Below, piece after piece: positions 1 through 64,000 of a DNA stretch of 64,000 nt (the stretch's first letter is position 1; each line of letters opens with the position of its first letter). Made by a program: the position numbers and the translations under genes. Source of the DNA: Bdellovibrionia bacterium (GTDB lineage: Bacteria > Bdellovibrionota > Bdellovibrionia > Bdellovibrionales > JAGQZY01); contig JAUICP010000001.1 in assembly GCA_030427805.1 (NCBI GenBank), forward strand, positions 186,001 to 250,000, given 5' to 3'. Under the pieces are notes generated by a model that did no database searches, had not been told where the DNA came from, and worked only from the letters and a program-made list of their open reading frames with translations.

Positions 1-1
1 A

Positions 2-301
2 GCGCAAAAGAATTTTAATAAATATACTGAAAGTGTTAAAGCTGAATCAATATCAGCTACAGAAGAAGAAACATTAGAACAATTTTTTGAAAGTAAAGAA
101 ACAATGGAATCCCTGAAGAAGGCGGTAGATCAATTACCAGACAGTCAAAGAGCGGCAATCGTATTGTGGCTCGGTGATGAAATGGACTATCAGCAGATCT
201 CCGAGGAGCTCGATTTATCGCTCGCGGCCACAAAATCTTTACTTTTCAGAGCAAAGAAATCAATTGAAGCGATAGTGGGGACTGGAGGCTCAAATGGATA
301 A
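2..301 (+). CDS. ECF-type RNA polymerase sigma factor, C-terminal part (5' end outside window)
   Basis: The frame is open from the first base, so the start lies upstream. The visible 99 residues hold a sigma-70 region 4: a helix around LPDSQRAAIVLWL, then a helix-turn-helix around DYQQISEELDLSLAATKSLLFRAKK, which would bind the -35 element. An acidic linker precedes it, as between regions 2 and 4 of ECF factors. The stop codon overlaps the next ATG by 8 nt, so translation is probably coupled. The downstream membrane protein may be its anti-sigma factor. Family call is secure; the stimulus is unknown. Confidence 0.85.
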   Translation, partial: AQKNFNKYTESVKAESISATEEETLEQFFESKETMESLKKAVDQLPDSQRAAIVLWLGDEMDYQQISEELDLSLAATKSLLFRAKKSIEAIVGTGGSNG

Positions 302-662
302 AAAGCCTTGGTTCCATGAAGAACCATCAAAAGAATACAAAGATGCGGTTTTTGCAAAAGCCTTTAAAGAATTAGAAAAAAATAAAGAGCTAGCGCCATC
401 TAAAGCAAGTATCCTTTATAGCCGTCTCTTTATATTTCAGTCTTTAGCAGTTGTTATTGGAGGCTTCTTTGTTTGGAGATTTTTTCAGTCGCCTCAACAA
501 AGAGTCACCCAAGAAGAAGTTGCCGAGCTGAATCGAGCGGTCGAGTTATCAGAAGAAATTCTTATCTCTGAAGCAGGCGTTGAAAGCTTTGAAGACTTAG
601 AAATGATTGGCGAACTGGATTTACTGACTGATCTCGATGTCATCGAGGAGTGGGAATCATGA
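294..662 (+). CDS. single-pass membrane protein, candidate anti-sigma factor
   Basis: 122 residues. A charged N-terminal part of about 42 residues precedes one hydrophobic helix (about 43-64, LFIFQSLAVVIGGFFVWRFF) and a long acidic C-terminal tail (about 70-122). No zinc-binding HxxxCxxC motif is visible. Its place directly after the sigma factor gene, overlapping by 8 nt, and the cytoplasmic-TM-periplasmic layout suggest an anti-sigma role. This is inference from context; I recognise no family. The stop overlaps the next gene as ATGA. Confidence 0.6.
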   Translation: MDKKPWFHEEPSKEYKDAVFAKAFKELEKNKELAPSKASILYSRLFIFQSLAVVIGGFFVWRFFQSPQQRVTQEEVAELNRAVELSEEILISEAGVESFEDLEMIGELDLLTDLDVIEEWES

Positions 663-841
663 GTGATAAAGATAGAGACAATAAGAAAGCTTTTGTTCCC
701 TCGAAAGCAATGCTGAAGAACCTGGATTTGTTGATGAATTTAGACGTGGTTGAGGATGCTGAAAATTGGGATCTCTATGATAACGTCGATTCAAATGAAT
801 TGATCTCTGCAGATGTAGAGTTAGGTGGTGAAGATGAATAA
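659..841 (+). CDS. small acidic hypothetical protein
   Basis: 60 residues from the ATG that overlaps the preceding stop; a GTG nine bases upstream would add three residues. There is no signal peptide or membrane segment. The C-terminal half is strongly acidic (LDLLMNLDVVEDAENWDLY). It resembles the acidic tail of the preceding protein (LDLLTDLDVIEEW), so the two may share a short binding motif or stem from a duplication. It lies within the sigma factor operon and overlaps the next gene. Function unknown. Confidence 0.6.
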   Translation: MSDKDRDNKKAFVPSKAMLKNLDLLMNLDVVEDAENWDLYDNVDSNELISADVELGGEDE

Positions 842-1289
842 ATCAATGAATAGGAGAGACTTCTTTAAATCAAGTTTAGCTCTATCCTTATTGAGTTTAA
901 GCGGCTTAAAAGAGTCTAATGCCCAGTCGTCCAACGATGCTCTAGAGCGATTTAAATCACTGTCACCTGAGCAACAAAGGGTTCTTCAAGAGCGCTGGGA
1001 GAAATTGAAGTCAATGGATCCTGAGAAGCGCAAAAAATTAATGAAGAATTACAAGCGTTTTAAATCACTTCCTGCCGAACAAAGAAACCGCATTAAAAGA
1101 GGATTAAAGCGTTGGAAATCTCTATCACCAGAGAGAAGAAATAATATTCGTCAGCGCTTTCAAAGATGGAGGAGTATGTCTCCAGAAAGGCGGCAAGTGA
1201 TTCGCCAGCGCTTTCAAAGGTGGCGTACTCTGACGCCCGCTCAAAGAGCGCGAATTAGAAGGAGAATAAGGCAACGTCGCGGTGAATAG
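834..1289 (+). CDS. Tat-signal DUF3106-like arginine-rich repeat protein
   Basis: 151 residues from ATG 834 (a GTG at 825 is the alternative). The N-terminus carries a twin-arginine-like motif (NRRDFFKSS), a hydrophobic stretch and a likely cleavage site near KESNA-QSS. The rest is about six imperfect helical repeats of some 20 residues with the pattern RWKSLSPERR. This layout is that of DUF3106 proteins, which are found beside ECF sigma and anti-sigma genes in other proteobacteria. The repeats become increasingly Arg-rich towards the C-terminus. It is probably an exported, highly basic helical protein. Confidence 0.7.
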   Translation: MNKSMNRRDFFKSSLALSLLSLSGLKESNAQSSNDALERFKSLSPEQQRVLQERWEKLKSMDPEKRKKLMKNYKRFKSLPAEQRNRIKRGLKRWKSLSPERRNNIRQRFQRWRSMSPERRQVIRQRFQRWRTLTPAQRARIRRRIRQRRGE

Positions 1290-2166
1290 TCGGTTCTCTC
1301 TAGCACTACTCCTTTTACTATTACTCATCGGTCCGCCATCAAGGGCTGATGATCTTGATTATTTTAGTTTTAAGATTCCAAGTAGCGTTTATTTTGGTTT
1401 GCAAGGAGATAGTCAGAAAACCCGCTCACTGAATCTCGGGTTAGCCCTTAATGTGTACAAAAACAATTTTCTAGAGCTTTCGGTATCAAAGGCTCGGCAA
1501 AAAATTGATGATGAAGAAAGTTACCAAGTTCAAACTCTTCTGATGGGGTATCGTTCAGATCCTTTAAACAAGTTTAGCTATGAAGCTGAGTACTTTGAAA
1601 CCTCTGTTGAGGAGCTTACAAAATTGATCCAGGGCCGAATAGGGGCGGCTTACAATGGGGCTGATTATACGCTCGGCCTTTACCTTGGCTTGTTGAGTAA
1701 CCAGTTTTCGACTACAGAAATTGAAAGTTTAAATATTTTGAGTCACAAAAAAACTTATACGGGGATTCTCTTCGGGTTTAAAGGCGAGTACTTCTATAAA
1801 AGCTGGGGCTTTTTCCTTCAGGCGATCAGCTTTTCTTACAACGAAGACTTAAGCATTTTTGAGGATGAACTCATTAGCTTTTTCGTTCCTATTGAATCAA
1901 TCAACTTAATAACAGGACAGAGTCAGTTAAATGTTAACACTCGCTTTTCTTACTCATTTAAAAATGCGAGCTTAGCTTTGTTAATTAATTATACAAAAGG
2001 TGAAAGCAGTGGTGTTGCTTCCCTTGGGACCGGTTTTGACGTCTCCTATAGCCTTACTAAAGACTGGATGTTCTCGGCACAGTTTGGGCGGCTACAGTCA
2101 CTTGAAGACGAACTTTCAGATTCTCCTTTAAGAACCTTTGGACTATCATCTAGTTATAGCTTCTAA
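1282..2166 (+). CDS. predicted outer-membrane beta-barrel protein
   Basis: 294 residues, GTG start overlapping the preceding stop by 8 nt, so this is the last gene of the sigma factor operon. A signal peptide (hydrophobic run of leucines, cleavage near PSRA-DD) is followed by alternating amphipathic strands with many aromatic residues, and the protein ends in phenylalanine (SSSYSF), the usual C-terminal signal of barrels inserted by the BAM machinery. No specific family recognised. It may be the envelope component sensed or controlled by the sigma factor (inference). Confidence 0.65.
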   Translation: MNSRFSLALLLLLLLIGPPSRADDLDYFSFKIPSSVYFGLQGDSQKTRSLNLGLALNVYKNNFLELSVSKARQKIDDEESYQVQTLLMGYRSDPLNKFSYEAEYFETSVEELTKLIQGRIGAAYNGADYTLGLYLGLLSNQFSTTEIESLNILSHKKTYTGILFGFKGEYFYKSWGFFLQAISFSYNEDLSIFEDELISFFVPIESINLITGQSQLNVNTRFSYSFKNASLALLINYTKGESSGVASLGTGFDVSYSLTKDWMFSAQFGRLQSLEDELSDSPLRTFGLSSSYSF

Positions 2167-2292
2167 ACAATTACACTTTAAACTTTCATTTACTTTTAAT
2201 TGTCTTACTAGAGTGGCAAGATGAAAGACCTTAGTATTGAAGCTTTGAAAACTGCTAATAAGGATAGTTAGCGGAAACATTTTGTATTTATA

Positions 2293-3081
2293 ATGGATTA
2301 TATGCCTAAGAAAAGAACCTCTAAAAAGAACAAGTTCGTAAAGAAACAAATTAGAAAACGATGGAAAACAGCGAGTGTTATTACTGTAGTCATCCTTCTT
2401 TTACTCCTAAATGTCATGTATCAGGTTTTTATGAAGCCGACGGAAATCGTGAGGTTTCTAGGATTTGGAACACCTAGAACGGTCACCGATACCTGGGACA
2501 GTTACGGGAGTCTCTTTAAAAAGCATGAAACGGAGTTGATGACTTCTGATTTCTTGGCCGCCTTGGCCCAAGCTGAGTCTGGTGGAAACCCAATCGCTGG
2601 ACCAGGTTGGAAGCTTAAGCTAACAGCTGACTTCAGCCGAATTTATGCACCCCAATCCTCTTCTCTGGGGCTTTACCAAATAACAGATGGCTTTTACAAA
2701 CGAGCAAAGAATTACTGTATCAAGGAAGGTAAAGTCGTAAGAAAAAACCCTTGGTTCAAATTTAAAAACTGTTGGACGAGATTATTCTATAGTCGGCTTG
2801 TTCCTTCCCATGCCATCGAAATGACATCGGCATATTTAACTCTTACAACTGATAAAATACTTAAAAAATACAAGAAGAAGGGAGTTCGTCGAGCTGTTCG
2901 TCAGACGGTTGCGGCGATCACCCATCTATGCGGATCAGCCGTTGCGAAATCCTATGTTCGTAGAAGCTTTAGAGCTCGCAAGGGAAGAAAGTGCGGCTCC
3001 CATAATCTGTCTCGATACATAAAGCGGATCAAAGCTTACCAAAAAGCCTTCATCAGAGCTCGAAACATGAGTCGCGGCTAG
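2293..3081 (+). CDS. membrane-anchored lytic transglycosylase-like protein (SLT fold)
   Basis: 262 residues. A very basic N-terminus is followed by one membrane helix (about 26-45) and a periplasmic domain with the SLT pattern: LAALAQAESGGNP, where the Glu is the expected catalytic acid, and SSSLGLYQIT, matching the usual GLMQI segment. It should cleave the glycan strands of peptidoglycan. The C-terminal 100 residues are Arg/Lys-rich. ATG 2302 is an alternative start. Its stop overlaps the convergent gene's stop within one CTAG. Confidence 0.75.
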   Translation: MDYMPKKRTSKKNKFVKKQIRKRWKTASVITVVILLLLLNVMYQVFMKPTEIVRFLGFGTPRTVTDTWDSYGSLFKKHETELMTSDFLAALAQAESGGNPIAGPGWKLKLTADFSRIYAPQSSSLGLYQITDGFYKRAKNYCIKEGKVVRKNPWFKFKNCWTRLFYSRLVPSHAIEMTSAYLTLTTDKILKKYKKKGVRRAVRQTVAAITHLCGSAVAKSYVRRSFRARKGRKCGSHNLSRYIKRIKAYQKAFIRARNMSRG

Positions 3082-3446
3082 AAAACCTTAGGTAAATATT
3101 TTTTAAAAGCGGTCAGTGCGCTCGTGCGAATAAATGAGCTGTAGCGTTTTGCAGTTTTTCGCGGATGTCGAATTGATTGCCAAGGAAGGCTCTTTAACTC
3201 GTCGATAAGTTCACTCGTATAGTTTTCCGGGTAAACTTCCATGCCCTCGTATAGACTGTCATCTAGAGATGAGGAAATCTCGGCATTATTTTTTAATGCA
3301 ACCTTTTCAGCTCCCTTAAGATTCTTACTTTGCCAAGGTTGGATTTTTTTAACTTTCTTTTTTCTGGTTTTTTTACTCGAAGCCTTTGATTGAGTTGTCG
3401 GCTTCTTTTTATTCTTATTTTGTGCTTGGTTCAGACTCAGTGCCAT
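3078..3446 (-). CDS. lysine-rich partner protein of the orphan ParA
   Basis: 122 residues. Roughly the first 40 are low-complexity Lys/Gln/Ser (KKTRKKKVKK) and probably disordered; the rest is mixed with possible helices near the C-terminus. It begins immediately after the ParA stop codon (TAG then ATG), with AGAGG as ribosome binding site. It occupies the place of a ParB but shows no ParB nuclease or helix-turn-helix signature. A basic disordered adaptor linking ParA to a cargo or to DNA is plausible but unproven. Confidence 0.55.
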   Translation of the reverse strand: MALSLNQAQNKNKKKPTTQSKASSKKTRKKKVKKIQPWQSKNLKGAEKVALKNNAEISSSLDDSLYEGMEVYPENYTSELIDELKSLPWQSIRHPRKTAKRYSSFIRTSALTAFKKYLPKVF

Positions 3447-4508
3447 CTATAAACCTCTATCTATTGTTTTTGATTCTTGCTCGATTCTTTTCTCGGAGTT
3501 CTTTTCTAACCTTCTGATTAAGGAAGAAAGTTCAAGAGTCAAGGTTCGGATCTCTTGGCCAGCAGCAGAGGTCGGACTGTATTCAGGAACGGAAAGACTC
3601 ATAGCAACGGCTTCCTCTCCTTGGGTGCTTTCTCGTATACTTGTCTTTAAAAAATGGGAGAGAGAATCGGCGTAGAACTCTTTTATTTCATTCGAAAGCT
3701 TTCTATTCGGAGAAAGTCGTGTGCCGACAAATATTTGTTCAAAGTTCAAGTTCATATCCTTCTTAAATTCTTGAACAAAGGCTCTGAAAACTTTGAGATT
3801 TCTAAAATTTGAAATTTTACATTCAAGTGGTGAGATAAGGTAATCGCTCGCAGTGAGTGCGTTTGTAATAAGTCGGTTCCAGTTCGGCGAACAGTCAATG
3901 AGAATAATATCGAATTTTTCTTTTAAAGGCTTAATTACATTATCTTTGAGCCAATACTCGCGACGATTTTTATTAATAATACTCTGGTCGAGAGCAACTA
4001 ACTCTGGAGTTTCTGGAATGATGGATAAACAGGGGAGATCAGTTGCCAAGGTAATGTCTTCGAGATTAACACGTCCTTCGAAGAAATCAGCTAAGCCTTG
4101 TGTTGCTTCGATCCGTGCCAAGGCATCTTCTAAACTTTCTTCGTCACTTTGTTGATTTTCTGGTAAGAGGCAAGAAGTAATATCTCCTTGCATATCCAAT
4201 CCAACAACACAGGTTTTTATGTTGTGAAGGGCAAAGCTCCTGGCCAAGTTTAAGGTGAGGCTCGACTTTAAAACCCCTCCCTTTGTTACAAAAATCGAAA
4301 AGGCCAGAGGTCGACCGAAAGACTTCAGGTAACCAATTTGTTCCCCAACAAGAGAGATTTGTTCACTATCCCAACTTTTTTTCTTTATAACTCCGCTCTT
4401 CGTTCTCGGAAACTGGGGAAGAATCCCCTTTTTTTCTGCCTCTAATACCTGCTTTTTATCGAGTTGTGAGCCGAATAGGTTGATCGCTTTTTGAATGGAG
4501 TAGTTCAT
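3447..4508 (-). CDS. ParA/MinD-type ATPase with N-terminal helix-turn-helix, no ParB
   Basis: 353 residues. Residues 1-65 resemble a MerR-like winged helix (EAEKKGILPQFPRTKSG, then EQISLVGEQIGYL), as in type Ia plasmid ParA proteins. The ATPase core has the deviant Walker A KGGVLKSS, a Walker A' around VVGLDMQGD and a hydrophobic Walker B at IILIDCSPNW. Such proteins bind DNA non-specifically as ATP dimers and position DNA or protein cargo. No ParB or parS-like array is visible nearby; a lysine-rich protein follows. Divergent from an HTH gene. Confidence 0.8.
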   Translation of the reverse strand: MNYSIQKAINLFGSQLDKKQVLEAEKKGILPQFPRTKSGVIKKKSWDSEQISLVGEQIGYLKSFGRPLAFSIFVTKGGVLKSSLTLNLARSFALHNIKTCVVGLDMQGDITSCLLPENQQSDEESLEDALARIEATQGLADFFEGRVNLEDITLATDLPCLSIIPETPELVALDQSIINKNRREYWLKDNVIKPLKEKFDIILIDCSPNWNRLITNALTASDYLISPLECKISNFRNLKVFRAFVQEFKKDMNLNFEQIFVGTRLSPNRKLSNEIKEFYADSLSHFLKTSIRESTQGEEAVAMSLSVPEYSPTSAAGQEIRTLTLELSSLIRRLEKNSEKRIEQESKTIDRGL

Positions 4509-4642
4509 AGATGCCCCCGAAATTATTCGCGTTTTAGTTCATCAAGAAAAAGCCGGTGAAGCAACTTAAGATTAACCCCCTCACCGAGATCTAAAAAAGT
4601 GCAATTTATTGTCGCTCGCTAATATCTGCCCTGTAATTTTTG

Positions 4643-4674
4643 GAAAAATAAGTGAAATCAGGAGTTTATTTTTC
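4643..4674. promoter_or_regulatory. inverted repeat between parA and HTH gene
   Basis: Arms GAAAAATAA (4643-4651) and TTATTTTTC (4666-4674) are perfectly complementary with a 14-nt spacer. It lies in the 220-nt space between the divergent ParA-type gene and the HTH gene, so it could be an operator for either. No clear terminator tail. Confidence 0.4.
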
Positions 4675-4729
4675 ACACTGAGTTGAGGAAATTTGACGGT
4701 TTTTGGGTGGAAATGTAAACCCGGGCTCT

Positions 4730-5359
4730 ATGTTATTCGGGGAGTACTTAAGGGGCGTCCGCAAGCTGAAGGGCTTAAAGACATCCAAAGAACATTTCGA
4801 ATCTCTAGGGGGGAAAACTAAACTGGGCATTTCGCTTCGCCACTTTCAACAAATTGAAAGTGACAAGTATCCTCCTTCAGAGAAGTTATTAGCAACGCTC
4901 ACGAGCTTAATGCCAAAGACGGAGCGTCGCGGTTTACTTTTGTCCTACTTCAAGTCGATCTATTCGACTCAGGTGGAGGGACAAGAGGTGGTCAACTATT
5001 TGGATCAGCATTTAATGCCTGACCAAGAAGCTATGAGCCAAGCACCTTCGAGCCAATCCTTAGAAAAAACAGTAGTTTACTCTCAAAGGCAGCTTGATTA
5101 CCTGAGCTCAAACCCAAAGGTTTTTGATTTCCATCGTCAATTACTCAACAAAGAAGAGATTTCATACGAAGAATCTGGCTTAAGTCGCCATGAAATTGAG
5201 ATGCTCTTCGAGTTAAAGTTAATTCACTTTGACCAGGGTATGATTCGCCTGCCTTATCGTTTAGTTCGATCTAACGACTTTACTCCTGAGGCCGCCAGTG
5301 AAATTCCACAGTTCTACGTTTCATTCGTTAAAAGAATAGATAATTCAGAACTTTCGTAG
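4730..5359 (+). CDS. XRE-like helix-turn-helix protein
   Basis: About 209 residues from ATG 4730; a TTG at 4703, 14 nt after a GAGG, would add nine residues. The first 70 residues look like a Cro/C1-type fold (LFGEYLRGVRKLKGL, then SLRHFQQIESDKYPPSEKLL). The remainder contains a Ser/Gln-rich linker and an acidic helical part. No sensor domain recognised. Divergent from the orphan ParA gene, which it may regulate (inference). Confidence 0.65.
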   Translation: MLFGEYLRGVRKLKGLKTSKEHFESLGGKTKLGISLRHFQQIESDKYPPSEKLLATLTSLMPKTERRGLLLSYFKSIYSTQVEGQEVVNYLDQHLMPDQEAMSQAPSSQSLEKTVVYSQRQLDYLSSNPKVFDFHRQLLNKEEISYEESGLSRHEIEMLFELKLIHFDQGMIRLPYRLVRSNDFTPEAASEIPQFYVSFVKRIDNSELS

Positions 5360-5492
5360 ATTATTTTTCGCCAAAAACAACGAGGCGCACAATAAAGCGA
5401 ACAAGTTTTTAATGGTGCCTTCGGTCAAGTGTATAAAAACCCACAAACTTCCCATACAGTGAGCCCGTTTCATTAATCAAATGGAGGAATCT

Positions 5493-6149
5493 ATGGGACG
5501 AATTTTAAGTCTAATTGCAATGATTGTTGTCCTTTCTACTCAGTGGACGATCGCTCAAGCTGGGAGCTTATCTGAAGAGCAACTGAGAAAAGAAATAAGC
5601 CGTCAAATCGACAGAAATAATTTGAAAGTATCTGAAGAAGAAGTTTCCAGTATCATCGATGCCCTTTTTGAAGGCTTCAATGTTGATCGTACTGACCGAC
5701 TACCAATTAATGGTGTCCTTTCTACTTCTGGTGTGAGTGCTGCGCTTCTCGTTGATCGCGATGTGTGGAAGCTCGATGGCGGAATCGTGAGTGAGCACGG
5801 TGAGCTTATCAATATCGATAACCTTTTTGAAATTTACTACAACAACAGTGGTCTTAAGGCTGAACTTGCTTATAAGTACATGTTCATCTTTATTCCTGAT
5901 GAAGTGAGCACGGCAGAAGCTCTTGATGGTGCTATCTACGGTGGCTTCATGAACGGTCTTGGTCTTGATTTCGAACTCGGAATTGGTGTTGAAATCGGTT
6001 GGTTAAATGCTGTGAATCGTCCTGGCCAAGTTTTCGTTATTGGTGGAAAAGTTGGTGTTGGTGGAGGAATCTCCTTCCCTAGAATGGAATTCCGCCTAAG
6101 AACTCGTCCAGAAGTTCGCGGCTTCCCATGGCACGCCATCATTCCATAA
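5493..6149 (+). CDS. secreted hypothetical protein
   Basis: 218 residues from ATG 5493, chosen because GGAGG lies five bases upstream. Signal peptide (about 1-24, cleavage near AQAG), a helical acidic part (about 25-70), then a glycine-rich region with repeated short beta-like motifs (GLGLDFELGIGVEIGW, GGKVGVGGGISF). The second half may form a small beta domain. No family recognised. The transcript ends in a clear terminator and carries the post-stop GGTAGAAGC element also found after groEL, hinting at high expression. Confidence 0.6.
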   Translation: MGRILSLIAMIVVLSTQWTIAQAGSLSEEQLRKEISRQIDRNNLKVSEEEVSSIIDALFEGFNVDRTDRLPINGVLSTSGVSAALLVDRDVWKLDGGIVSEHGELINIDNLFEIYYNNSGLKAELAYKYMFIFIPDEVSTAEALDGAIYGGFMNGLGLDFELGIGVEIGWLNAVNRPGQVFVIGGKVGVGGGISFPRMEFRLRTRPEVRGFPWHAIIP

Positions 6150-6173
6150 GGTAGAAGCGTCCTTTTGGTAGCA
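6150..6173 (+). repeat. post-stop repeat element, copy 1
   Basis: Starts at the base after the stop codon: GGTAGAAGC, then GT, CCTTTTGGTAGC and A. It differs by one base (G for T at position 10) from the copies at 38612-38634 and 38754-38776 (minus), which also directly follow stop codons. An intrinsic terminator follows 18 nt later. Confidence 0.7.
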
Positions 6174-6190
6174 ACATAGCGTTAATTAAA

Positions 6191-6217
6191 AACCCTCTTT
6201 CATAGAGGGTTTTTTTT
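6191..6217 (+). terminator. intrinsic terminator
   Basis: AACCCTCT, loop TTCAT, AGAGGGTT followed by a run of T. It ends the transcript of the secreted protein at 5493-6149. Confidence 0.9.
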
Positions 6218-6244
6218 GGACTTATTTTTGTATCTAACGATGAC

Positions 6245-7855
6245 TTAAGGGCAGCCAACGAGGTTAGCCCCCAGTGGATCATAATAAGGGTGAGATGAAT
6301 CCAGTTGATCTCTCTGACTCCACTTACAGGCTAAATAACCTTCGATATTCTCAATATCGGTCGATGACTTGATTCCATCGTAAAAAACGACCTCTTTAAT
6401 TATTCCGTGAAAGCGCCTGGCGGCGTTGTTGACTTCACCACCTATGCTCATAGCTGTTGAAGTATATGTTGCTGGAATCGTGTGGTTAACGACTCGATCA
6501 AGTCCACCGGTTCGGGCAGACCACTGTGAAAGACTTCCGTTATGTGTGGCTCCAGAAATATAAACGTCCCCCGGTGCTGTTGGAATGTAACCGAGACCAA
6601 CATTACCACCGCCGGTATCAAAACCATGAATCAGGTTGTTGCCTGGAGTAAAAGTGTTTCTTGTTAATCCAAGCCAAGGGTACAGACCACTGGCCGATGT
6701 GAGCCAACTCACGAAGGGTCTACAGCAAGAAGCAGAATTGTCTGATTGAGTATCTGTTTCTACAACAACAAAGAAAGTCATGTCGTCGCCAGCCCCGTAG
6801 TTTAATGCGGCCTGGGTGAGAACATCATCAGAACCATCGAAATCAACTCCATCTGCGACTCGAAGGGGTCGAGCTGCTGGGGAACTTTGCGTAAAGTGAT
6901 TTGCGCCTGTGGCCTTATTGAACCAACAGGCCACTTCACCGCTTAAAACTGAGTTAGTAGTACAAGAGGTGTCGAGGAATAAGGTCGAAGGGTCACTCGA
7001 GTCTAACCAGAATGCAAGATTATTTAGGCTTGCGGGATCAAAGCTTTTCCAGGCTGCACTCGAAAATACAGAGGATTCATTTCCGGCTAAATCGACGGCT
7101 CGAATACTGATATAATGATTGGTATCGAAGAGAGCAGAAAAACTAAATCCATCAACTCCATCTTGTATTTGATAGTTGCTTGCACTTTGGCCGCCTGGAA
7201 TCTGGCTAAACGAAATGATATTTTCTACATCTCCCGAATCAAAGCCATCGGCTTCGTTGTCGTAGCCAATGGCAACTTCGTAGTAGGCGATTCCAGAGTC
7301 GGCATCGCTCGCGCCCGACCAAGAGAAGCTGGGGCTTTCGGATGAATTTGCTGCTGGGCTATCTAAACTCAAAGTTGTAATCGGTGATGGGGGGAATGCA
7401 TCTTCGGTGGTTGTGAAATTCCAATCGCTGGGAGTGTTAAATCCACTATAAAATCCTCCCGAAGCATTAAAAAAGGCATTGGACTGAATTTCGACATAGT
7501 ATTGTGTAGAAATACTTAAGAGCGAAGCTGGGGTGATGGTTATAGTTTCGGTTCCGTTGCCACTCACTTGTGCGCTCACAGCGGGAATGGATTCAATGAT
7601 TGAGCCGTCACTAACAAGTCTCAAGCTAATAAGGCCTGGGCCGAAGTAAACGGGTTCAGAAAATGTAATTTGTAAACTAGGACTTACGCTGATGTCAGTG
7701 GTTCCGGAAATGGGTAGCAGTCCGGAGAGAAGAGGGCCGCCATTATTTGGGTTCGGGCCAATATCTTCAGCATCCTCCCCAGAGGGAGGGCCGGCACAGG
7801 CCACCGCAAACGCTAGTAGCGATCCCAATAAGATTACTTTCAGCCAACTTAACAT
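6245..7855 (-). CDS. surface lipoprotein with Ig-like and LamG-like domains
   Basis: 536 residues from ATG 7855 (GTG 7858 is also possible). A lipoprotein signal ends in LAFAVAC, so Cys about residue 20 is lipidated. Next comes an SbsA/Big_5-type Ig-like domain (about 40-150, ending DWNFTTTED), a fibronectin-like part (about 155-270, with YYEVAIGYD and SIRAVDLAGN), and a concanavalin/LamG-like domain (about 275-530, with VDFDGSDD and FHGIIKEVVFYDG). A surface adhesin or glycan-binding role is plausible. Lacks neighbours in an operon. Confidence 0.75.
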   Translation of the reverse strand: MLSWLKVILLGSLLAFAVACAGPPSGEDAEDIGPNPNNGGPLLSGLLPISGTTDISVSPSLQITFSEPVYFGPGLISLRLVSDGSIIESIPAVSAQVSGNGTETITITPASLLSISTQYYVEIQSNAFFNASGGFYSGFNTPSDWNFTTTEDAFPPSPITTLSLDSPAANSSESPSFSWSGASDADSGIAYYEVAIGYDNEADGFDSGDVENIISFSQIPGGQSASNYQIQDGVDGFSFSALFDTNHYISIRAVDLAGNESSVFSSAAWKSFDPASLNNLAFWLDSSDPSTLFLDTSCTTNSVLSGEVACWFNKATGANHFTQSSPAARPLRVADGVDFDGSDDVLTQAALNYGAGDDMTFFVVVETDTQSDNSASCCRPFVSWLTSASGLYPWLGLTRNTFTPGNNLIHGFDTGGGNVGLGYIPTAPGDVYISGATHNGSLSQWSARTGGLDRVVNHTIPATYTSTAMSIGGEVNNAARRFHGIIKEVVFYDGIKSSTDIENIEGYLACKWSQRDQLDSSHPYYDPLGANLVGCP

Positions 7856-7954
7856 CACATTAATAATCGGCTCAATTTAACATTATCTAAAGATTCTAGT
7901 GTCTTAGACTGGGTAATGTGAGTAAATCCTCACAATTCGATCGGTCCAACTTGG

Positions 7955-8272
7955 TCAATGATCTCGGTCAATGCGGTCATTAAAGTTGTTGTCGATAAAT
8001 AGAGATTCGAGAGTGTCATAAAGAGAGAATTCATTAGCTTTATGGCCCTGTTGAACCCTCTTTCGCTCTAATTCTGCGCTTGAGAGGTCAGCCAAAGTTT
8101 CAATGGGGGTACGCTTTAAACGATCCGGAACTTGAGGTCCGTTCTTCTTTCGCTTTCTATTTTTAAATACCACACCCTTTGAAAAAAAGAGTGTCATCAG
8201 GAGGATAAAGGCTATCACACCTCCAACGACTAAACCTGTTGTATAGAAATACTCAAGTATCAAACTCTTCAT
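7955..8272 (-). CDS. small single-pass membrane protein
   Basis: 105 residues: one N-terminal hydrophobic helix (about 9-31, TTGLVVGGVIAFILLMTLFF), then a basic stretch (KNRKRKKNG) and a charged cytoplasmic tail. No family recognised. A possible -10 box TACAAT ends 6 nt before the ATG on this strand, so the mRNA may be leaderless. Together with the next small gene it lies downstream of the diiron protein gene. Confidence 0.5.
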   Translation of the reverse strand: MKSLILEYFYTTGLVVGGVIAFILLMTLFFSKGVVFKNRKRKKNGPQVPDRLKRTPIETLADLSSAELERKRVQQGHKANEFSLYDTLESLFIDNNFNDRIDRDH

Positions 8273-8423
8273 GTTTTCATTGTATCAAATTTAAAAGAAT
8301 GACTCCCCTGGAACCGGTATATGCGACCGGGACGAGAAGAGTGTATCAATTTGAGACAATTATCAGCGATCCAATAGTGTAATTTTTGAACGTTTAGAGG
8401 AGTGAGACGTCTCCCCTAAAATT

Positions 8424-8639
8424 CTAAACGACCTTATCGAATTGTTGGCGAGTCAACTTCGGCGGAGGAACCGTTGGTTTCAGCACGAAAGTTTCCTCGA
8501 TGCTTTCTGTCTCTTCGAGCGACCGATAGTATTTCAACTTAAAGGCCAGACTGATGAGTTCGACTGTTTGAATTAAAGTAAAGTACATTAGAGCGATAAA
8601 GAGCCAATTGCCCTCTATCCATTGAACAAAGCTATCCAT
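8424..8639 (-). CDS. small membrane protein
   Basis: 71 residues with a hydrophobic stretch (about 9-33, GNWLFIALMYFTLIQTVELISLAF) followed by a polar tail with PTVPPPKL. GAGAGG four bases before the ATG supports the start. A hairpin with 8-bp arms CGTTTAGA/TCTAAACG (8390-8431) covers its stop codon region. Function unknown. Confidence 0.5.
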   Translation of the reverse strand: MDSFVQWIEGNWLFIALMYFTLIQTVELISLAFKLKYYRSLEETESIEETFVLKPTVPPPKLTRQQFDKVV

Positions 8640-8679
8640 AACACCTCTCTCACTCCCTGCGCGATTAGTGTATCACATA

Positions 8680-8706
8680 GGTCCAGTTAATATCCTAATC
8701 TGGACC
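8680..8706. repeat. inverted repeat between diiron gene and small membrane gene
   Basis: Perfect 7-bp arms GGTCCAG (8680-8686) and CTGGACC (8700-8706) around a 13-nt loop, located just after the stop of the gene at 8714 and upstream of the gene at 8424-8639. No T-run follows on either strand, so a hairpin or operator is likelier than an intrinsic terminator. Confidence 0.45.
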
Positions 8707-8713
8707 GCAAAAA

Positions 8714-9301
8714 CTACTGTTTTGTATCAGCTTGAAACGAATTAAAAAGCGAGCGAATCGAATCTCTCCGGGCCGGTTTGTTCCAGAGGGGATAGTAGCG
8801 AGTGACCCAATGGTCTTCGACTTTTTTTCTAAAAAAGTCTTCATGATCCCATTCGACTTCTGCAAACACTAAAAGCTCTTCGATTAATTCTTCTCTACCG
8901 GCGAGGAGAGCGAGTCTGGCGGCCACTTCATACTCACCAATATTCGTGCTTTCTAATTGGCCGGCACCATACATGGGAATAAACCAAGTGCCGATTATAC
9001 TAAGAATCGCAATACTAGCTCCAACACACCACATTCCGATCTCTCTAATGAGGCGTGGTTTAGAATCAAGTGATTGCAAAAAATCAAAGAGTCTTCTTCG
9101 ATGGTGTAGTTCGTCTTCGTAAATTTTAATGATTTGCTTCCGCTCTTCTTTATTCCAAATAAAAAGAGAGCGAGCATGGCCCCAATAGGCATTAGCAGCG
9201 GCCTTTTCACCAGCATGGGCATTTTGCAAAAGTCGAACTAAGGCTTGTTTGGCCTTAGTTGAATTTTTAAATTTAGAGAAATCGTAGTCTTCGACCTTCA
9301 C
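8714..9301 (-). CDS. COQ7-like ferritin-fold diiron protein
   Basis: 195 residues, GTG start after a GAAGAG. The four-helix diiron ligand pattern is visible: Glu32 (AGEKAAA), Glu64-x-x-His67 (DELHHRR), a Glu at 123/125 (GEYEVAA) and Glu150-x-x-His153 (EWDHED). A hydrophobic stretch at about 90-112 would bring it to the membrane, as in the COQ7 (DMQ hydroxylase) family. It lacks neighbouring ubiquinone genes, so its substrate is open. Assignment to the superfamily is good, to ubiquinone synthesis only tentative. Confidence 0.7.
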   Translation of the reverse strand: MKVEDYDFSKFKNSTKAKQALVRLLQNAHAGEKAAANAYWGHARSLFIWNKEERKQIIKIYEDELHHRRRLFDFLQSLDSKPRLIREIGMWCVGASIAILSIIGTWFIPMYGAGQLESTNIGEYEVAARLALLAGREELIEELLVFAEVEWDHEDFFRKKVEDHWVTRYYPLWNKPARRDSIRSLFNSFQADTKQ

Positions 9302-9378
9302 AACAACTCTTCACTTTAGCTATAGTATTCAAGTGGAAGATGCACCAAAAGACAAAAGAGTGCAAGGAAGTTGCAGTA

Positions 9379-10062
9379 ATGAAATATTTATTAATTATTT
9401 TTTCTTTTCTTAATTCAGGGTGTTCGCTTTTTGGAATTCGCAATTACGAAATGCCAGAATATGAGGTTTTAATAGAGGATGAAGATAAAGAAATTCGCAC
9501 CTATAAGCCCTATATTGTTGCAAAAACAGTTGTCGAGGGGGAATACGATGAAGCTCAAACCAAGGCCTTCCGAATACTAGCTGATTATATTTTTGGAAAT
9601 AACGTGAGCCAAAAAGAAATAGCTATGACGTCACCAGTGAGTCAGTCCGAGGAAAGTAAAAAAATATCAATGACGGCCCCGGTTGTGCAAAAAGAAGAGA
9701 GTGAATCGATCGCGATGACGGCTCCTGTTACGCAAAAACAAGGTAATAAGAAGTGGATTATGACGTTCATGATGCCCTCTGAATATACGATGGCATCTCT
9801 GCCCAAGCCCAAAAACGATAAGGTGATTCTAGAAAAAGTTGAGGCGAAAACGATTGCGGCGATTCGGTTTTCTTGGTTTCAAAATATTGAGAAAAATCAA
9901 AAGAAGGGTAAAAAGTTGCTGGCCTGGCTTGCCGAAAAAAATAAGTACAAACCGATTTCTGAACCTTACTTTGCGGGCTATGACCCTCCATGGACCCTAC
10001 CATTCTTTAGGAGACATGAAATGATGATTGAGGTTGATAAGATTGCTGTTCATGAGAAGTAA
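9379..10062 (+). CDS. SOUL-family heme-binding lipoprotein
   Basis: 227 residues from ATG 9379, supported by AAGGAAG upstream. A short lipoprotein signal ends LNSGC. The SOUL/HBP fold is shown by YEMPEYEVLIEDEDKEIRTY, IAMTSPV and the C-terminal FAGYDPPWTLPFFRRHE. The MTxPV motif appears three times in tandem with a 15-residue period (IAMTSPV, ISMTAPV, IAMTAPV). Members bind heme or hydrophobic ligands; a periplasmic, membrane-anchored role is likely. Confidence 0.85.
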   Translation: MKYLLIIFSFLNSGCSLFGIRNYEMPEYEVLIEDEDKEIRTYKPYIVAKTVVEGEYDEAQTKAFRILADYIFGNNVSQKEIAMTSPVSQSEESKKISMTAPVVQKEESESIAMTAPVTQKQGNKKWIMTFMMPSEYTMASLPKPKNDKVILEKVEAKTIAAIRFSWFQNIEKNQKKGKKLLAWLAEKNKYKPISEPYFAGYDPPWTLPFFRRHEMMIEVDKIAVHEK

Positions 10063-10190
10063 TTGAGGCTGAATAGAATCCGCATCGAGAAAACAATTTT
10101 TGCACCTTAATTGAAATATTTATTAGAGGGCTTAGCAAGCTCACAGGAGTGGTTTATATAGGACTTCAGGGGAAAAGTTGGAGTTGGTGT

Positions 10191-10973
10191 ATGAAGAAAA
10201 GTGGTTTGTTCCTGTCTTGTCTATTTTTAGTTTTCAATTTACTATTTATAGTTGTATCCCCTTCATTTGCCCAAGAGAATTCCGTACAAAATGGTGGTTT
10301 TTTAAATATCGAACAGGGAAATATTGTAGAGGGTTCGTCGCGCTTTGGGGGGATACAGCCCGATTACTATGTCGATGTCGACCATCCTCATTTCAAAAAA
10401 TTTTTGAAAAAAGCCAGAAAGATCGGAAAGAGCTCTGCAAAGTTTTGGCATAAAATTGACCAACTAAATGATTTAGTCGGCGAGAAAACTTTTAAATTCT
10501 TCGATTATGATGACCCAAGGTATCTTAGACTATTAGAGCAGGCAAGAGACTCTGATAGGCCTGTAAAGTTAAGTGAGTATTTTAAATGTCAGGCGGGTGT
10601 TTGTAGGGAATATGGTCTCTTTACCCACATCGCCTTAAAAGAAGCAGGAATTGCAAATAAATTTGTATACGCGGAAATTCATCGGGCCAGCAATTACGAT
10701 GATTATAATATTGTTGAGGACCATGCCTTTGTCGTTGTTAAGCACAAAGGGGTTGAATGGGTTGTTGATCCCTACTATTGGGGTTTTAATGGTTTTAGAC
10801 TTGAGGACTTGTTGAGCAAAGAAGGAATCACGATCGATAGCAAAACAGCGCCGATTGCCGAACCAGCTCCAGGCTTTCGAAGAATCATTAAAATTAATGA
10901 TTTTCCAAAGGTTTGGACACCATCAACAGAAAAACCAGGCCGTTGTGAATACCACTTCGCATTTGCTATCTAA
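10191..10973 (+). CDS. secreted transglutaminase-like (papain-fold) protein
   Basis: 260 residues from ATG 10191. Signal peptide of about 25 residues (cleavage near SFAQE). The transglutaminase-like triad is visible: Cys in CQAGVCREYG, His in VEDHAFVVV, Asp in WVVDPYYWG. Such domains act as proteases, amidases or cross-linkers in the periplasm or outside. The last codons overlap the convergent kinase-like gene by 8 nt. Substrate unknown. Confidence 0.75.
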   Translation: MKKSGLFLSCLFLVFNLLFIVVSPSFAQENSVQNGGFLNIEQGNIVEGSSRFGGIQPDYYVDVDHPHFKKFLKKARKIGKSSAKFWHKIDQLNDLVGEKTFKFFDYDDPRYLRLLEQARDSDRPVKLSEYFKCQAGVCREYGLFTHIALKEAGIANKFVYAEIHRASNYDDYNIVEDHAFVVVKHKGVEWVVDPYYWGFNGFRLEDLLSKEGITIDSKTAPIAEPAPGFRRIIKINDFPKVWTPSTEKPGRCEYHFAFAI

Positions 10974-11874
10974 ATTCGATTTTTGCTTCCAGGTGTTTTT
11001 TACACCAGGGTAAAACCTTGTGGCACCAAGGGAGGGCTGATTCATCAAATACTCCGGCCCTCATGCTCGCTTTGACCCAATGGTAAACAGTTGTCATACG
11101 GAAGAGTAAAAAGAGATCGACGCGATCAATCCATTTATTTTGAATCGAGTTGCTCTCAAGGTAACCTGCGAGCATGGTTTCTTTAATTTCTTTGAAAGAT
11201 TGATTAAAAAAACCTTCTTCAGACTTTAGTAGCAAATTAAAAAGTGGTACGGCCAGATCAAAAGAAAACCAATGGTATACGCTATCGTCAAAGTCAAAAG
11301 CGGTAATTTTTCTTTCATCGACGAAGAAATTCCCATGGTGGACATCGGCGTGAATGAGGCCAAAGGAGTCTTCGTCTTTTTCTAACCCTCCAAGCCACTC
11401 CATTATCTCATGGAATCTTTGGTAGGGGAGTTTATCATCTTTTTCGAGACCCGATTTTGTGACTTCAAACCCAGAGTCTTCGGACCAAAGCGATCTTTTA
11501 CCAAAAGTACTATTGGCTTCATATTTTTTTGTTAGAGAGTGCATTTGCCCAATATAGCGCCCCCAGGTTTTAAAAATATCTGAGGTGAACTCTTCTTTTT
11601 TTAAGAGAGGGCCGCCGGGAGCTTTTTCAAACAAACACGCATGAAAGACTTCGTCTCCCGCGAGGCTCTCTACTAGGTTCCCTGAACGAGAGCGAATAGG
11701 TGCGGCAACTCGCATTCCTGAAGTTGCTAGATAGTGAATCCAATCCAACTCCTCTGATATCTCAATTCGATTTACAATATTAAAATGTTTATTTGATGGT
11801 TTCCTTATCCCCATTATTATCTCATTGAAAGAACAGATGACCCCGACCAAAGGTTTACTATGTTTGCAAAGCAA
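10966..11874 (-). CDS. APH/SrkA-family kinase-like protein, short N-lobe
   Basis: Up to 302 residues from a TTG start; an ATG about 20 codons in is an alternative. The C-lobe is typical of the aminoglycoside phosphotransferase/homoserine kinase II fold: LIHADVHHGNFF (catalytic loop) and ITAFDFDD (metal-binding Asp). The N-terminal part (IIMGIRKPSNKHF, then EELDWIHYLATSGMRVAAPI) matches the end of the N-lobe, but an in-frame stop lies right before the TTG, so the first roughly 30 residues of the family are missing. Substrate unknown. Confidence 0.7.
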   Translation of the reverse strand: MLCKHSKPLVGVICSFNEIIMGIRKPSNKHFNIVNRIEISEELDWIHYLATSGMRVAAPIRSRSGNLVESLAGDEVFHACLFEKAPGGPLLKKEEFTSDIFKTWGRYIGQMHSLTKKYEANSTFGKRSLWSEDSGFEVTKSGLEKDDKLPYQRFHEIMEWLGGLEKDEDSFGLIHADVHHGNFFVDERKITAFDFDDSVYHWFSFDLAVPLFNLLLKSEEGFFNQSFKEIKETMLAGYLESNSIQNKWIDRVDLFLLFRMTTVYHWVKASMRAGVFDESALPWCHKVLPWCKKHLEAKIEFR

Positions 11875-11894
11875 GAGCTACAGAGTCAATAGCT

Positions 11895-11922
11895 TTGCAT
11901 AAACAATTGATCAATCTATAAT
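11895..11922 (+). promoter_or_regulatory. sigma70-type promoter of a probably leaderless gene
   Basis: TTGCAT (11895-11900), 16-nt spacer, perfect TATAAT (11917-11922). The ATG at 11929 follows 6 nt after the -10 box, so transcription would begin at or next to the start codon. No Shine-Dalgarno is possible. Confidence 0.65.
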
Positions 11923-11928
11923 AGTGTC

Positions 11929-13209
11929 ATGCAGTTTTTGCGATCACTTTTGTCGAGAATTTTCATGGTTGTATTGAGTACTATTTTAGTACTTTTTCTT
12001 TTTGAAGTGGGATTTAGACTCTCTGCAAGTAAAGACTACAGAAAGGGTTTTGAGAAAAACGAAATTCTCTCCTACAAGAGTAATTTAGATTATTTAAAAT
12101 CGATCGGTAAAGAGCCTAAAGGTTGTGGGCTTAAAGGTTTATTGAGGCATAACTATATGGCCTTTATGACGATGCACCCATTTATAGGTTATCATTTTAA
12201 TCCGTTGGCGGCCTGTAATGAGGGGTATATCAATCGCCATGGATTTCACGCCCCGGATCCAGAGAAAGATTATAATGGCCTAAAAAAATTAATGTTCATC
12301 GGTTCTTCAGCCTTAGCTTATTGTGAAGGTCATAAAACAAAAGATCCTAATTTTACTAGAGCCTTTAGACATTATGTCGAAAAGAAAGAGATCCCAGCAG
12401 AATACAAGCTTTTTAATTACGGAATGCCGTCATACCGTCTCCCGTCTGTCGTAAATCAACTCGGTATTTATGGATCATACTTTGATAGAGCGGTAGCTAT
12501 AATCGGATACAATGAATGGCGGGCGATGAGGTATGGCGCAAACCTTTATGGTATCAGCAATTTTTATAACTCAATGAATTATCATTCTATAAATGACAAA
12601 AGTTACTTCTATAAATTTCATAGAATCTATTGGTTTCAAAAACTAGTATGGTCTACATTTTTATCAAACTCAGCACTTCTATCTTACCTTGCAAGCCGAG
12701 CAAAGAAAATATTTCTCACTCCTGCCGAGTGGGATGAATTTTATGCCTATAATAAAGTGATGTACAATGCAGAATATGAACTTCCAAGTGGCGATTATGA
12801 TCAGTTTATGAAGTCAATGAGGTTTGAGTTAAAAATTCTTAAATTAAATGCGGAAAAGCACCAGATTTCTATTTTGGTTGTTATTCAGCCCTTCTTGCCC
12901 CTTAAGAAGACTTTTGTAGGTGGTGAGGGTAAAGATCAACCAGGTATCCCTCACTTTACTGATGAGAAGTCGGTTCAATCGGCAGAGCGATACATTGCTG
13001 ACCTCAATTCAATATTGGATGAACTCGAGATTGAAAAACTCGATTTGTCTAGAATGTTTACAGGGTCAGAAAAGCAATGGTTCGCAGACGACGTTCATTT
13101 TTTTGAGAATAATCCCGATAAATCCAATGGCTGCTATCAAATGGGAAAAATGCTCGCCCGAAAAATACACTCTCAAGAAAGCGGAGATGAGACTAGTATT
13201 AAAAAATAG
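11929..13209 (+). CDS. membrane-anchored SGNH-hydrolase-like protein
   Basis: 426 residues. N-terminal anchor helix (about 9-31). The lumenal or periplasmic domain shows SGNH-like blocks: MFIGSSALAYCEG (block I serine), IGYNEWRAM (block III-like with Asn) and FADDVHFF near the C-terminus (Asp-x-x-His style). Proteins of this layout act on acyl groups of surface polysaccharides. No MBOAT acyltransferase partner is present nearby. The stop is followed at once by a tRNA 3'-end fragment on the other strand. Confidence 0.6.
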   Translation: MQFLRSLLSRIFMVVLSTILVLFLFEVGFRLSASKDYRKGFEKNEILSYKSNLDYLKSIGKEPKGCGLKGLLRHNYMAFMTMHPFIGYHFNPLAACNEGYINRHGFHAPDPEKDYNGLKKLMFIGSSALAYCEGHKTKDPNFTRAFRHYVEKKEIPAEYKLFNYGMPSYRLPSVVNQLGIYGSYFDRAVAIIGYNEWRAMRYGANLYGISNFYNSMNYHSINDKSYFYKFHRIYWFQKLVWSTFLSNSALLSYLASRAKKIFLTPAEWDEFYAYNKVMYNAEYELPSGDYDQFMKSMRFELKILKLNAEKHQISILVVIQPFLPLKKTFVGGEGKDQPGIPHFTDEKSVQSAERYIADLNSILDELEIEKLDLSRMFTGSEKQWFADDVHFFENNPDKSNGCYQMGKMLARKIHSQESGDETSIKK

Positions 13210-13211
13210 AG

Positions 13212-13240
13212 GAAGTGGCGGGACTCGACCCCGCAGCTTT
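13212..13240 (-). pseudogene. tRNA 3'-end fragment (T-arm and acceptor strand)
   Basis: On the minus strand this reads GCGGG-GTCGAGT-CCCGC (T-stem and loop) followed by CACTTCC, without anticodon arm, 5' acceptor strand or CCA. It resembles the 3' end of tRNA-Ser at 13621-13652 in the same orientation: about 29 of 34 positions agree, including the ATTTTTT beyond the acceptor. Interpreted as a displaced attachment site or a decayed tRNA copy. Confidence 0.6.
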
Positions 13241-13247
13241 AAGCAAG

Positions 13248-13358
13248 TTACTGTAATAGTCCCTTTTTATCTAGACTTCTTGTATACAGAAAAATCGCAA
13301 AAGTGATAACAATGCCAACTATGATTCCAATAATGCTGGAGCCATTAAGCGCTTCCAT
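13248..13358 (-). CDS. 36-residue membrane miniprotein
   Basis: A short open frame from ATG 13358: MEALNGSS, then one hydrophobic helix (IIGIIVGIVITFAIFLY) and a charged end (TRSLDKKGLLQ). The alternation of polar ends and a clean membrane helix argues for a real product. It lies just after the truncated membrane frame at 13376-13620 and before the tRNA fragment. No strong ribosome binding site. Confidence 0.4.
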   Translation of the reverse strand: MEALNGSSIIGIIVGIVITFAIFLYTRSLDKKGLLQ

Positions 13359-13375
13359 TTTTTGTGGGCTGATTA

Positions 13376-13620
13376 CTAGATGAAATTCTGCAGAACTCCA
13401 AAAATAAGAGAAATTGTAATTAGCTTTAATGCCATTTTTTTCATTAAAAAAAGAGAAACCATGAAGCCAAAAGTCAAACTCATCGAAAAAATAGAGATAA
13501 CAAACTCAATATTTGAAAATTCAAATTTTACTTTTTCTGTCTCACTCAGTGGAATTAAGCCGGAATAAACCGCATATGTTGAATATATAAGAAATATGAA
13601 AGTCAGGAGGTGAGAAAAAA
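13376..13620 (-). pseudogene. N-terminally truncated membrane-protein frame abutting tRNA-Ser
   Basis: About 81 codons open on the minus strand, encoding hydrophobic helices (HLLTFIFLIYSTYAVYSG, EFVISIFSMSLTFGFMVSL, KLITISLIFGVLQNFI) joined by a charged linker (SETEKVKFEF). There is no ATG, GTG or TTG near the 5' end: the frame runs straight into the CCA end of tRNA-Ser. This looks like a gene cut at its 5' end when something recombined at the tRNA. Confidence 0.45.
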
Positions 13621-13712
13621 TGGCGGAAGAGGCGGGATTCGAACCCGCGGTACCAGTTACCCAGCACGTCTGTTTAGCAAACAGGTGGTTTCAGCCACTC
13701 ACCCACTCTTCC
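13621..13712 (-). tRNA. tRNA-Ser (GCT)
   Basis: 92 nt including encoded CCA. Acceptor GGAAGAG/CTCTTCC, anticodon loop with GCT, long variable arm, T-arm GCGGG-TTCGAAT-CCCGC. Confidence 0.95.
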
Positions 13713-13792
13713 GCAAGCAAAGATATATCTGCTGAATGGCATTAACTTGCCATAGACTCTAATTCGAATCAATAGGTTTTAAAGGCCAAGAA

Positions 13793-14383
13793 TCATTGAT
13801 AATTTTCGGGAAAGAGCTCCCGTTCGACCGACTCAATTACCGTGTGGATCAACTTAATGTGGATCTCTTGCACGCGATCGGAGGTTTGGGCTGGAACCAC
13901 AATAGCTAAGTCCGCTAAGTCCTTTAATTTTCCACCGCTCTTGCCAAGAAGGGCCACTGTGAAAATGGATTTCTGCTTGGCGATCTCGAAAGCATTGATC
14001 ACATTTTGTGAATTTCCACTGGTAGAGAGCCCAATCAGCATATCGCCCTTTCGACCCAATCCATCCAGTTGGCGCGAGAAGATCTGGTCAAAGCCATAGT
14101 CGTTAGAAACACAGGTCACGTGACTGGGGTCTCCAAGGGCTAGAGCACCAAGGGCCTTTCGGTCCTTGCGATAGCGGCCGGTCATTTCTTCGGCAAAGTG
14201 CATGGCATCGCAGTGGCTTCCACCGTTTCCACAAGAAAAAACATTCCCACCAGAGCGGTAGGTTTCGATCATTTTCTTTGAAAATTCTTCACAAGCGGTC
14301 AAGAGACCACCGTCTTCTCTGAAAGTGTTAAGGACTTGTTCGGCTTCTTTGAGGGACTGATCCCATACGCTTTTGATATCCAT
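13793..14383 (-). CDS. gmhA: phosphoheptose isomerase
   Basis: 196 residues, the usual family length. It converts sedoheptulose 7-phosphate to glycero-manno-heptose 7-phosphate, the first step of ADP-heptose synthesis for lipopolysaccharide. The SIS fold carries the signature FSCGNGGSHCDAMHFAEEMTG and GLSTSGNSQNVI; His in QEIHIKLIH and Glu in HFAEE match catalytic zinc-site residues. No other heptose genes are adjacent. It implies a heptose-containing LPS core. Confidence 0.95.
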   Translation of the reverse strand: MDIKSVWDQSLKEAEQVLNTFREDGGLLTACEEFSKKMIETYRSGGNVFSCGNGGSHCDAMHFAEEMTGRYRKDRKALGALALGDPSHVTCVSNDYGFDQIFSRQLDGLGRKGDMLIGLSTSGNSQNVINAFEIAKQKSIFTVALLGKSGGKLKDLADLAIVVPAQTSDRVQEIHIKLIHTVIESVERELFPENYQ

Positions 14384-14445
14384 AAGGAAGGTATAACCCA
14401 GCTTGAAGCCTCAGGAAAATCAATTTATAGCCTTTCTTTCTAAAA

Positions 14446-14462
14446 AAAGCCTGAGAGGCCTT
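14446..14462 (-). terminator. possible terminator upstream of gmhA
   Basis: On the minus strand: AAGGCCT, loop CTC, AGGCTTT (one G-T pair), then TTTTA. It would stop minus-strand transcription before gmhA. Confidence 0.4.
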
Positions 14463-14501
14463 GATTTTAACGTCCTGCTCTATTAAAAAGTCTCTTCATG
14501 C

Positions 14502-14578
14502 GCGCGGGTAGCTCAGCTGGATAGAGTACTTGGCTACGAACCAAGGGGTCGGGAGTTCGAATCTTCCCTCGCGCGCCA
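14502..14578 (+). tRNA. tRNA-Arg (ACG)
   Basis: 77 nt with encoded CCA. Acceptor GCGCGGG/CTCGCGC, D-arm GCTCAGCTGGATAGAGT, anticodon stem-loop CTTGG-CTACGAA-CCAAG with anticodon ACG, T-loop TTCGAAT. Confidence 0.95.
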
Positions 14579-14585
14579 TTTATCA

Positions 14586-14618
14586 AAAATCTTCGGCTTA
14601 ACACCGGAGATTTTTTTT
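14586..14618 (+). terminator. intrinsic terminator after tRNA-Arg
   Basis: Stem AAATCTTCGG / CCGGAGATTT (one G-T pair) with a 7-nt loop, followed by eight T (partly within the stem). Confidence 0.85.
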
Positions 14619-14648
14619 GCTCTAAAATAGATATTAGGGCGGTGAGTT

Positions 14649-15146
14649 TTGCGAATTTTTCCATCACAAATTCCATTCGATTTTATATTAGTGGATGGCG
14701 ATCTTATTAATAATCGTCAGCATGAAGAAGGTATGTATTACTTTTGTACCACCTTTCAAGACGGATCATTGGACACCTTTGGCTGGGTTGTTGGTAAGGA
14801 GCTTCACAAAATTCTTTTTATATCTGGAGACCCCAAAGACACTCTCTATTTCGAATGGGAAGGGCAATGGGGCTACCTTTGTAATGGAATTGCTCAATAT
14901 TATGTTCATGGTCATGAAGAGGGGAATGGAACTAATAAGCCCATGGAGCTCGACGAGGTTCTTCAGGAAACCTTTTCTTACGCTAAAAATTCCTTTGATA
15001 GAAAGTGCAAAGATTATTTTGAAGATCAAATGCAGTTGGCGGCACTCGAAGAGATTGAAAGAAAAAAACAGTTACGACGAAGACTAGCAGTTTATATCTC
15101 TGGGGCGATCTTTATAGCTTCGATTATCTATACATTCTTTAACTAA
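14649..15146 (+). CDS. hypothetical protein with C-terminal membrane anchor
   Basis: 165 residues from TTG 14649; ATG 14733 is the next option. The N-terminal 110 residues look like a compact beta-rich domain (FDFILVDGDLINN, LDTFGWVVGKELHKILFISGD). An acidic/basic helix (ALEEIERKKQLRRR) then leads to one C-terminal membrane helix (YISGAIFIASIIYTFF), so it is probably tail-anchored. It overlaps the convergent kinase gene by 63 bp. Function unknown. Confidence 0.55.
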   Translation: MRIFPSQIPFDFILVDGDLINNRQHEEGMYYFCTTFQDGSLDTFGWVVGKELHKILFISGDPKDTLYFEWEGQWGYLCNGIAQYYVHGHEEGNGTNKPMELDEVLQETFSYAKNSFDRKCKDYFEDQMQLAALEEIERKKQLRRRLAVYISGAIFIASIIYTFFN

Positions 15147-15653
15147 GGTTTCGGTTTCCTCAGGAGTTTTTAGATGAATGAATTTGAGGGGACCTCCTTT
15201 TAACTCCCCTTTCATTTCAAGATATTTGTCGCGATTTTTGTGATAGGTCTGAATCATCCACAGCAAAATAGAATCTCGACTTAGAAAACAACGAGTAAAA
15301 GTCTCTTGGCAGTTGGTGCCCCAGAGTTTTTCTGGATAGACCATTCTTTTTAATGACCGTTTTAAAACCTGGGAGAAGTTTCGCGCAAAAGAGTAATCGA
15401 GCCATATCACCGTGTCGGCTCGGCCCAGGGTCAAATCCTGAATTCGGCTATAGTTGCCGCAAATAATCCAGGAATCTTCAGCGGTAGTCTGATCGACGAG
15501 CTTTCGAAACTCCTCAGGCCCTCGGTTGTCCCAATCATCAAGCCAATGGAGTTCGTCCAACTGCGTGTGCCTTATGCCTAAAATGCCGCTAAGCCGCCCG
15601 CCCAGGGTGGATTTTCCAGAACCAGATGTGCCAACGATTAAAATTCTTTGCAT
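15084..15653 (-). CDS. P-loop kinase of the adenylate-kinase-like (FlaR/topology modulation) group
   Basis: 189 residues, ATG after a run of G. Walker A GTSGSGKST at residues 8-16, then the typical QLDELHWLDDW segment where Asp binds substrate or metal, WIICGNYS and a Walker B-like ADTVIWLDY. A lid-like Arg-rich helix (LKRSLKRMVYPEKLWG) follows. This group is related to adenylate kinases and shikimate kinases; the true substrate is not known. Its 3' end overlaps the convergent gene. Confidence 0.75.
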   Translation of the reverse strand: MQRILIVGTSGSGKSTLGGRLSGILGIRHTQLDELHWLDDWDNRGPEEFRKLVDQTTAEDSWIICGNYSRIQDLTLGRADTVIWLDYSFARNFSQVLKRSLKRMVYPEKLWGTNCQETFTRCFLSRDSILLWMIQTYHKNRDKYLEMKGELKGGPLKFIHLKTPEETETLVKECIDNRSYKDRPRDINC

Positions 15654-15688
15654 GGACCCCCCCAGGATCTTTGTGGTAAAGAGTTTCT

Positions 15689-16216
15689 ATGAAATCAGTA
15701 GTTATCAGGACACTCATTTTGTCGGTGGGTTTAACCGCTACAATCTATGGAATAATCGCTTTGAAGTCTGACTATGGTTCGACGATTTTTGAGGCCTTTG
15801 GCTTTGGGCTCCATTCTAAGAACTATGTGGCCTGGTGCCAACAAAGAGTTGCAAAAATTGAGATTCTCACCGATGAACCCCTGCAAATTTCTGAAAAAGA
15901 TCGCAAATGGATCGCAAAGCGTTCAGATGATTCGAGTTTTGAAATCAATTATTTGAACATGGAACGCTGGTTGGGCCGTTATTGCCAAATTACGGTTGAT
16001 GAAAGTAGCGAACAAGTTCCCCTTGATGCTGATTTGAGGCCGATCTTGCGGGTTCAGCTCCTGGATGGGACAAAGAAATCCTTCTTTGTTTTAGGCGATG
16101 GGCGCTACTTTTTAAAGGGCAGAGCCTTTCGCTCACAGGAGTTCGATGAGGGCCTAAAAGCCTTGGGTGGCTTCTTCGGAGCGCCGGACTGGCTACAGGC
16201 TAAATTATCGAAATAA
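15689..16216 (+). CDS. hypothetical membrane-anchored protein
   Basis: 175 residues with an N-terminal hydrophobic helix (about 5-25, VIRTLILSVGLTATIYGIIAL) followed by a mixed domain containing two Cys (AWCQQR, RYCQIT) that could pair in the periplasm. The last part (LRVQLLDGTKKSFFVLGDGRYF) looks like a beta hairpin. No family recognised. It is followed by the promoter and gene of tRNA-Asn. Confidence 0.5.
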   Translation: MKSVVIRTLILSVGLTATIYGIIALKSDYGSTIFEAFGFGLHSKNYVAWCQQRVAKIEILTDEPLQISEKDRKWIAKRSDDSSFEINYLNMERWLGRYCQITVDESSEQVPLDADLRPILRVQLLDGTKKSFFVLGDGRYFLKGRAFRSQEFDEGLKALGGFFGAPDWLQAKLSK

Positions 16217-16254
16217 TTTGAAAAATAAAAATTGGATGCGGGCCTTTTCAGGCG

Positions 16255-16284
16255 TTGACAAGGCGCCCTTAAATTAGGTACCTT
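16255..16284 (+). promoter_or_regulatory. promoter of tRNA-Asn
   Basis: Perfect TTGACA (16255-16260), 18-nt spacer with a GC-rich start, TACCTT (16279-16284), 11 nt before the tRNA. Confidence 0.65.
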
Positions 16285-16295
16285 GCTTCTCACGT

Positions 16296-16370
16296 TCAGG
16301 AGTAGCTCAGCGGTAGAGCAAGCGGCTGTTAACCGCTTGGTCGGGGGTTCGAATCCCTCCTCCTGAGCCA
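16296..16370 (+). tRNA. tRNA-Asn (GTT)
   Basis: 75 nt with encoded CCA. Acceptor TCAGGAG/CTCCTGA, anticodon stem-loop GCGG-CTGTTAA-CCGC, T-arm GGGGG-TTCGAAT-CCCTC. A T-rich stretch follows. Confidence 0.95.
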
Positions 16371-16447
16371 TTTCTTTTTTTCTACTGAATCCCAAAAACA
16401 AGTCACAGAATTCAAATTGCAAGTGCCAATCCTAGTGACGATATCAA

Positions 16448-17443
16448 TTATCGAAGTCCAATTGAGGGCCCCCACATTGGATCATTAAGAATAGATCTTC
16501 CGACTGCGGCTAGAGAAAACCTTTTCTTACAAAGAGAATCGTTAATGTATTGTGCTGATTTGATTCCGCCGACACCGATGACGGGTAACTGAGTTTCTCT
16601 TTGAATTCTTTCAGCGTCGTCGACCAGGTAGCCTTCACCTTTTCGGTCACGGGGTCGCCTCCAACCCCCCAGGCCTGAAGAAACATTGATGATATTGACT
16701 CCCGAAGTCTCTAGCATCCTAACCACAGAGATCATTTCGGCTGAAGTAAGACCACCTTCAAAGTGATCCATTCCCGGGATGCGAACAGAGAGAAGAACTT
16801 CTGGTAGTTGAGATTTAATCTCTTTAACAATTTCTATAAGCAATCGCGCGCGGTTTTCAGTAGACCCTCCGTAAAGATCACTCCGCTGATTAGTGATCGG
16901 AGAAAGCCACTGGTTAAGACCATATCCGTGGGCCGAGTGGAGCTCAATAATTTCAAAGCCCGCCTGGTGGGCGCGGTGGGCGGCCAGAACAAAGGAGTCT
17001 TTTATGGTTTGAATATCTGAATGGCTGGCTTGGTCGGGAGTTTCTAACTCTGCGCCTTTGACTGGCACGGCAATTCCACTGGGAGAAATCAAGGGACCGC
17101 CGGTTTGTTCGCGGCTCGATTTAGCGCCGGAGTGGGTGAGTTGAAGGGCCGGAATAGAGCCGGCCGTCTTGATTCGCCTGGCGATTTGCCCGAGGCCTTC
17201 GGTGTGCAGATCGGATTGGATGCCGAGCTGATTGGGCTCACTCTTACCGAAGGGGTGAACATAGGTGTATTCGACCATTACCAAGCCGGTCTTGGCGGAG
17301 GCGAGTCTTTCATAGTGATTCAAGGTTTTTGCTGTGACAAACCCCTGAGAGTTTGCGGTTTGAGAGGCCATGGGCGGCACTAAGATTCTGTTTTTGAGAA
17401 CGATTCTCTTGTTCAGTACGAGGGGGCTATTTAAGTTAAGCAT
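16448..17443 (-). CDS. NADH:flavin oxidoreductase, old yellow enzyme family
   Basis: 331 residues from ATG 17443, preceded by GGAG. A TIM-barrel FMN enzyme: KNRILVPPMAS near the N-terminus, ALQLTHSGAKS, the substrate-binding pattern ELHSAHGYGLNQWLSPITNQRSDLYGG described in pieces (HSAHGY and NQRSDLYGG), and VGVGGI plus VGRSIL for the phosphate of FMN. It reduces activated C=C bonds, with an unknown physiological substrate. Shorter than OYE/FadH fusions, so no 4Fe-4S domain. Divergent from a LysR regulator, likely its controller. Confidence 0.88.
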   Translation of the reverse strand: MLNLNSPLVLNKRIVLKNRILVPPMASQTANSQGFVTAKTLNHYERLASAKTGLVMVEYTYVHPFGKSEPNQLGIQSDLHTEGLGQIARRIKTAGSIPALQLTHSGAKSSREQTGGPLISPSGIAVPVKGAELETPDQASHSDIQTIKDSFVLAAHRAHQAGFEIIELHSAHGYGLNQWLSPITNQRSDLYGGSTENRARLLIEIVKEIKSQLPEVLLSVRIPGMDHFEGGLTSAEMISVVRMLETSGVNIINVSSGLGGWRRPRDRKGEGYLVDDAERIQRETQLPVIGVGGIKSAQYINDSLCKKRFSLAAVGRSILNDPMWGPSIGLR

Positions 17444-17524
17444 CGGGGACTCCTTTTCTGCTGGCAAATCTAGCGAAATAATTGTTTGCAAAAAAGAACT
17501 AATTTTGAAATATATGTTTCGAAT

Positions 17525-18388
17525 ATGGAAATAAATGAAATCCGCTACTTTCTCGCTGTAGCCAAACAAGAGAATATGCACAGGGCCTCTGAAGAAATCG
17601 GCGTTTCAACGAGTTCGTTGAGTAAGGCTATTCGCAAGCTTGAAGACGAACTGCAAGTGAAGCTCTTTCGCCGGGAGGGGCGCAATATTCGCCTGACCGA
17701 GCACGGTCGGTTTTTGAAACAAAAGGGGAATGAGCTCCTCAACTTCGAAGGCTCCATTCGCGAAGGGATCATTGGTAAGGACAATAGATTTCGCGTTCGA
17801 ATTGCTGGTAGTGAAATTCTCCTTTCCCACTTTGGCTTAGAGATTTCTGATAAGCTCTTAAGTACTTACCCCAAGGTTTCTATGGAGTTTGAAGACATAG
17901 AAAGGGCAGAGTTGGTTTCTCGAGTCAGAGATGGAGAGGTTGATCTAGGCATTACTACCTATCATCTTCCCGAAGAATTTGATCGAAAAACAATCGCCAC
18001 CATTAATTTTAGCACCTACATTTCGCGAAAGCATCCTGTCTACTCTCGATATAAAAAAGCACAATCAATTCATGTCGATGAACTTTTACAACATGGATTT
18101 GTCGTTCCTAAAAACAACATATTAGGGAAAATTAGTAGGAGTGACTCAACGGATGGTTGGCGCGACGATAAATTTCCTAGAAAAATCAAATACACCTCTT
18201 CTAGCCTCAAGACTCTTGAGAACCTGGTGCGCTCGGGCAGAGCGGTAGCCTATTTGCCCGAGTATCATGGAGATAGCTCGGGCTTTGAAAAACTTAATAT
18301 CGAAGGGTGTCCCTATCACTGCAAGCAAAAGGTCGTTTTATTTACGAAAAACAAATTACGATCTGGATGGTTAAATACTCTATTTTGA
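17525..18388 (+). CDS. LysR-family transcriptional regulator
   Basis: 287 residues from ATG 17525. N-terminal winged helix (INEIRYFLAVAKQENMHRASEEIGVS then SLSKAIRKLEDEL, with LFRREGRNIRLTEHG) and a periplasmic-binding-protein-like effector domain. It is divergent from the old yellow enzyme gene with 81 nt between starts, the classic LysR-target arrangement. The spacer holds GCAAA and TTTGC arms 19 nt apart. Effector unknown. Confidence 0.88.
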   Translation: MEINEIRYFLAVAKQENMHRASEEIGVSTSSLSKAIRKLEDELQVKLFRREGRNIRLTEHGRFLKQKGNELLNFEGSIREGIIGKDNRFRVRIAGSEILLSHFGLEISDKLLSTYPKVSMEFEDIERAELVSRVRDGEVDLGITTYHLPEEFDRKTIATINFSTYISRKHPVYSRYKKAQSIHVDELLQHGFVVPKNNILGKISRSDSTDGWRDDKFPRKIKYTSSSLKTLENLVRSGRAVAYLPEYHGDSSGFEKLNIEGCPYHCKQKVVLFTKNKLRSGWLNTLF

Positions 18389-18474
18389 ATTGTCGATGTG
18401 CAAAAACTTAGGACTTTGATTTTGGAGGCCAATTTAGTAAGGTCAGAGTGAATCACTTAAACAAGGATTTAATA

Positions 18475-18837
18475 ATGCTCAACTACAATGTAGACCCCGA
18501 AAACCACGTCATTGAAGTGACCATCAGCGGAAAAATTACCAAAGAAGAACTTACTAAGATGATTAGCGAGATTGAAACTCCGCTCAAAGAGTGGGAAGAA
18601 ATACGAATTCTTAAGCGCTTTGATAGTTTTGGTGGGATGGAAATCGCAGCTCTATCTGATGACCTAAAGTTTGCCTATAATAATTTCGCTCACTATAAGA
18701 AGATAAAAAAAGTCGCTGTTGTCACCGACACCGATTGGATTGAAAAATTGAGTGGCTTCTTTTCGAACTTCTTTTCTGGAGAGGTTCAGATCTTCGAACA
18801 AGAAGACATCGAAAAAGCCCGCGCCTGGGTTCGGTAA
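18475..18837 (+). CDS. SpoIIAA-like (STAS-fold) protein
   Basis: 120 residues from ATG 18475 with AAGGA upstream (a GTG at 18448 is possible). The fold pattern matches the SpoIIAA-like family: HVIEVTISGKITKEEL, a helix (FAYNNFAHYKKIKKVAVVTDTDW) and a final strand FEQEDIEKARAWVR. Members are small soluble proteins seen with lipid or membrane roles. No phosphorylatable serine motif of true anti-anti-sigma factors is evident. Stands alone. Confidence 0.7.
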   Translation: MLNYNVDPENHVIEVTISGKITKEELTKMISEIETPLKEWEEIRILKRFDSFGGMEIAALSDDLKFAYNNFAHYKKIKKVAVVTDTDWIEKLSGFFSNFFSGEVQIFEQEDIEKARAWVR

Positions 18838-18870
18838 GAGCTTTCATTTGATAGCATATACACATCCTAC

Positions 18871-19842
18871 TTAGTGAAAGTGAAGGTCCTTTGGCTTTTC
18901 AGTCGAATCACTCTTTGGTCTTCGAATTCCATAAAGCCTTCTTTTTTTTCGCGGAGCTGTCGGGGCAGAGGTTCTCAGCTCGCGAGGCAACATATACCAA
19001 AAAAAGTAGTGATAAATACTTCTTGGTAGAAACCGTCGCACAAAACTAAACAGCATTGCGTCCCAAGTTCCAGAAACTCTCAGTGCGGGGTTTCTCCTGT
19101 TTATAGTTTTGACCACGACCCGCGCAACGCTTTCGGGAGTTGCGATAGTATTTTTCATGAGCTTTTCAATAAACTGACCCATGGCTTGGTATTGGAAGTA
19201 GTAATCGGTATAGGGCTGGTTGAGAGATCTTTGGTAGTCCCTAGTTCGAACGACTTTTGAAAAACCATCGGAATTGACAAACCCGGGTTGGACGAGTGTG
19301 ACTTTAATGTTCCAAGGTTTTACTTCGTACCAAAGAGCTTCCGTAGCTCCCTCTAGTGCAAACTTCGAGGCACTGTAAATAGACATGGTAGGCATAGCCA
19401 TCATTCCGCCAACCGAAGAAATATTAATAATCTGCCCACTTCGGCTTTCACGCATTTTTGGTAGAACTCTTCGGATAAGACTCAAGGGGGCCCTGAAGTT
19501 TGTGTCCATTTGTTTGAGTCGTTCCTCTTCACCCACATGTTCGACCACGGCGGCGAGCATGTAGCCAGCGTTATTTACCAGTACATCGACTTGGCCATAT
19601 ACGGCCTCGATTTCATCGACCAGGAAGTCCCGTTGTTTTTTCGAAAGTACATCTAGGGGTCTGAGCCAAACTCGATCGGATTCCTTAATTCCTTCTTTTT
19701 CGAAACGAGCCATGCTTTCGGCGCGAGCTGTAAGAACCAAATGATGATGAGTGGTTTTGAGGAGAAGTCTTGCGATGGCAAGACCGATTCCCGTGGAAGC
19801 TCCTGTGATTAAGACTAGCTTCTTCTTTTGAAGCGAGCCCAT
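18871..19842 (-). CDS. short-chain dehydrogenase/reductase
   Basis: 323 residues, start supported by AGGAG. Classical SDR: TGASTGIG cofactor motif at residues 13-20, NNAG, catalytic Ser in ISSVGG and YSASK. About 60 extra residues at the C-terminus end in a basic tail (PRKKRRLYGIRRPK) with an aromatic, possibly membrane-associated stretch (IYHYFFWYML). Substrate unknown; the extension suggests a lipid or other membrane substrate (inference). Confidence 0.85.
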   Translation of the reverse strand: MGSLQKKKLVLITGASTGIGLAIARLLLKTTHHHLVLTARAESMARFEKEGIKESDRVWLRPLDVLSKKQRDFLVDEIEAVYGQVDVLVNNAGYMLAAVVEHVGEEERLKQMDTNFRAPLSLIRRVLPKMRESRSGQIINISSVGGMMAMPTMSIYSASKFALEGATEALWYEVKPWNIKVTLVQPGFVNSDGFSKVVRTRDYQRSLNQPYTDYYFQYQAMGQFIEKLMKNTIATPESVARVVVKTINRRNPALRVSGTWDAMLFSFVRRFLPRSIYHYFFWYMLPRELRTSAPTAPRKKRRLYGIRRPKSDSTEKPKDLHFH

Positions 19843-20008
19843 TTTATCTCCTCGGCCCCAGCCTTGATCGGCTTGATAGGGCAGTTAGTTGGTCAGCCTG
19901 ATCTTACTCTCTTTTTTAAATTGCAAAAGTAAAATCTCTGGCCCAGGACTATTTTGAGATTGAATCTTGGTTCTCGTTTTTCTAATAAACCCTTATACCA
20001 GGCAGATC

Positions 20009-20773
20009 TCAAATGTCTTCCTGGGGACCTGCTCCGCCTGAAACAACACCTTGTAATTTGGGATCATTCTCTGGAGTACTGTCACCGGTGTAGGCATCAG
20101 TCGCTAATCGAGTTAAGGGGTGTCCTGGGAAATCCCCAGTCGCAATAATATTCATGCATTGAATATCCCCAGCTGACATTATTCCCCCTGGAGGAAATAC
20201 TTCATTGGGGCGATCGGCTGAGGCTCTAACCATAGCTGAATCGGAATCATAGTTGCCATGGGCCCAAACATTTCCATCGCCATAGTGATCGGGGTGAACC
20301 ATTGAAACGTTGTCTCTCTCACAGTCGTGTTGAAATCCAAACATATGAAGGACTTCGTGGACAGTCTGGCCCATGATGTAGCTATCAGAAAACTGTTCTC
20401 CTTCGGCGGTTAGTCCTGCCGGAATGCTGACGTTAAAGTCTTGTCCTTCAGGGATGCCTTCATAAAAGGCTTGTCCCATAGTTTGTTGTTCGTAGAGGAA
20501 AAGGCGAAGTTCTCTCCGGTTCGGATCATGGGGTCCACACTCGCCAAACCCCTGAAGCTCAAATGGAGTTCTCGCATTGATCTCAGTTTCAAGCGCTCTT
20601 TGAGCCAGCTGGGCTATTCGTTGAGTTTGCTCGTTGTCGCCAGCATTAGTGAAACAAACTGGAATCTCTCTTGGCCAGTAAGGAGGATCATTTTGCCTCC
20701 AAATACAAGCGTCGGCAGATACAAATCCAAAAATTATTGCAAGTAAAAAGCTAATATTATTTGAAGAGAACAT
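20009..20773 (-). CDS. secreted metzincin-type zinc metalloprotease
   Basis: 254 residues from ATG 20773 (AGGGA upstream). Signal peptide of about 20 residues. The zinc motif HEVLHMFGFQHD fits HExxHxxGxxH with an Asp after the third His, as in matrixins; a Met in GGIMSAGD could provide the Met-turn. Several Cys may form disulfides. No propeptide cysteine switch seen. Probably a secreted or periplasmic protease, in keeping with a predatory or scavenging life. Confidence 0.75.
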   Translation of the reverse strand: MFSSNNISFLLAIIFGFVSADACIWRQNDPPYWPREIPVCFTNAGDNEQTQRIAQLAQRALETEINARTPFELQGFGECGPHDPNRRELRLFLYEQQTMGQAFYEGIPEGQDFNVSIPAGLTAEGEQFSDSYIMGQTVHEVLHMFGFQHDCERDNVSMVHPDHYGDGNVWAHGNYDSDSAMVRASADRPNEVFPPGGIMSAGDIQCMNIIATGDFPGHPLTRLATDAYTGDSTPENDPKLQGVVSGGAGPQEDI

Positions 20774-21102
20774 TATAATCCCTGTGCTATAATTGGATAA
20801 AAACAAAGTGGGGGCTTAAAAAGCTCGATAGGTACGGACTAGGAAAACAGGATATTGATCTACAAGAGATACGATCAATTTTAATAACAATACATTTACC
20901 ACCACTAACACTCATGTTTATAAAGTGCATAATCTGAACCAAGATGAGCGCACTCCAAATCGAAATAATACGGCCAGGTTTATTACCGCATACTTTTGGG
21001 TGACATTTTTGAATAGTCGCCTGTCAAAATCTTATACAGAGTAGTCGCCCTAAATCTCCCAAAAGGTAAGGTGAGCGCGCTGGTTAGATGGAGCTTCTAC
21101 CC
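20774..21102. other. 329-nt intergenic region
   Basis: No convincing gene. On the minus strand, GGGTAGAAGCTCC directly follows the stop of the VOC gene (21089-21102), resembling the first half of the post-stop element, and CCTTTTGGGAG appears about 22 nt further on. The rest must hold the promoter of the metalloprotease gene, but no clear boxes stand out. Confidence 0.4.
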
Positions 21103-21639
21103 TTAGGCGAATTCTTTTTCGTGGAGCCAGGCGGCTTGCCGGGGTGGAGTTTTGGTGCGAGACCATTCTTCGAGCATCTGGGGGGCTATTTCTTTTAGCC
21201 CTTTCATTTGCTCTTGATTGCCTGTCACACAGGTGAGTTCTACTCTGTGGCCATTGGGATCAAAAAAGTAAATGGAGCGAATGATTCCGTGCTCTGTGAC
21301 GCCAACAACATCAAGGCCCTTTTCTTCTAATTCTTTTTTGGCGGCCACGAGTGCCTTTTCGTCTTCGAGCTGAAAAGCGATATGCTGAACCCACAGGGGT
21401 GTGTTGAGATCGCGACTCATTTCTTTTTCTCCGGTGATTTCAAAAAAAGCTAAGATATTGCCCATGCCTGCATCTAAAAACACGTGCATATAGGGGTTGG
21501 GCTCTTTTGTCGAAGGCACCTTGTCTTCGGCAATACACACAAGAAGGTCCATATTCAGATATTTCTGATACCATTCAACAGTCTCTTTAGCGTCCTTACA
21601 GCGGTAGGCAACGTGGTGAATTTGTTTAATATCAATCAT
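21103..21639 (-). CDS. VOC-superfamily (glyoxalase-like) protein
   Basis: 178 residues. VOC fold with candidate metal ligands: His in IHHVAYRC, His in WVQHIAFQL and Glu in HRVELTCV. It overlaps the phenylalanine hydroxylase stop as ATGA, so it is the third gene of the aromatic operon. An extradiol-dioxygenase-like or glyoxalase-like role on a tyrosine catabolite is plausible; it is too short and different to be homogentisate dioxygenase. Family certain, reaction unknown. Confidence 0.8.
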   Translation of the reverse strand: MIDIKQIHHVAYRCKDAKETVEWYQKYLNMDLLVCIAEDKVPSTKEPNPYMHVFLDAGMGNILAFFEITGEKEMSRDLNTPLWVQHIAFQLEDEKALVAAKKELEEKGLDVVGVTEHGIIRSIYFFDPNGHRVELTCVTGNQEQMKGLKEIAPQMLEEWSRTKTPPRQAAWLHEKEFA

Positions 21640-22418
21640 TGGGAGTCTCCTTGAAAAGGAATGGGGATTATTAAGTTCTCGGTGTTTCTATTGCGATCGA
21701 GTTCAACTCTTCGTGCGAGTTCATCAAGGCAACCATAAAGCTGTCCTTCGTTTTCTAGAACAAAGAGCCTTTTTTGCATTTGATCGATGCGAAATTCTTG
21801 ATAACGAATATTATCGATATCAAAAGGCAAGACTTCTGGCTCTCCGCTCAGGGCGTAATCACATTCACCAGTTGATGAAGCGATCCCCGCTCCGAATACG
21901 CGAAGGCCTTCAGGGGTTTTGATGAGGCCAAATTCAATAGTAAACCAGAAAAAACGTTCAAATTGCCTCAATAAGTCTTCGCGATCCATAAACTGGCAGG
22001 TGGTGTGACCAAAGCGGTAACAAAAGTCGGCGTAGTCTTTATTGGCAAAGAATGGCAGGTGCCCATAGAGATCGTGAACGATGTCTGGTTCTGGTGTATA
22101 ACTGAGATCTTCTGGTGCCCTAATGAAGTTTCCCACCGGGAATTGCTTTTGTGAGAGCATTTTATAAAAAGCATGGGCGTCCTCTAAACCATCAACAAAA
22201 ACTCCGCGCCAGCCAGTGAGCTCCATTAGCTTCTCGTTGATTTTATTAATGTTGGGGATTTCAAGGGGATTAATTTTTAAAGCCTCTATTCCCTCACGAA
22301 AAAGCTTATAGACTTGTTGATCGCGAGTTTGGCTATGGTTCTCTAGAATCTGCTGCCAAGAGGTTAAACCCTCTTGGCCCAAATCCTTTTGTTTTTGCCC
22401 AAGCTTTAAAGCTTCCAT
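21636..22418 (-). CDS. phhA: phenylalanine-4-hydroxylase
   Basis: 260 residues, the size of bacterial enzymes. It converts phenylalanine to tyrosine using Fe(II), oxygen and a pterin. Iron ligands are seen: the two His in DIVHDLYGHLPFF and the Glu in FFWFTIEFGL; SSTGECDYAL matches the active-site loop. It shares one base with the HPPD stop codon (TAATG), so it is translationally coupled. Together with HPPD it takes Phe towards homogentisate. Confidence 0.95.
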   Translation of the reverse strand: MEALKLGQKQKDLGQEGLTSWQQILENHSQTRDQQVYKLFREGIEALKINPLEIPNINKINEKLMELTGWRGVFVDGLEDAHAFYKMLSQKQFPVGNFIRAPEDLSYTPEPDIVHDLYGHLPFFANKDYADFCYRFGHTTCQFMDREDLLRQFERFFWFTIEFGLIKTPEGLRVFGAGIASSTGECDYALSGEPEVLPFDIDNIRYQEFRIDQMQKRLFVLENEGQLYGCLDELARRVELDRNRNTENLIIPIPFQGDSQ

Positions 22419-23464
22419 TAAAGAACTCCACGCTTCATTTGATCCCGTTCAATAGAATCGAAGAGAGCTTGAAAATTACCCTCACCAAAAGAGAGATGAT
22501 TTTCTCTTTGAATCATTTCGATAAAAATGGGTCCTACAATGTTTTTAGTAAAAATTTGCAGGAGATAACCATCTTCATCTCCATCGACGAGAACTTGAAG
22601 GTCCTCAATCTTAGCCTTGTCCTCTTTAACGTTAGGCACGCGATCAAAAACGGTTTGGTAGTATTCGGGATTGATATCGAGAGTACTAATTGTTGTCTCT
22701 TTAAGAGCGTCCAAAGACTTTAAAATGTCGTTTGTTAAAAATGCTAAGTGTTGAACGCCGGGTCCATTGTATTCGTTGAGGTATTCATTGATTTGCGACT
22801 TTGCTTCATCGGCCTCATTAATAGGAATACAAAACTTTCCGCAAGGAGATTTAAGGGCATAGGATGTAAGTCCTGTCTTTTGCCCTTTAATATCAAAGTA
22901 GCGAACCTCCTCAAAACCAAAAACATTCTTATAAAAGTTGGCCCACGTGTCCATGGTTCCCTTAAAAACATTGTTCGTAAGGTGATCAATAACTAAAAAG
23001 CCCTTGTCTTCAACTATGATGGGATCTTGAAGCATTTCGAAGTTGAACCTCGAGTAGGTGAATTTTCCTTCAGCATCGGGCTCGATAAAATAAATGAGAC
23101 TATCTCCGATTCCAAATATTGCGGGAACTCGCTTTCCATCACGATAGGTGTAGTCACCTTCGTTACATTCTTTAGCACCTCGCCTTTTGGCTTCAGCGAG
23201 TGCTTGCTCCGCATTTTCTACTCGCCAACCCATGGCAGAAATAGATGGGCCATGGGCCTTTTGAAAACGATCACCGAAAGAGTCCTTATGATAATTCGCC
23301 AAAAATGTGATTTCATTTTGTCGGTAGAGATCAATATTGAGATCTCTTTGCTTAGCGATCTTAGAAAACCCAAAGTCAGTGAAGAGTTTGTGGAAGTGCT
23401 CGGGTGTTTCAGCACTAAATTCGACGAAATCAATACCATTGAGATTTAATGGGTTGCTGCTCAT
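22418..23464 (-). CDS. hppD: 4-hydroxyphenylpyruvate dioxygenase
   Basis: 348 residues with AGGAGG before the ATG. Two VOC-type domains; iron ligands are His in VIDHLTNNV, His in GPGVQHLAFLT and Glu in FIEMIQREN. It makes homogentisate from 4-hydroxyphenylpyruvate. First gene of the operon hppD-phhA-VOC, transcribed away from a LysR gene. No homogentisate dioxygenase lies in the window, so the product may be degraded by enzymes elsewhere or oxidised to pyomelanin. Confidence 0.95.
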   Translation of the reverse strand: MSSNPLNLNGIDFVEFSAETPEHFHKLFTDFGFSKIAKQRDLNIDLYRQNEITFLANYHKDSFGDRFQKAHGPSISAMGWRVENAEQALAEAKRRGAKECNEGDYTYRDGKRVPAIFGIGDSLIYFIEPDAEGKFTYSRFNFEMLQDPIIVEDKGFLVIDHLTNNVFKGTMDTWANFYKNVFGFEEVRYFDIKGQKTGLTSYALKSPCGKFCIPINEADEAKSQINEYLNEYNGPGVQHLAFLTNDILKSLDALKETTISTLDINPEYYQTVFDRVPNVKEDKAKIEDLQVLVDGDEDGYLLQIFTKNIVGPIFIEMIQRENHLSFGEGNFQALFDSIERDQMKRGVL

Positions 23465-23552
23465 ATTTTCCTCCTAAGATCACAGTCACCTAATTAGATT
23501 CAGTTTACTCAGGAAAAATGTTGAAAAAAAGATCAATTATTTTATAATAATA

Positions 23553-23567
23553 GTCAAAAATACTGAC
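23553..23567. promoter_or_regulatory. candidate LysR-type binding site
   Basis: GTCA (23553-23556) and TGAC (23564-23567) form an inverted repeat containing the T-N11-A pattern. It lies between the divergent hppD and lysR genes, next to a partly palindromic ATTAT...ATAAT (23536-23551) that includes a TATAAT. Confidence 0.5.
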
Positions 23568-23582
23568 AATAATGGTCTCAGA

Positions 23583-24461
23583 ATGAATTTAAGCGTAGAA
23601 CAGATAGAAGCCCTAGATGCGATAGCTCGGCTGGGAACCTTCCAGAAGGCGGCTGAGTCCTTGGGTAAAGGTCACTCAGCCGTGATCTATCTTTTAAAGA
23701 CTCTGGAAGAAGAGCTCGAAATCAAACTTCTCGATCGAAGTGGATACCGGACCCAGCTCACCGATGAAGCTAAATTAATCCACGACTATTTCAAAAGAAT
23801 ACTCAAAAACAAAGAAGACATTGAAACCCTCTGCAAAAAACTTAGGAACTCCTGGGAGCCTAAAATTGGGCTCGTGTACGACGGGGTGATTGATTTCGAG
23901 ATAATTAGTGAAGTTCTACTTAAGCTCCAGCAGTCTGAAATCCCTACGGAGATAAAAGCATCGGCAGCCTTTCTGGATGAAGTTGAGAAACGATTCCAAT
24001 CGGAAAATGCCGATCTCATGTTGACGATTCTTCCCCACCAACAACTAATGGGCCCTTCGATTAATTTAAAACCCATCAAAATGTACTTGGTTTGTCACAA
24101 AAACCATCCGCTCAACAAAGAGGAAGGATCTCTCTCGGTTGAGGATTTGAACCGCCATATCTATATTAGTGTTCGAGGCTCGATCGCAGGTCTTGGTTTA
24201 AGCACCGAGCAGCTAGAATTTTCCTCTTCTATCATCGTGAATGATTTTTATTCGAAGAAAAAAGCTATTATGAAGGGACTTGGATATGGCTGGATGCCCC
24301 ACTATCTGATTCAAGATGAAATGACCGCCGGCAGCTTGATTAGGGTAAAAACTGAAATTTCTAGTGAGCATAGTTTATTGCCGCGCCTCTACCATAGAGA
24401 TCGAAAGCTTCTTGGCAAAGGTGCATTAGAAATTTTAGATGCATTTGCGAGCTATACTTAA
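23583..24461 (+). CDS. LysR-family regulator of the aromatic operon
   Basis: 292 residues. Winged helix at the N-terminus (VEQIEALDAIARLGTFQKAAESLGKG, then LEEELEIKLLDRSGYRTQLT) and an effector domain. Divergent from hppD by 118 nt with a T-N11-A site between, so it most likely controls hppD-phhA. Its helix-turn-helix (KGHSAVIYLLKTLEEEL) differs from the more common SQSALS form, a feature of some clades. Effector may be an aromatic amino acid or its keto acid. Confidence 0.88.
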   Translation: MNLSVEQIEALDAIARLGTFQKAAESLGKGHSAVIYLLKTLEEELEIKLLDRSGYRTQLTDEAKLIHDYFKRILKNKEDIETLCKKLRNSWEPKIGLVYDGVIDFEIISEVLLKLQQSEIPTEIKASAAFLDEVEKRFQSENADLMLTILPHQQLMGPSINLKPIKMYLVCHKNHPLNKEEGSLSVEDLNRHIYISVRGSIAGLGLSTEQLEFSSSIIVNDFYSKKKAIMKGLGYGWMPHYLIQDEMTAGSLIRVKTEISSEHSLLPRLYHRDRKLLGKGALEILDAFASYT

Positions 24462-24541
24462 ATTTTAGCGGACTCTTGCTCTTATCTTTGATAATAATTT
24501 GGGCCGCCCAACAGGCACCAACAAATTGTAGGAGTCGAGTC

Positions 24542-25060
24542 GTGAGAGAACTCTTAATTTTATTTTTATTCATACACATTCCCTCTTTAGCTTGGTCTAA
24601 GGATTGCGATGATAGTAACAAGGTTTACAAGGTCTGTTCTGACCAAAGCAAGGCTTACAAAGATTCTCTGAATTTAGCTAAAAGTTCAAAGAAGCTCGTG
24701 TTAGTGAAGTTTGGTGCCGATTGGTGTCCGTGGTGCCAATCCCTTCATCGTATGTTTAATGATAAGAAATTTTGGTCTGGACTCGATAAGGACTTGGTTC
24801 TTAGTGAGGTCGGAATCTACAAGTACAATTCACGGGATAAGATCTCTTCTGGCGAAGACATTTTGTCAAAAATCCTAAAAACAAATGGTAAGGCACGAAA
24901 AGAAGTAAAAGGCGTACCATTTCTCGCTGTAGTACGCCCTTCGGATAATAAAGCTGTTTTTATCGAAACAGGCTCTCTCGAGGATAATAGTTCGGGAAAA
25001 GGTCATGATCCCGAAAAAGTTAAGGCAGCTTTAGACAAAGCTATCACTTCTCTTAGGTAG
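24542..25060 (+). CDS. secreted thioredoxin-fold protein (CPWC)
   Basis: 172 residues from GTG 24542, chosen because TAGGAG lies just upstream and a clean signal peptide (RELLILFLFIHIPSLAWS) follows. Thioredoxin active site ADWCPWCQSLH, cis-Pro in VKGVPFLAVV. The layout is that of DUF255/thioredoxin_7-like periplasmic proteins that reduce or isomerise disulfides. An N-terminal Cys pair (KDCDD, KVCSD) precedes the domain. Confidence 0.8.
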   Translation: MRELLILFLFIHIPSLAWSKDCDDSNKVYKVCSDQSKAYKDSLNLAKSSKKLVLVKFGADWCPWCQSLHRMFNDKKFWSGLDKDLVLSEVGIYKYNSRDKISSGEDILSKILKTNGKARKEVKGVPFLAVVRPSDNKAVFIETGSLEDNSSGKGHDPEKVKAALDKAITSLR

Positions 25061-25099
25061 GTCTCTTCAAACGGGTTCCTCTTAAGAGCCTGATTAAAA

Positions 25100-25363
25100 C
25101 TAAAGTGTTTCAGAAGCTTTTTTTACAGGCTTCTTAAGATTTTTCTTTGCCTGCTTTTTAGACTTCTTATTGATTGCGCCACTTTCTGGAGCGGGCTCTT
25201 CTTCCTCTTCTTCAAGAGAAACTGGCTCTTCATCACTCACTGAACTTTCATCGTAAGTTGTATCCGTGCTTTCATCAGCCCACGTATCATCGTCAGCATG
25301 AGCAACAGGGTTAACTAGACCAAAAAGTAAAAGTACGGCTAATAGGGCGATAATTTTTCTCAT
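25100..25363 (-). CDS. small secreted protein with acidic and basic halves
   Basis: 87 residues. Signal peptide of 23 residues (ending VAHA), then an acidic stretch (DDDTWADESTD and EEEEEEP) and a lysine-rich tail (NKKSKKQAKKNLKKPVKK). Probably disordered and periplasmic; the two halves could neutralise each other or bind DNA or peptidoglycan. No family recognised. Ribosome binding site GGAG before the ATG. Confidence 0.6.
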   Translation of the reverse strand: MRKIIALLAVLLLFGLVNPVAHADDDTWADESTDTTYDESSVSDEEPVSLEEEEEEPAPESGAINKKSKKQAKKNLKKPVKKASETL

Positions 25364-25594
25364 TTAGTTTTCTCCTGGGGAGGGGTTAATTTTTTTGAGG
25401 TTAAGTCGTGCCTCTCACGAGACTCCCCTGACTATCTATTAGCAAGGTAGATGCCGAGTTTAGGGGTGCCTTGTCTCTTTAAATAGGAATAGAAACCATT
25501 GATTTCACATTGGATTTCCGAATCGGAAGTGAGGCTTCCGATTTCTATTGCGATAAAAGAGCAAACTCAACTACACTATTTTTCTGGAGTTAGA

Positions 25595-27007
25595 ATGACA
25601 ATATTGTTGGGTTCAGAAAAAGAAGATTTATTAATCAAGGGCAAAGAAATACTGAGCGAATCCAACCGTGTTATCGAGTCTAGATCCTATTCTGATTGCA
25701 TTAAGACGATCCAGGAAACGCCAGTAGATATTATTGTAATCGAGTATGACTTTCTTAAAAACGAACAGTCTGGTTCCGGCCAATCTTTTGAACGATTGAA
25801 GAACATTCGCCCGGGGGCAAGGTTAGTCCTTATGACCTCTCCTAATGAAATCCGCGAAACAATTGGTCTGATTAAACAAGGAGTGGACGACTATTTAAGC
25901 CACCCAGTAGATCCCCTCGAAATTAAAGCACTATCAGAAAAACTGTGGAATCAAGAGTTGAAGTCTCAAGAACTAAAGGACTTACGTGATCAATTTTGGG
26001 GTGCTGACTCTCAAGAGATGACATTAACCTCCAGTTCAAAAATGCAGGAAGTCTATTCCAATGTAAAAGATGTGGCTCCGACCGAGTCTAGTGTTCTGAT
26101 TTTAGGTGAAACTGGGGTCGGGAAGGGACTCCTTGCAAAGCTAATTCATAGTCATAGCCTTCGAAAGAAAAAGGCGTTTATTCATGTACACTGCGGGGCA
26201 ATTACAGATAGCCTCCTTGAAAGTGAACTATTTGGTCACGAAAAAGGGGCGTTTACTGGGGCTGAAAAGAGAAAAATCGGAAAATTTGAATTAGCAGATG
26301 GTGGTACGATATTTCTCGATGAAGTCTCAACTTTGAGTCCATCGGCACAGATTAAATTACTTCAGGTTTTGCAAGATGGAATGTTTCAGCGGGTTGGTGG
26401 AGAGTCTGATGTTAAAGTTGATGTCAGAGTTATTTCGGCGACAAACGAAGATCTGGCTATTAAATGCGATAAAGGTGAATTTAGGCGGGACCTCTTTTAT
26501 CGTCTCAACGTATTTCCAATTGAGATCCCACCCCTAAGGGATCGCGTAAATGATATTGAACAAATCATTGAAATTATCTTGAAACGTCTCAATAAGGTGA
26601 ATCTAAAAAATGTTGAAGGTATTGAGGCGAATTTATTAAACAGTCTAAAAGCTTACCAATGGCCCGGTAATATTAGAGAGCTAGAAAACGTCATTGAAAG
26701 AGCTTTTATTATCGAAAAATCCAACAGACTTACTGAGAAAAGTTTTCCTCAAGAAATGATTCATAAAAACAGAGACAAAGCTTTTGGTAATATCAATTTG
26801 TCGGTCTCTTTGGCCGAAGCTAGAAATGAGCTCGTTAACAATTTTGAGAAGAATTATATAGAAAGTCTGTTAAGTTCGACCCACGGTAGGATCGCTGAGG
26901 CAGCCCGTCTAGCGGACATCAGCGAGCGTCAACTTAACAATCTTATGAATAAGCACCATATTTATAAAGATGACTTTAAAAAGCTAAAAAAATCGCAGCT
27001 AGACTAG
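25595..27007 (+). CDS. sigma54-dependent activator with degenerate receiver domain
   Basis: 470 residues from ATG 25595 (GGAG upstream). An N-terminal receiver-like domain (1-115) lacks the phosphoacceptor: Asp is replaced by Glu in DIIVIEYDFL and the conserved Lys by His in LSHPVD. The AAA+ core is intact: Walker A GETGVGKG, the sigma54-contacting GAFTGA loop and GGTIFLDEV. A Fis-type helix-turn-helix ends the protein (AEAARLADISERQLNNLM). No histidine kinase adjoins; it may be constitutively active or controlled by ligand or protein contact. Confidence 0.88.
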   Translation: MTILLGSEKEDLLIKGKEILSESNRVIESRSYSDCIKTIQETPVDIIVIEYDFLKNEQSGSGQSFERLKNIRPGARLVLMTSPNEIRETIGLIKQGVDDYLSHPVDPLEIKALSEKLWNQELKSQELKDLRDQFWGADSQEMTLTSSSKMQEVYSNVKDVAPTESSVLILGETGVGKGLLAKLIHSHSLRKKKAFIHVHCGAITDSLLESELFGHEKGAFTGAEKRKIGKFELADGGTIFLDEVSTLSPSAQIKLLQVLQDGMFQRVGGESDVKVDVRVISATNEDLAIKCDKGEFRRDLFYRLNVFPIEIPPLRDRVNDIEQIIEIILKRLNKVNLKNVEGIEANLLNSLKAYQWPGNIRELENVIERAFIIEKSNRLTEKSFPQEMIHKNRDKAFGNINLSVSLAEARNELVNNFEKNYIESLLSSTHGRIAEAARLADISERQLNNLMNKHHIYKDDFKKLKKSQLD

Positions 27008-27057
27008 GAATTTTTGCGAAGATTTGCTCAAATAATTGAGAAGCACGAGGAGATTCC

Positions 27058-27816
27058 ATGAAAAAACTAATTTTTGGTTTAATATTTCTGTTTTCGCAAA
27101 ACCTTTTGGCGAGTAATAAAATTGGTATTTCCCAAGGGGTTTCCTCTCCTTCAAGTACATCTACAATTAATTTCTCCAATGGCTTCACCATAGAAAATCC
27201 CGTGGGTGTACTCTATCAAGAAGGAATACGCTTAACCGGACAATTTACTAATGGAAACTCGACAACAATTGGTGGCGAAGCGGGAATTGCCAACAAAAGA
27301 TTTGGTGCAGCAGTAGGGGTGACGACCTATGATTGCGATGGTTGTGATTCGAGAGCTTCACTTGCGGTGGGTGGTGAATTTCGTGGAATTGGTTTTGGTT
27401 TAAGATTTGGAGAGAGCCTTTATGGCTTGGGTGTTCTTGTTAATCCCCATGGCCAACATCGAATTGGATTTGTTGCCGATGTAAACAACGGTGATGACGT
27501 AACGATTTCTAGTTTTGCCGCTGGATATTCTTATGTGAGTCAAAGTTTTACGTTTTCAGTAGATGCTTCAAATGCCACATTTGACGACGACAATATCGAA
27601 GATACATTAATTCTTTTGACTCCTGGTCTCGCTTTTAACATCGAATTCATAACAATTTCTGTTTCTTACGATATACGACTTAATGATGATAATAATACCT
27701 CAAGTGATAACGATTTGTGGTTTGGTGTTGGAATCGCACCAAGCGATTCGTGGAATGTAATGGTCTACTCGGAATATGCTAACGACATAGCCGTTGCGGC
27801 TAGCTTCTACTTTTAA
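27058..27816 (+). CDS. predicted outer-membrane beta-barrel protein
   Basis: 252 residues. Signal peptide (about 1-19), then alternating Gly/aromatic strands and a terminal phenylalanine (VAASFYF). A Cys pair sits in YDCDGCDSRA. It precedes the DASH cryptochrome gene by only 6 nt, so they may be cotranscribed, which is odd for an outer-membrane protein. CTCAA-ATAA-TTGAG (27027-27040) just upstream may be an operator. Confidence 0.6.
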   Translation: MKKLIFGLIFLFSQNLLASNKIGISQGVSSPSSTSTINFSNGFTIENPVGVLYQEGIRLTGQFTNGNSTTIGGEAGIANKRFGAAVGVTTYDCDGCDSRASLAVGGEFRGIGFGLRFGESLYGLGVLVNPHGQHRIGFVADVNNGDDVTISSFAAGYSYVSQSFTFSVDASNATFDDDNIEDTLILLTPGLAFNIEFITISVSYDIRLNDDNNTSSDNDLWFGVGIAPSDSWNVMVYSEYANDIAVAASFYF

Positions 27817-27822
27817 GCGACT

Positions 27823-29088
27823 ATGTACTTTATATGGTTGAGAAGAGATCTCCGTCTCATAGACAATCTTTGTTTTGAATACTTATCTAATAAACGAGCC
27901 GCTAACGTTCTTATTTATCACCAAATCGAAAGTGATTTATCAGACTGGGGAGTCCATAGAAAAAAGTTTTATCTGGAATCCCTTGAGGTTCTTAATAAGC
28001 ACCTAGAACCCCATGGAAATAAAGTTAATATTGGATATGAGGCACCTGAAAAAGTCTTAAACCATCTTGGGTTGAGTAGAAAAGTCTCTGAGATCCTTTA
28101 TACGAAATCTTTCAATTCTATAGATATAGAGAAAGAAAAATCTTTAAAAGATTATTGTAGAAGGGAAGACCTAGTCATTCGAGATTTCGATCAAATGACG
28201 TTGCTTTCTTTAGATGATTTGCCCTTTCCCTTAGAAGAATTACCAAAAACCTTTACCCCGTTTAGAAAAAAAGTAGAACCTATTTTTGAGGAACTAGAAT
28301 TTAATAGTTATTTTCCAAAAGAAATTCCTCGAATGCCTGACATCCACTCAGCCCACTTCTTGAACATTAAAGAGTTGAAGAATCAAATTAAAGAAGTCGA
28401 TGATTCTTATTTTTTAGGGGGGGAGTCCGAAGGAATCAAGCGATTGAAACACTATTTTTGGGTTAGCCACTCTGTAAAAAGCTATAAGGAAACTAGAAAT
28501 GGTTTATTAAACTTTGACGACTCAACAAAGTTCTCGCCATGGCTGGCGCTGGGTAGTTTGTCTCCGAGAACAATTTACAATGAGCTTAAGCACTACGAAG
28601 AGGTTAATGGTGCCAATGAATCAACATACTGGGTGTTTTTTGAACTGCTTTGGAGGGATTATTTTAAGTTCCTAGCCCTTAAGTACGGGCCTAAGTTTTT
28701 TCAAAAAAATGGGATCAAAACACCAAATATGGAGCACCCAGAAAATCAAAACGAACTTTTTGAAGATTGGTGCCAGGGAAGAACTGGTTCAAATTTTGTT
28801 GATGCCAATATGACTGAGTTGAAAACAAGGGGTTGGATGTCAAATCGAGGGCGTCAAAATGTAGCAAGCTACTTGGCAAAACATATTCACTTAGACTGGA
28901 CCCTTGGGGCTAAGTGGTTTGAAAAGAATCTCGTTGATTTCGATCCAGAGTCCAATTGGGGAAATTGGGCTTACAATTCTGGTGCCGGAGTTGACCCTAG
29001 AGATAGAAAGTTTGATATCGTAAAGCAGGCCAATACTTACGACCCTGAAAGTGAGTATCAGAAGAAGTTTTTAAGTGAGCGCTTCTAA
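27823..29088 (+). CDS. DASH-type cryptochrome/photolyase
   Basis: 421 residues, within the usual size of bacterial Cry-DASH. N-terminal Rossmann domain starts FIWLRRDLRLIDN; the FAD domain shows YKETRNGLL, TKFSPWLALGSLSPRTIY, ELLWRDYFKF, and WCQGRTGSNFVDANM with TRGWMSNRGRQN, the DASH signature. DASH proteins repair pyrimidine dimers mainly in single-stranded DNA and may sense blue light. It overlaps the DUF429 gene by 14 nt and faces the operon of a second photolyase relative. Confidence 0.92.
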   Translation: MYFIWLRRDLRLIDNLCFEYLSNKRAANVLIYHQIESDLSDWGVHRKKFYLESLEVLNKHLEPHGNKVNIGYEAPEKVLNHLGLSRKVSEILYTKSFNSIDIEKEKSLKDYCRREDLVIRDFDQMTLLSLDDLPFPLEELPKTFTPFRKKVEPIFEELEFNSYFPKEIPRMPDIHSAHFLNIKELKNQIKEVDDSYFLGGESEGIKRLKHYFWVSHSVKSYKETRNGLLNFDDSTKFSPWLALGSLSPRTIYNELKHYEEVNGANESTYWVFFELLWRDYFKFLALKYGPKFFQKNGIKTPNMEHPENQNELFEDWCQGRTGSNFVDANMTELKTRGWMSNRGRQNVASYLAKHIHLDWTLGAKWFEKNLVDFDPESNWGNWAYNSGAGVDPRDRKFDIVKQANTYDPESEYQKKFLSERF

Positions 29089-29926
29089 GAGTATCGATTA
29101 TATAATAGGTGTCGACCAGACAGGCGCCATTAAATCTTCTGGTAAGCCCAAGGCTCTTCCGGCCTGTATTCTTAAGGTTGAAAAGAGGAATAATAAATTT
29201 ATTGAAAATAAGTCCAAGGGTTTAGGTTTCAACTTACAAAGCCTCGAGCGGGATAAGTTGATCTCCTTTTTGAAAGAAATTGGAGTTGATTTTCAGGCTT
29301 CAAAAATACTTGTGGCCGTCGACTCAGTTCTGGGGCTTCCGAAAAGTTTTTCTAAGACAAAAAACCCTAAGAAGTATCTTTACGAAAAATTTCAAGATGC
29401 AGGAAGCACTGCATTTTATGGTTTTAAAGAGGCTGAAAAATATTTCAACACTTTACTAAAGAAAAAATATGAAAGTTTAGATGAGCATCCGCGAAGAAAA
29501 GTAGAGACCCAGTTAAATGCGAATTCAGTTTTTAGATCGAGGCCCTTTCAGAAAAATATTCAAACAGGAACTTTTCGAATTTGGAAAGATCTCTCTTCTT
29601 ATGCTTTTAATGAGTTTTTGCTTTGGCCCCATGATTTAATAGTGTTCGAAAAAGGAATCCCCGTTTTCGTGGAGGCCTATCCGAGTCTAGCTTGGAAAAT
29701 TCTTAACAAAAGTAATAGAAAGTCGGAGAACTTCAAGCATCTTTTTAAAAAAATGAATGATGTTTCAAATATAAAAAAGGTTCAATTTCTAGGTGGAGAC
29801 CACAAAGACGCTGCATTGTCTTGTCTACTGGCTCTGTACCTGGTGAGGGATTATCCGAAGTGGTTATCAAAAAAGAGCTCAAATATTGAAGGCGATATTA
29901 TGGGAAGTTTTTTAATTAACGGGTAA
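29075..29926 (+). CDS. DUF429-like RNase H-fold protein
   Basis: 283 residues, GTG start inside the end of the cryptochrome gene. Motifs fit the DUF429 family: YIIGVDQTGA at the N-terminus, ILVAVDSVLGLPKS, VFVEAYPSLAWK and HKDAALSCLLALYL; conserved Asp residues could form an RNase H-like metal site. Overlap with Cry-DASH suggests a shared role, perhaps nucleic-acid repair or light response (inference). Ends 11 nt inside the convergent gene. Confidence 0.65.
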   Translation: MSASKSIDYIIGVDQTGAIKSSGKPKALPACILKVEKRNNKFIENKSKGLGFNLQSLERDKLISFLKEIGVDFQASKILVAVDSVLGLPKSFSKTKNPKKYLYEKFQDAGSTAFYGFKEAEKYFNTLLKKKYESLDEHPRRKVETQLNANSVFRSRPFQKNIQTGTFRIWKDLSSYAFNEFLLWPHDLIVFEKGIPVFVEAYPSLAWKILNKSNRKSENFKHLFKKMNDVSNIKKVQFLGGDHKDAALSCLLALYLVRDYPKWLSKKSSNIEGDIMGSFLING

Positions 29927-31403
29927 CTCTCTTTTTGAGTTCGTCAGCCGCGGTAAAAATACGTTTTTTCTTCTCTGAATCCATTTTATCAAAACTTGAT
30001 ACCATCATTTTCATTCGAGGGTTTTTGGCAAAGAACTCTCGTTTCTTATCAATGAACTGCCAGTAAAGTCCATCTACAGAATCGCACCAATCTCCTTTTT
30101 TATGGTCGCTCATTTTTAAGAGGTAGTTGGAGCCGCAGATATAGGGTTTTGTGGCAAAAATGCCACCATCGCTAAACTGACCCATGCCGTAAACGTTGGG
30201 CCCCATGACCCAATCAGAGGTATCAACATACATTTCCATAAACCAATCGTGAACTTGCTTTGGGTGAATTTCACATAGAAGCATCAGTGAGCTTAAAACC
30301 ATCAAGCGTTCGATATGATGATTATACCCGTACTTAATAGCTCTTTTAATCGCGGCGTCGACGGGAGGAACTCCGGTTTCTCCCGTATACCAAACGTCGG
30401 TCATTTTTCTTTTGTGTTTAAAGAAATTAGTGGTTTCCTGTTTTTTTGAATAGACTTGGTAAATCCCGCGAACAAACTCTCTCCAGCCGATGACTTGTCT
30501 GATGAATCCTTCGATTGAACTTAAGGGTACTTCGCTTGCGTTTTCGAAATAATATTGAGTTGCCTTCGCAACGACCTCATCGGGAGTGATTAACCCCATG
30601 TTTATGCCCGGAGAAAGGAGGGAGTGAAAAAGAAAGGGAGATTTATCACTGATCGCATCCTGGTATTTACCAAAATCCTTTAAATTATTTTTTAAAAAAT
30701 AATTGAGAGCTTTTAAGTTGCCTTTTCTCGTCGTCGGGAACCAATTTTCACCCAGTTCGCCGGGGTGTTTTTTAAAATGTTTATCAACGAGTTTTTCCAC
30801 GGTTTTGACATGAGGATTTTTATCAAATGTAGGAGGCTCATTGGGGGTAACGTCTTTTGGCATTTTCTTGCGGTTTTCAGTATCGTAGCTCCATTTTCCG
30901 CCAATGGGGCCACCGCCTTCTTCAAGAAGTATATTTTGTCTTTTTCTGCTTTCCTCGTAGAACGTTTTCATAAAGGGTTTTTTGGATCCAACGATATCTC
31001 TAAACTCTTTCCTGCCGGTTACAAACATAGGAGACTTTATTATTGTCCATTCGATGTTTTTCTCCTGGCAGAGTTCCTGAATTCTTTTTTCGAAGAACTT
31101 ATCTTCGATCTCGAAAGTTATAAGTTCTTTGACTTTGTTGAGAGATTTATTGAGATGATCCTCAAAGCTAAGTTCTTTACTGTTCTCGTCAAGCTCCTTG
31201 TAATTTACCGAATAACCATTTTTTTTAAGTTCATCGCGATAGGCTCGCATCGCCGATAAGAATAGAACAATCTTGAGCTTGTGATGTTTTTGGTATGTGC
31301 ATAGGTCCCAAGATTCGGCCATAAAGATGGGGATATCTTTTAAAGCCTTTAGGAATTTATGGGGAAAAAGTTGGTTACCAAGAATAAGAACAAGTTTATC
31401 CAC
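29916..31403 (-). CDS. COG3046-type photolyase-related protein, iron-sulfur ligands apparently missing
   Basis: 495 residues, GTG start. Typical of the FeS-BCP/CryB branch: LVLILGNQLFP at the N-terminus, a helical FAD domain with IGWREFVRGIY and NHHIERLMVLSSL, and VMGPNVYGMGQFSDGG. In 4Fe-4S members a Cys-x-x-Cys follows the Ser-Asp-Tyr stretch; here the region reads KMSDHKKGDWCDS, with a shortened loop and a single Cys. The cluster is therefore probably absent. Likely DNA photorepair or light sensing. Third gene of the minus-strand operon. Confidence 0.85.
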   Translation of the reverse strand: MDKLVLILGNQLFPHKFLKALKDIPIFMAESWDLCTYQKHHKLKIVLFLSAMRAYRDELKKNGYSVNYKELDENSKELSFEDHLNKSLNKVKELITFEIEDKFFEKRIQELCQEKNIEWTIIKSPMFVTGRKEFRDIVGSKKPFMKTFYEESRKRQNILLEEGGGPIGGKWSYDTENRKKMPKDVTPNEPPTFDKNPHVKTVEKLVDKHFKKHPGELGENWFPTTRKGNLKALNYFLKNNLKDFGKYQDAISDKSPFLFHSLLSPGINMGLITPDEVVAKATQYYFENASEVPLSSIEGFIRQVIGWREFVRGIYQVYSKKQETTNFFKHKRKMTDVWYTGETGVPPVDAAIKRAIKYGYNHHIERLMVLSSLMLLCEIHPKQVHDWFMEMYVDTSDWVMGPNVYGMGQFSDGGIFATKPYICGSNYLLKMSDHKKGDWCDSVDGLYWQFIDKKREFFAKNPRMKMMVSSFDKMDSEKKKRIFTAADELKKRVTR

Positions 31404-31412
31404 AGTATGGCC

Positions 31413-31838
31413 TTAGTTAATTAGTGGTAAGAGTAAAGGGATTTTCAATGTCCAAAGTATTGTCCTTAACCAATTTGATTTTACCAACAAGATCACCTGA
31501 TCTTTTTTGTATCCATAGGATAAACTTTGATGAATTCGAGCGCTTACAAAAAATGTATATAGCCACAGACATAGAACAATGCCCATGTTGATGTAAAGAA
31601 TCTGGCTCAGCGCTCGGGTGTTTGTGACCAGCAAAAGGAAGGCACTGATGAGCTCGATGACCATAACTGGAACTACTATAAGAGAAATTCTCTTGGCATG
31701 AAAGCTTTCGAATTTTGAAAATCTTCCTTCATTAATAAAATGAAAGCTAGGGTAGTGAACTAACTGAATGACCCAAATGAGCCCCACCATAATTAAGCTC
31801 GAAACAAGTTGAAGACTCAAGGCTAATTCGAAAATCAC
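31413..31838 (-). CDS. four-helix membrane protein
   Basis: 141 residues, GTG start immediately after the DCC-protein stop. Four hydrophobic helices (about 4-26, 50-71, 79-99 and 119-139). A conserved-looking QLVHYPSFHFINEGRF segment follows helix 1, and a second basic segment (SARIHQSLSYGY) helix 3. It matches a class of small integral membrane proteins often seen beside photolyase genes, but I know no assigned function. Confidence 0.65.
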   Translation of the reverse strand: MIFELALSLQLVSSLIMVGLIWVIQLVHYPSFHFINEGRFSKFESFHAKRISLIVVPVMVIELISAFLLLVTNTRALSQILYINMGIVLCLWLYTFFVSARIHQSLSYGYKKDQVILLVKSNWLRTILWTLKIPLLLPLIN

Positions 31839-32234
31839 TTAAACCCTTTCACAGAGGTCTTCAGTACAGGATTCATTTTTTCTAAAAATAGGACGAACTT
31901 TTGCGAAGATATCGTAGCCGAGATTAAAAAGGGGTCTACCGACTGAACTTTGTGCCGCTCTTACGAGAGGTTTAAAAATGTTGAGGTGTTCCCATATGGC
32001 GACGAAGCCGTCGACTCCCTTTAAAATTTCTCCCCTTGGAGTTTTCACATGAAAGGTTTTGTGAATGGCTCGGGGATCCAGACCCTCATTAGCTGCATCA
32101 AATCCGCGGGAAGCAATATCCACGAAACGAATGCGATGGCTTTCGGGGTGCTTTCGATAGTGATTGATCTCTTTGGTGCAAATGGGGCACAGACCATCAT
32201 AGAATATTTCGAGTTTGTTTTCGGCGTTTTCCAT
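31839..32234 (-). CDS. DCC-family (DUF393) thiol-disulfide protein
   Basis: 131 residues. N-terminal YDGLCPICTKEINHYRKH is the DxLCxxC signature of the family, a thioredoxin-like redox motif; VDIASRGFD follows. The C-terminus holds a second Cys pair (ESCTEDLCERV). First gene of an operon with a membrane protein and a photolyase relative, a combination seen in light-regulated clusters elsewhere. Its promoter carries a long palindrome and lies so close that the mRNA is probably leaderless. Confidence 0.85.
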   Translation of the reverse strand: MENAENKLEIFYDGLCPICTKEINHYRKHPESHRIRFVDIASRGFDAANEGLDPRAIHKTFHVKTPRGEILKGVDGFVAIWEHLNIFKPLVRAAQSSVGRPLFNLGYDIFAKVRPIFRKNESCTEDLCERV

Positions 32235-32240
32235 AGTCTT

Positions 32241-32285
32241 ATACTAACCGAAACTACTAAATTGTTCAAGACATCTTGAACAATT
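32241..32285 (-). promoter_or_regulatory. operator palindrome and promoter of the DCC/photolyase-type operon
   Basis: A perfect inverted repeat with 12-bp arms, AATTGTTCAAGA (32260-32271) and TCTTGAACAATT (32274-32285), two bases apart. Read on the minus strand, TTGAAC (32269-32264) within it is a -35 box, followed by a 17-nt spacer and TAGTAT (32246-32241); the ATG comes 6 nt later. A dimeric regulator bound here would block RNA polymerase. A half site TGTTCAA lies at 32341. Confidence 0.7.
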
Positions 32286-32425
32286 ATAGATATTAGTAAA
32301 GCTTAGTATTTTCAATTATTTATGTATATTTAGAAAGAAGTGTTCAAAAGTGATAAGTCGGTAGCTGTAAGCTTCAATTAAGGTATCTCAAGGCGACACT
32401 AGGTCGCCCTAAGCACATTTGCACC

Positions 32426-33271
32426 TTAGAGATTCAATAGGAAACCTAAGTAGGTAGCCACACTTTCATGCCATACCCTTTCGTCAGAAAAGGTGGCTGG
32501 CAAATTAGTGTATTGAACTTCCATGGCTAGGTAGGCTCTAAAGCTGCTGCCGGATGAATTAAGATGGAGTCCAGCGAAGGGACCATAGCCGGTAAAGGCT
32601 CGGTCACCCGAATAAAGAGTTCCGGTGGAACTTCCTTCACGATAGTCGTACTTTAAGCTCCCTTGAATGTATTGTCCGCCGATGTAGGCACCGAAGAAGT
32701 CAGCAAGTAGATAACCAAAAGAGTTAGAAACAATAAGTCCGCTTCCCTCTAACTTTTCGGTAAATATTCCGCTAAAAATGTTGTCCGAACTAGAGTCAGT
32801 GGCATCATCTTCGTAACCCGAAGCTACAAAATATTTTATGCGAACTGAAGAATTCATGCTGCCAGCTTTACCAGAAAAAATATTGCTTCCTAACCATTGA
32901 TATTTGATACCGCCAGAGGCAATGGACCCACTCCCAAAATTGGCAATGGCTTCGAGTTCAATATCTAAAGATTCTGTTATTCCAAGGCCGAAGGCAGCAC
33001 CCATATTGGGAACCGCTTCTGCAAGTGAATCGACAGTGTTGTTGTCGAGGCTAGAGCCGTCTTCGTAATCGGGCCCAATGGATGGAGCAGTATTGCTCAT
33101 AGCTCCGAATTCAAAATTTAAACTGCCCCTAGACTGTGGCGTGTGTAACTGATGAACGGGAAGGGCTACGGCACATCCAGCTAAGTAAATGGCGGCAATT
33201 CCTAGAAAGAGTAGTCCCCAAAGTCGTTTTGAAATTCTTTGTCTTAAATTTAAAACTTCCTGTTTCTTCAT
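32426..33271 (-). CDS. lipoprotein/outer-membrane protein, hypothetical
   Basis: 281 residues, AAGGAA before the ATG. A long basic N-region leads into a hydrophobic core ending LAGC, so it is likely lipidated at about Cys 33. The rest has strand-like segments rich in Gly, Ser and aromatics (FSGKAGSMNSSVRIKYFV, SFRAYLAMEVQYTN) and could form a barrel. Fourteen nt separate it from the preceding barrel gene, indicating one operon. Function unknown. Confidence 0.6.
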   Translation of the reverse strand: MKKQEVLNLRQRISKRLWGLLFLGIAAIYLAGCAVALPVHQLHTPQSRGSLNFEFGAMSNTAPSIGPDYEDGSSLDNNTVDSLAEAVPNMGAAFGLGITESLDIELEAIANFGSGSIASGGIKYQWLGSNIFSGKAGSMNSSVRIKYFVASGYEDDATDSSSDNIFSGIFTEKLEGSGLIVSNSFGYLLADFFGAYIGGQYIQGSLKYDYREGSSTGTLYSGDRAFTGYGPFAGLHLNSSGSSFRAYLAMEVQYTNLPATFSDERVWHESVATYLGFLLNL

Positions 33272-33285
33272 TTTGAATTCCTTTT

Positions 33286-34314
33286 TTAAAATCGGTATCC
33301 GTAAAACAACTGCACTAGAACTGTTGACGTTGTAATGCGAATTGATTCGAGCGGAAGATCCGTCTCGTCAAAAACAATTTTTAGTCCTGAATAGTGATCG
33401 TTTCCGTTATAGCCGAGCACGAGGTCGGTACCAGATTTAAAAGCTTGTTTCGTGGTCGATTTTTTTACGCCATCAACGGTGTAGTCAAAAAACTGGGATC
33501 CCGTACCTAGGTTGACGGCTATGAACGCGAACCAATTGCCCCAAATAAATGCGTGGCCGTAGCCGAGAGTAATGCTGGCGGTATTAAACTCTCCCGCTTC
33601 GATCGCTCCGTCACTGCCAAATTGGCTGCGAATTGTGGTGGGTATAAACGGGCCACTGGATTTTATTTTAAGCCCATCATAAGACAGGCGAATAAACCAT
33701 GAGCCGTCACTGGAGGTCTGTTGAGCAGACTGCCCGAGATGGGCTGAGAGAGATAAATCGTCTGGAGAAAATAAGTAGTAAAGTGTTCCGCCAAGACGAA
33801 AATTCTCTAGATTAGATATTTGAATTCGAGGGTCAGTTGTTGAAATACTCGGATCGACCTCTTCGGAGTTCTGAATAAAAAACCCTTTAAATCGGCTGTA
33901 GTATCCCGATAAATAGAATTGATCTTTGGAACCAAGAAATAAGCTACCACTTAAATCCTCGTATTGAGTTTTTCCGTAGTTCACCACATCCTCTTGCGTA
34001 AACTCAGTAGAATTGTAGACGGCACCACCAAGGCCAAACGCAGATACTCCTATTCCAACTTGCTCATGGGTGTTTGGCTCAAAAATAACTTTGTCTTCGC
34101 TGGTTTTACTTTCGATGGCAAATTCATAGGTTTGACTTTGAATAAGCAAAGCTAAAGAAAAACGATCAGAATGATCTTTGATTCCGGCGTGGGCCGTTTG
34201 ACTGCAAACCAAGAGGAAAAAAGCGAAAATTAATTGCACATGGCTAGAAAGGGCCGCTGAGTCTCTGTCGGGTTTTACTGGCTGACAACCAATCGCAAAT
34301 TTGTCTTTTGCCAT
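33286..34314 (-). CDS. predicted outer-membrane beta-barrel protein
   Basis: 342 residues from ATG 34314 (AAGGAT upstream). The signal peptide is preceded by an unusually long 27-residue polar part before the hydrophobic core (LIFAFFLLVCSQTAHA). Then come many amphipathic strands and a terminal aromatic (VQLFYGYRF), as expected for a barrel. First gene of a two-gene operon, divergent from rmuC by 92 nt. Family unknown. Confidence 0.6.
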   Translation of the reverse strand: MAKDKFAIGCQPVKPDRDSAALSSHVQLIFAFFLLVCSQTAHAGIKDHSDRFSLALLIQSQTYEFAIESKTSEDKVIFEPNTHEQVGIGVSAFGLGGAVYNSTEFTQEDVVNYGKTQYEDLSGSLFLGSKDQFYLSGYYSRFKGFFIQNSEEVDPSISTTDPRIQISNLENFRLGGTLYYLFSPDDLSLSAHLGQSAQQTSSDGSWFIRLSYDGLKIKSSGPFIPTTIRSQFGSDGAIEAGEFNTASITLGYGHAFIWGNWFAFIAVNLGTGSQFFDYTVDGVKKSTTKQAFKSGTDLVLGYNGNDHYSGLKIVFDETDLPLESIRITTSTVLVQLFYGYRF

Positions 34315-34406
34315 ACTATTAATATCCTTAGGCTTTTCAATTTACTGCAAGGTGCATAAGGGAGTTGGTATCGACTTTAATTTTAAAGCGTGATAGCTCA
34401 TTTATC

Positions 34407-35798
34407 ATGCTTTATTTAATTTCTAGTCTTACATTTTTATTGGGTTTGAGTTTTTCACTGGGCTTTAGTTTTTGGTACTTTCGTAAAGCTAAAAACAAAG
34501 AATCTTCAGAATTGGCTGACCTTCAGTCGCAGATCCTTTTAAAGGATCAAGAAATTGGAATTCTTAATAATACAAAGCAAGAGTTGATAGCCAAAGTCAC
34601 TGAATTGGAGACTCTTTATTCTGAACAAAAAGATGCAAAAACTCGATTTGAACAAAAAACCATTCACTTGCAAGAGAACCTCGATAAACAACAAAAGCTG
34701 ATTGAAGAGTTGGAAAAACGAATGCTCGAGTCCTTTAGCTTTGCTGCGCAAAAAGCCATCGAAGGAAACAGCCAAAGGTTCCTCGATATGGCTAAAAATG
34801 TCCTTAACAAAGAGTCCGAAGAAATTAAGGGCAATATGAATATTAAACAAAAAGAATTTGAGGGCTTAGTGGGGCCACTCAAGGACTCTCTGGAGCGCTA
34901 TCAAAAGCTCGCTCTCGATATGGAAAAAGAGCGTCAGCGTAGCTATTCCCAAGTAGAAAATGAACTCAAGCAGGTCGCCGAAGCGGGAACGCGCCTAACG
35001 GCCGAGACCCAGGCCCTTAAAAATGCCCTTAAAAAACCCCATGTGCGTGGGCGTTGGGGTGAGGTCCAATTGATGAATTGTATCGAGCTTGCGGGCATGT
35101 CTGAGTACTCGGACGTGAGTTTTCAGGATAGTAGTGAAGTCGATGGCAAGGTCCTTCGCCCGGATATGATCGTTCGAATGCCGGGGGGGAGAGTCGTCGT
35201 CGTCGATGCGAAAACTCCGATTGATGCCTTTTTGGAGGCCATGGATGCTTCAACCGAAGAAGAGCGCAATACTCACTTGGCTCGGCACGGAGCCCACGTT
35301 AAGGACCATGTAAAGAAGCTTGCACAAAAAGCCTACCAAGAACATGTCGCGGATTCTGCTGACTTCACCGTCATGTTTTTACCCAATGAATCCTTTCTTT
35401 ACGCGGCCCTAGAAACACAAAGAGATTTAGTCGAATACGCATTAGAGAAAAAGATTCTGATCGCGACTCCACCGACATTGATAGGTCTTTTGAAAGTTAT
35501 TCGTTATGGGTGGCACGAAGATAAACTCACTCGAAATGCCCAGCTCATATCAGATGCGGGTAAAGAGCTTCATAAAAGACTTGTCGATTTTGTCGAAGCC
35601 TACGCCAATGTGGGTAAGTTTTTAGACAAGGCAAAAAGTGAATACGAGACGGGCTTTAAAAGGCTCAACTCTCGAGTTCTCGTCCAAGCTCGAAAGATGG
35701 AAAGTCTAGGGGCAAAGGGAACAAAAGAACTCCCACCAGACATGGGCTATACTTCGGTCCAGGAGCAAATTACCCCGGGGCCCGAAGAATCTTTGTAA
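34407..35798 (+). CDS. rmuC: RmuC-family DNA recombination protein
   Basis: 463 residues from ATG 34407. N-terminal membrane helix (about 1-24), a long coiled coil (about 30-215), then the PD-(D/E)XK-like RmuC domain: HVRGRWGEVQL, LRPDMIVRMPGG, VVVDAKTP (the D...DAK nuclease core) and FLPNESFLYAA. RmuC limits inversion and rearrangement at short repeats and is a membrane-tethered nuclease-like protein. Length and motifs are normal. Confidence 0.92.
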   Translation: MLYLISSLTFLLGLSFSLGFSFWYFRKAKNKESSELADLQSQILLKDQEIGILNNTKQELIAKVTELETLYSEQKDAKTRFEQKTIHLQENLDKQQKLIEELEKRMLESFSFAAQKAIEGNSQRFLDMAKNVLNKESEEIKGNMNIKQKEFEGLVGPLKDSLERYQKLALDMEKERQRSYSQVENELKQVAEAGTRLTAETQALKNALKKPHVRGRWGEVQLMNCIELAGMSEYSDVSFQDSSEVDGKVLRPDMIVRMPGGRVVVVDAKTPIDAFLEAMDASTEEERNTHLARHGAHVKDHVKKLAQKAYQEHVADSADFTVMFLPNESFLYAALETQRDLVEYALEKKILIATPPTLIGLLKVIRYGWHEDKLTRNAQLISDAGKELHKRLVDFVEAYANVGKFLDKAKSEYETGFKRLNSRVLVQARKMESLGAKGTKELPPDMGYTSVQEQITPGPEESL

Positions 35799-35923
35799 AA
35801 TGAATGTTTTCCAGGGGCATGACGCACATTGTAGATACTTAATAATTCTGCCATTTTTAGTCGGCTCTTGCGAAAAGAGTAACTAGCTGAGCTGATCTTT
35901 TGCAATGCTTACTCAGTTTAAGC

Positions 35924-35939
35924 TGGCACAAAGATTGAT
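35924..35939 (+). promoter_or_regulatory. possible sigma54 promoter
   Basis: TGGCAC, five bases, TTGAT: the -24 GG is perfect and spacing right, but the -12 GC is GA. It lies 49 nt before the gene at 35988. Confidence 0.3.
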
Positions 35940-35987
35940 AGATTTAAGGTGAGGGTGCTCAATACACTTGAGCCTTAGGAGGATATC

Positions 35988-36482
35988 TTGAAAATAATGG
36001 TGGGGATTTTACTCACATTATTAATGACTCAGGCAGCCAATGCCGAAATCTTAGGATTTCGCACTTGGAAGTCGAAGCAGATTGAAGAGGCTAAAATTTC
36101 TCTCGATGTTGCTAAGATTGACCTCAGAGTTAAAAACGCTGGTGGAAAGAGCCAGCATTCGAGATACATTCCCGTTGCATCGCCAAGGCTCTTGGCGGCC
36201 AAAAAGAACCTTCCAGACAGTAAGCGCGCCCAGTCTTGGGAAGAGCGTTTGAATCAAGCAAAACTCAACCTCGAGATTGCCCAAGAGCTCACGGTAAACG
36301 ACTATTTCGTTCTGTATTTGAGCCGTGCTGACAATCCCGATGCCTTCGAAGAGGCCGCTAAAAAGATGACGGCCGAAGAAATGGCTGAGCTCATGCGAGC
36401 CTACCGCAATTACATCGACCGCGCCAAAGACGGCGATGAAGTGGCCGTAGACCAACCTTTCGTTGGACGCCTAAATAATTAG
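35988..36482 (+). CDS. secreted helical hypothetical protein
   Basis: 164 residues from TTG 35988, chosen because AGGAGG lies at the right distance; ATG 35997 would place it too far away. Signal peptide of about 19 residues (ending ANAE). The mature part is mostly charged helices (KQIEEAKISLDVAKIDLRV, RLNQAKLNLEIAQELT) and ends in a helical acidic domain (TAEEMAELMRAYRNYIDRAKDG). No family recognised. Precedes groESL by 180 nt. Confidence 0.6.
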   Translation: MKIMVGILLTLLMTQAANAEILGFRTWKSKQIEEAKISLDVAKIDLRVKNAGGKSQHSRYIPVASPRLLAAKKNLPDSKRAQSWEERLNQAKLNLEIAQELTVNDYFVLYLSRADNPDAFEEAAKKMTAEEMAELMRAYRNYIDRAKDGDEVAVDQPFVGRLNN

Positions 36483-36495
36483 GCGCATCAAGACC

Positions 36496-36521
36496 TCGAT
36501 AATTCTGCATTTTTTTATCGA
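36496..36521. promoter_or_regulatory. inverted repeat upstream of groES
   Basis: TCGATAA (36496-36502) and TTATCGA (36515-36521), perfect 7-bp arms with a 12-nt spacer. It lies 46 nt upstream of the groES -35 box and does not match the CIRCE sequence. No terminator tail. Confidence 0.35.
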
Positions 36522-36566
36522 AGAAGACTTCCTTATAAAAAATAAAATATTTTTTTAGAGGCCACC

Positions 36567-36596
36567 TTGACTCTCCGCCAATGAAATCCATACTTC
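36567..36596 (+). promoter_or_regulatory. candidate groESL promoter
   Basis: TTGACT (36567-36572), 18-nt spacer, TACTTC (36591-36596). The preceding CC and the C-rich stretch before the -10 give some resemblance to heat-shock sigma promoters. No CIRCE repeat is present. Confidence 0.4.
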
Positions 36597-36660
36597 CCAT
36601 GTTCAAAGCAATTCGGGCCACTAGCGCCCAAAGCTATTTCATTCACAGGAGGTAAGGAGA

Positions 36661-38609
<1,949 letters not shown>

Positions 38610-38611
38610 TA

Positions 38612-38634
38612 GGTAGAAGCTTCCTTTTGGTAGC
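38612..38634 (+). repeat. post-stop repeat element, copy 2 (groEL)
   Basis: GGTAGAAGC, TT and CCTTTTGGTAGC begin two bases after the groEL stop. Identical over 23 bases, in inverted orientation, to the copy at 38754-38776. Confidence 0.8.
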
Positions 38635-38653
38635 AATACCGCATCAATTCGAA

Positions 38654-38685
38654 AGCCACATCCCTTATGGGTTGTGGCTTTTTTT
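38654..38685 (+). terminator. groESL terminator
   Basis: GCCACA-T-CCC, loop TTAT, GGG-T-TGTGGC (one T-T mismatch) followed by seven T. Confidence 0.9.
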
Positions 38686-38753
38686 GTGCCCATTTTGGTC
38701 GTTCAGTTTCTCATTTATAAGGTTGGCGTGAGTTTGGATATTGACGCGAAGTC

Positions 38754-38776
38754 GCTACCAAAAGGAAGCTTCTACC
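38754..38776 (-). repeat. post-stop repeat element, copy 3
   Basis: On the minus strand the element overlaps the stop codon of the outer-membrane gene: its first G is the last base of TAG. With copy 2 it forms a 23-bp inverted pair around 119 nt that contain the groEL terminator. Confidence 0.8.
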
Positions 38777-40371
38777 TAAAAGAGGTACTTGATGCCAGCG
38801 TTGAAGGAAGTGTCACTTTGGCTGATGTTGTTGGCATCGTCGCTTCGTGTGCCGCCTCCAGTGAAGCTCGATGTGTAAAGCGAAATATCGACTGAGCCAA
38901 TAAGGTGGAGGCGCTCCATCCACTTATAACTAGTGAACAATGAAAATTCAGTCATGGTGTCGTTGGAGTCTCTTCCTGAACTCACGGGCTCTTCTTTAAG
39001 GTGTGGGAAGAGGTAAAAATTAATTCTCGCTCCGGCTTTCCATTTCGGCACAAAACCCAAGGGTGTGCTGCCGGCAATACTCAACATAGCGCCAGAGTAA
39101 GTTGTCGTTGTCAGACCACGCGGATTTGTGTCGTCAACGAAAACTCGAGACTGGGCAAAGCCCAATAGAGCTTGAATTTTAGGTCCGAAGTAATCTCCCG
39201 TAAAATTATGAGTGTATCCAAACTGCAAGGAGTATTTAGTCATTGATTGTGAGAGGCTTTCGGGTTCTGAACCACTGAGTGGGTTATCGCTTTCAATAAT
39301 TCCTTGAGTGAGATCGACCCTCATTATGTATTCTGGAGTGAGCCAAAACTCACCAAACAAGTTGATTCGTGGGTAAATTCCCGACTTAGCATCGACACTT
39401 CCGGCGCTCGCTAATTGCGTTTTGTTGCTAAAAGAACCAAAGCCAAACTTTGCTCCAACTTCGCCAAATGTAGGAGGAGGTTGAGGCTTCCACTCTTCAG
39501 GATCTTCACCAAATGCAATTTTAGCATCTTTACGATCAGACAAAGGTTTTTGCCCGACTTTAACAAATCCTTTTTGGCCTCCGCCAATTTTGTCGTAGGT
39601 AACACTTCTCTGTGCCACGATTTTATTGTCTTTTTTAATTATCCCATTTTCTTTTTCTGAAATAATTTGCCCAAAACTCAGTTTTTTATCAACCTTTGTA
39701 ATTTGAATTTGGCCGATAATCTCTTTATCCGTGCCAACGATGAATTTAAATTTTGGATGGCGGTTCAGTTTAATTATTTGGATTACAGGAATAACATCGC
39801 CGCTTTTAATTCCATCGCTCTGGCCAAGATCGACCGTAACTCTCGTCAGTTGACGAGAGAGGATTTTTCCATCGTAGGGTAATGAACTAATTAATTGCCG
39901 GTAGAGCCCTTCAACTTCACCCTCTAGTTTTTTAATTTCAAAACCTTTGATTTCTCTCTTTTCATTTTGCAAAAGCAGGCTGCCATCTCTTGTAGAGAAG
40001 AGTGCAATTTTTAATTGAAAACCTTTTGGGCTTTTAAAAATTCCAAGTGAAAGAGCTGCTTGAGCCTTACTTCCTTTGGATAGATCAAGAACGAGCTGGG
40101 GGTTTTGGCTTAACGAGTCCGTTGAATTAATATTTCCCGCGGCTCGAAGGGGTTCTAAAGAAAACCGATGACTTTCGTCTATAAGCTTTTTTAGATGGGA
40201 CTCTAAAGGCCTAGAGTAAAGTCCATTGACGTTATCAAGGCTCGGTAATACGAGGAGACTATCTATTGATAGTTGATCATCGACTGGAGATACATAGTTA
40301 ACCTTAGATGCTTGTCCATAAAGGTTTTTGGAGAAACTGAGCAAGACTAAGATTATAACGAAGTACTTCAT
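38776..40371 (-). CDS. outer-membrane protein with N-terminal periplasmic domain
   Basis: 531 residues from ATG 40371; ATG 40392 just after is an alternative with seven more residues. Signal peptide (about 1-19). Residues 20-270 look like a periplasmic domain with flagellar/TolB-like strands (KILSRQLTRVTVDLGQ, GDVIPVIQI). Residues 290-531 form a likely barrel ending in FNAGIKYLF. Its barrel segment GEFWLTPEYIMRVDLTQ resembles VDIWLTPQFGVYTDIS of the divergent gene, so the two are probably paralogues. Function unknown. Confidence 0.6.
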   Translation of the reverse strand: MKYFVIILVLLSFSKNLYGQASKVNYVSPVDDQLSIDSLLVLPSLDNVNGLYSRPLESHLKKLIDESHRFSLEPLRAAGNINSTDSLSQNPQLVLDLSKGSKAQAALSLGIFKSPKGFQLKIALFSTRDGSLLLQNEKREIKGFEIKKLEGEVEGLYRQLISSLPYDGKILSRQLTRVTVDLGQSDGIKSGDVIPVIQIIKLNRHPKFKFIVGTDKEIIGQIQITKVDKKLSFGQIISEKENGIIKKDNKIVAQRSVTYDKIGGGQKGFVKVGQKPLSDRKDAKIAFGEDPEEWKPQPPPTFGEVGAKFGFGSFSNKTQLASAGSVDAKSGIYPRINLFGEFWLTPEYIMRVDLTQGIIESDNPLSGSEPESLSQSMTKYSLQFGYTHNFTGDYFGPKIQALLGFAQSRVFVDDTNPRGLTTTTYSGAMLSIAGSTPLGFVPKWKAGARINFYLFPHLKEEPVSSGRDSNDTMTEFSLFTSYKWMERLHLIGSVDISLYTSSFTGGGTRSDDANNISQSDTSFNAGIKYLF

Positions 40372-40448
40372 AAATAATAGTTTGCCCTCCATCTATATAA
40401 TGGTCAATTTGCTATAAAGCTATCATCGTCTCAATCCGATCAGAAACT

Positions 40449-41489
40449 ATGAAGTGGGTTTTAGTTTTAATCATGATGATTAGCTTTAGTTGGATAGATG
40501 GAGTTTCCGCCCAGCTCGATCCTAGCTCGACATTACTCCTGGACTCTGGTCGAGACAACCCCGATAACACTGGCCTCGATACCGGCAGATACAAAGTTCG
40601 AAAAAGAAAAGAAGAGTTTAAGGACCCTTTAAGTATCCAAACAGAAAAGAAATCGCCCAAAGAGGAAAATGTCAAAAAAATCGATCCCCCGGTGACTGAA
40701 AAGATCGAGGTCCCGAAGGTTGAGGAAAAACCCGCACCAAAAACTGTTGAGACCTCAATAGAGCCTGAATCAGACGCAGAAGTTAGCAAGCTAGAAATTA
40801 TGAGAATCGGAATCAGCCCGTTCTTTTTTTACAAGGACTCTTCAAGTCTTTCACTTTATCGATCCTATAACTTGAGTGCTCCTGGTATAAGGGGCTTTGT
40901 TGATATATGGCTGACCCCTCAGTTTGGGGTTTATACCGATATTTCAATGTCCTTGGGCGCGAGTGTCACTGGTGCATTGAATTCGAGCCGACAAAGCTAT
41001 CTTGAGCACCAATGGTTTGATACTGGATTCATGTATCGACAAAACTTTTCATTGGGTCGTAGAATTGAGTTTCGCTTGAGTTATCTTGAGGCCGAGGAAA
41101 AGGTTTCATCAGCGGATACTTTCAGAGCGGGTCTGCGAACTTCAGGAGTTAAACTCGGTGCGCGGTTTTTCTTACAAAAAGAAAAGGGGAGTCAGTGGTT
41201 TGTTGAAACCTGGCTCTCGCCATCGCAAAGTCATAAAGAAAAAGAGACGGGAATCAATATTAAATCAGGCGATAAAGGCGAGACTAATACACTCGGTTTA
41301 TCAATTGGTAAGCTCTATGAACTGGATTCGAGTAATGAGTTTTATTGGGGCTTGCGATCTGTTTTTGAAAAGAATCGCTTTAAAAATGATTCTAGTCCTG
41401 CGGATCCCCTGAGATCCTCGACCTTTGAGAACCTCGAAGTTAATCAATCTTCGATCTTTGTCGAGTTCGGCTATAATTGGAGTCGATAA
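40449..41489 (+). CDS. outer-membrane barrel with charged Pro/Lys/Glu linker
   Basis: 346 residues. Signal peptide (about 1-21), then a linker of about 90 residues rich in Lys, Glu and Pro (EKIEVPKVEEKPAPKTVE) that could span peptidoglycan, and a barrel-like domain (about 115-346) ending VEFGYNWSR. Divergent from and apparently related to the outer-membrane gene at 38776. It is 28 nt upstream of a CheY-like gene that has its own promoter. Confidence 0.6.
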   Translation: MKWVLVLIMMISFSWIDGVSAQLDPSSTLLLDSGRDNPDNTGLDTGRYKVRKRKEEFKDPLSIQTEKKSPKEENVKKIDPPVTEKIEVPKVEEKPAPKTVETSIEPESDAEVSKLEIMRIGISPFFFYKDSSSLSLYRSYNLSAPGIRGFVDIWLTPQFGVYTDISMSLGASVTGALNSSRQSYLEHQWFDTGFMYRQNFSLGRRIEFRLSYLEAEEKVSSADTFRAGLRTSGVKLGARFFLQKEKGSQWFVETWLSPSQSHKEKETGINIKSGDKGETNTLGLSIGKLYELDSSNEFYWGLRSVFEKNRFKNDSSPADPLRSSTFENLEVNQSSIFVEFGYNWSR

Positions 41490-41511
41490 TAGCCTCCTTC
41501 GATCCTATAAT
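41483..41511 (+). promoter_or_regulatory. promoter of the CheY-like gene
   Basis: TCGATA (41483-41488), 17-nt spacer, perfect TATAAT (41506-41511). The ATG follows 6 nt later, so the transcript is probably leaderless. Confidence 0.6.
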
Positions 41512-41517
41512 AGAACA

Positions 41518-41904
41518 ATGAAAATAATGATCGTCGACGACGCCCCATTTATGCTGGAAATCCAAAGAACAATCCTCGAGTCCGCTGGCTATAAGGTTAT
41601 TGCCGAGGCCGTAAATGGAAAAGATGCGGTTGGGTTAGCTCTTCGTACAAGGCCTGATGTCATATTAATGGACATCGTAATGCCTGAAAAGTCGGGAGTA
41701 GACGCAGCTAGAGAAATTCTCGAGAAGTTGCCAAAGACCAAAATTATTGCGATTTCTACTTTGGACCAAGAGTCTATGGTGCTAAAAGCTTTAGACGCCG
41801 GATGTAAGAGTTATGTGGTAAAGCCATTTGAGAAAGCTGAGCTACTCAGTGCAATCGATCAGCTTTTGGATAAGAACCAACCAGTGGAGACAGCATATGA
41901 GTGA
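41518..41904 (+). CDS. CheY-like single-domain response regulator
   Basis: 128 residues from ATG 41518. All receiver residues are present: Asp pair in IMIVDDAP, phosphoacceptor Asp in VILMDIVMPEKSG, Thr/Ser in IISISTLD-like IIAISTLD, and Lys in YVVKPFEK. No output domain, so it acts by protein contact, perhaps on motility or as a phosphorelay member. Overlaps the next gene by 8 nt (ATGAGTGA), indicating coupled translation. Confidence 0.9.
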   Translation: MKIMIVDDAPFMLEIQRTILESAGYKVIAEAVNGKDAVGLALRTRPDVILMDIVMPEKSGVDAAREILEKLPKTKIIAISTLDQESMVLKALDAGCKSYVVKPFEKAELLSAIDQLLDKNQPVETAYE

Positions 41905-42343
41905 TATTTTATTTTTTATTAAAATAATTATATTAACCTCGGTCTTTACCATCCTCATGCAAATTAAAATCGGTGAAACGACACTCGAGCAAAAAACTGA
42001 AGTGATGATTAAAGAAAGTTACTTTGGCCAAACCATGGTTGAAGTGGCCCAGGGGGCAATTCATGCCCTGAGAGACATCTATAAGTCGGTTCTCGATAAT
42101 GTTGATTCACAAGTCACAAAAGAATTCGATCAAAAAAATATTCCTGGTCACCGAAGTTTTGGTGTGGAAATCAAAAGAAGTAAGGAGTTTTTGCAAGATC
42201 AATTGAAGCGCGGAAAGGAAGTCGCAGAAGAAAAAGCGAAAGCCGCGATCAAAAAGGTCAAAGAAAACCCAGAGATCGTAAAAGAAAAAGCTCAAGCCGT
42301 TAAGTCTAAGGCTACTGAGATTTATGAAAGCCTAGAAGAGTAA
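41897..42343 (+). CDS. membrane-anchored coiled-coil protein
   Basis: 148 residues. One N-terminal membrane helix (about 5-23), then long charged amphipathic helices; the last 60 residues (RGKEVAEEKAKAAIKKVKENPEIVKEKAQ) resemble apolipoprotein/LEA-type repeats. Translationally coupled to the CheY-like gene, so it may be its partner or target at the membrane (inference). No family recognised. Confidence 0.55.
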   Translation: MSDILFFIKIIILTSVFTILMQIKIGETTLEQKTEVMIKESYFGQTMVEVAQGAIHALRDIYKSVLDNVDSQVTKEFDQKNIPGHRSFGVEIKRSKEFLQDQLKRGKEVAEEKAKAAIKKVKENPEIVKEKAQAVKSKATEIYESLEE

Positions 42344-42392
42344 GTTAAGAGAACGTACTTAAAACGATCAATATCTCTTATTCACTCTAATA

Positions 42393-42680
42393 TTATATAT
42401 CTGTGATAGTTGTTCTAGTGCTTCCAGTTTCTAAGGTAGCCGCGGCAGTTTGGATGCGCTCAAGTTTGTGGTTACAATTAATCGCTCCAGCATCATGCCA
42501 TTCACGTCTATCGCTCATTGAGATGCCCGCTCTTTTCATGATTCGATCACAAGCAGGGCTCATCACCATAGATGGATCTGAACATCGCGTGAGGTTACTA
42601 TTTGGTACAGCAGAAGCTACTGAGCTAAGGCCGCAAGAAGCTATGAACCCTAGTGCTAGGGCAAGTTTAGTTGCTTTCAT
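42393..42680 (-). CDS. small secreted cysteine-containing protein
   Basis: 95 residues, AGGAGG before the ATG. Signal peptide of about 24 residues (ending VASAV). The mature 71 residues contain three Cys (TRCSD, PACDR, INCNH) and a basic middle (RIMKRAGISMSDRREWHDAG). Location downstream of the Tad operon on the same strand, but separated by a likely terminator and 330 nt, suggests its own promoter. Function unknown. Confidence 0.6.
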   Translation of the reverse strand: MKATKLALALGFIASCGLSSVASAVPNSNLTRCSDPSMVMSPACDRIMKRAGISMSDRREWHDAGAINCNHKLERIQTAAATLETGSTRTTITDI

Positions 42681-43011
42681 GTAAGTCCTCCTATGTATTC
42701 GTCTTACACCAAGTACTTTTGCGATGAATATGCCAAGTGACTCACATTGAGACAGTTTGAATAGGTCAATTATTTTAGATACTTAAGAGAGAGGGTGTCT
42801 GGAGGAGTGACAGAGAAAAGTGTCTCAAAACGGAACATAGTCAGTCACTGTATAAAGTCTAAACAAGTGTTAGATATTGAATGGGCTCACCGGAACTTAC
42901 CCTTTAATAAATGAAATCAATTTCACGGAGTAATTTTAGGTAGTTATCAGACTCTTTTCGGTAAACTTTGGTGAAAATACTGAAAATCTCGGCGACAATT
43001 TAGGCCGCCGA
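42681..43011. other. 331-nt intergenic region
   Basis: No gene seen on either strand. It holds a hairpin after the hit-like gene (42990-43010), a distant pair TTGAGACA / TGTCTCAA (about 42747 and 42820), and must contain the promoter of the small Cys protein. Confidence 0.4.
42981..43010 (-). terminator. probable terminator of the Tad operon
   Basis: On the minus strand CGGCG, 11-nt loop, CGCCG, then AGATTTTC; it begins right after the stop of the last gene. T-tract is weak. Confidence 0.5.
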
Positions 43012-43362
43012 TTAGGTCTCCGTATCGACATCACCCGTGGTCGTTGCATTTCCATCTGGAGTGATTGGAGCGCTGTCATATAGACTTCCACCAGCGGCGT
43101 GATTTGAGCACACATCGCCATCGCAGATACAATTGGGATCATCTGCTGCGTTATCAGGAGAACATGAGTTAAGGGGTGCGGAGCTTAATCCTATGGTGCC
43201 GGCATCGGGATCGGCAAAATACCCATCCGATTGAACCATAGCTGGGTCTTCAAGGTTTATTTCTCCCTGTTCGAACGGATCTTCTTCTGCAAATGCAGAG
43301 TGAGTGAAACCAAGGCTGAATAAAAAACTGAGTAAGAAAATCCACCTAATTTTATTTTTCAT
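43012..43362 (-). CDS. small secreted, probably disordered protein; hit-locus (Bd0108)-like position
   Basis: 116 residues from ATG 43362. Signal peptide of about 25 residues (ending SAFAEE). The mature part is acidic, poor in hydrophobics and rich in Asp, Gly, Ser and Asn (EDPFEQGEINLEDPAMVQ), with four Cys in a short stretch (NSCSPDN, NCICDGDVCS). It lies 16 nt after an RHS protein gene at the end of the Tad operon. In B. bacteriovorus the disordered Bd0108 and its partner Bd0109 lie beside the flp genes; synteny, not sequence, is the basis here. Confidence 0.6.
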   Translation of the reverse strand: MKNKIRWIFLLSFLFSLGFTHSAFAEEDPFEQGEINLEDPAMVQSDGYFADPDAGTIGLSSAPLNSCSPDNAADDPNCICDGDVCSNHAAGGSLYDSAPITPDGNATTTGDVDTET

Positions 43363-43378
43363 CACATCTCCCATAAAG

Positions 43379-45028
43379 CTAGAGGCTCAATTCATTGGTT
43401 GCCGGTGAAATAACATCGAGCAAGTTGTTAAATGTCGATGCCACCTGTACCGCTACGGTGGTGCCTTCTTTGCTTTCTACCTTCTTTATCTCTCCATTGG
43501 GTTTATAAGAAACCCTAATGCTTCCTAAATTCGGTCGTGTGATAATGGAGGGTTTACCAAATCGTTCTTCGTATTTAATTCTAACCTCTTTTTTCGCCTG
43601 ATCAATGATGGCGGCAATTCGCCCACGAATATCATATTTCAGACGCACCTTTTGGCCTTCAGTATTTTCGGCGAGAATAAGATTGGCCTTTTTGTCGTAC
43701 TTAAATTTAGTGACCATCTTTTTTGAGACCTTACCTTTATTGTTGTAAACCTCAGTGGTGACCTCAGAGACTTTCTTATATTTATTTCGGTACTTAAAAT
43801 AAAGTGCTGAGAAGCGAGTTGCCTTGGTCTTTACGAGGCCGTTGGCATAGTAACTAAAGGTTGTCGTCTGTCCATTTTTTCTGATAGAGACTGGCTTACC
43901 AAAGACTTCGTGGTAAACAACATCGAGAGATTCTTTTTTGTTTTTAGTAGCTACGCGAGCGAGATACTTACGACCATCTTTTCGCTTTTTATGCCAGAAT
44001 TCATGCTCGGCTTGGTTGACGACCTTCCCCTTACACTTTTTAACGGCCTTTGATGTGTAGTGGTTCTTAGGGTCATCCGAGGACGGCAGATAGCTGTAGC
44101 TTTCTGTACATCCATTTCGATCTTTAAAGCTCATAACCCAATCTCTTTTTTGATCATAGGTGAGGGCTTTAAAGGTTTTGTCTGGATAGGCAATCTTAGT
44201 GAGATTGTGTACAGAATCATAATCGTAGCCGTAGACGTTGCCCCAGGCATTGCGCACCTTGATCAAATCTTCTGATTTAAAGCGGTATTGGACTTTCAAA
44301 TTATTCGGACCGCTAATAGATTTAACTTTTTTATTGGGGAAGAACTCGAAGCTTAAGCGTCGACCCTTGTCGTCTACAACCTGAGTGATCACTCCGCCGG
44401 CGTAGTTGATCTGAATAAAATTACGATTCTTATCGTAAATAGCAATTAAGCGGCCTTTAGTATCAAAGCGCTGCATAGTATTGTCGGGTAAATATCGATC
44501 GTAGTGCTTTCCTTTGAAATCAATTCTTTCTACTTCGCGTCCGTTGGCGTAGTAAACCGCACCCGTCGTATTTTTCTTTAGAGAGATGCCTACATCTTTG
44601 GCCCAAATTGATCTCAATTCTGTGTCTTCGATGAGTTGTCCCCGCAGCGTGCTGAGGTATTTAGAGGATGCACTGGGGTTTTTCTTTTTAACTCTAGAAA
44701 TAATATCATCAACTGTTTTACTCACGGTATCCGTATCGAAGCTCTGTGGATAGTAGATGATTTTCATACCACCACCACACTCGGTAAGTTCTAAGTTTCC
44801 TTCGGCAGTGGTTTCGAGCTCCGTTTCGAAGTCAGAACACCAACCGAAGCCAAAAATACCGTTAAACAAAGACCTACTATTATAGGTTCTTTGAATTCTT
44901 AAATCAAAGCCAGAGCCCGGAACGATTAAATCCAGCCAGGTATCTGCATAGTTGGCATTTTTCATATCAACAACTGCGGAAGCAGTAGATGAGATGATAA
45001 AAATGATAAAAACTAAAAAACGCCGCAT
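43379..45028 (-). CDS. secreted RHS/YD-repeat protein of the Tad operon
   Basis: 549 residues. Signal peptide of 18 residues. N-terminal DUF6531-like module (LDLIVPGSGFDLRIQRTYNSRSLFNGIFGFGWCS) and about a dozen YD-type repeats (RFDTKGRLIAIYDKNRN, YDSVHNLTKIAYPD, FKYDKKANLILAENTEGQ, YDIRGRIAAIIDQ). No RHS core with a toxin tail follows; the end is short, so this is not a polymorphic toxin. Its place between TadB and a small secreted protein fits Bd0109 of the hit locus. Probably a periplasmic or surface pilus accessory. Confidence 0.75.
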   Translation of the reverse strand: MRRFLVFIIFIISSTASAVVDMKNANYADTWLDLIVPGSGFDLRIQRTYNSRSLFNGIFGFGWCSDFETELETTAEGNLELTECGGGMKIIYYPQSFDTDTVSKTVDDIISRVKKKNPSASSKYLSTLRGQLIEDTELRSIWAKDVGISLKKNTTGAVYYANGREVERIDFKGKHYDRYLPDNTMQRFDTKGRLIAIYDKNRNFIQINYAGGVITQVVDDKGRRLSFEFFPNKKVKSISGPNNLKVQYRFKSEDLIKVRNAWGNVYGYDYDSVHNLTKIAYPDKTFKALTYDQKRDWVMSFKDRNGCTESYSYLPSSDDPKNHYTSKAVKKCKGKVVNQAEHEFWHKKRKDGRKYLARVATKNKKESLDVVYHEVFGKPVSIRKNGQTTTFSYYANGLVKTKATRFSALYFKYRNKYKKVSEVTTEVYNNKGKVSKKMVTKFKYDKKANLILAENTEGQKVRLKYDIRGRIAAIIDQAKKEVRIKYEERFGKPSIITRPNLGSIRVSYKPNGEIKKVESKEGTTVAVQVASTFNNLLDVISPATNELSL

Positions 45029-45047
45029 TGACTCTCCTCTAAAGAGC

Positions 45048-45917
45048 TTAAACCTGTATCTTTATAATTTTACGCATTAATAGGCCTCCAGTCACCTGAA
45101 GACCAAGCATTATCATTAAAGCTAGCCATCCTAAGGGCTTTGTAAAAAGTGGAAGAACAAAGTTAGGGTCCACTACATAAAATACAATTAATAATAGAAA
45201 CGGGACTAAAGTAATAATCACAGCTTGAGTAACACCCTGGGCAGTGAGTGCCTCAATCTTTTTCTCGATCTTTTGTCGTTCTCTAACGGTGTATTGAATG
45301 GTCTGAAAGGTTTCAGCCATATTACCACCAGTTTCTTTTAAAATATTTACAGAGGTAACGAACATTTGAACATCGGCTCGTGGAATGCGCTCGCCCAAAT
45401 CCGACAGGGCTTCTTCGACGGTGCGTCCAAGCTGGACCTCAGAGAGTACTAGGCGAAACTCCTGTGAAATGGGAGCAGACATATTAGCTACGACCCTCTC
45501 CATACTCTGTGTGATACTAAGCCCAGACCGAATTCCGTTTGCCATAATAGTCATGGCATCGACCATCTGATTAGTAAAGGCATCACAGCGTTTTTCGTAA
45601 AGACCGTTAACAATGTGTTTGGGTATGGTCCAACCGAGGACCGTAATTACGCAAAAAACCGGAATGCTAAACCAAAGATTTGGCCAAAATAAAAAGAAGA
45701 AGAGCGCGCCAAAACCAAAACTAGTTAAGAGTAAGGCCCAAGTAATTTTTTTGCGCTCAATCTTTACGAACATGAGATCGAGCTTATTAATAATTTCCTC
45801 TCGAGATCCCAAGCTTTTTTCTGAAAGCCAATGAATCAAACGATCTGCATTTAAATAAGCAATCGTAAATATGGCGATTCCTAGAAGTGGAAAGACGACA
45901 AACTCACTTGAAAACAC
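45048..45917 (-). CDS. tadB: Tad pilus inner-membrane platform protein TadB
   Basis: 289 residues, GTG start sharing one base with the previous stop. T2SS-F domain: QMVDAMTIMANGIRSGLSITQSMERV and LSDLGERIPRADVQMFVTSVNILKETGGNMAETF, with membrane helices near the start (about 57-90) and end (about 225-285). It anchors the ATPase and pilus subunits in the inner membrane. Only one F-domain protein is seen; a TadC is absent from the window. Confidence 0.9.
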   Translation of the reverse strand: MFSSEFVVFPLLGIAIFTIAYLNADRLIHWLSEKSLGSREEIINKLDLMFVKIERKKITWALLLTSFGFGALFFFLFWPNLWFSIPVFCVITVLGWTIPKHIVNGLYEKRCDAFTNQMVDAMTIMANGIRSGLSITQSMERVVANMSAPISQEFRLVLSEVQLGRTVEEALSDLGERIPRADVQMFVTSVNILKETGGNMAETFQTIQYTVRERQKIEKKIEALTAQGVTQAVIITLVPFLLLIVFYVVDPNFVLPLFTKPLGWLALMIMLGLQVTGGLLMRKIIKIQV

Positions 45918-48196
45918 TATTGACCTCCCGCTTTCTTAACCGACTGTTGAGGTTTTTGCGCGTTAGGAGCGGCATTTGGCTTCTGTCCTGTGGCGGGTCT
46001 TCTCGGCACTCCGGGGCCAGGTCGTTTTTTAACCTGTTGCTGAGGAGCTTGTTTTTCATTTGAAAAAAGAGTTTTGGGAATAATAATCCCTTTGGCCTCA
46101 AATTTTTCAATGAACTTGGGAATAAGACCCGTGGCCTGAAACTCTCCAATAATTTTTCTATTTTTATCAAAGCCTTTTTCAACAAAGCGAAAGACTTCTT
46201 GTAGGGTGACTGTCTCGCCCTGCATGCCTTGAACTTCGGTAATACTTAAAAGGCGTCGACTACCGTCTGAGAGCCGTGAAATCTGCACAATGAGATCCAC
46301 AGCACTCGCAATTTGTTCTTTAATAGCATATTCGGGAAGACTGACACCTGCTTGCATACATAGGTTAATGAGTCGACCAATACACTCCCTCGGATTGTTA
46401 GAGTGAACTGTCGTCATGGATCCGTCATGACCCGTGTTCATAGCCGCCAACATATCAAGGGCAGCCCCATCTCGACACTCTCCAACAACAATTCGATCAG
46501 GTCGCATACGAAGGCTGTTTTTAATTAAGTCCCTAATAGACACCGCACCAGTTCCCTCCATGTTGGCAGGTCTGGTTTCGAGCCGAACGACGTGTTCCTG
46601 TCGCAACTGTAATTCTGCCGCATCCTCGACGGTAATAACCCGTTCGGAAGAGGGAATAAATGAGCTTAAACAGTTAAGAAGAGTCGTTTTACCAGAGCCT
46701 GTACCACCGGAGATAACGACATTGAGTCCGTTTTCGCAACAGATTCTCATGAAGTCCATCATCGATTTAGAGGCCGAGTTATATTGAAGATATTGTTCGA
46801 CTCCGAACTCATCTTTTCTAAATTTACGAATAGTCAGTGCGGGCCCATCGATTGAAAGGGGCTCAATAATAGCATTCACCCTTGATCCATCAACAAGACG
46901 AGCATCCACATAGGGTGTTTTCTCATCGATTCGTCGACCAAGAGGCGTCACAATCCGTTCAATGACGTTTCTGAGTTGAACGTTTGAAGTAAATTTAATC
47001 TTACTTAAATTAATGCGACCACTTTTTTCATAAAATATTTTTTCGTGACCGTTGACCATGATTTCCGAAACGGCATCATCAGCTAAAAGGTCTTCGAGGG
47101 GTCCAAGACCGAGGGCCTCGTCCAAAATTTCTTGGATAACCTGTCGCCTTTCAGAGGCTTGCATTCCGGGCGATTCTGAATCCACGATTTTTGATATCTG
47201 CATTCGAACGTCATTTCGAAGCTTTTCTTCCATAGAGGGATCGTTTTTAGCTTTGGTTATATCGTCATTTTTAAGGTTCATGGCCTTAATGAGTTGCTTA
47301 TGTGTCACTAACTTCAACTGAGTTCGCGCATCGATTTCTTTAACAGCGCCGAAGATATTATTACCTGAATTATTACTAGGCGTTGCGCTAGAACTGCTCT
47401 CATCTTTTTTAAGTTTCTTTGGTTTTTTAAGTTGCTTTGATCTTTGGAGAATTCCACCGGAGAGCTTTCGCACGACCTCGTGATGACCTGCAGCTATCGG
47501 TGTTTTTTGTGCGGCAATAACCAGGGGTATAGAGCGCTGCAAACAGGCGCCAGCGGTATTGTCATCCTGAGGGATCACTCCAACCACTTCTTTTTTCATG
47601 TTTTGGCCGATAGCCTGAGGCGAGAGACCTTGGTTGTTCGCTCGATTAACAACAACCTTAATCATTTCCCCGGGAATAAGTGCACCCATTAGCTTGTTAG
47701 TCATTTTCACCGATTGTGTGACGGCTAGTACCTCAGGGGTGGTGACCATCAATACAATGTCGGCTTTTTCGAGAAATTCCATTTGTATATCGCCGGCCTT
47801 ACAGCCGAGATCGATGACAATGTATTTATAGATATTCGACAGGGCATCGAGTGTTTTACTCAGTAGTCCAGTGTTCAATGTGAATTTTTCTACAGGGCTC
47901 TTAACAGCCGCTAAAAAGTGAAGCGGAATTTGTTGATGTTTAGAAACTACAGAATTAATCGTTTGGGCGTTGATTGTGCCTGTGAATTTTGTCGCTTCAT
48001 CCAAAGTTTTTGGATTCTTAAAGCCTGTAATGATATTTTGATCACCACAACTATCAGAGTCACCGTCAATGAGTAGGGTGGGTGACCTTAGTTCAATAGC
48101 AGTAGCGAAGGCGAGGTTCGCCGCAAAAACGGATTTTCCGACTCCGCCCTTACCACCTATTACGCAGATTATTGAACAATTTGGATTTAATGCCAC
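45917..48196 (-). CDS. tadA: TadZ-TadA fusion: ParA-like localisation domain plus pilus ATPase
   Basis: 759 residues, GTG start. Residues 1-260 are a MinD/ParA-type domain with GGKGGVGKS and IVIDLG (TadZ/CpaE-like). After a Ser/Lys linker (about 255-290), residues 300-700 are a CpaF/TadA secretion ATPase: EIMVNG, SGGTGSGKTTLLN, VEDAAELQL, the Asp-box RPDRIVVGECRDGAALDML and the His-box MTTVHSNNP. A Pro/Gln/Lys-rich tail ends it. In most bacteria these are separate genes. Powers Flp pilus assembly and probably localises it. Confidence 0.93.
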   Translation of the reverse strand: MALNPNCSIICVIGGKGGVGKSVFAANLAFATAIELRSPTLLIDGDSDSCGDQNIITGFKNPKTLDEATKFTGTINAQTINSVVSKHQQIPLHFLAAVKSPVEKFTLNTGLLSKTLDALSNIYKYIVIDLGCKAGDIQMEFLEKADIVLMVTTPEVLAVTQSVKMTNKLMGALIPGEMIKVVVNRANNQGLSPQAIGQNMKKEVVGVIPQDDNTAGACLQRSIPLVIAAQKTPIAAGHHEVVRKLSGGILQRSKQLKKPKKLKKDESSSSATPSNNSGNNIFGAVKEIDARTQLKLVTHKQLIKAMNLKNDDITKAKNDPSMEEKLRNDVRMQISKIVDSESPGMQASERRQVIQEILDEALGLGPLEDLLADDAVSEIMVNGHEKIFYEKSGRINLSKIKFTSNVQLRNVIERIVTPLGRRIDEKTPYVDARLVDGSRVNAIIEPLSIDGPALTIRKFRKDEFGVEQYLQYNSASKSMMDFMRICCENGLNVVISGGTGSGKTTLLNCLSSFIPSSERVITVEDAAELQLRQEHVVRLETRPANMEGTGAVSIRDLIKNSLRMRPDRIVVGECRDGAALDMLAAMNTGHDGSMTTVHSNNPRECIGRLINLCMQAGVSLPEYAIKEQIASAVDLIVQISRLSDGSRRLLSITEVQGMQGETVTLQEVFRFVEKGFDKNRKIIGEFQATGLIPKFIEKFEAKGIIIPKTLFSNEKQAPQQQVKKRPGPGVPRRPATGQKPNAAPNAQKPQQSVKKAGGQ

Positions 48197-48217
48197 ACTC
48201 TCGCCCTGTTAAATTCC

Positions 48218-49720
48218 CTAGTCTCTTAACCTAAACTTCCTCTTAATTTTTTCAGATCCAGCACTCGCTGAAGACTTAATTATTGGAGTAATAAAAACCA
48301 CAAATTGAGTCTGATTTCTCTGAAATGCTTTCGAGGCGTATAGAGAGATCAAGGGGTTTGAACTTACATTTTTAGGCAATCTATTGAAATCAGTCGTCGA
48401 AGTATTCGATACCAATCCACCAATAGCTGCGCTTTGTCCACTTCTCACAGTAATTACTGTGTTCACTTTGTTTTCTGACACCAATGGACCGGCGTTAGAA
48501 ATACCTAATAAGCTTTTTACTGAAAAATCAGTCGTTAACTGAATACTATCTGAACGCGGGTTAACTATTTGTGGAGTCACGGTAGAAGTAATACCAGTGG
48601 TCTCGAAGTTAGTACCCGCCTGTCCATTCGAACCAATAATCGAATAAGGGACCTTAACTGTTGATCGGATGTCTCCTTTTTGCCCATCTTGTACAATCAT
48701 ACTTGAAGACTGAAGCACGCGGGCATGCCCATGGGATTTAGCCCAATTCAACTTTGGCAAAAGATTCGAAACGATACCAGTGATTGTTGAAATAACTCCA
48801 CCAGGTGATCTCGAGTCATTAGAAAATTGAATTTCGGTATTATCCTGAATGTCAGGTGTCCATTGAAACCGAAAAGCACGTTCATAATCTTTTTTGAGCT
48901 CAACATAATGCACTACCAATTGAATCGTCTTACCTGGTGGTGCTGCAGGGGCCGGCTTAATCGTAATAAGATTAATTACGGCATCGACCTTACGCTTTTT
49001 GAGAACGCCCTCTGCTTCGGCGCTCTCAACGACAATGTCTGGAACATAGGTTTTAGCGATGATTTCAGCTCGATCCCGAGCGTTCTTATCAGACACTGAT
49101 CCTTCTAGGATAAACTTGTCGTTAACAGCGCGTACGTTGACCTCAGGGTTATTGATATCTCTTTCAATAAATTCGGCTATTTTCTTTTGAGCGAGTGGGC
49201 TCAGTTCGACAAGAGTATCAGCTAAGTCACCAAATTGTTTTATAACCGCGTATATCCGGTTCATATCTTTAGGAAGCAATACTTTACCGTCGACGACAAC
49301 TTTGTTGTTTACGATCTTAATTGTAATCCCGTCGATATCACTCAGGAGAGCTCGCATCTCGCGAACAACTTTTGTTAGATTAGACTTCTTAACGTCAAGT
49401 CGTATTTCGTAGATTTTTTGTTGGTTTTTATCTTTTACTATTAGTGTTGCGACACCGACTTTTCGTGGAGTGATACGCAAGACATTCATTTTTTTTGCAA
49501 CGGATAGCCTAATTACATTTCTAAAGTCGCCACCAAAATTAACTCCTGGAGGAATGTACTCCAACTTCTCATCGTGGGAGATACCGATGTATAAAGGTAT
49601 GAAGCGTTTTGCCTTTACCACGCGACTACGATCTGTTTCTCCCTGAGCCAATGCCGACTCAAAAGGAAAAAGAGCTAATAATAGGCAAAGTCCAATGCTT
49701 AAATTAATTAACTTCTTCAA
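48218..49720 (-). CDS. rcpA: Tad secretin RcpA/CpaC
   Basis: 500 residues, TTG start with AAGGGG upstream, overlapping rcpC by 17 nt. Signal peptide (about 1-25). N-terminal pilus-secretin domain with YIGISHDEKLEYIPPG, two BON-like repeats (about 140-235), and the secretin core with PYSIIGSNG, TSTVTPQIV and VRSGQSAAIGGLV. It forms the outer-membrane pore of the pilus machine. The end (KIKRKFRLRD) is basic and short. Confidence 0.92.
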   Translation of the reverse strand: MKKLINLSIGLCLLLALFPFESALAQGETDRSRVVKAKRFIPLYIGISHDEKLEYIPPGVNFGGDFRNVIRLSVAKKMNVLRITPRKVGVATLIVKDKNQQKIYEIRLDVKKSNLTKVVREMRALLSDIDGITIKIVNNKVVVDGKVLLPKDMNRIYAVIKQFGDLADTLVELSPLAQKKIAEFIERDINNPEVNVRAVNDKFILEGSVSDKNARDRAEIIAKTYVPDIVVESAEAEGVLKKRKVDAVINLITIKPAPAAPPGKTIQLVVHYVELKKDYERAFRFQWTPDIQDNTEIQFSNDSRSPGGVISTITGIVSNLLPKLNWAKSHGHARVLQSSSMIVQDGQKGDIRSTVKVPYSIIGSNGQAGTNFETTGITSTVTPQIVNPRSDSIQLTTDFSVKSLLGISNAGPLVSENKVNTVITVRSGQSAAIGGLVSNTSTTDFNRLPKNVSSNPLISLYASKAFQRNQTQFVVFITPIIKSSASAGSEKIKRKFRLRD

Positions 49721-50585
49721 AAGGACCCCTTCTCCTCGGTTTTCTAACCTTAGGTTTGGCTACCGGCTGCTTCGGCCTCACTATAGGCCTTGGAGCTACA
49801 GCTGGCTTTCGTCGCATACGTCCTAGAACATCGTTAATTGAAGCTGTCTTTAGTGGTTTGATAATTCGATCACTTGAATTTCTTAGAGTAATAAACAAAC
49901 CACCTGGTGTTGTGGATAATATATAAACTAATTCCTGAACCTCTTCGGGCTCGGCTTCTATGGTTAGATCGTTATAATTGACATCCATGCGCAAATTCTT
50001 AATGTTGATCTGCCCATCTTCTTCTTCGTCGTAGACAACGGGTATTTGGTTAGCGATTCGCTGTCCCGTAGCTAAAACAACAACATCTTGCATGAGAGTT
50101 CTTACTTCGCGCTTCTTGTTGGCGCCGGCACCAACATCGAGAGCAGCAACAATGTCTATGCGATCGCCTGGTTTGATGAGCTTAGAAACCCCTCTTACTG
50201 AATCAACCGGTATAGTGACCGCTCTTTTTCCGGGCGTCACCTCCATTGAAAGTCCAGTCAGGTTTCCAGGCTTAAGAAGCTTTGTTCCCAAAATTTGTTC
50301 ACCTTCTTCGATCGGTGCCGCTGCAAGCTTGCCAATAACTTCTTCTGGGTTCTGAATGGCTTTGGGCTCGATGAAATCAACGGGTCTTTCGATGACATCG
50401 ATATCAGAGTCCAAAATTGGCGCCATTTCTTTAATCGGCCTTTTAGCAACCACAACTTGTTCAGAAGATCCGTACTTTTTGTGTAGTTCGGCTCTTTGTT
50501 CCTGTGACCAGCTATAGAGTAAGAACACAGCAAAAATTCCTGTGATCAGTGATATCCATAATGTTCTAGATTCGTTTCCGTTCAT
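49704..50585 (-). CDS. rcpC: Tad pilus assembly protein RcpC/CpaB
   Basis: 293 residues. N-terminal membrane helix (about 8-26), then an SAF/antifreeze-like domain (VVVAKRPIKEMAPI, IGKLAAAPIEEGEQI) and the RcpC/CpaB domain (GKRAVTIPVDSVRGVSKLIKPGDRIDIV). A Pro/Arg/Lys-rich tail (about 255-290) may contact peptidoglycan or the secretin. Periplasmic assembly component, adjacent to rcpA as usual. Confidence 0.92.
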   Translation of the reverse strand: MNGNESRTLWISLITGIFAVFLLYSWSQEQRAELHKKYGSSEQVVVAKRPIKEMAPILDSDIDVIERPVDFIEPKAIQNPEEVIGKLAAAPIEEGEQILGTKLLKPGNLTGLSMEVTPGKRAVTIPVDSVRGVSKLIKPGDRIDIVAALDVGAGANKKREVRTLMQDVVVLATGQRIANQIPVVYDEEEDGQINIKNLRMDVNYNDLTIEAEPEEVQELVYILSTTPGGLFITLRNSSDRIIKPLKTASINDVLGRMRRKPAVAPRPIVRPKQPVAKPKVRKPRRRGPFEEVN

Positions 50586-50588
50586 ACC

Positions 50589-51074
50589 TTAATCCCCACA
50601 CTCTGCACTTAAGCAAATGCCATAGCTCACCATGATCCAGGCAGGACTCGTCGATGTTGTTCCGTTACGAGCACCCTCGCTGATATTGTAAATTTGATTG
50701 TTGTGAATGGTGGCATTGGTACGACCCTCATCCGCGACGGTCATCCCTATAGCAAGTTGGCGTTCAGTAGCAACCGATCCCTGTGCGTTTGATCCTGCTG
50801 CATTTATTCCATGAATTCTATTGTTCGAAGTAAAGTAATGGGTTGATCTACGAAATCGATTTTCTCTAAAAAAATGGAGATTGGATCTGTGTCTGAAGGT
50901 TTCGAAGGCGTAGGTTCGAGCGGCGATAGAATTTAGTATGCCGGTTTGGATAATTCCATAGAAACCAAACGCATGAGAGATAAGAACAAGAAAGCAAATA
51001 AGGAGAGGTATAGCTTCAAGAGTAGCCATTCCTTCTTCATTTTTATCAATGTTCAAATTTCTATTCTCATTCAT
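50589..51074 (-). CDS. TadE/TadF-like minor pilin
   Basis: 161 residues. Short charged leader, then NEEGMATLEAIPLLICFLVLISHAFGFYG: a prepilin-type hydrophobic helix with Glu at position 5 after the likely cleavage at Gly-Met. The mature part is Asn/Arg/Ser-rich, with a Cys pair at the end (GICLSAECGD). Three genes of this type are consecutive, probably forming a pseudopilin tip or priming complex. Confidence 0.75.
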   Translation of the reverse strand: MNENRNLNIDKNEEGMATLEAIPLLICFLVLISHAFGFYGIIQTGILNSIAARTYAFETFRHRSNLHFFRENRFRRSTHYFTSNNRIHGINAAGSNAQGSVATERQLAIGMTVADEGRTNATIHNNQIYNISEGARNGTTSTSPAWIMVSYGICLSAECGD

Positions 51075-51077
51075 ACT

Positions 51078-51683
51078 TTAACAACCATTATCAAAAATTA
51101 TTACTGCATTTTGGACCTGCCCCTGATTGTAGACACTGTCCAAATTTTTAATTGCATTAAATCTATTGTTATAAAACTCTTGGCGACACTCTTCTCGTGT
51201 CGGCTCACGCGCCAAGTAAGAAGCTAATGTCGCAGTAAAACTATCTTCTTCATCTGTCGTGACTCCAAAGAAGGGGATGCGCAATTCTAATATTTTCGCC
51301 GTGAAGTCGATTCGTGTTCCCCAAAAAGTGGCTGAGTCACCGTAGTTTTGTCGGGGATCAGTTGATTGTGGATAGAGATCATTGTGGTCTCCGATTTGAG
51401 GATCACCAATCTCGTACCATTCATTTTCAAAAAGCGGAGCAATAGCTGGGTTAGCAATCAGTTCACTATGTTTTGTTTGAGCCTCTTGAGTCTGTGAGTC
51501 CTGGGAGATGTGCCCGGCAAAGTAGTTCCTTGCAGAGGCATAACTGATGTATTGAACGACGTAGGAAACAGAAAGAGTGAGGCAAATTGTAAATAAGACC
51601 GCGATAAAGCCAAACACGAGCACAGAAGAGAATATGAAATCCAAGGTCAGGATTCCTGATTCATCTTCGTTTAAATGTTTCAC
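51078..51683 (-). CDS. TadE-like minor pilin, larger
   Basis: 201 residues, GTG start. Leader DESGILTLDFIFSSVLVFGFIAVLFTICLTL is a prepilin helix, with Asp in place of the usual Glu at position 5. The remaining 150 residues are acidic and aromatic, with two Cys near the end (EECRQE, DNGC) that may pair. Two nt separate... it precedes the previous entry by three bases, so one transcript. Assigned by position and helix type. Confidence 0.7.
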   Translation of the reverse strand: MKHLNEDESGILTLDFIFSSVLVFGFIAVLFTICLTLSVSYVVQYISYASARNYFAGHISQDSQTQEAQTKHSELIANPAIAPLFENEWYEIGDPQIGDHNDLYPQSTDPRQNYGDSATFWGTRIDFTAKILELRIPFFGVTTDEEDSFTATLASYLAREPTREECRQEFYNNRFNAIKNLDSVYNQGQVQNAVIIFDNGC

Positions 51684-51719
51684 AGCTTTTAAGGTTTTAA
51701 TTACAAACTCCTTTAAGCT

Positions 51720-51977
51720 TCACAAACTTTCACCAATGGGCGAACCATGGCGGTTAATTAAATTAGGGTGTTTGGTCTTAGAATCGTTGGGTGGCTCCCA
51801 AACACCATTCTCCATCATTCCGGCAATGTGATCCCATGGTCCCGAAACAATCTTTGCCACAAGTTTTTCGTCTTGGAAGTAATCAGAAACGATGATGGTC
51901 GCGCCAAAGAAGAGAACTAGAAACAAGACTGCTTCTAAAGTCATTTGCCCCTTCTCATTTCGAACCGATTGCATCAT
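51720..51977 (-). CDS. TadE-like short pseudopilin
   Basis: 85 residues from ATG 51977 (ATGATG overlaps the tadV stop). NEKGQMTLEAVLFLVLFFGATIIVSDYF is a prepilin leader and helix with Glu at +5. The mature part is only about 70 residues (KIVSGPWDHIAGMMENGVW). Processed presumably by the adjacent TadV. Confidence 0.75.
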   Translation of the reverse strand: MMQSVRNEKGQMTLEAVLFLVLFFGATIIVSDYFQDEKLVAKIVSGPWDHIAGMMENGVWEPPNDSKTKHPNLINRHGSPIGESL

Positions 51978-52474
51978 GCAACTACTCCAAACGAAACATA
52001 AGTAAACCAACCGAGAAGAAGGGCCACTGTATAAGGAATTTTGAGCACTCCTTCTCTATCTATCTTTTCGACATTTTTGCCGCGTAACTTTCTAAAAATA
52101 TTAAAAAAATTCCCCGAAATTACAGATTTTACAATTCCGAAGGCTGCTCCCCAAAATATCGACAGTACAAAGACCTGAAAGGCTGTATTCCAATCTGTAG
52201 CTAGACCAAAAGCCATATAAAGCTTCATGTCTCCAGCGCCAAAAAATCCAATGAGGACAAATGGAAGAAAACAAGCAAGAGCACAGAGCATTCCTAAAAG
52301 TGAATAGGGAAGAGCTGAAAAGCCCTTTACGACTAGTACAAAGACCAGGGCTACACTGAGGCAGGTTAGGAATAGCCAGTTGTGGACCTTCTGTGTACGA
52401 AGGTCATCGATCATTCCGGCTACTAAAATGAAGCTTGGTATAAAGTAGGCTAAGCCAATGGCCCAGGAACTCAT
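51974..52474 (-). CDS. tadV: prepilin peptidase TadV/CpaA
   Basis: 166 residues from ATG 52474 (ATGA overlap with the preceding gene). An aspartic membrane peptidase: first Asp pair in VAGMIDDLRTQKVHNW, second in IGFFGAGDMKLYMAFGL (GxGD). Five or six membrane helices and no N-methylase domain, as in TadV. Cleaves Flp and TadE-type leaders. Confidence 0.92.
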   Translation of the reverse strand: MSSWAIGLAYFIPSFILVAGMIDDLRTQKVHNWLFLTCLSVALVFVLVVKGFSALPYSLLGMLCALACFLPFVLIGFFGAGDMKLYMAFGLATDWNTAFQVFVLSIFWGAAFGIVKSVISGNFFNIFRKLRGKNVEKIDREGVLKIPYTVALLLGWFTYVSFGVVA

Positions 52475-52695
52475 AATGTCCCTGTAGGGGCTCCTCCGCT
52501 CGGTCGAATCCATCGCACTTTTTGCTGGCTAATCGGTTCGACAAAACCTCGACCAGTAACGATGTGAGCTTCAACTCTTGCCCCCAATCTTGGGGCGGAA
52601 TTAAAGAAAATCTGCTGAGGCCCTCGCTCGCCTAGGAAGGCTCCAATCATTAAGTATGCAAAGATGCCGAGAAGTAGAGTTACTTCAACTGTCAT
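52471..52695 (-). CDS. small membrane protein of the Tad operon
   Basis: 74 residues. N-terminal hydrophobic helix (TVEVTLLLGIFAYLMIGAFLG) then a short basic/proline domain (RWIRPSGGAPTGTL). No prepilin glutamate signature follows a glycine, so it is probably a small accessory rather than a pilin. Located between the pilin and the peptidase genes. Confidence 0.55.
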   Translation of the reverse strand: MTVEVTLLLGIFAYLMIGAFLGERGPQQIFFNSAPRLGARVEAHIVTGRGFVEPISQQKVRWIRPSGGAPTGTL

Positions 52696-52769
52696 AACAA
52701 CCCTCTAAATTTAACTATATCGAAACTTTGTCTCTACTATCGATTGCACAGTAGAGACCCCGTGCTTGA

Positions 52770-52946
52770 TTAGTTTCCGAAACCGCCGACTTTACTTGAT
52801 AAGTCACTGATCTTGTCACTAATAACTTTTTCGAATTGTTCGCGGAAAAGCATCGCCACGCCAACGATAACAACAAGGATTAAAATGTACTCAGTTGCAC
52901 CTTGAGCTGACTCGTCTTTCCAAAGTTTTTTAAAAGTTTCTTTCAT
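52770..52946 (-). CDS. flp: Flp-type major pilin
   Basis: 58 residues from ATG 52946. Classic Flp: charged leader ending ESAQG, then ATEYILILVVIVGVAMLF with Glu-Tyr at +3/+4 after the Gly-Ala cleavage, and a short polar tail (KISDLSSKVGGFGN). First gene of the operon, with a 180-nt upstream region that must carry the main promoter. Builds the thin adhesive Tad pilus. Confidence 0.93.
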   Translation of the reverse strand: MKETFKKLWKDESAQGATEYILILVVIVGVAMLFREQFEKVISDKISDLSSKVGGFGN

Positions 52947-53127
52947 TGTATACCCCCATAAATAGTATTCGGTAAATGCCACAAAAAGCATGAGGTTTGA
53001 GGTTTCCCTCGGTTAAACAAACAATAACTATACTTTTTAAGAACTAGAACAGACGTCAGCGAGATGTGTTCTTTGATACTTTAATAATATCACTTGGAAC
53101 GGCTTATTCAAAAATTAAAAGGATTTT

Positions 53128-53733
53128 GTGCCTTTTTTTGACAGCATTTCTATCTCAGATCGAGATAGTGTCAAAAAACTTTACAGATGCCCATTGAAAA
53201 GCTACATATTTAGAGTACTTGGGAGCGATCAAATGTCTGACTTAAATCATCTCATTGTGATTTATTTAACTAAAGAAAAAATAAATCTTGTGTCAGATCG
53301 AAAAATGGTCGGGTTATTGGAAGACCAAAAAATAGGGTCGCAAATGGTATTTTCCAGAGTTGATCAACAGTCCAATAGTACACTCGTATTTTTGAGCGAA
53401 AGCTCGCCAGACTTTTCTGCTCTAGGCCTGTCGCCGACAGAGCATTTTCACGCCTATGATCCAGAAAAAGTGTTCATAGCTCCGATTTGCCATTTGGGGA
53501 GTAAGAATTCATATAAGAATTTTTATCTCATCAAAAATTTGGGGGTGTTAAAGACCTTAAACATCCTCTCAGAGCTAAAAAGTCGTCATAAATTGAATCT
53601 CATTGATATTCGATTGATCGGTGATGAAGTAACACCTCCCTTCGCTTTTTTTCAAACGGAATCCGAAGTGAATCTAAATGACTTTTCCGAAATTTCAAAA
53701 GTGAAAGAGGATGTGCAAGTTAGGCTCAATTAA
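53128..53733 (+). CDS. hypothetical cytoplasmic protein
   Basis: 201 residues from GTG 53128, favoured by AAGGA upstream; ATG 53233 is an alternative. No signal peptide or membrane helix. Alternating strands and helices (LNHLIVIYLTKEKINLVSDRK, STLVFLSESSPDFSALGL) suggest a small alpha/beta fold. Divergent from flp; a regulatory or assembly role is possible from position only. Confidence 0.45.
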   Translation: MPFFDSISISDRDSVKKLYRCPLKSYIFRVLGSDQMSDLNHLIVIYLTKEKINLVSDRKMVGLLEDQKIGSQMVFSRVDQQSNSTLVFLSESSPDFSALGLSPTEHFHAYDPEKVFIAPICHLGSKNSYKNFYLIKNLGVLKTLNILSELKSRHKLNLIDIRLIGDEVTPPFAFFQTESEVNLNDFSEISKVKEDVQVRLN

Positions 53734-53742
53734 AAGAGTCTG

Positions 53743-54807
53743 TTAGTTCCTCATTCGGCTACATGAAGATGCAATGTTGAGGTAGCGCCGATGAAGTGAG
53801 GGGTTTATGCTAATCAATTTTCCCGTAGAAATTCGAAACTCTTCTGAAACCATTTTTACTAGCCAGCAGTGGGCTTGAAAGTGATCTAGGGCTTCCTCGT
53901 ACTTCTCTTGCTTAAAAAGTACCATGGCTAACATTTCGTGACTTCTAATCGACTTGGGATCGGCCTTCAGAGCCTTTTTTAAGGCGAATTCCGCTCCTAA
54001 AAGATTATTATTGTCGTGTTCCCATTTAGCAGTGGCCCACTGGGCGAGTTCTGATGCGGGAAAACGTTTCCCCACCTTTTTGAGAACTTTTTCTGCCTTG
54101 TCCTCTTGTCCAGAGTTTTTGTAAGCCAGGCCAAGATAAACATGATTACTGGGATCTTTTTTATTTCGAGAAATTCCTAACTGACAAAACTTCTCCGCCT
54201 GTTGAATGAACCCGTCTTTGTAAAAGAGGTAACAAAGTTTACTAATGAATTCTTCTTGGGGCCCAAATTTTTTGATCATATCATCGAGAACGATTCTAGC
54301 TTCATATTCTCGCCCGTCCATTTCTAAGAGGGCATTGAGCCAAGCATCCCAAAGGGGTCTAAAGTTACTATTGGCCTGGGCACCAGCTTTATAAGAAAGA
54401 ACCGCTTCATCTTTGCGATCTAAAAAGTAGAGAAGGTCGGCTTTTTTCTTATGAACAATAAAGTCGTTTTCCCGCATCCCAAGAAGGTAGTCATAAACTC
54501 TTAGTTCATCGAGGTGGTTTTCTGTTGTGTTATAAGCCTTTGCAAGAACCAAGTTCCCCTTGCGATTCAAGGTCCCTTGGACCTGTTCGAGTAATTTAAT
54601 ACTTCGTTTTGGCTTATTGATTGCGAGATAGTGTTCAGCGAGTTGTATTCGATTTTTAAGATTAGAAGGTTGAGTTCTGAGCAACATTTCTGACCGAGTC
54701 AGATCACGAATGCCCATGATGTCTCGTTTTGAGGCGGTTTTAGCCAATAATGGCGCGCTCAAGGAAGTTATTAGTAGAATAAGGACAAAACTGCAGCTCA
54801 ACTTCAT
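53743..54807 (-). CDS. TPR-repeat protein (TadD-like position)
   Basis: 354 residues. Signal peptide of about 22 residues (ending LLAKTA), then TPR or TPR-like helices throughout (LAEHYLAINKPKRSIKLLEQ, HVYLGLAYKNSGQEDKAEKVLKKV, HEMLAMVLFKQEKYEEALDHF). Tad systems use the TPR lipoprotein TadD as a pilotin for the secretin; here no lipobox is seen, so a related periplasmic role is likely. Confidence 0.7.
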   Translation of the reverse strand: MKLSCSFVLILLITSLSAPLLAKTASKRDIMGIRDLTRSEMLLRTQPSNLKNRIQLAEHYLAINKPKRSIKLLEQVQGTLNRKGNLVLAKAYNTTENHLDELRVYDYLLGMRENDFIVHKKKADLLYFLDRKDEAVLSYKAGAQANSNFRPLWDAWLNALLEMDGREYEARIVLDDMIKKFGPQEEFISKLCYLFYKDGFIQQAEKFCQLGISRNKKDPSNHVYLGLAYKNSGQEDKAEKVLKKVGKRFPASELAQWATAKWEHDNNNLLGAEFALKKALKADPKSIRSHEMLAMVLFKQEKYEEALDHFQAHCWLVKMVSEEFRISTGKLISINPSLHRRYLNIASSCSRMRN

Positions 54808-54821
54808 AATAATACTTAATA

Positions 54822-54857
54822 TTCCGATAATTGTTTTATATCGATATCTTATCGGAA
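54822..54857 (+). promoter_or_regulatory. inverted repeat in the leader of the Flp-like chimera
   Basis: TTCCGATAA (54822-54830) and TTATCGGAA (54849-54857), perfect 9-bp arms, 18-nt loop. The right arm includes the purine-rich GGAAG that would be the ribosome binding site of ATG 54865, so the RNA hairpin could hide it. CCGATAA also resembles the -10 box of sigma28 promoters. Confidence 0.5.
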
Positions 54858-54864
54858 GAAACCC

Positions 54865-55755
54865 ATGAAGCTTTTAGGTAGAATGTCTCAATTAAAATCA
54901 TTAGGTGAAGAATCAGGACAGGCGATTCTCGAATACATTCTAATGGCCTTCATTTCTTTCTTAATTATTAGTGGACTCCTATACAATTTCAACGAGGGAA
55001 TGAGAGATTATGTCGACTCATTCTTTTCGGGTTATTTGGTTTGTCTTTTAGAAACCGGTGAATTGCCATCCCTCGGGAATGAAGGTGGCAGCGCCGTTTG
55101 CCAAGGGGGCCAGTTCGATATGGCCCGAACAAATCCAGGCGCAGGAGATGGTCTTGACGGAAGTGGCGATGGCAGTGGAGCTGGAGGTGATTCGGCGAGT
55201 GATGGATCAGATAGTTCAAGTAGTTCCAGTCGGCGCCGGCGAAGTCGACGTTCTTCAAGAAATGCCGATTCAGGTGGAGGAAACACAGCAAGTGGTGTGA
55301 ACGGAAGTTCCCGGCCTGGAACACAGCGGGTGCAGACATCGGGTCTAGATACCAAAGTGGGTGGCGAAGAAAGTTCCAGTTATACAGGAAGCTCTGCTGC
55401 TTCGAGTTCAACAAGTTCAAGGCGAGTTGCCGGTAGAAATGGTCGCGGTGGTAGAGTCGCAAATTTTGGTTTTGCCTATATTGAAGAGGATAAAAAAGAA
55501 AAGGAACAGAACCGGGCTCCAGCATCGAGAAAAGTAAAAGACGGAAAAAAGGCCGCAGATGCCGCAGGTAGAGCTAAAAAGATCGGATTTACTCCGCCGC
55601 CACCACAGCCAAAGAAGGGGCCGGAGACCAACGATGAAGGTATGGACTTCTCCAAATATCTCAAGTGGATAATTATTGCAGGTTTGATCGTTGCCATCGT
55701 TGTCTTTGTCGGTGGGCAGGGTTTAAATATTACAAAAGGCTGGAACACCAAATAG
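54865..55755 (+). CDS. chimeric Flp-like protein with low-complexity middle and C-terminal membrane helix
   Basis: 296 residues. N-terminus ESGQAILEYILMAFISFLIISGLLYNF looks like a Flp/TadE leader and helix. Then GETGELPSLGNEGG-like loops with two Cys, a Gly/Ser/Asp tract (about 93-120), an Arg/Ser tract with RRRRSRRSSR (about 122-133), more Ser/Gly, a Lys-rich part, PPPPQP, and a final membrane helix (about 265-287). This combination is unusual for a pilin. Lies beside the Tad region with its own leader hairpin. Confidence 0.6.
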   Translation: MKLLGRMSQLKSLGEESGQAILEYILMAFISFLIISGLLYNFNEGMRDYVDSFFSGYLVCLLETGELPSLGNEGGSAVCQGGQFDMARTNPGAGDGLDGSGDGSGAGGDSASDGSDSSSSSSRRRRSRRSSRNADSGGGNTASGVNGSSRPGTQRVQTSGLDTKVGGEESSSYTGSSAASSSTSSRRVAGRNGRGGRVANFGFAYIEEDKKEKEQNRAPASRKVKDGKKAADAAGRAKKIGFTPPPPQPKKGPETNDEGMDFSKYLKWIIIAGLIVAIVVFVGGQGLNITKGWNTK

Positions 55756-55860
55756 CCAATAAGCGTAAGTATCTTGCGTTATTTCTGAGCTTATTCTTTT
55801 CTTCACAACAAATTCGAAAGCTTTACATAAAGCCCCCTGAGTTTTCCACAATTTACACTG

Positions 55861-55880
55861 AAGCCTTTGTAGGCTTTTCT
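55861..55880 (+). terminator. probable terminator after the chimeric pilin-like gene
   Basis: AAGCCT, loop TTGT, AGGCTT followed by TTCT. Located 105 nt after the stop. Confidence 0.5.
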
Positions 55881-55960
55881 CCCGCTCGAATTTTCTCTGG
55901 CCCAAGTCAGTCTGCTTGTGTAATTTCTCTTCATTCAAAAGACCTTATGGGGAGGGGTTT

Positions 55961-56392
55961 ATGCACCAAGTCGTACCTTTCGGGGAACGGCAAGTATTCA
56001 CAACTGAGAACGCGAGATTCTTAAGTCGCGTAGTGTACCGCTTTACTCAGAGATATGCCAAAAAAGTAGATCAACTTATTGAGAAGATTGAATCCCAAAA
56101 AAACCTAACCGATGAGCAAATTCTTCACCTTGAAGAAGAGATAAATTCATTGATTTCTGAGTGGCAGAAGAAAGTCGAAAAACTCGGAGCCATTCCGAAA
56201 GGCTTGTGGCTCGTGGACTTTGACGCTGGTGATGGCTATTTCTGCTGGAAATATCCTGAGGCAGAAGTGAGTCATTGGCATCGTTACAATGACGGTTTCA
56301 CTAAAAGGGTGCATCTTTCAAAGAGAAGAGTTACACTCCCATTTCAAGAGAGGATCAAAAAGAGGATTTTTGAAATCACTCGATCCACATAA
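55961..56392 (+). CDS. DUF2203-family protein
   Basis: 143 residues from ATG 55961 (GGGGAGG upstream). A helical N-terminal half (FTTENARFLSRVVYRF, then the coiled coil KKVDQLIEKIESQKNLTDEQILHLEEEIN) is followed by GLWLVDFDAGDGYFCWKYPE and HWHRYNDGFTKR, the DUF2203 signature. Cytoplasmic; no function is established. Adjacent to nadE (18 nt). Confidence 0.8.
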   Translation: MHQVVPFGERQVFTTENARFLSRVVYRFTQRYAKKVDQLIEKIESQKNLTDEQILHLEEEINSLISEWQKKVEKLGAIPKGLWLVDFDAGDGYFCWKYPEAEVSHWHRYNDGFTKRVHLSKRRVTLPFQERIKKRIFEITRST

Positions 56393-56410
56393 TTCTTTAG
56401 GGAGTTTCGA

Positions 56411-58030
56411 TTGAAGATTGCCCTTGCACAGATAAATAGCTTTCTTGGCAATTTTGAAGAAAATAAGAAGAAAATTTTAGAGTGCGCCGAAAAAGCTGCC
56501 ACTGAAAAAGTGGATCTAGTTATTTTTCCCGAATTAGCGCTCTTTGGCTATCCTCCGGGCGATTTGCTCGAAAGAAAGAGTATAGTTAAAAAGCAGTTAA
56601 AGTGTCTTTCTGAAATAGAAAAAAAACTGCCGAAGGGACCTGCTCTACTGATCGGGGCTGTGACTGAGTGTCCACGAAAGCAGGGTAAAGACTTCTATAA
56701 TTCTGCTGTTTTCTTGCAAAAAAATAAGAAGCCAAAGTTTTTTCATAAAGAGCTACTTCCATCCTACGATGTCTTTGATGAAACCAGGCATATTGAGCCG
56801 GGGCGCTTAGAAAAAAATATTTTACGCTTTAAGGGTAAAAAGATTTTAATAGCGATCTGTGAAGATGCGTGGTCTTGGCCCATTAAGAACTTTACTCCCA
56901 AGCACGTAAAGAATCCGATGAAGGATTTAAAGAAATCCGATGTCGACCTCGTATTTTCATTAAACTCTTCACCATTTAGTTTGGGCAAATCAAAGCTTAG
57001 AAAGCGAATGTTGAGCCAAACCTCTTCTTACTTTAATTGCCCATTGGTTTACGTTAACCAAGTCGGTGGCCAAGATGAACTTATCTTTGATGGAGATTCA
57101 TTTGTTCTCAATAAGGATAAGGTTGTTTTCGAAAGTAAACGTTTTGAAGAGGATTTTCAGGTAATAGATATTGAAAAACTGCCTTCTAAAAAGATAGGGC
57201 CCCAAAAATTGAGTGAGGCTCAAGAACTAAGAAGAGCTCTTGTTTTAGGTATACGTGATTTTTCAAAAAAGACTGGCTTAAAAAAAGTTCACCTTGGAGC
57301 GAGTGGCGGAATCGACTCCGCTTTGGTCGCAGCATTAGCTGTTGAGGCTATTGGCTCTGAAAATGTAACTCTCATCGCCATGCCAAGCGAATTTAATGCC
57401 GACGAATCCCTAGAATTAGCTAGAAAACTTTCGGAAAACTTGGGAACTCAGTTTTACGAAATACAAATTCACGATATATACGAAAACGTTTTAGAGTCCT
57501 TTCACAAGTCCTTTGGGGAGTTTGACTTTCACGTAACTAATGAAAATATGCAGTCGCGAATTCGAGGACTGCTCCTAATGGCCTATTCTAACAAAGAAGG
57601 TAGTTTGTTGCTAACCACCGGGAATAAGCCGGAGTATGCTACTGGTTATGCGACACTTTACGGAGATATGTGTGGCGGTCTTGCGCCAATAGCGGATCTA
57701 TTAAAAAACCAGGTTTATAGTTTAAGTAGACATTACAATGATGTTTCAGAAGTGATCCCCCAAAGAATTATTGATCGTCCACCGAGTGCAGAGTTAGCGC
57801 CTAATCAAAAAGATGAGGATTCCTTGCCTCCCTATGATGATCTTGATAGGTCGGTTCAAAATTTAGTCGAAAAGACGCGACCACCTGGCAATGATATCGA
57901 GACTTGGTTGCTTGGAGCTCTAATGAAGACAGAGTTTAAAAGGTGGCAGGCTGCACCGATCTTGAGAATTTCAGATCATGCATTTGGACGCGGGCGAAGG
58001 CTTCCCATCGCCCATAAAGCGTGGGCTTAA
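56411..58030 (+). CDS. nadE: glutamine-dependent NAD+ synthetase
   Basis: 539 residues from TTG 56411 with AGGGAG upstream. N-terminal nitrilase-type glutaminase: Glu in VIFPELALFGYPPGDLL, Lys in FHKELLPSYDVFDE, Cys in IAICEDAWSW. C-terminal synthetase: HLGASGGIDSALVAALA (ATP PP-loop), QSRIRGLLLMAYSN and TTGNKPEYATGYATLYGD. Ammonia from glutamine is channelled to amidate NaAD, the last step of NAD synthesis. Normal length for the two-domain form. Confidence 0.96.
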   Translation: MKIALAQINSFLGNFEENKKKILECAEKAATEKVDLVIFPELALFGYPPGDLLERKSIVKKQLKCLSEIEKKLPKGPALLIGAVTECPRKQGKDFYNSAVFLQKNKKPKFFHKELLPSYDVFDETRHIEPGRLEKNILRFKGKKILIAICEDAWSWPIKNFTPKHVKNPMKDLKKSDVDLVFSLNSSPFSLGKSKLRKRMLSQTSSYFNCPLVYVNQVGGQDELIFDGDSFVLNKDKVVFESKRFEEDFQVIDIEKLPSKKIGPQKLSEAQELRRALVLGIRDFSKKTGLKKVHLGASGGIDSALVAALAVEAIGSENVTLIAMPSEFNADESLELARKLSENLGTQFYEIQIHDIYENVLESFHKSFGEFDFHVTNENMQSRIRGLLLMAYSNKEGSLLLTTGNKPEYATGYATLYGDMCGGLAPIADLLKNQVYSLSRHYNDVSEVIPQRIIDRPPSAELAPNQKDEDSLPPYDDLDRSVQNLVEKTRPPGNDIETWLLGALMKTEFKRWQAAPILRISDHAFGRGRRLPIAHKAWA

Positions 58031-58648
58031 TTAAAAAAGCCCGTCTAATAAATCGAGTTGTTTATGAGAAACTTCAACTTGAGGAAATCGAGCTTCGGGC
58101 TTTCCAGTAAGCGCAATTAAATTTTCAATCGGTGGATTAGCATCTGAAGCCACTTTTGTGAGAATTTCAAAAAATAAATATCCACAATAAGAAGCATCTT
58201 CCTCTGCGCGGTGAAATTGCCCAGCCGGAATATTCAGATGTTGCACCAGAGTTCCCAGCTTGTAGTTCGCTAGCCCCGGAAAAACCTTACGCGCAATTGG
58301 AAGAGTATCGAGAATGACTCCCTGGGGGGCTGCCATTTCGTGTCTTTTAATATCGGCCGTTAAAAACTGAGCATCAAATGGTGCGTTGTGGGCAACGATG
58401 GGTAAGTCTTCGCAAAATTCTGCAAATGGCTTTAAGAGATCCTGGATAAGGGGTTTACCCTCGACCATATCATCAGTGATTCCATTCACCCGCGTCGCAT
58501 CCTCGGGGATATGCTTTTTGGGATCGACCAAAGTTGAAAATGTAGCCATAGGTGTTTTTCCAGAAAACTTAACCGCCCCGATTTCGACGATGGCATCAAC
58601 ACCTGCAACTGTACCCGTTGTTTCTAAATCAAATGCAATAAAATCCAT
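58031..58648 (-). CDS. DnaQ-like 3'-5' exonuclease (DEDDh)
   Basis: 205 residues from ATG 58648; a TTG 14 codons upstream is possible. Exonuclease motifs: ExoI FDLETTG, ExoII AHNAPFDAQFL, ExoIII HRAEEDASYCG. The C-terminus QLDLLDGLF resembles a beta-clamp binding motif (QLxLF), so it could act as a proofreading or repair exonuclease at the replisome. Its stop immediately adjoins the nadE stop. Not long enough for a polymerase III alpha or UvrC fusion. Confidence 0.88.
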   Translation of the reverse strand: MDFIAFDLETTGTVAGVDAIVEIGAVKFSGKTPMATFSTLVDPKKHIPEDATRVNGITDDMVEGKPLIQDLLKPFAEFCEDLPIVAHNAPFDAQFLTADIKRHEMAAPQGVILDTLPIARKVFPGLANYKLGTLVQHLNIPAGQFHRAEEDASYCGYLFFEILTKVASDANPPIENLIALTGKPEARFPQVEVSHKQLDLLDGLF

Positions 58649-58741
58649 ATATTTTTGATAGTTATGATTGTTAAATGTTTCAAGACTCAATAATAATGCG
58701 GATAGCCAATCCCTCCTAATATCAATAGTTTAAGATGGGCT

Positions 58742-59074
58742 ATGTTTAAAAAAAGAAAAAAGCATTCTTTAGATATCATTGAATTTTCTGAAAAGCTGCC
58801 CTTTGCCGAGGGGTGCACGCTTCTCGAAGCTCTTGAGTCAGAAAACATTAAAATAGATCACTCATGTGGTGGAATGGGTACTTGTGGCACTTGCCGAGTT
58901 ATTCTTCTGCAACCCGAGGGTCTGGATAGAAATTCGATCGAGCAAGAAATGGCCAATGAAAAGTCATTTGCAAAAAATGAGCGTCTTGCTTGTCAGTTAA
59001 TGGCATCGGAAAATCTTAAAATTAGTCTTGAGCCCCAGAAACGATATGAAAGTGATTGGTATAAATCCAAGTAA
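58742..59074 (+). CDS. 2Fe-2S ferredoxin
   Basis: 110 residues. Plant/adrenodoxin-type cluster motif: CGGMGTCGTC followed by a fourth Cys in RLACQLM, in the order Cx5Cx2C...C. LLEALESENIKIDHSC gives the beta-grasp helix. Electron carrier; it is not beside isc genes, so its partner is unknown. The last 53 bp overlap the convergent gene. Confidence 0.9.
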   Translation: MFKKRKKHSLDIIEFSEKLPFAEGCTLLEALESENIKIDHSCGGMGTCGTCRVILLQPEGLDRNSIEQEMANEKSFAKNERLACQLMASENLKISLEPQKRYESDWYKSK

Positions 59075-60239
59075 ACCACTGGCGCCCATCGGGTAACGGA
59101 AGAGTGGGTATAACTCTGACGATGACCCTATAGCTACCGATTTCTTTGATGGGATAACTCACCGAAGGTTTATTAAAAGTTGCAACGCGATTTCCGTTTT
59201 TAAAAATTACTATTTCGTAGGGAACGAGAATATCCATAGGGAGTTTAACAATTATTTCTGGATTGTCATTGAGGTTAACCTTTGCACCTAGGTTGTGAAT
59301 ATTGTCATCAGTGCGTATGTAAGATTCAAATCCCCTTGGGTTTCCTAGTATGTCGAAAGAAAAATAAAAACTTCCATCCTGAAGCGCACTAAATATCTTT
59401 TGTCGATCTTTCTTAGGGTCACCTGTAAGTTCTGATTTGAGGAATACATGGTTGCTTCCAACTGAAAAAATTAATTCTAAACTCGGAAAATTGATATTCG
59501 AGCTAAAAACATTGAAAACTTGTGAAGTCGCTTCATTAGAGAAGAAACCAGATTTCTCGCCGAACTTTTCAACTATTCCATCCCATTCTTGTAAATATCC
59601 CGGAATTTCATTTATTAAACGAAGAAGAGAAAGTTTTCCGTTAAATGGATAAGAAAAAAAACTATAAAATACTGAAGCCTTTGATTGGTTCCATGTCTTT
59701 TTCCATAAAGAACTTAAGTTGATAACTTCTATGCCATCGACTCCGGGACTAATCTTGTTGGTGTTTCCGAATTCCTTTCCAGACTCTTGTGTTAAGACTG
59801 TTAAAAACCGAGGGTCAGGTTCTTTTTGCGTCAGCTGATCGGTTAAAAAAATCTGGGCCTCACTCAGTGAATCAAACACCAGGGGGTTGCCCTTTTCAAA
59901 GAGTAAGATGTTCCAATCAAGGTAACTGAATTTTCTAACTTTTATTCCGAGAGTTCCAGAGTAATAAGAATCATTGAGACCGGCGGCCTTAAAATTATTG
60001 GTGTCAGAGAAAATTACGAAATCGAAATGTGATTTATTAGCTGCCTTCAAAATTTCGATATCATTTATATTTGTGTTTTTTCGCGATGGAACGTGAAAAG
60101 CTCCCTTGTAATCATAGAACTTTCCGGATCGACCTACTTGAATGTCGTCTCTTCGGACCTGACCCTCAAATTGAGAAATATATAGAAGGTAGATGAGTAA
60201 ACAAAATGCGATTGAGATTGTTAAAATTAATCGTTTCAT
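59022..60239 (-). CDS. degenerate PHP/CehA-like secreted protein
   Basis: 405 residues. N-terminal membrane helix or signal (about 5-24). YKGAFHVPSRKNTNINDIEILKAANKSHFDFVIFSDTNNF matches the start of PHP-domain CehA/McbA proteins, but the second His of HxH is Pro and the expected TDHN is SDTN, so metal binding is likely lost. The C-terminus is beta-rich (EIVIFKNGNRVATFN, SYRVIVRV). Overlaps the GT39-like gene start (ATGA-type), so it belongs to the envelope operon. Confidence 0.6.
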   Translation of the reverse strand: MKRLILTISIAFCLLIYLLYISQFEGQVRRDDIQVGRSGKFYDYKGAFHVPSRKNTNINDIEILKAANKSHFDFVIFSDTNNFKAAGLNDSYYSGTLGIKVRKFSYLDWNILLFEKGNPLVFDSLSEAQIFLTDQLTQKEPDPRFLTVLTQESGKEFGNTNKISPGVDGIEVINLSSLWKKTWNQSKASVFYSFFSYPFNGKLSLLRLINEIPGYLQEWDGIVEKFGEKSGFFSNEATSQVFNVFSSNINFPSLELIFSVGSNHVFLKSELTGDPKKDRQKIFSALQDGSFYFSFDILGNPRGFESYIRTDDNIHNLGAKVNLNDNPEIIVKLPMDILVPYEIVIFKNGNRVATFNKPSVSYPIKEIGSYRVIVRVIPTLPLPDGRQWFTWIYTNHFHIVSGAQD

Positions 60240-61591
60240 ATCTGTTCTAATTTAACGAATCGATACTTTTCGTCAATTTTTCTGTCATCAATGACTTTAT
60301 AAGTCTTTAAAACTTCTTTTGGTATTCTGTGGTTTGATTGGATATAAACTCCGAGTCGCTTCTGAGAAGGAACTGCTTGCTTTTGAAAATCAAAAAAATC
60401 GACACGATTAAGTCCCTTGAGTTTATAGACAATCCCTGGTCGTTTGAGGCTTAGAACACTTGCCATTTGATAACTAGACGCAAAGATTTCTAGATCTGAG
60501 TTTTTGTAGTCTTCAAAATCGTTGACTACTGAACTAAATTTATAGGCTTCAAAGATCTTTATATGTTCTTTTTTAATATTTAGGGGTTCGAAAACAATTT
60601 GCACAAGAAGTAAGACAAGAGCAGAGGCCCAAATTACGAGACCGATTTTGACTCTTTTAACCGAAGCCTTGGTTAGGCTGAGCAAGTAAATGGCTGGATA
60701 GGCTGTTAAAGGCCAGTTTCCCTCGACAAAGGCTTTAAATGAAGAGTAGAGAAAGAATAAGAGTGGAAAAATAGCAAAGCTGAATAATATCTTCTGATGT
60801 TCACTTTTGTGCTTAGTGAATAGATCGATGACAAAAATGGGTAAAATAAGTCCGAGCTGACCTCCAAGATACTCTAGGACAATTTTAAAACTCCAGTCAT
60901 TTGACTTAAATCCATGCTTTAACTGGAACTCAAAAGAAATCCATTCATTCCAATAGTTCCAGAGTATCACCGGCAAGCAGGCAATAAGTCCGAAAAATAC
61001 AGTAATCAATGTATAGGGCCAAACCACTTTTTTCCAGGTGCGGGAGTAGAGTAAGCAGAGAGCAATAGAGGGTACGAAAAGGACGACCATATATTTTGAG
61101 CAAAATCCCAGGCCGAGCGACAACCCCAGTAAGGCGTAAAAGCGCCAATCTCTCGTTGCTAAGGCCTTGATAAAGAACAGAAAAGAAAAACTCCAAAAAA
61201 ACAAAAGTGGAACATCGGGAGTTACGGCTAGGGAGCCGATGCCCAGTAAAGGAGTAAGAAGGGCAATCATTAGCCACTCGAAATGTCTTCCGATTTTAAA
61301 CTCACTAAGAACAAAAGCCCAAATCAAGTAGGTCATCTGTCCCATAATAAGTATCGGAATTCTTATAAGCCCTTCGACAGAACTCAAGGCCGAAAACGGA
61401 CTAAGGAGCCAGGCTATCATGCCGGGGTGATCATAATAGGAGAGTTGTAATTTTTGCGACCAAACCCAGTAATAGGCTTCATCGGGTGCAAGAGGCACTA
61501 GGGCAGTGAGGAGCAACTTTAAGATTAAAGACGACCACCAAAGCAACCAGAAATTTTTGCCAAAATCAGTATTCAAGGCGAATCGGTTCAT
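60236..61591 (-). CDS. GT39/ArnT-like membrane glycosyltransferase
   Basis: 451 residues with about eleven hydrophobic helices. The first loop has [25 protein letters not shown], with acidic Asp-Glu and DHPGM motifs typical of GT-C enzymes that move sugars from polyprenyl phosphate. A second loop reads [12 protein letters not shown]. The soluble C-terminal part is about 90 residues. Transfers a sugar to a surface lipid or protein; acceptor unknown. Overlaps the RodZ-like gene by 26 bp. Confidence 0.85.
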
Positions 61592-62585
61592 TCAAGTTAC
61601 CCGGAATACCGAGGTCCCTACCATTTTTCGTAATATTAACGGCTCCGCCATCGTTAACATCGAGAATTACTTTTGTTTGCGAGCGGATTGTTCGAATTTC
61701 GTCGGGAGCCAAAGTAAAGCTACTCTTCTTTCCGTTGATGGTCATAGTCACGCGAACGGGGCCAAGGGCCTCAAGAATAATTTCACGACTACCTTGACTG
61801 ACTTGTGAAACGGTCTTTGGCGTTGGCTTTGGAGTGGGAGTCGCCGTTGGTTTCGGTGTCGGCGTCGGAGTAGGCGTTGCCGTTGGTTTCGGTGTCGGTG
61901 TTGGGGTCGGAGTAGGCGTTGCCGTTGGTTTCGGTGTCGGTGTTGGGGTCGGAGTAGGCGTTGCCGTTGGTTTCGGTGTCGGTGTTGGGGTCGGAGTAGG
62001 AGTTGCCGTTGGTTTCGGTGTCGCCTTGGTCTCAGACTTTTCTTCAGGGGTTGGAGTAGGAGTTGCCTCACCTTTGGCGCCATCTTCTGGAGTGGGTTCA
62101 GGTTGGTTTCCTGAAATGGCCTTGAGATTAGTAGGCACTTCTTTAATTATTTGCTCTTCTTCGTATGAGTCCATTTTCTTTTTAATAAAAAAGATGGCTA
62201 AGAAAAGGACAAGTACCACCATGCCAATAACGCCAAAACGAAAAAGGGCAGAATTGTTTTCGAGTTTTACAAGATTGAGAGAGTCGGCGTCGACCTGTTC
62301 AACTTGTGCACCTTCCTCGTCAGCTTCTTTGATAATTGTTTGTGGTTTTGTCGTTCCCACCTCTTCGTAAAAGAGCTCCATGATGGCGTCGACATCTAAC
62401 TCTAAATAAGAGGCATAGCTTTGAACAAATCCGCGTAAAAACGTTTTCGGTGGGAGCTTCTCTTCATCGGCTTCTTCAATGGCCATGAGAATACGTGTGT
62501 TGATTTTGGTCGCCAAAGCGATCTCACCCAGTGAAATGCCTTTTTCTTCGCGCGCTTTTTTGAGTGCTTCTCCAACGGACTTCAT
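61566..62585 (-). CDS. RodZ-like HTH membrane protein with Thr-Pro repeat
   Basis: 339 residues. Cytoplasmic HTH_25 domain ([25 protein letters not shown]), one membrane helix (about 117-136), a periplasmic Thr-Pro/Lys-Pro repeat of about 90 residues, and a C-terminal DUF4115-like beta domain (about 262-339). RodZ links MreB to the elongasome and shapes the rod. The repeat is built from 42-bp DNA units, so its length may vary between strains. Sits 3 nt after a TPR lipoprotein gene. Confidence 0.85.
61840..62030. repeat. 42-bp tandem repeat coding the Thr-Pro stalk
   Basis: Three near-identical 42-bp units (61876-61917, 61918-61959, 61960-62001) flanked by shorter partial units; each encodes 14 residues of the type [14 protein letters not shown]. 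In-frame unit gain or loss would lengthen or shorten the stalk. Confidence 0.9.
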
Positions 62586-62587
62586 TC

Positions 62588-63343
62588 TTACCTTATTATT
62601 TTTATCATGGACCGAGCCTCGTTTGCTTGGTCACTGTAGGGATAAAGTTCTATCAATTCCTCAAATCGAGCCAGAGCTTGAGACTTCTGACCCATTTTAT
62701 AATAATTTAACCCACTGTAAAAATGAGCATCGGGAAACTTTACAGTTTTACACAAACCAATTGCTCTCTCGAAGGCATCGCGAGCTGACGAAAATTTATT
62801 GAGTTCGTGTAGAGTCCTGCCGTAGTAAGTATAAGCGAAGCAGTTCTCTCTGTTGATTTTAATAGATTCAAATAGGTGTTTTCTGGCTTTTTCGTAGAGT
62901 CCCTTTTTGAAAAATGCCAACCCAAGATTACCGAGAACTTTATCGGGATCGGGGTATGTTAAATCGTTTTTTACAATTGTTAGTTCTTTGATCGCGTCAT
63001 CGTATTGCCCAACATCGACAAGAATTCGCCCCAGATTATTTCGGCCCTCGCTAAAATCGGGATCAAGCTCTATGGACCTGCGAATATGAAATAGTGCTTT
63101 ATCGAGCTTCTGTCTCATGTAGTAAGCTAAGCCTAAATTATTTTGTACAAATTTATTATTTGGGTCCAAGTCTTGGGCCACCAAAAGTTCTTTAATGGCT
63201 CGTGGACTGTCGCCTTTAGTTAGGTAACTAGAACCAAGGCGTAAATAAAGGTCGGCTTTTTCTGGATCCCGTGACGAAGTCAGAGCGCAAGAAACTAAAA
63301 CTATACTGAGTAATGAAATGCTGAAAAAGCGGAGTCTTCGCAT
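62588..63343 (-). CDS. TPR lipoprotein, PilF/PilW-like
   Basis: 251 residues. Lipoprotein signal ending IVLVSCA, then six or so TPR motifs ([85 protein letters not shown]). PilF-type lipoproteins act as pilotins for type IV pilus secretins. It directly precedes the RodZ-like gene, an arrangement known for pilF and rodZ-like genes in many proteobacteria. Confidence 0.82.
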
Positions 63344-63427
63344 GGAAAAAGGCTAGCAGATATTTGAAATCAGTGCAAAATAGACGAGAATCCAGACCGG
63401 AAATGCAGCATGTCAATCACTCTCAAT

Positions 63428-64000
63428 TTAAGTAGTTTTGAGTTTGAGGGAGCAAAATACCTCAAGGTGCCCAGTTTGGGGAAACATATCAAAAGCGGAG
63501 ATTTCCTGGAGATCATATTGGTCTTTTAAAAGCTTAAGATCCCGGGCGAGAGTCGCTGGGTGACAAGATATGTAGTAGAGACATTGGGGGCGAATGGCCA
63601 TTACGGAATCGACGACGGTTTGACTGAGTCCATCTCTTGGTGGATCGACCAACATGTGCTTTACACGGTCCCCGGGGTGCACCTCATTGATATCTTCGGC
63701 AGAACCCTTCATCACTTTGAAACCATTAAAAGGGTTCAGCTTTTCACGGGCCCGTTCGACATTCTTCTGGTTTAACTCAATCGAATATCCATGAAACGAA
63801 AATCGCTCTAGAAGTGGTAAAGTAAAGTTGGCGTCTCCGGAATAGAGTTCAACGAATATTCCCTCACTATCGCCGTGTTCAGATTCGTTGAACTCAATTG
63901 ATTGGATTAATCGCTTGATAAGAATTTCATTGAGCTCAGGATTAACCTGAATAAAACTTCCTTCAGAGCCCCCGTAATCCGTAGGGGATACGTGGGTATT
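63428..64000 (-). CDS. RNA m5U methyltransferase (TrmA/RlmD family), C-terminal part
   Basis: The frame is open to the window edge, so the start is outside; 190 residues are seen. SAM-binding motif EGIFVELYSGDANFTLPLLE, then DPPRDGLSQ, the catalytic-Cys segment YYISCHPATLARDL and the general-base Glu in GHLEVFC. Methylates uridine C5 in 23S rRNA or tRNA. TrmA, RlmC and RlmD cannot be told apart without the N-terminus. Confidence 0.9.
   Translation of the reverse strand, partial: NTHVSPTDYGGSEGSFIQVNPELNEILIKRLIQSIEFNESEHGDSEGIFVELYSGDANFTLPLLERFSFHGYSIELNQKNVERAREKLNPFNGFKVMKGSAEDINEVHPGDRVKHMLVDPPRDGLSQTVVDSVMAIRPQCLYYISCHPATLARDLKLLKDQYDLQEISAFDMFPQTGHLEVFCSLKLKTT

Follow-up and report, generated by a model that had tools for sequence, protein, structure and literature searches.

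Gene content of the window

The window, a stretch of 64,000 nucleotides of Bdellovibrionia DNA, holds a Tad pilus operon on its minus strand. The original prediction placed genes for a secreted RHS/YD-repeat protein and a 116-residue secreted protein last in this operon, and both open reading frames were indeed found there, with the Tad genes upstream. It also let the locus end at position 43012. This boundary had to be moved, as a third small secreted gene and its promoter follow at 42393-42753. The features of the locus, in window coordinates, are as follows.

41518-41904 (+), CheY-like response regulator, Bd0102 equivalent (Pfam Response_reg, 8.7e-29, and gene order)
41897-42343 (+), Bd0103 homologue, small, convergent, with an N-terminal hydrophobic stretch (phmmer, 3e-7 to HD100 96125-96385)
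42393-42680 (-), P2, 95 aa, the second of the small secreted proteins, corresponding in position to the ORF within the hit-locus "sRNA" of HD100
42720-42735 (-), predicted sigma54-type promoter TGGCATATTCATCGCA for P2, -24/-12 (score 16.4; a sigma54 factor is encoded in the genome)
42739-42753 (-), palindrome GTCTCAATGTGAGTC, one mismatch to GTCTCAnnnTGAGAC, candidate regulator-binding site
43012-43362 (-), P1, small secreted protein in the Bd0108 position, 116 aa (position, signal peptide, cysteines, charge-hydropathy)
43379-45028 (-), RHS gene, Bd0109 orthologue, 549 aa, secreted, RHS/YD-repeat, no toxin tip
45048-45917 (-), TadB/TadC-type T2SSF protein, Bd0110 equivalent (Pfam and HD100 order)
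45917-48196 (-), CpaE-like domain fused to TadA/CpaF ATPase, Bd0111 equivalent (domains and HD100 order)
48218-49720 (-), secretin RcpA/CpaC, Bd0112 equivalent (Pfam and HD100 order)
49704-50585 (-), CpaB/RcpC, Bd0113 equivalent (HD100 order)
50589-51683 (-), two genes of TadE/minor-pilin type, Bd0114 region (HD100 matches in the same order; no Pfam match)
51974-52513 (-), prepilin peptidase, TadV type, Peptidase_A24 (Pfam, 8.6e-14; no counterpart in the HD100 operon)
52770-52991 (-), Flp pilin (Pfam Flp1_like, 1e-9, and HD100 order)

The main genes from 40449 to 52991 have counterparts by sequence in Bdellovibrio bacteriovorus HD100, arranged and oriented alike, the exceptions being P1, P2 and the prepilin peptidase. 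The genome taken as HD100 agrees with the published residues C56, E58 and C59 of Bd0108 and with the published sRNA primers. TadV has been published as absent from Bdellovibrio. The HD100 operon, which has no prepilin peptidase, agrees with this absence, and the lineage of the window thus keeps a TadV-type gene. In HD100 as well as in the window, a single protein combines the CpaE-like and TadA ATPase domains.

The RHS protein and the identity of the locus

The RHS protein aligned with HD100 Bd0109 over its full length (52% identity, 551 columns, 605 bits), and Bd0109 was its sole match in the HD100 genome. It carries a signal peptide, the Pfam domains DUF6531 and RHS_repeat, and four cysteines at positions 64, 84, 307 and 332; a signal-like N-terminus was seen in the alignment of the Bd0109 family. 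Judged by its sequence, the protein is the Bd0109 orthologue of this lineage. An orthologue was found in 59 of 60 relatives; across the phylum, 183 of the 192 genomes sampled contain a member of the family. Some relatives of Bd0109 came from records labelled Streptomyces griseus (L057), Roseovarius aestuarii (L108) and Alphaproteobacteria (L104), which are possibly mislabelled or contaminated.

The AlphaFold model of the RHS protein is a confident YD-repeat structure (pLDDT 87), and its Foldseek matches were Rhs effector cores, teneurins and TcC shells, with the cores of type VI secretion system (T6SS) Rhs proteins the closest. The YD-repeat fold and DUF6531 are held in common with T6SS Rhs effectors, TcC and teneurins; unlike these, the window protein is short (549 aa), Sec-exported and without a C-terminal toxin domain. 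The presence of RHS repeats, the closeness of the fold to T6SS Rhs cores and the small gene directly behind the RHS gene might point to an Rhs toxin followed by its immunity protein. We rejected this reading because the C-terminus is conserved between families and no variable toxin tip is present. The small protein is moreover exported and disorder-like, Bd0109 itself has a signal peptide, and the synteny with the Tad genes is stable across the order, all of which makes a toxin-immunity pair highly improbable.

In the window, the bd0109-bd0108 pair stands at the end of the tad/flp operon, convergent with the genes for Bd0103 and CheY. The genome of the window, assigned to the same taxonomic order as HD100 and to a different family, shares the gene arrangement and orientation of the HD100 hit locus (bd0108-bd0109 and flp/tad bd0110-bd0119) from the CheY and Bd0103 genes through Flp. 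As in HD100, a cysteine-containing, disorder-like small secreted protein is followed by a second small secreted ORF with a sigma54 promoter and a palindrome. The window differs from HD100 in its P1 (116 aa, four cysteines, strongly negative net charge, not alignable), in a P2 of 95 aa and in the inclusion of the prepilin peptidase gene in the operon. This synteny and the orthology of Bd0109 bear out the proposal of a hit-locus equivalent in another lineage: by gene order, the locus is the orthologous Bdellovibrionales hit locus, found outside the Bdellovibrio family, and not a new system. By homology, it would act as a host-interaction switch in this lineage as well.

Linkage of the RHS gene to TadC was observed in 103 of the 105 loci of the order, and in 19 of 20 genomes sampled elsewhere in the phylum. 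The original prediction was to fall if neither protein were related to Bd0108/Bd0109 and the pair were not linked to tad genes; the orthology of Bd0109 and the 103 linked loci leave it standing in this respect.

A small secreted protein in the position of Bd0108

The best start of P1 is the ATG at 43362 behind a GGGAG (the listed ORF reaches 43374). It lies 17 nt past the bd0109 stop codon in the same orientation, the Bd0108 position being defined as within about 20 nt. P1 has a net charge of about -20 and is predicted to fall on the disordered side of the charge-hydropathy boundary (hydropathy 0.44, charge -0.21). Comparison with a sibling genome gave 15 synonymous and 5 non-synonymous changes (dN/dS 0.08), indicating purifying selection.

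Across the order, 91 of 101 loci have a signal-bearing small ORF behind the RHS gene; among shuffles, 42 of 1010 did (4.2%). With a stricter screen (≥60 aa and ≥2 cysteines), the counts were 87/101 and 13/1010 (1.3%). The 101 are the order-level loci with room to show P1, and some of the ten misses hold a P1 just outside the filter. In one species (L146), the P1 frame chosen by the screen is short (65 aa) and cysteine-free, with an unrelated-looking tail, and is possibly a frameshifted copy.

The number of P1 cysteines past the signal is mostly even (2 in 63, 4 in 19, 6 in 2 and 0 in 3; n=91), which fits disulfides such as the C56-C59 bond in the CxxC of Bd0108 (PMC4267844). CxxC is present in 45 of the 91 relatives. 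This pattern was not found in the window P1, where the four cysteines are spaced as CxC and C-x4-C. The motif NCICDGDVC(S) had been put forward as a new element. The family typically carries its cysteines in pairs, with two or four cysteines in 82 of the 91 relatives and a CxxC in Bd0108 itself, so that the four cysteines of the window P1 represent one common form and NCICDGDVC is better described as a variant.

No sequence similarity to Bd0108 was detected for the small protein: BLASTP of the window P1 against Bd0108 gave no alignment, and a Bd0108-type profile scored 2.5 bits, a level reached by 9% of shuffled decoys. These two results, together with a cysteine pattern of CxC...CxxxxC and not CxxC, would be explained if another small secreted protein, not homologous to Bd0108, occupied the same slot. 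However, the slot itself, the start distance, the size, the signal peptide, the even cysteines and the low-complexity mature part are all as in Bd0108. In addition, among the 72 P1 proteins from outside the core Bdellovibrio set, 20 exceeded the 99% decoy level of the same profile, and a loss of similarity over distance is thus to be expected. We consider non-homology unlikely. The window P1, lacking sequence similarity to Bd0108, is called here its positional and functional-type equivalent on the basis of position and properties; its homology is not regarded as proven.

A second small secreted gene in the place of the hit-locus sRNA

Past P1, a further signal-bearing gene, P2, was recovered in 75 of 98 loci, with a median length of 68 aa and a median distance of 516 nt past the bd0109 stop; in the other 23 the screen did not find it. 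Exactly one cysteine past residue 18 is present in 70 of the 75 proteins, and at 66 of 67 loci the P2 protein is more basic than the P1 protein. The genes have an AGGAG ribosome site in 77% and an ATG start in 99% of cases. Between HD100 and its close relative G028, P2 differs by 12 synonymous changes and 1 non-synonymous change, distributed over the three codon positions as 1/0/12, and the other measurable pairs, from several genera, gave dN/dS values of 0.04-0.21. With this codon constraint, P2 is, on sequence grounds, a protein-coding gene under purifying selection and an overlooked third part of the hit locus. In several Bdellovibrio species (L144, L145, L148 and L150), P2 is apparently duplicated, a second signal-bearing, single-cysteine ORF lying ~440-460 nt further on.

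In HD100, the P2 ORF (96483-96683, minus strand) lies inside a "small non-coding RNA" published for the hit locus (96455-96716), which is raised in bd0108 mutants (PMC3818213), and both published RT-PCR primers for this RNA fall within the ORF. A hypothetical gene at the same place, BD_RS00505, is mentioned in one paper (PMC5941755). The sRNA and BD_RS00505 share with P2 the location between bd0108 and bd0103, and the inner ORF is on the bd0108 strand. The RNA was taken there to be non-coding (PMC3818213), whereas we read it as the mRNA, from a sigma54 promoter, of a conserved secreted protein. Our literature search found no paper that ties the P2 gene to the hit-locus sRNA. Passages of a 2023 paper on wastewater Bdellovibrionales describe small signal-peptide genes that form arrays close to homologues of Bd0103 and Bd0109 (PMC10469934) and have the genomic place and protein type of P1 and P2; those passages do not separate P1 from P2 and do not describe the promoter, the palindrome, the cysteine parity or the shared motif.

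On our reading, the RNA that rises in HD100 bd0108 mutants would be the P2 mRNA, with at most an additional role as a regulatory sRNA. As first proposed from its rise in those mutants (PMC3818213), the transcript could still be a regulatory RNA, with the ORF incidental or a second function. The strong codon constraint on P2 in several genera and the frequency of ribosome sites and ATG starts argue against this, as does the search of the intergenic regions for known RNA families, in which no Rfam match exceeded the threshold; we regard a regulatory RNA as quite unlikely.

Promoter and palindrome upstream of P2

Sigma54 promoters were recognised by GG and GC at -24/-12 in the context TGGCAC-N5-TTGCA, both of which are seen in the element before the window P2. 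A score of at least 16 at 35-95 nt before the P2 ATG was obtained for 59 of 71 loci, compared with 0.2% of shuffles and with 0/71 for the control region upstream of bd0109. A sigma54 gene was found in each of the five genomes tested, that of the window included. In HD100, the promoter is TGGCACACGCGATGCA; it implies a start near 96732, not far from the sRNA end that had been set by hand at 96716. The corresponding start in the window is predicted near 42709. With its own sigma54 promoter, P2 would be regulated apart from the Tad operon.

The 15-bp palindrome GTCTCAnnnTGAGAC occurs with 0-1 mismatch in the P1-P2 gap of 40 of 68 loci and in 0 of 340 shuffles; symmetric variants (GTCTAA..TTAGAC, GTATCA..TGATAC) also occur. 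Perfect copies of GTCTCAnnnTGAGAC number 25 in HD100 and 7 in the genome of the window, and a reversed-pattern control gave 0. The HD100 sites are mostly intergenic and often precede genes for exported proteins. One of them precedes, by ~200 bp, a fliA-like sigma factor gene.

We considered an operator shared with pilA, as would be expected of one PilR-type activator, and discarded it: the 420 nt upstream of HD100 pilA (the best type IVa pilin match being taken as pilA) contain neither the palindrome nor a sigma54 site. Most of the HD100 palindromes likewise come without a sigma54 promoter. The palindrome therefore need not be the site of a sigma54 activator.

A short motif common to P1 and P2

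De novo motif learning, run with cysteines excluded, returned from P2 alone a motif of about [GS][LM]F[AD][NK]TNP. The P2-learned motif exceeded the 99% decoy level in 11 of 80 P1 proteins (p=3e-7) and the P1-learned motif did so in 13 of 63 P2 proteins (p=1e-8), p-values that are optimistic since the sequences are related and not independent. For P1 (GSLYDSAP) and P2 of the window, the match was not significant.

The best match in Bd0108 is RRHDDTVS at residues 73-80, inside the 73-86 deletion that leads to host-independent growth and longer pili (PMC4267844). The motif places a conserved element where the classical 42-bp deletion falls. This deletion arises between direct repeats, so its frequency is no proof of a role of the motif. 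By NMR, the main contact of Bd0108 with Bd0109 is at residues 24-66, off the motif, which may therefore serve another partner.

A possible link between pilus state and growth

A long-standing question in Bdellovibrio is how the status of the pilus is translated into a choice of predatory or free growth. Bd0108 binds Bd0109 weakly, and its loss or shortening alters the pili and frees growth (PMC3818213, PMC4267844). The reading that we favour, and consider reasonably probable, is that of a hit-locus orthologue in which a Tad operon ending in Bd0109 and P1, followed by a sigma54-driven P2, couples pilus state to the growth decision. Bd0109 would be the periplasmic YD-repeat protein that links the two. 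P1, made together with the pilus machinery, would bind Bd0109 weakly and keep the cell in the predatory programme, and P2 would be induced via sigma54 upon a change in pilus or P1 status and compete with or relieve P1. The features that relate P2 to P1 (a signal peptide, one free cysteine, a motif like L-x-D-N-T-N-P and opposite charge) would suit an output or counter-player of the switch. Against this reading, P1 and P2 of the window do not align with the HD100 proteins, and the shared motif is not significant there. The NMR contact away from the motif, the 23 of 98 loci in which the screen missed P2, and three genomes of the window's own family that have neither small gene also speak against it.

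Alternatively, the RHS and small proteins might serve the structure or assembly of the Tad pilus, for instance as a tip or wall-anchoring adhesin with secreted accessory peptides, and have no lifestyle role outside Bdellovibrio. This would agree with the TadC linkage (103/105 in the order, 19/20 elsewhere in the phylum), which is seen in mostly uncultured lineages, with the flp pilins being required for predation and dispensable for axenic growth (PMC5430801), and with the failure, in every growth mode, to obtain a strain deleted for bd0109 (PMC3818213). It would account less well for the host-independent growth caused by bd0108 mutations in HD100, for P1 and P2 being disorder-like and fast evolving, unlike pilus subunits, and for a P2 regulated from its own promoter. 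A purely pilus-related function therefore appears somewhat unlikely to us.

A more specific proposal can be made, which we advance tentatively. A three-protein device might operate across the Bdellovibrionales, in which Bd0109 is served by two antagonistic, disordered secreted proteins with a common short binding motif: P1, acidic, with paired cysteines and made with the pilus, and P2, basic, with one free cysteine and under sigma54. The "sRNA" would be the P2 mRNA, and the release of bd0108 mutants from predatory arrest would involve the P1:P2 balance at a common partner.

The hit locus itself is of a known kind; what is new is P2 with its sigma54 promoter and, often, the palindrome. Reading the hit-locus sRNA as a sigma54-driven mRNA directs attention to which activator, trigger and partner are involved. 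The presence of the same locus across the order provides natural variants for comparison, including genera of the window's own family that do without both small genes. In three genomes from such genera (L162, L163 and L164), P1 and P2 have both been lost and the rest of the locus is kept, bd0109 running straight into the Bd0103 gene. Outside the order, RHS-TadC pairs (L121-L123, L137-L140) are often trailed by one or two small exported cysteine-containing proteins, and the cassette of RHS, TadC and small protein may thus be older than the Bdellovibrionales.
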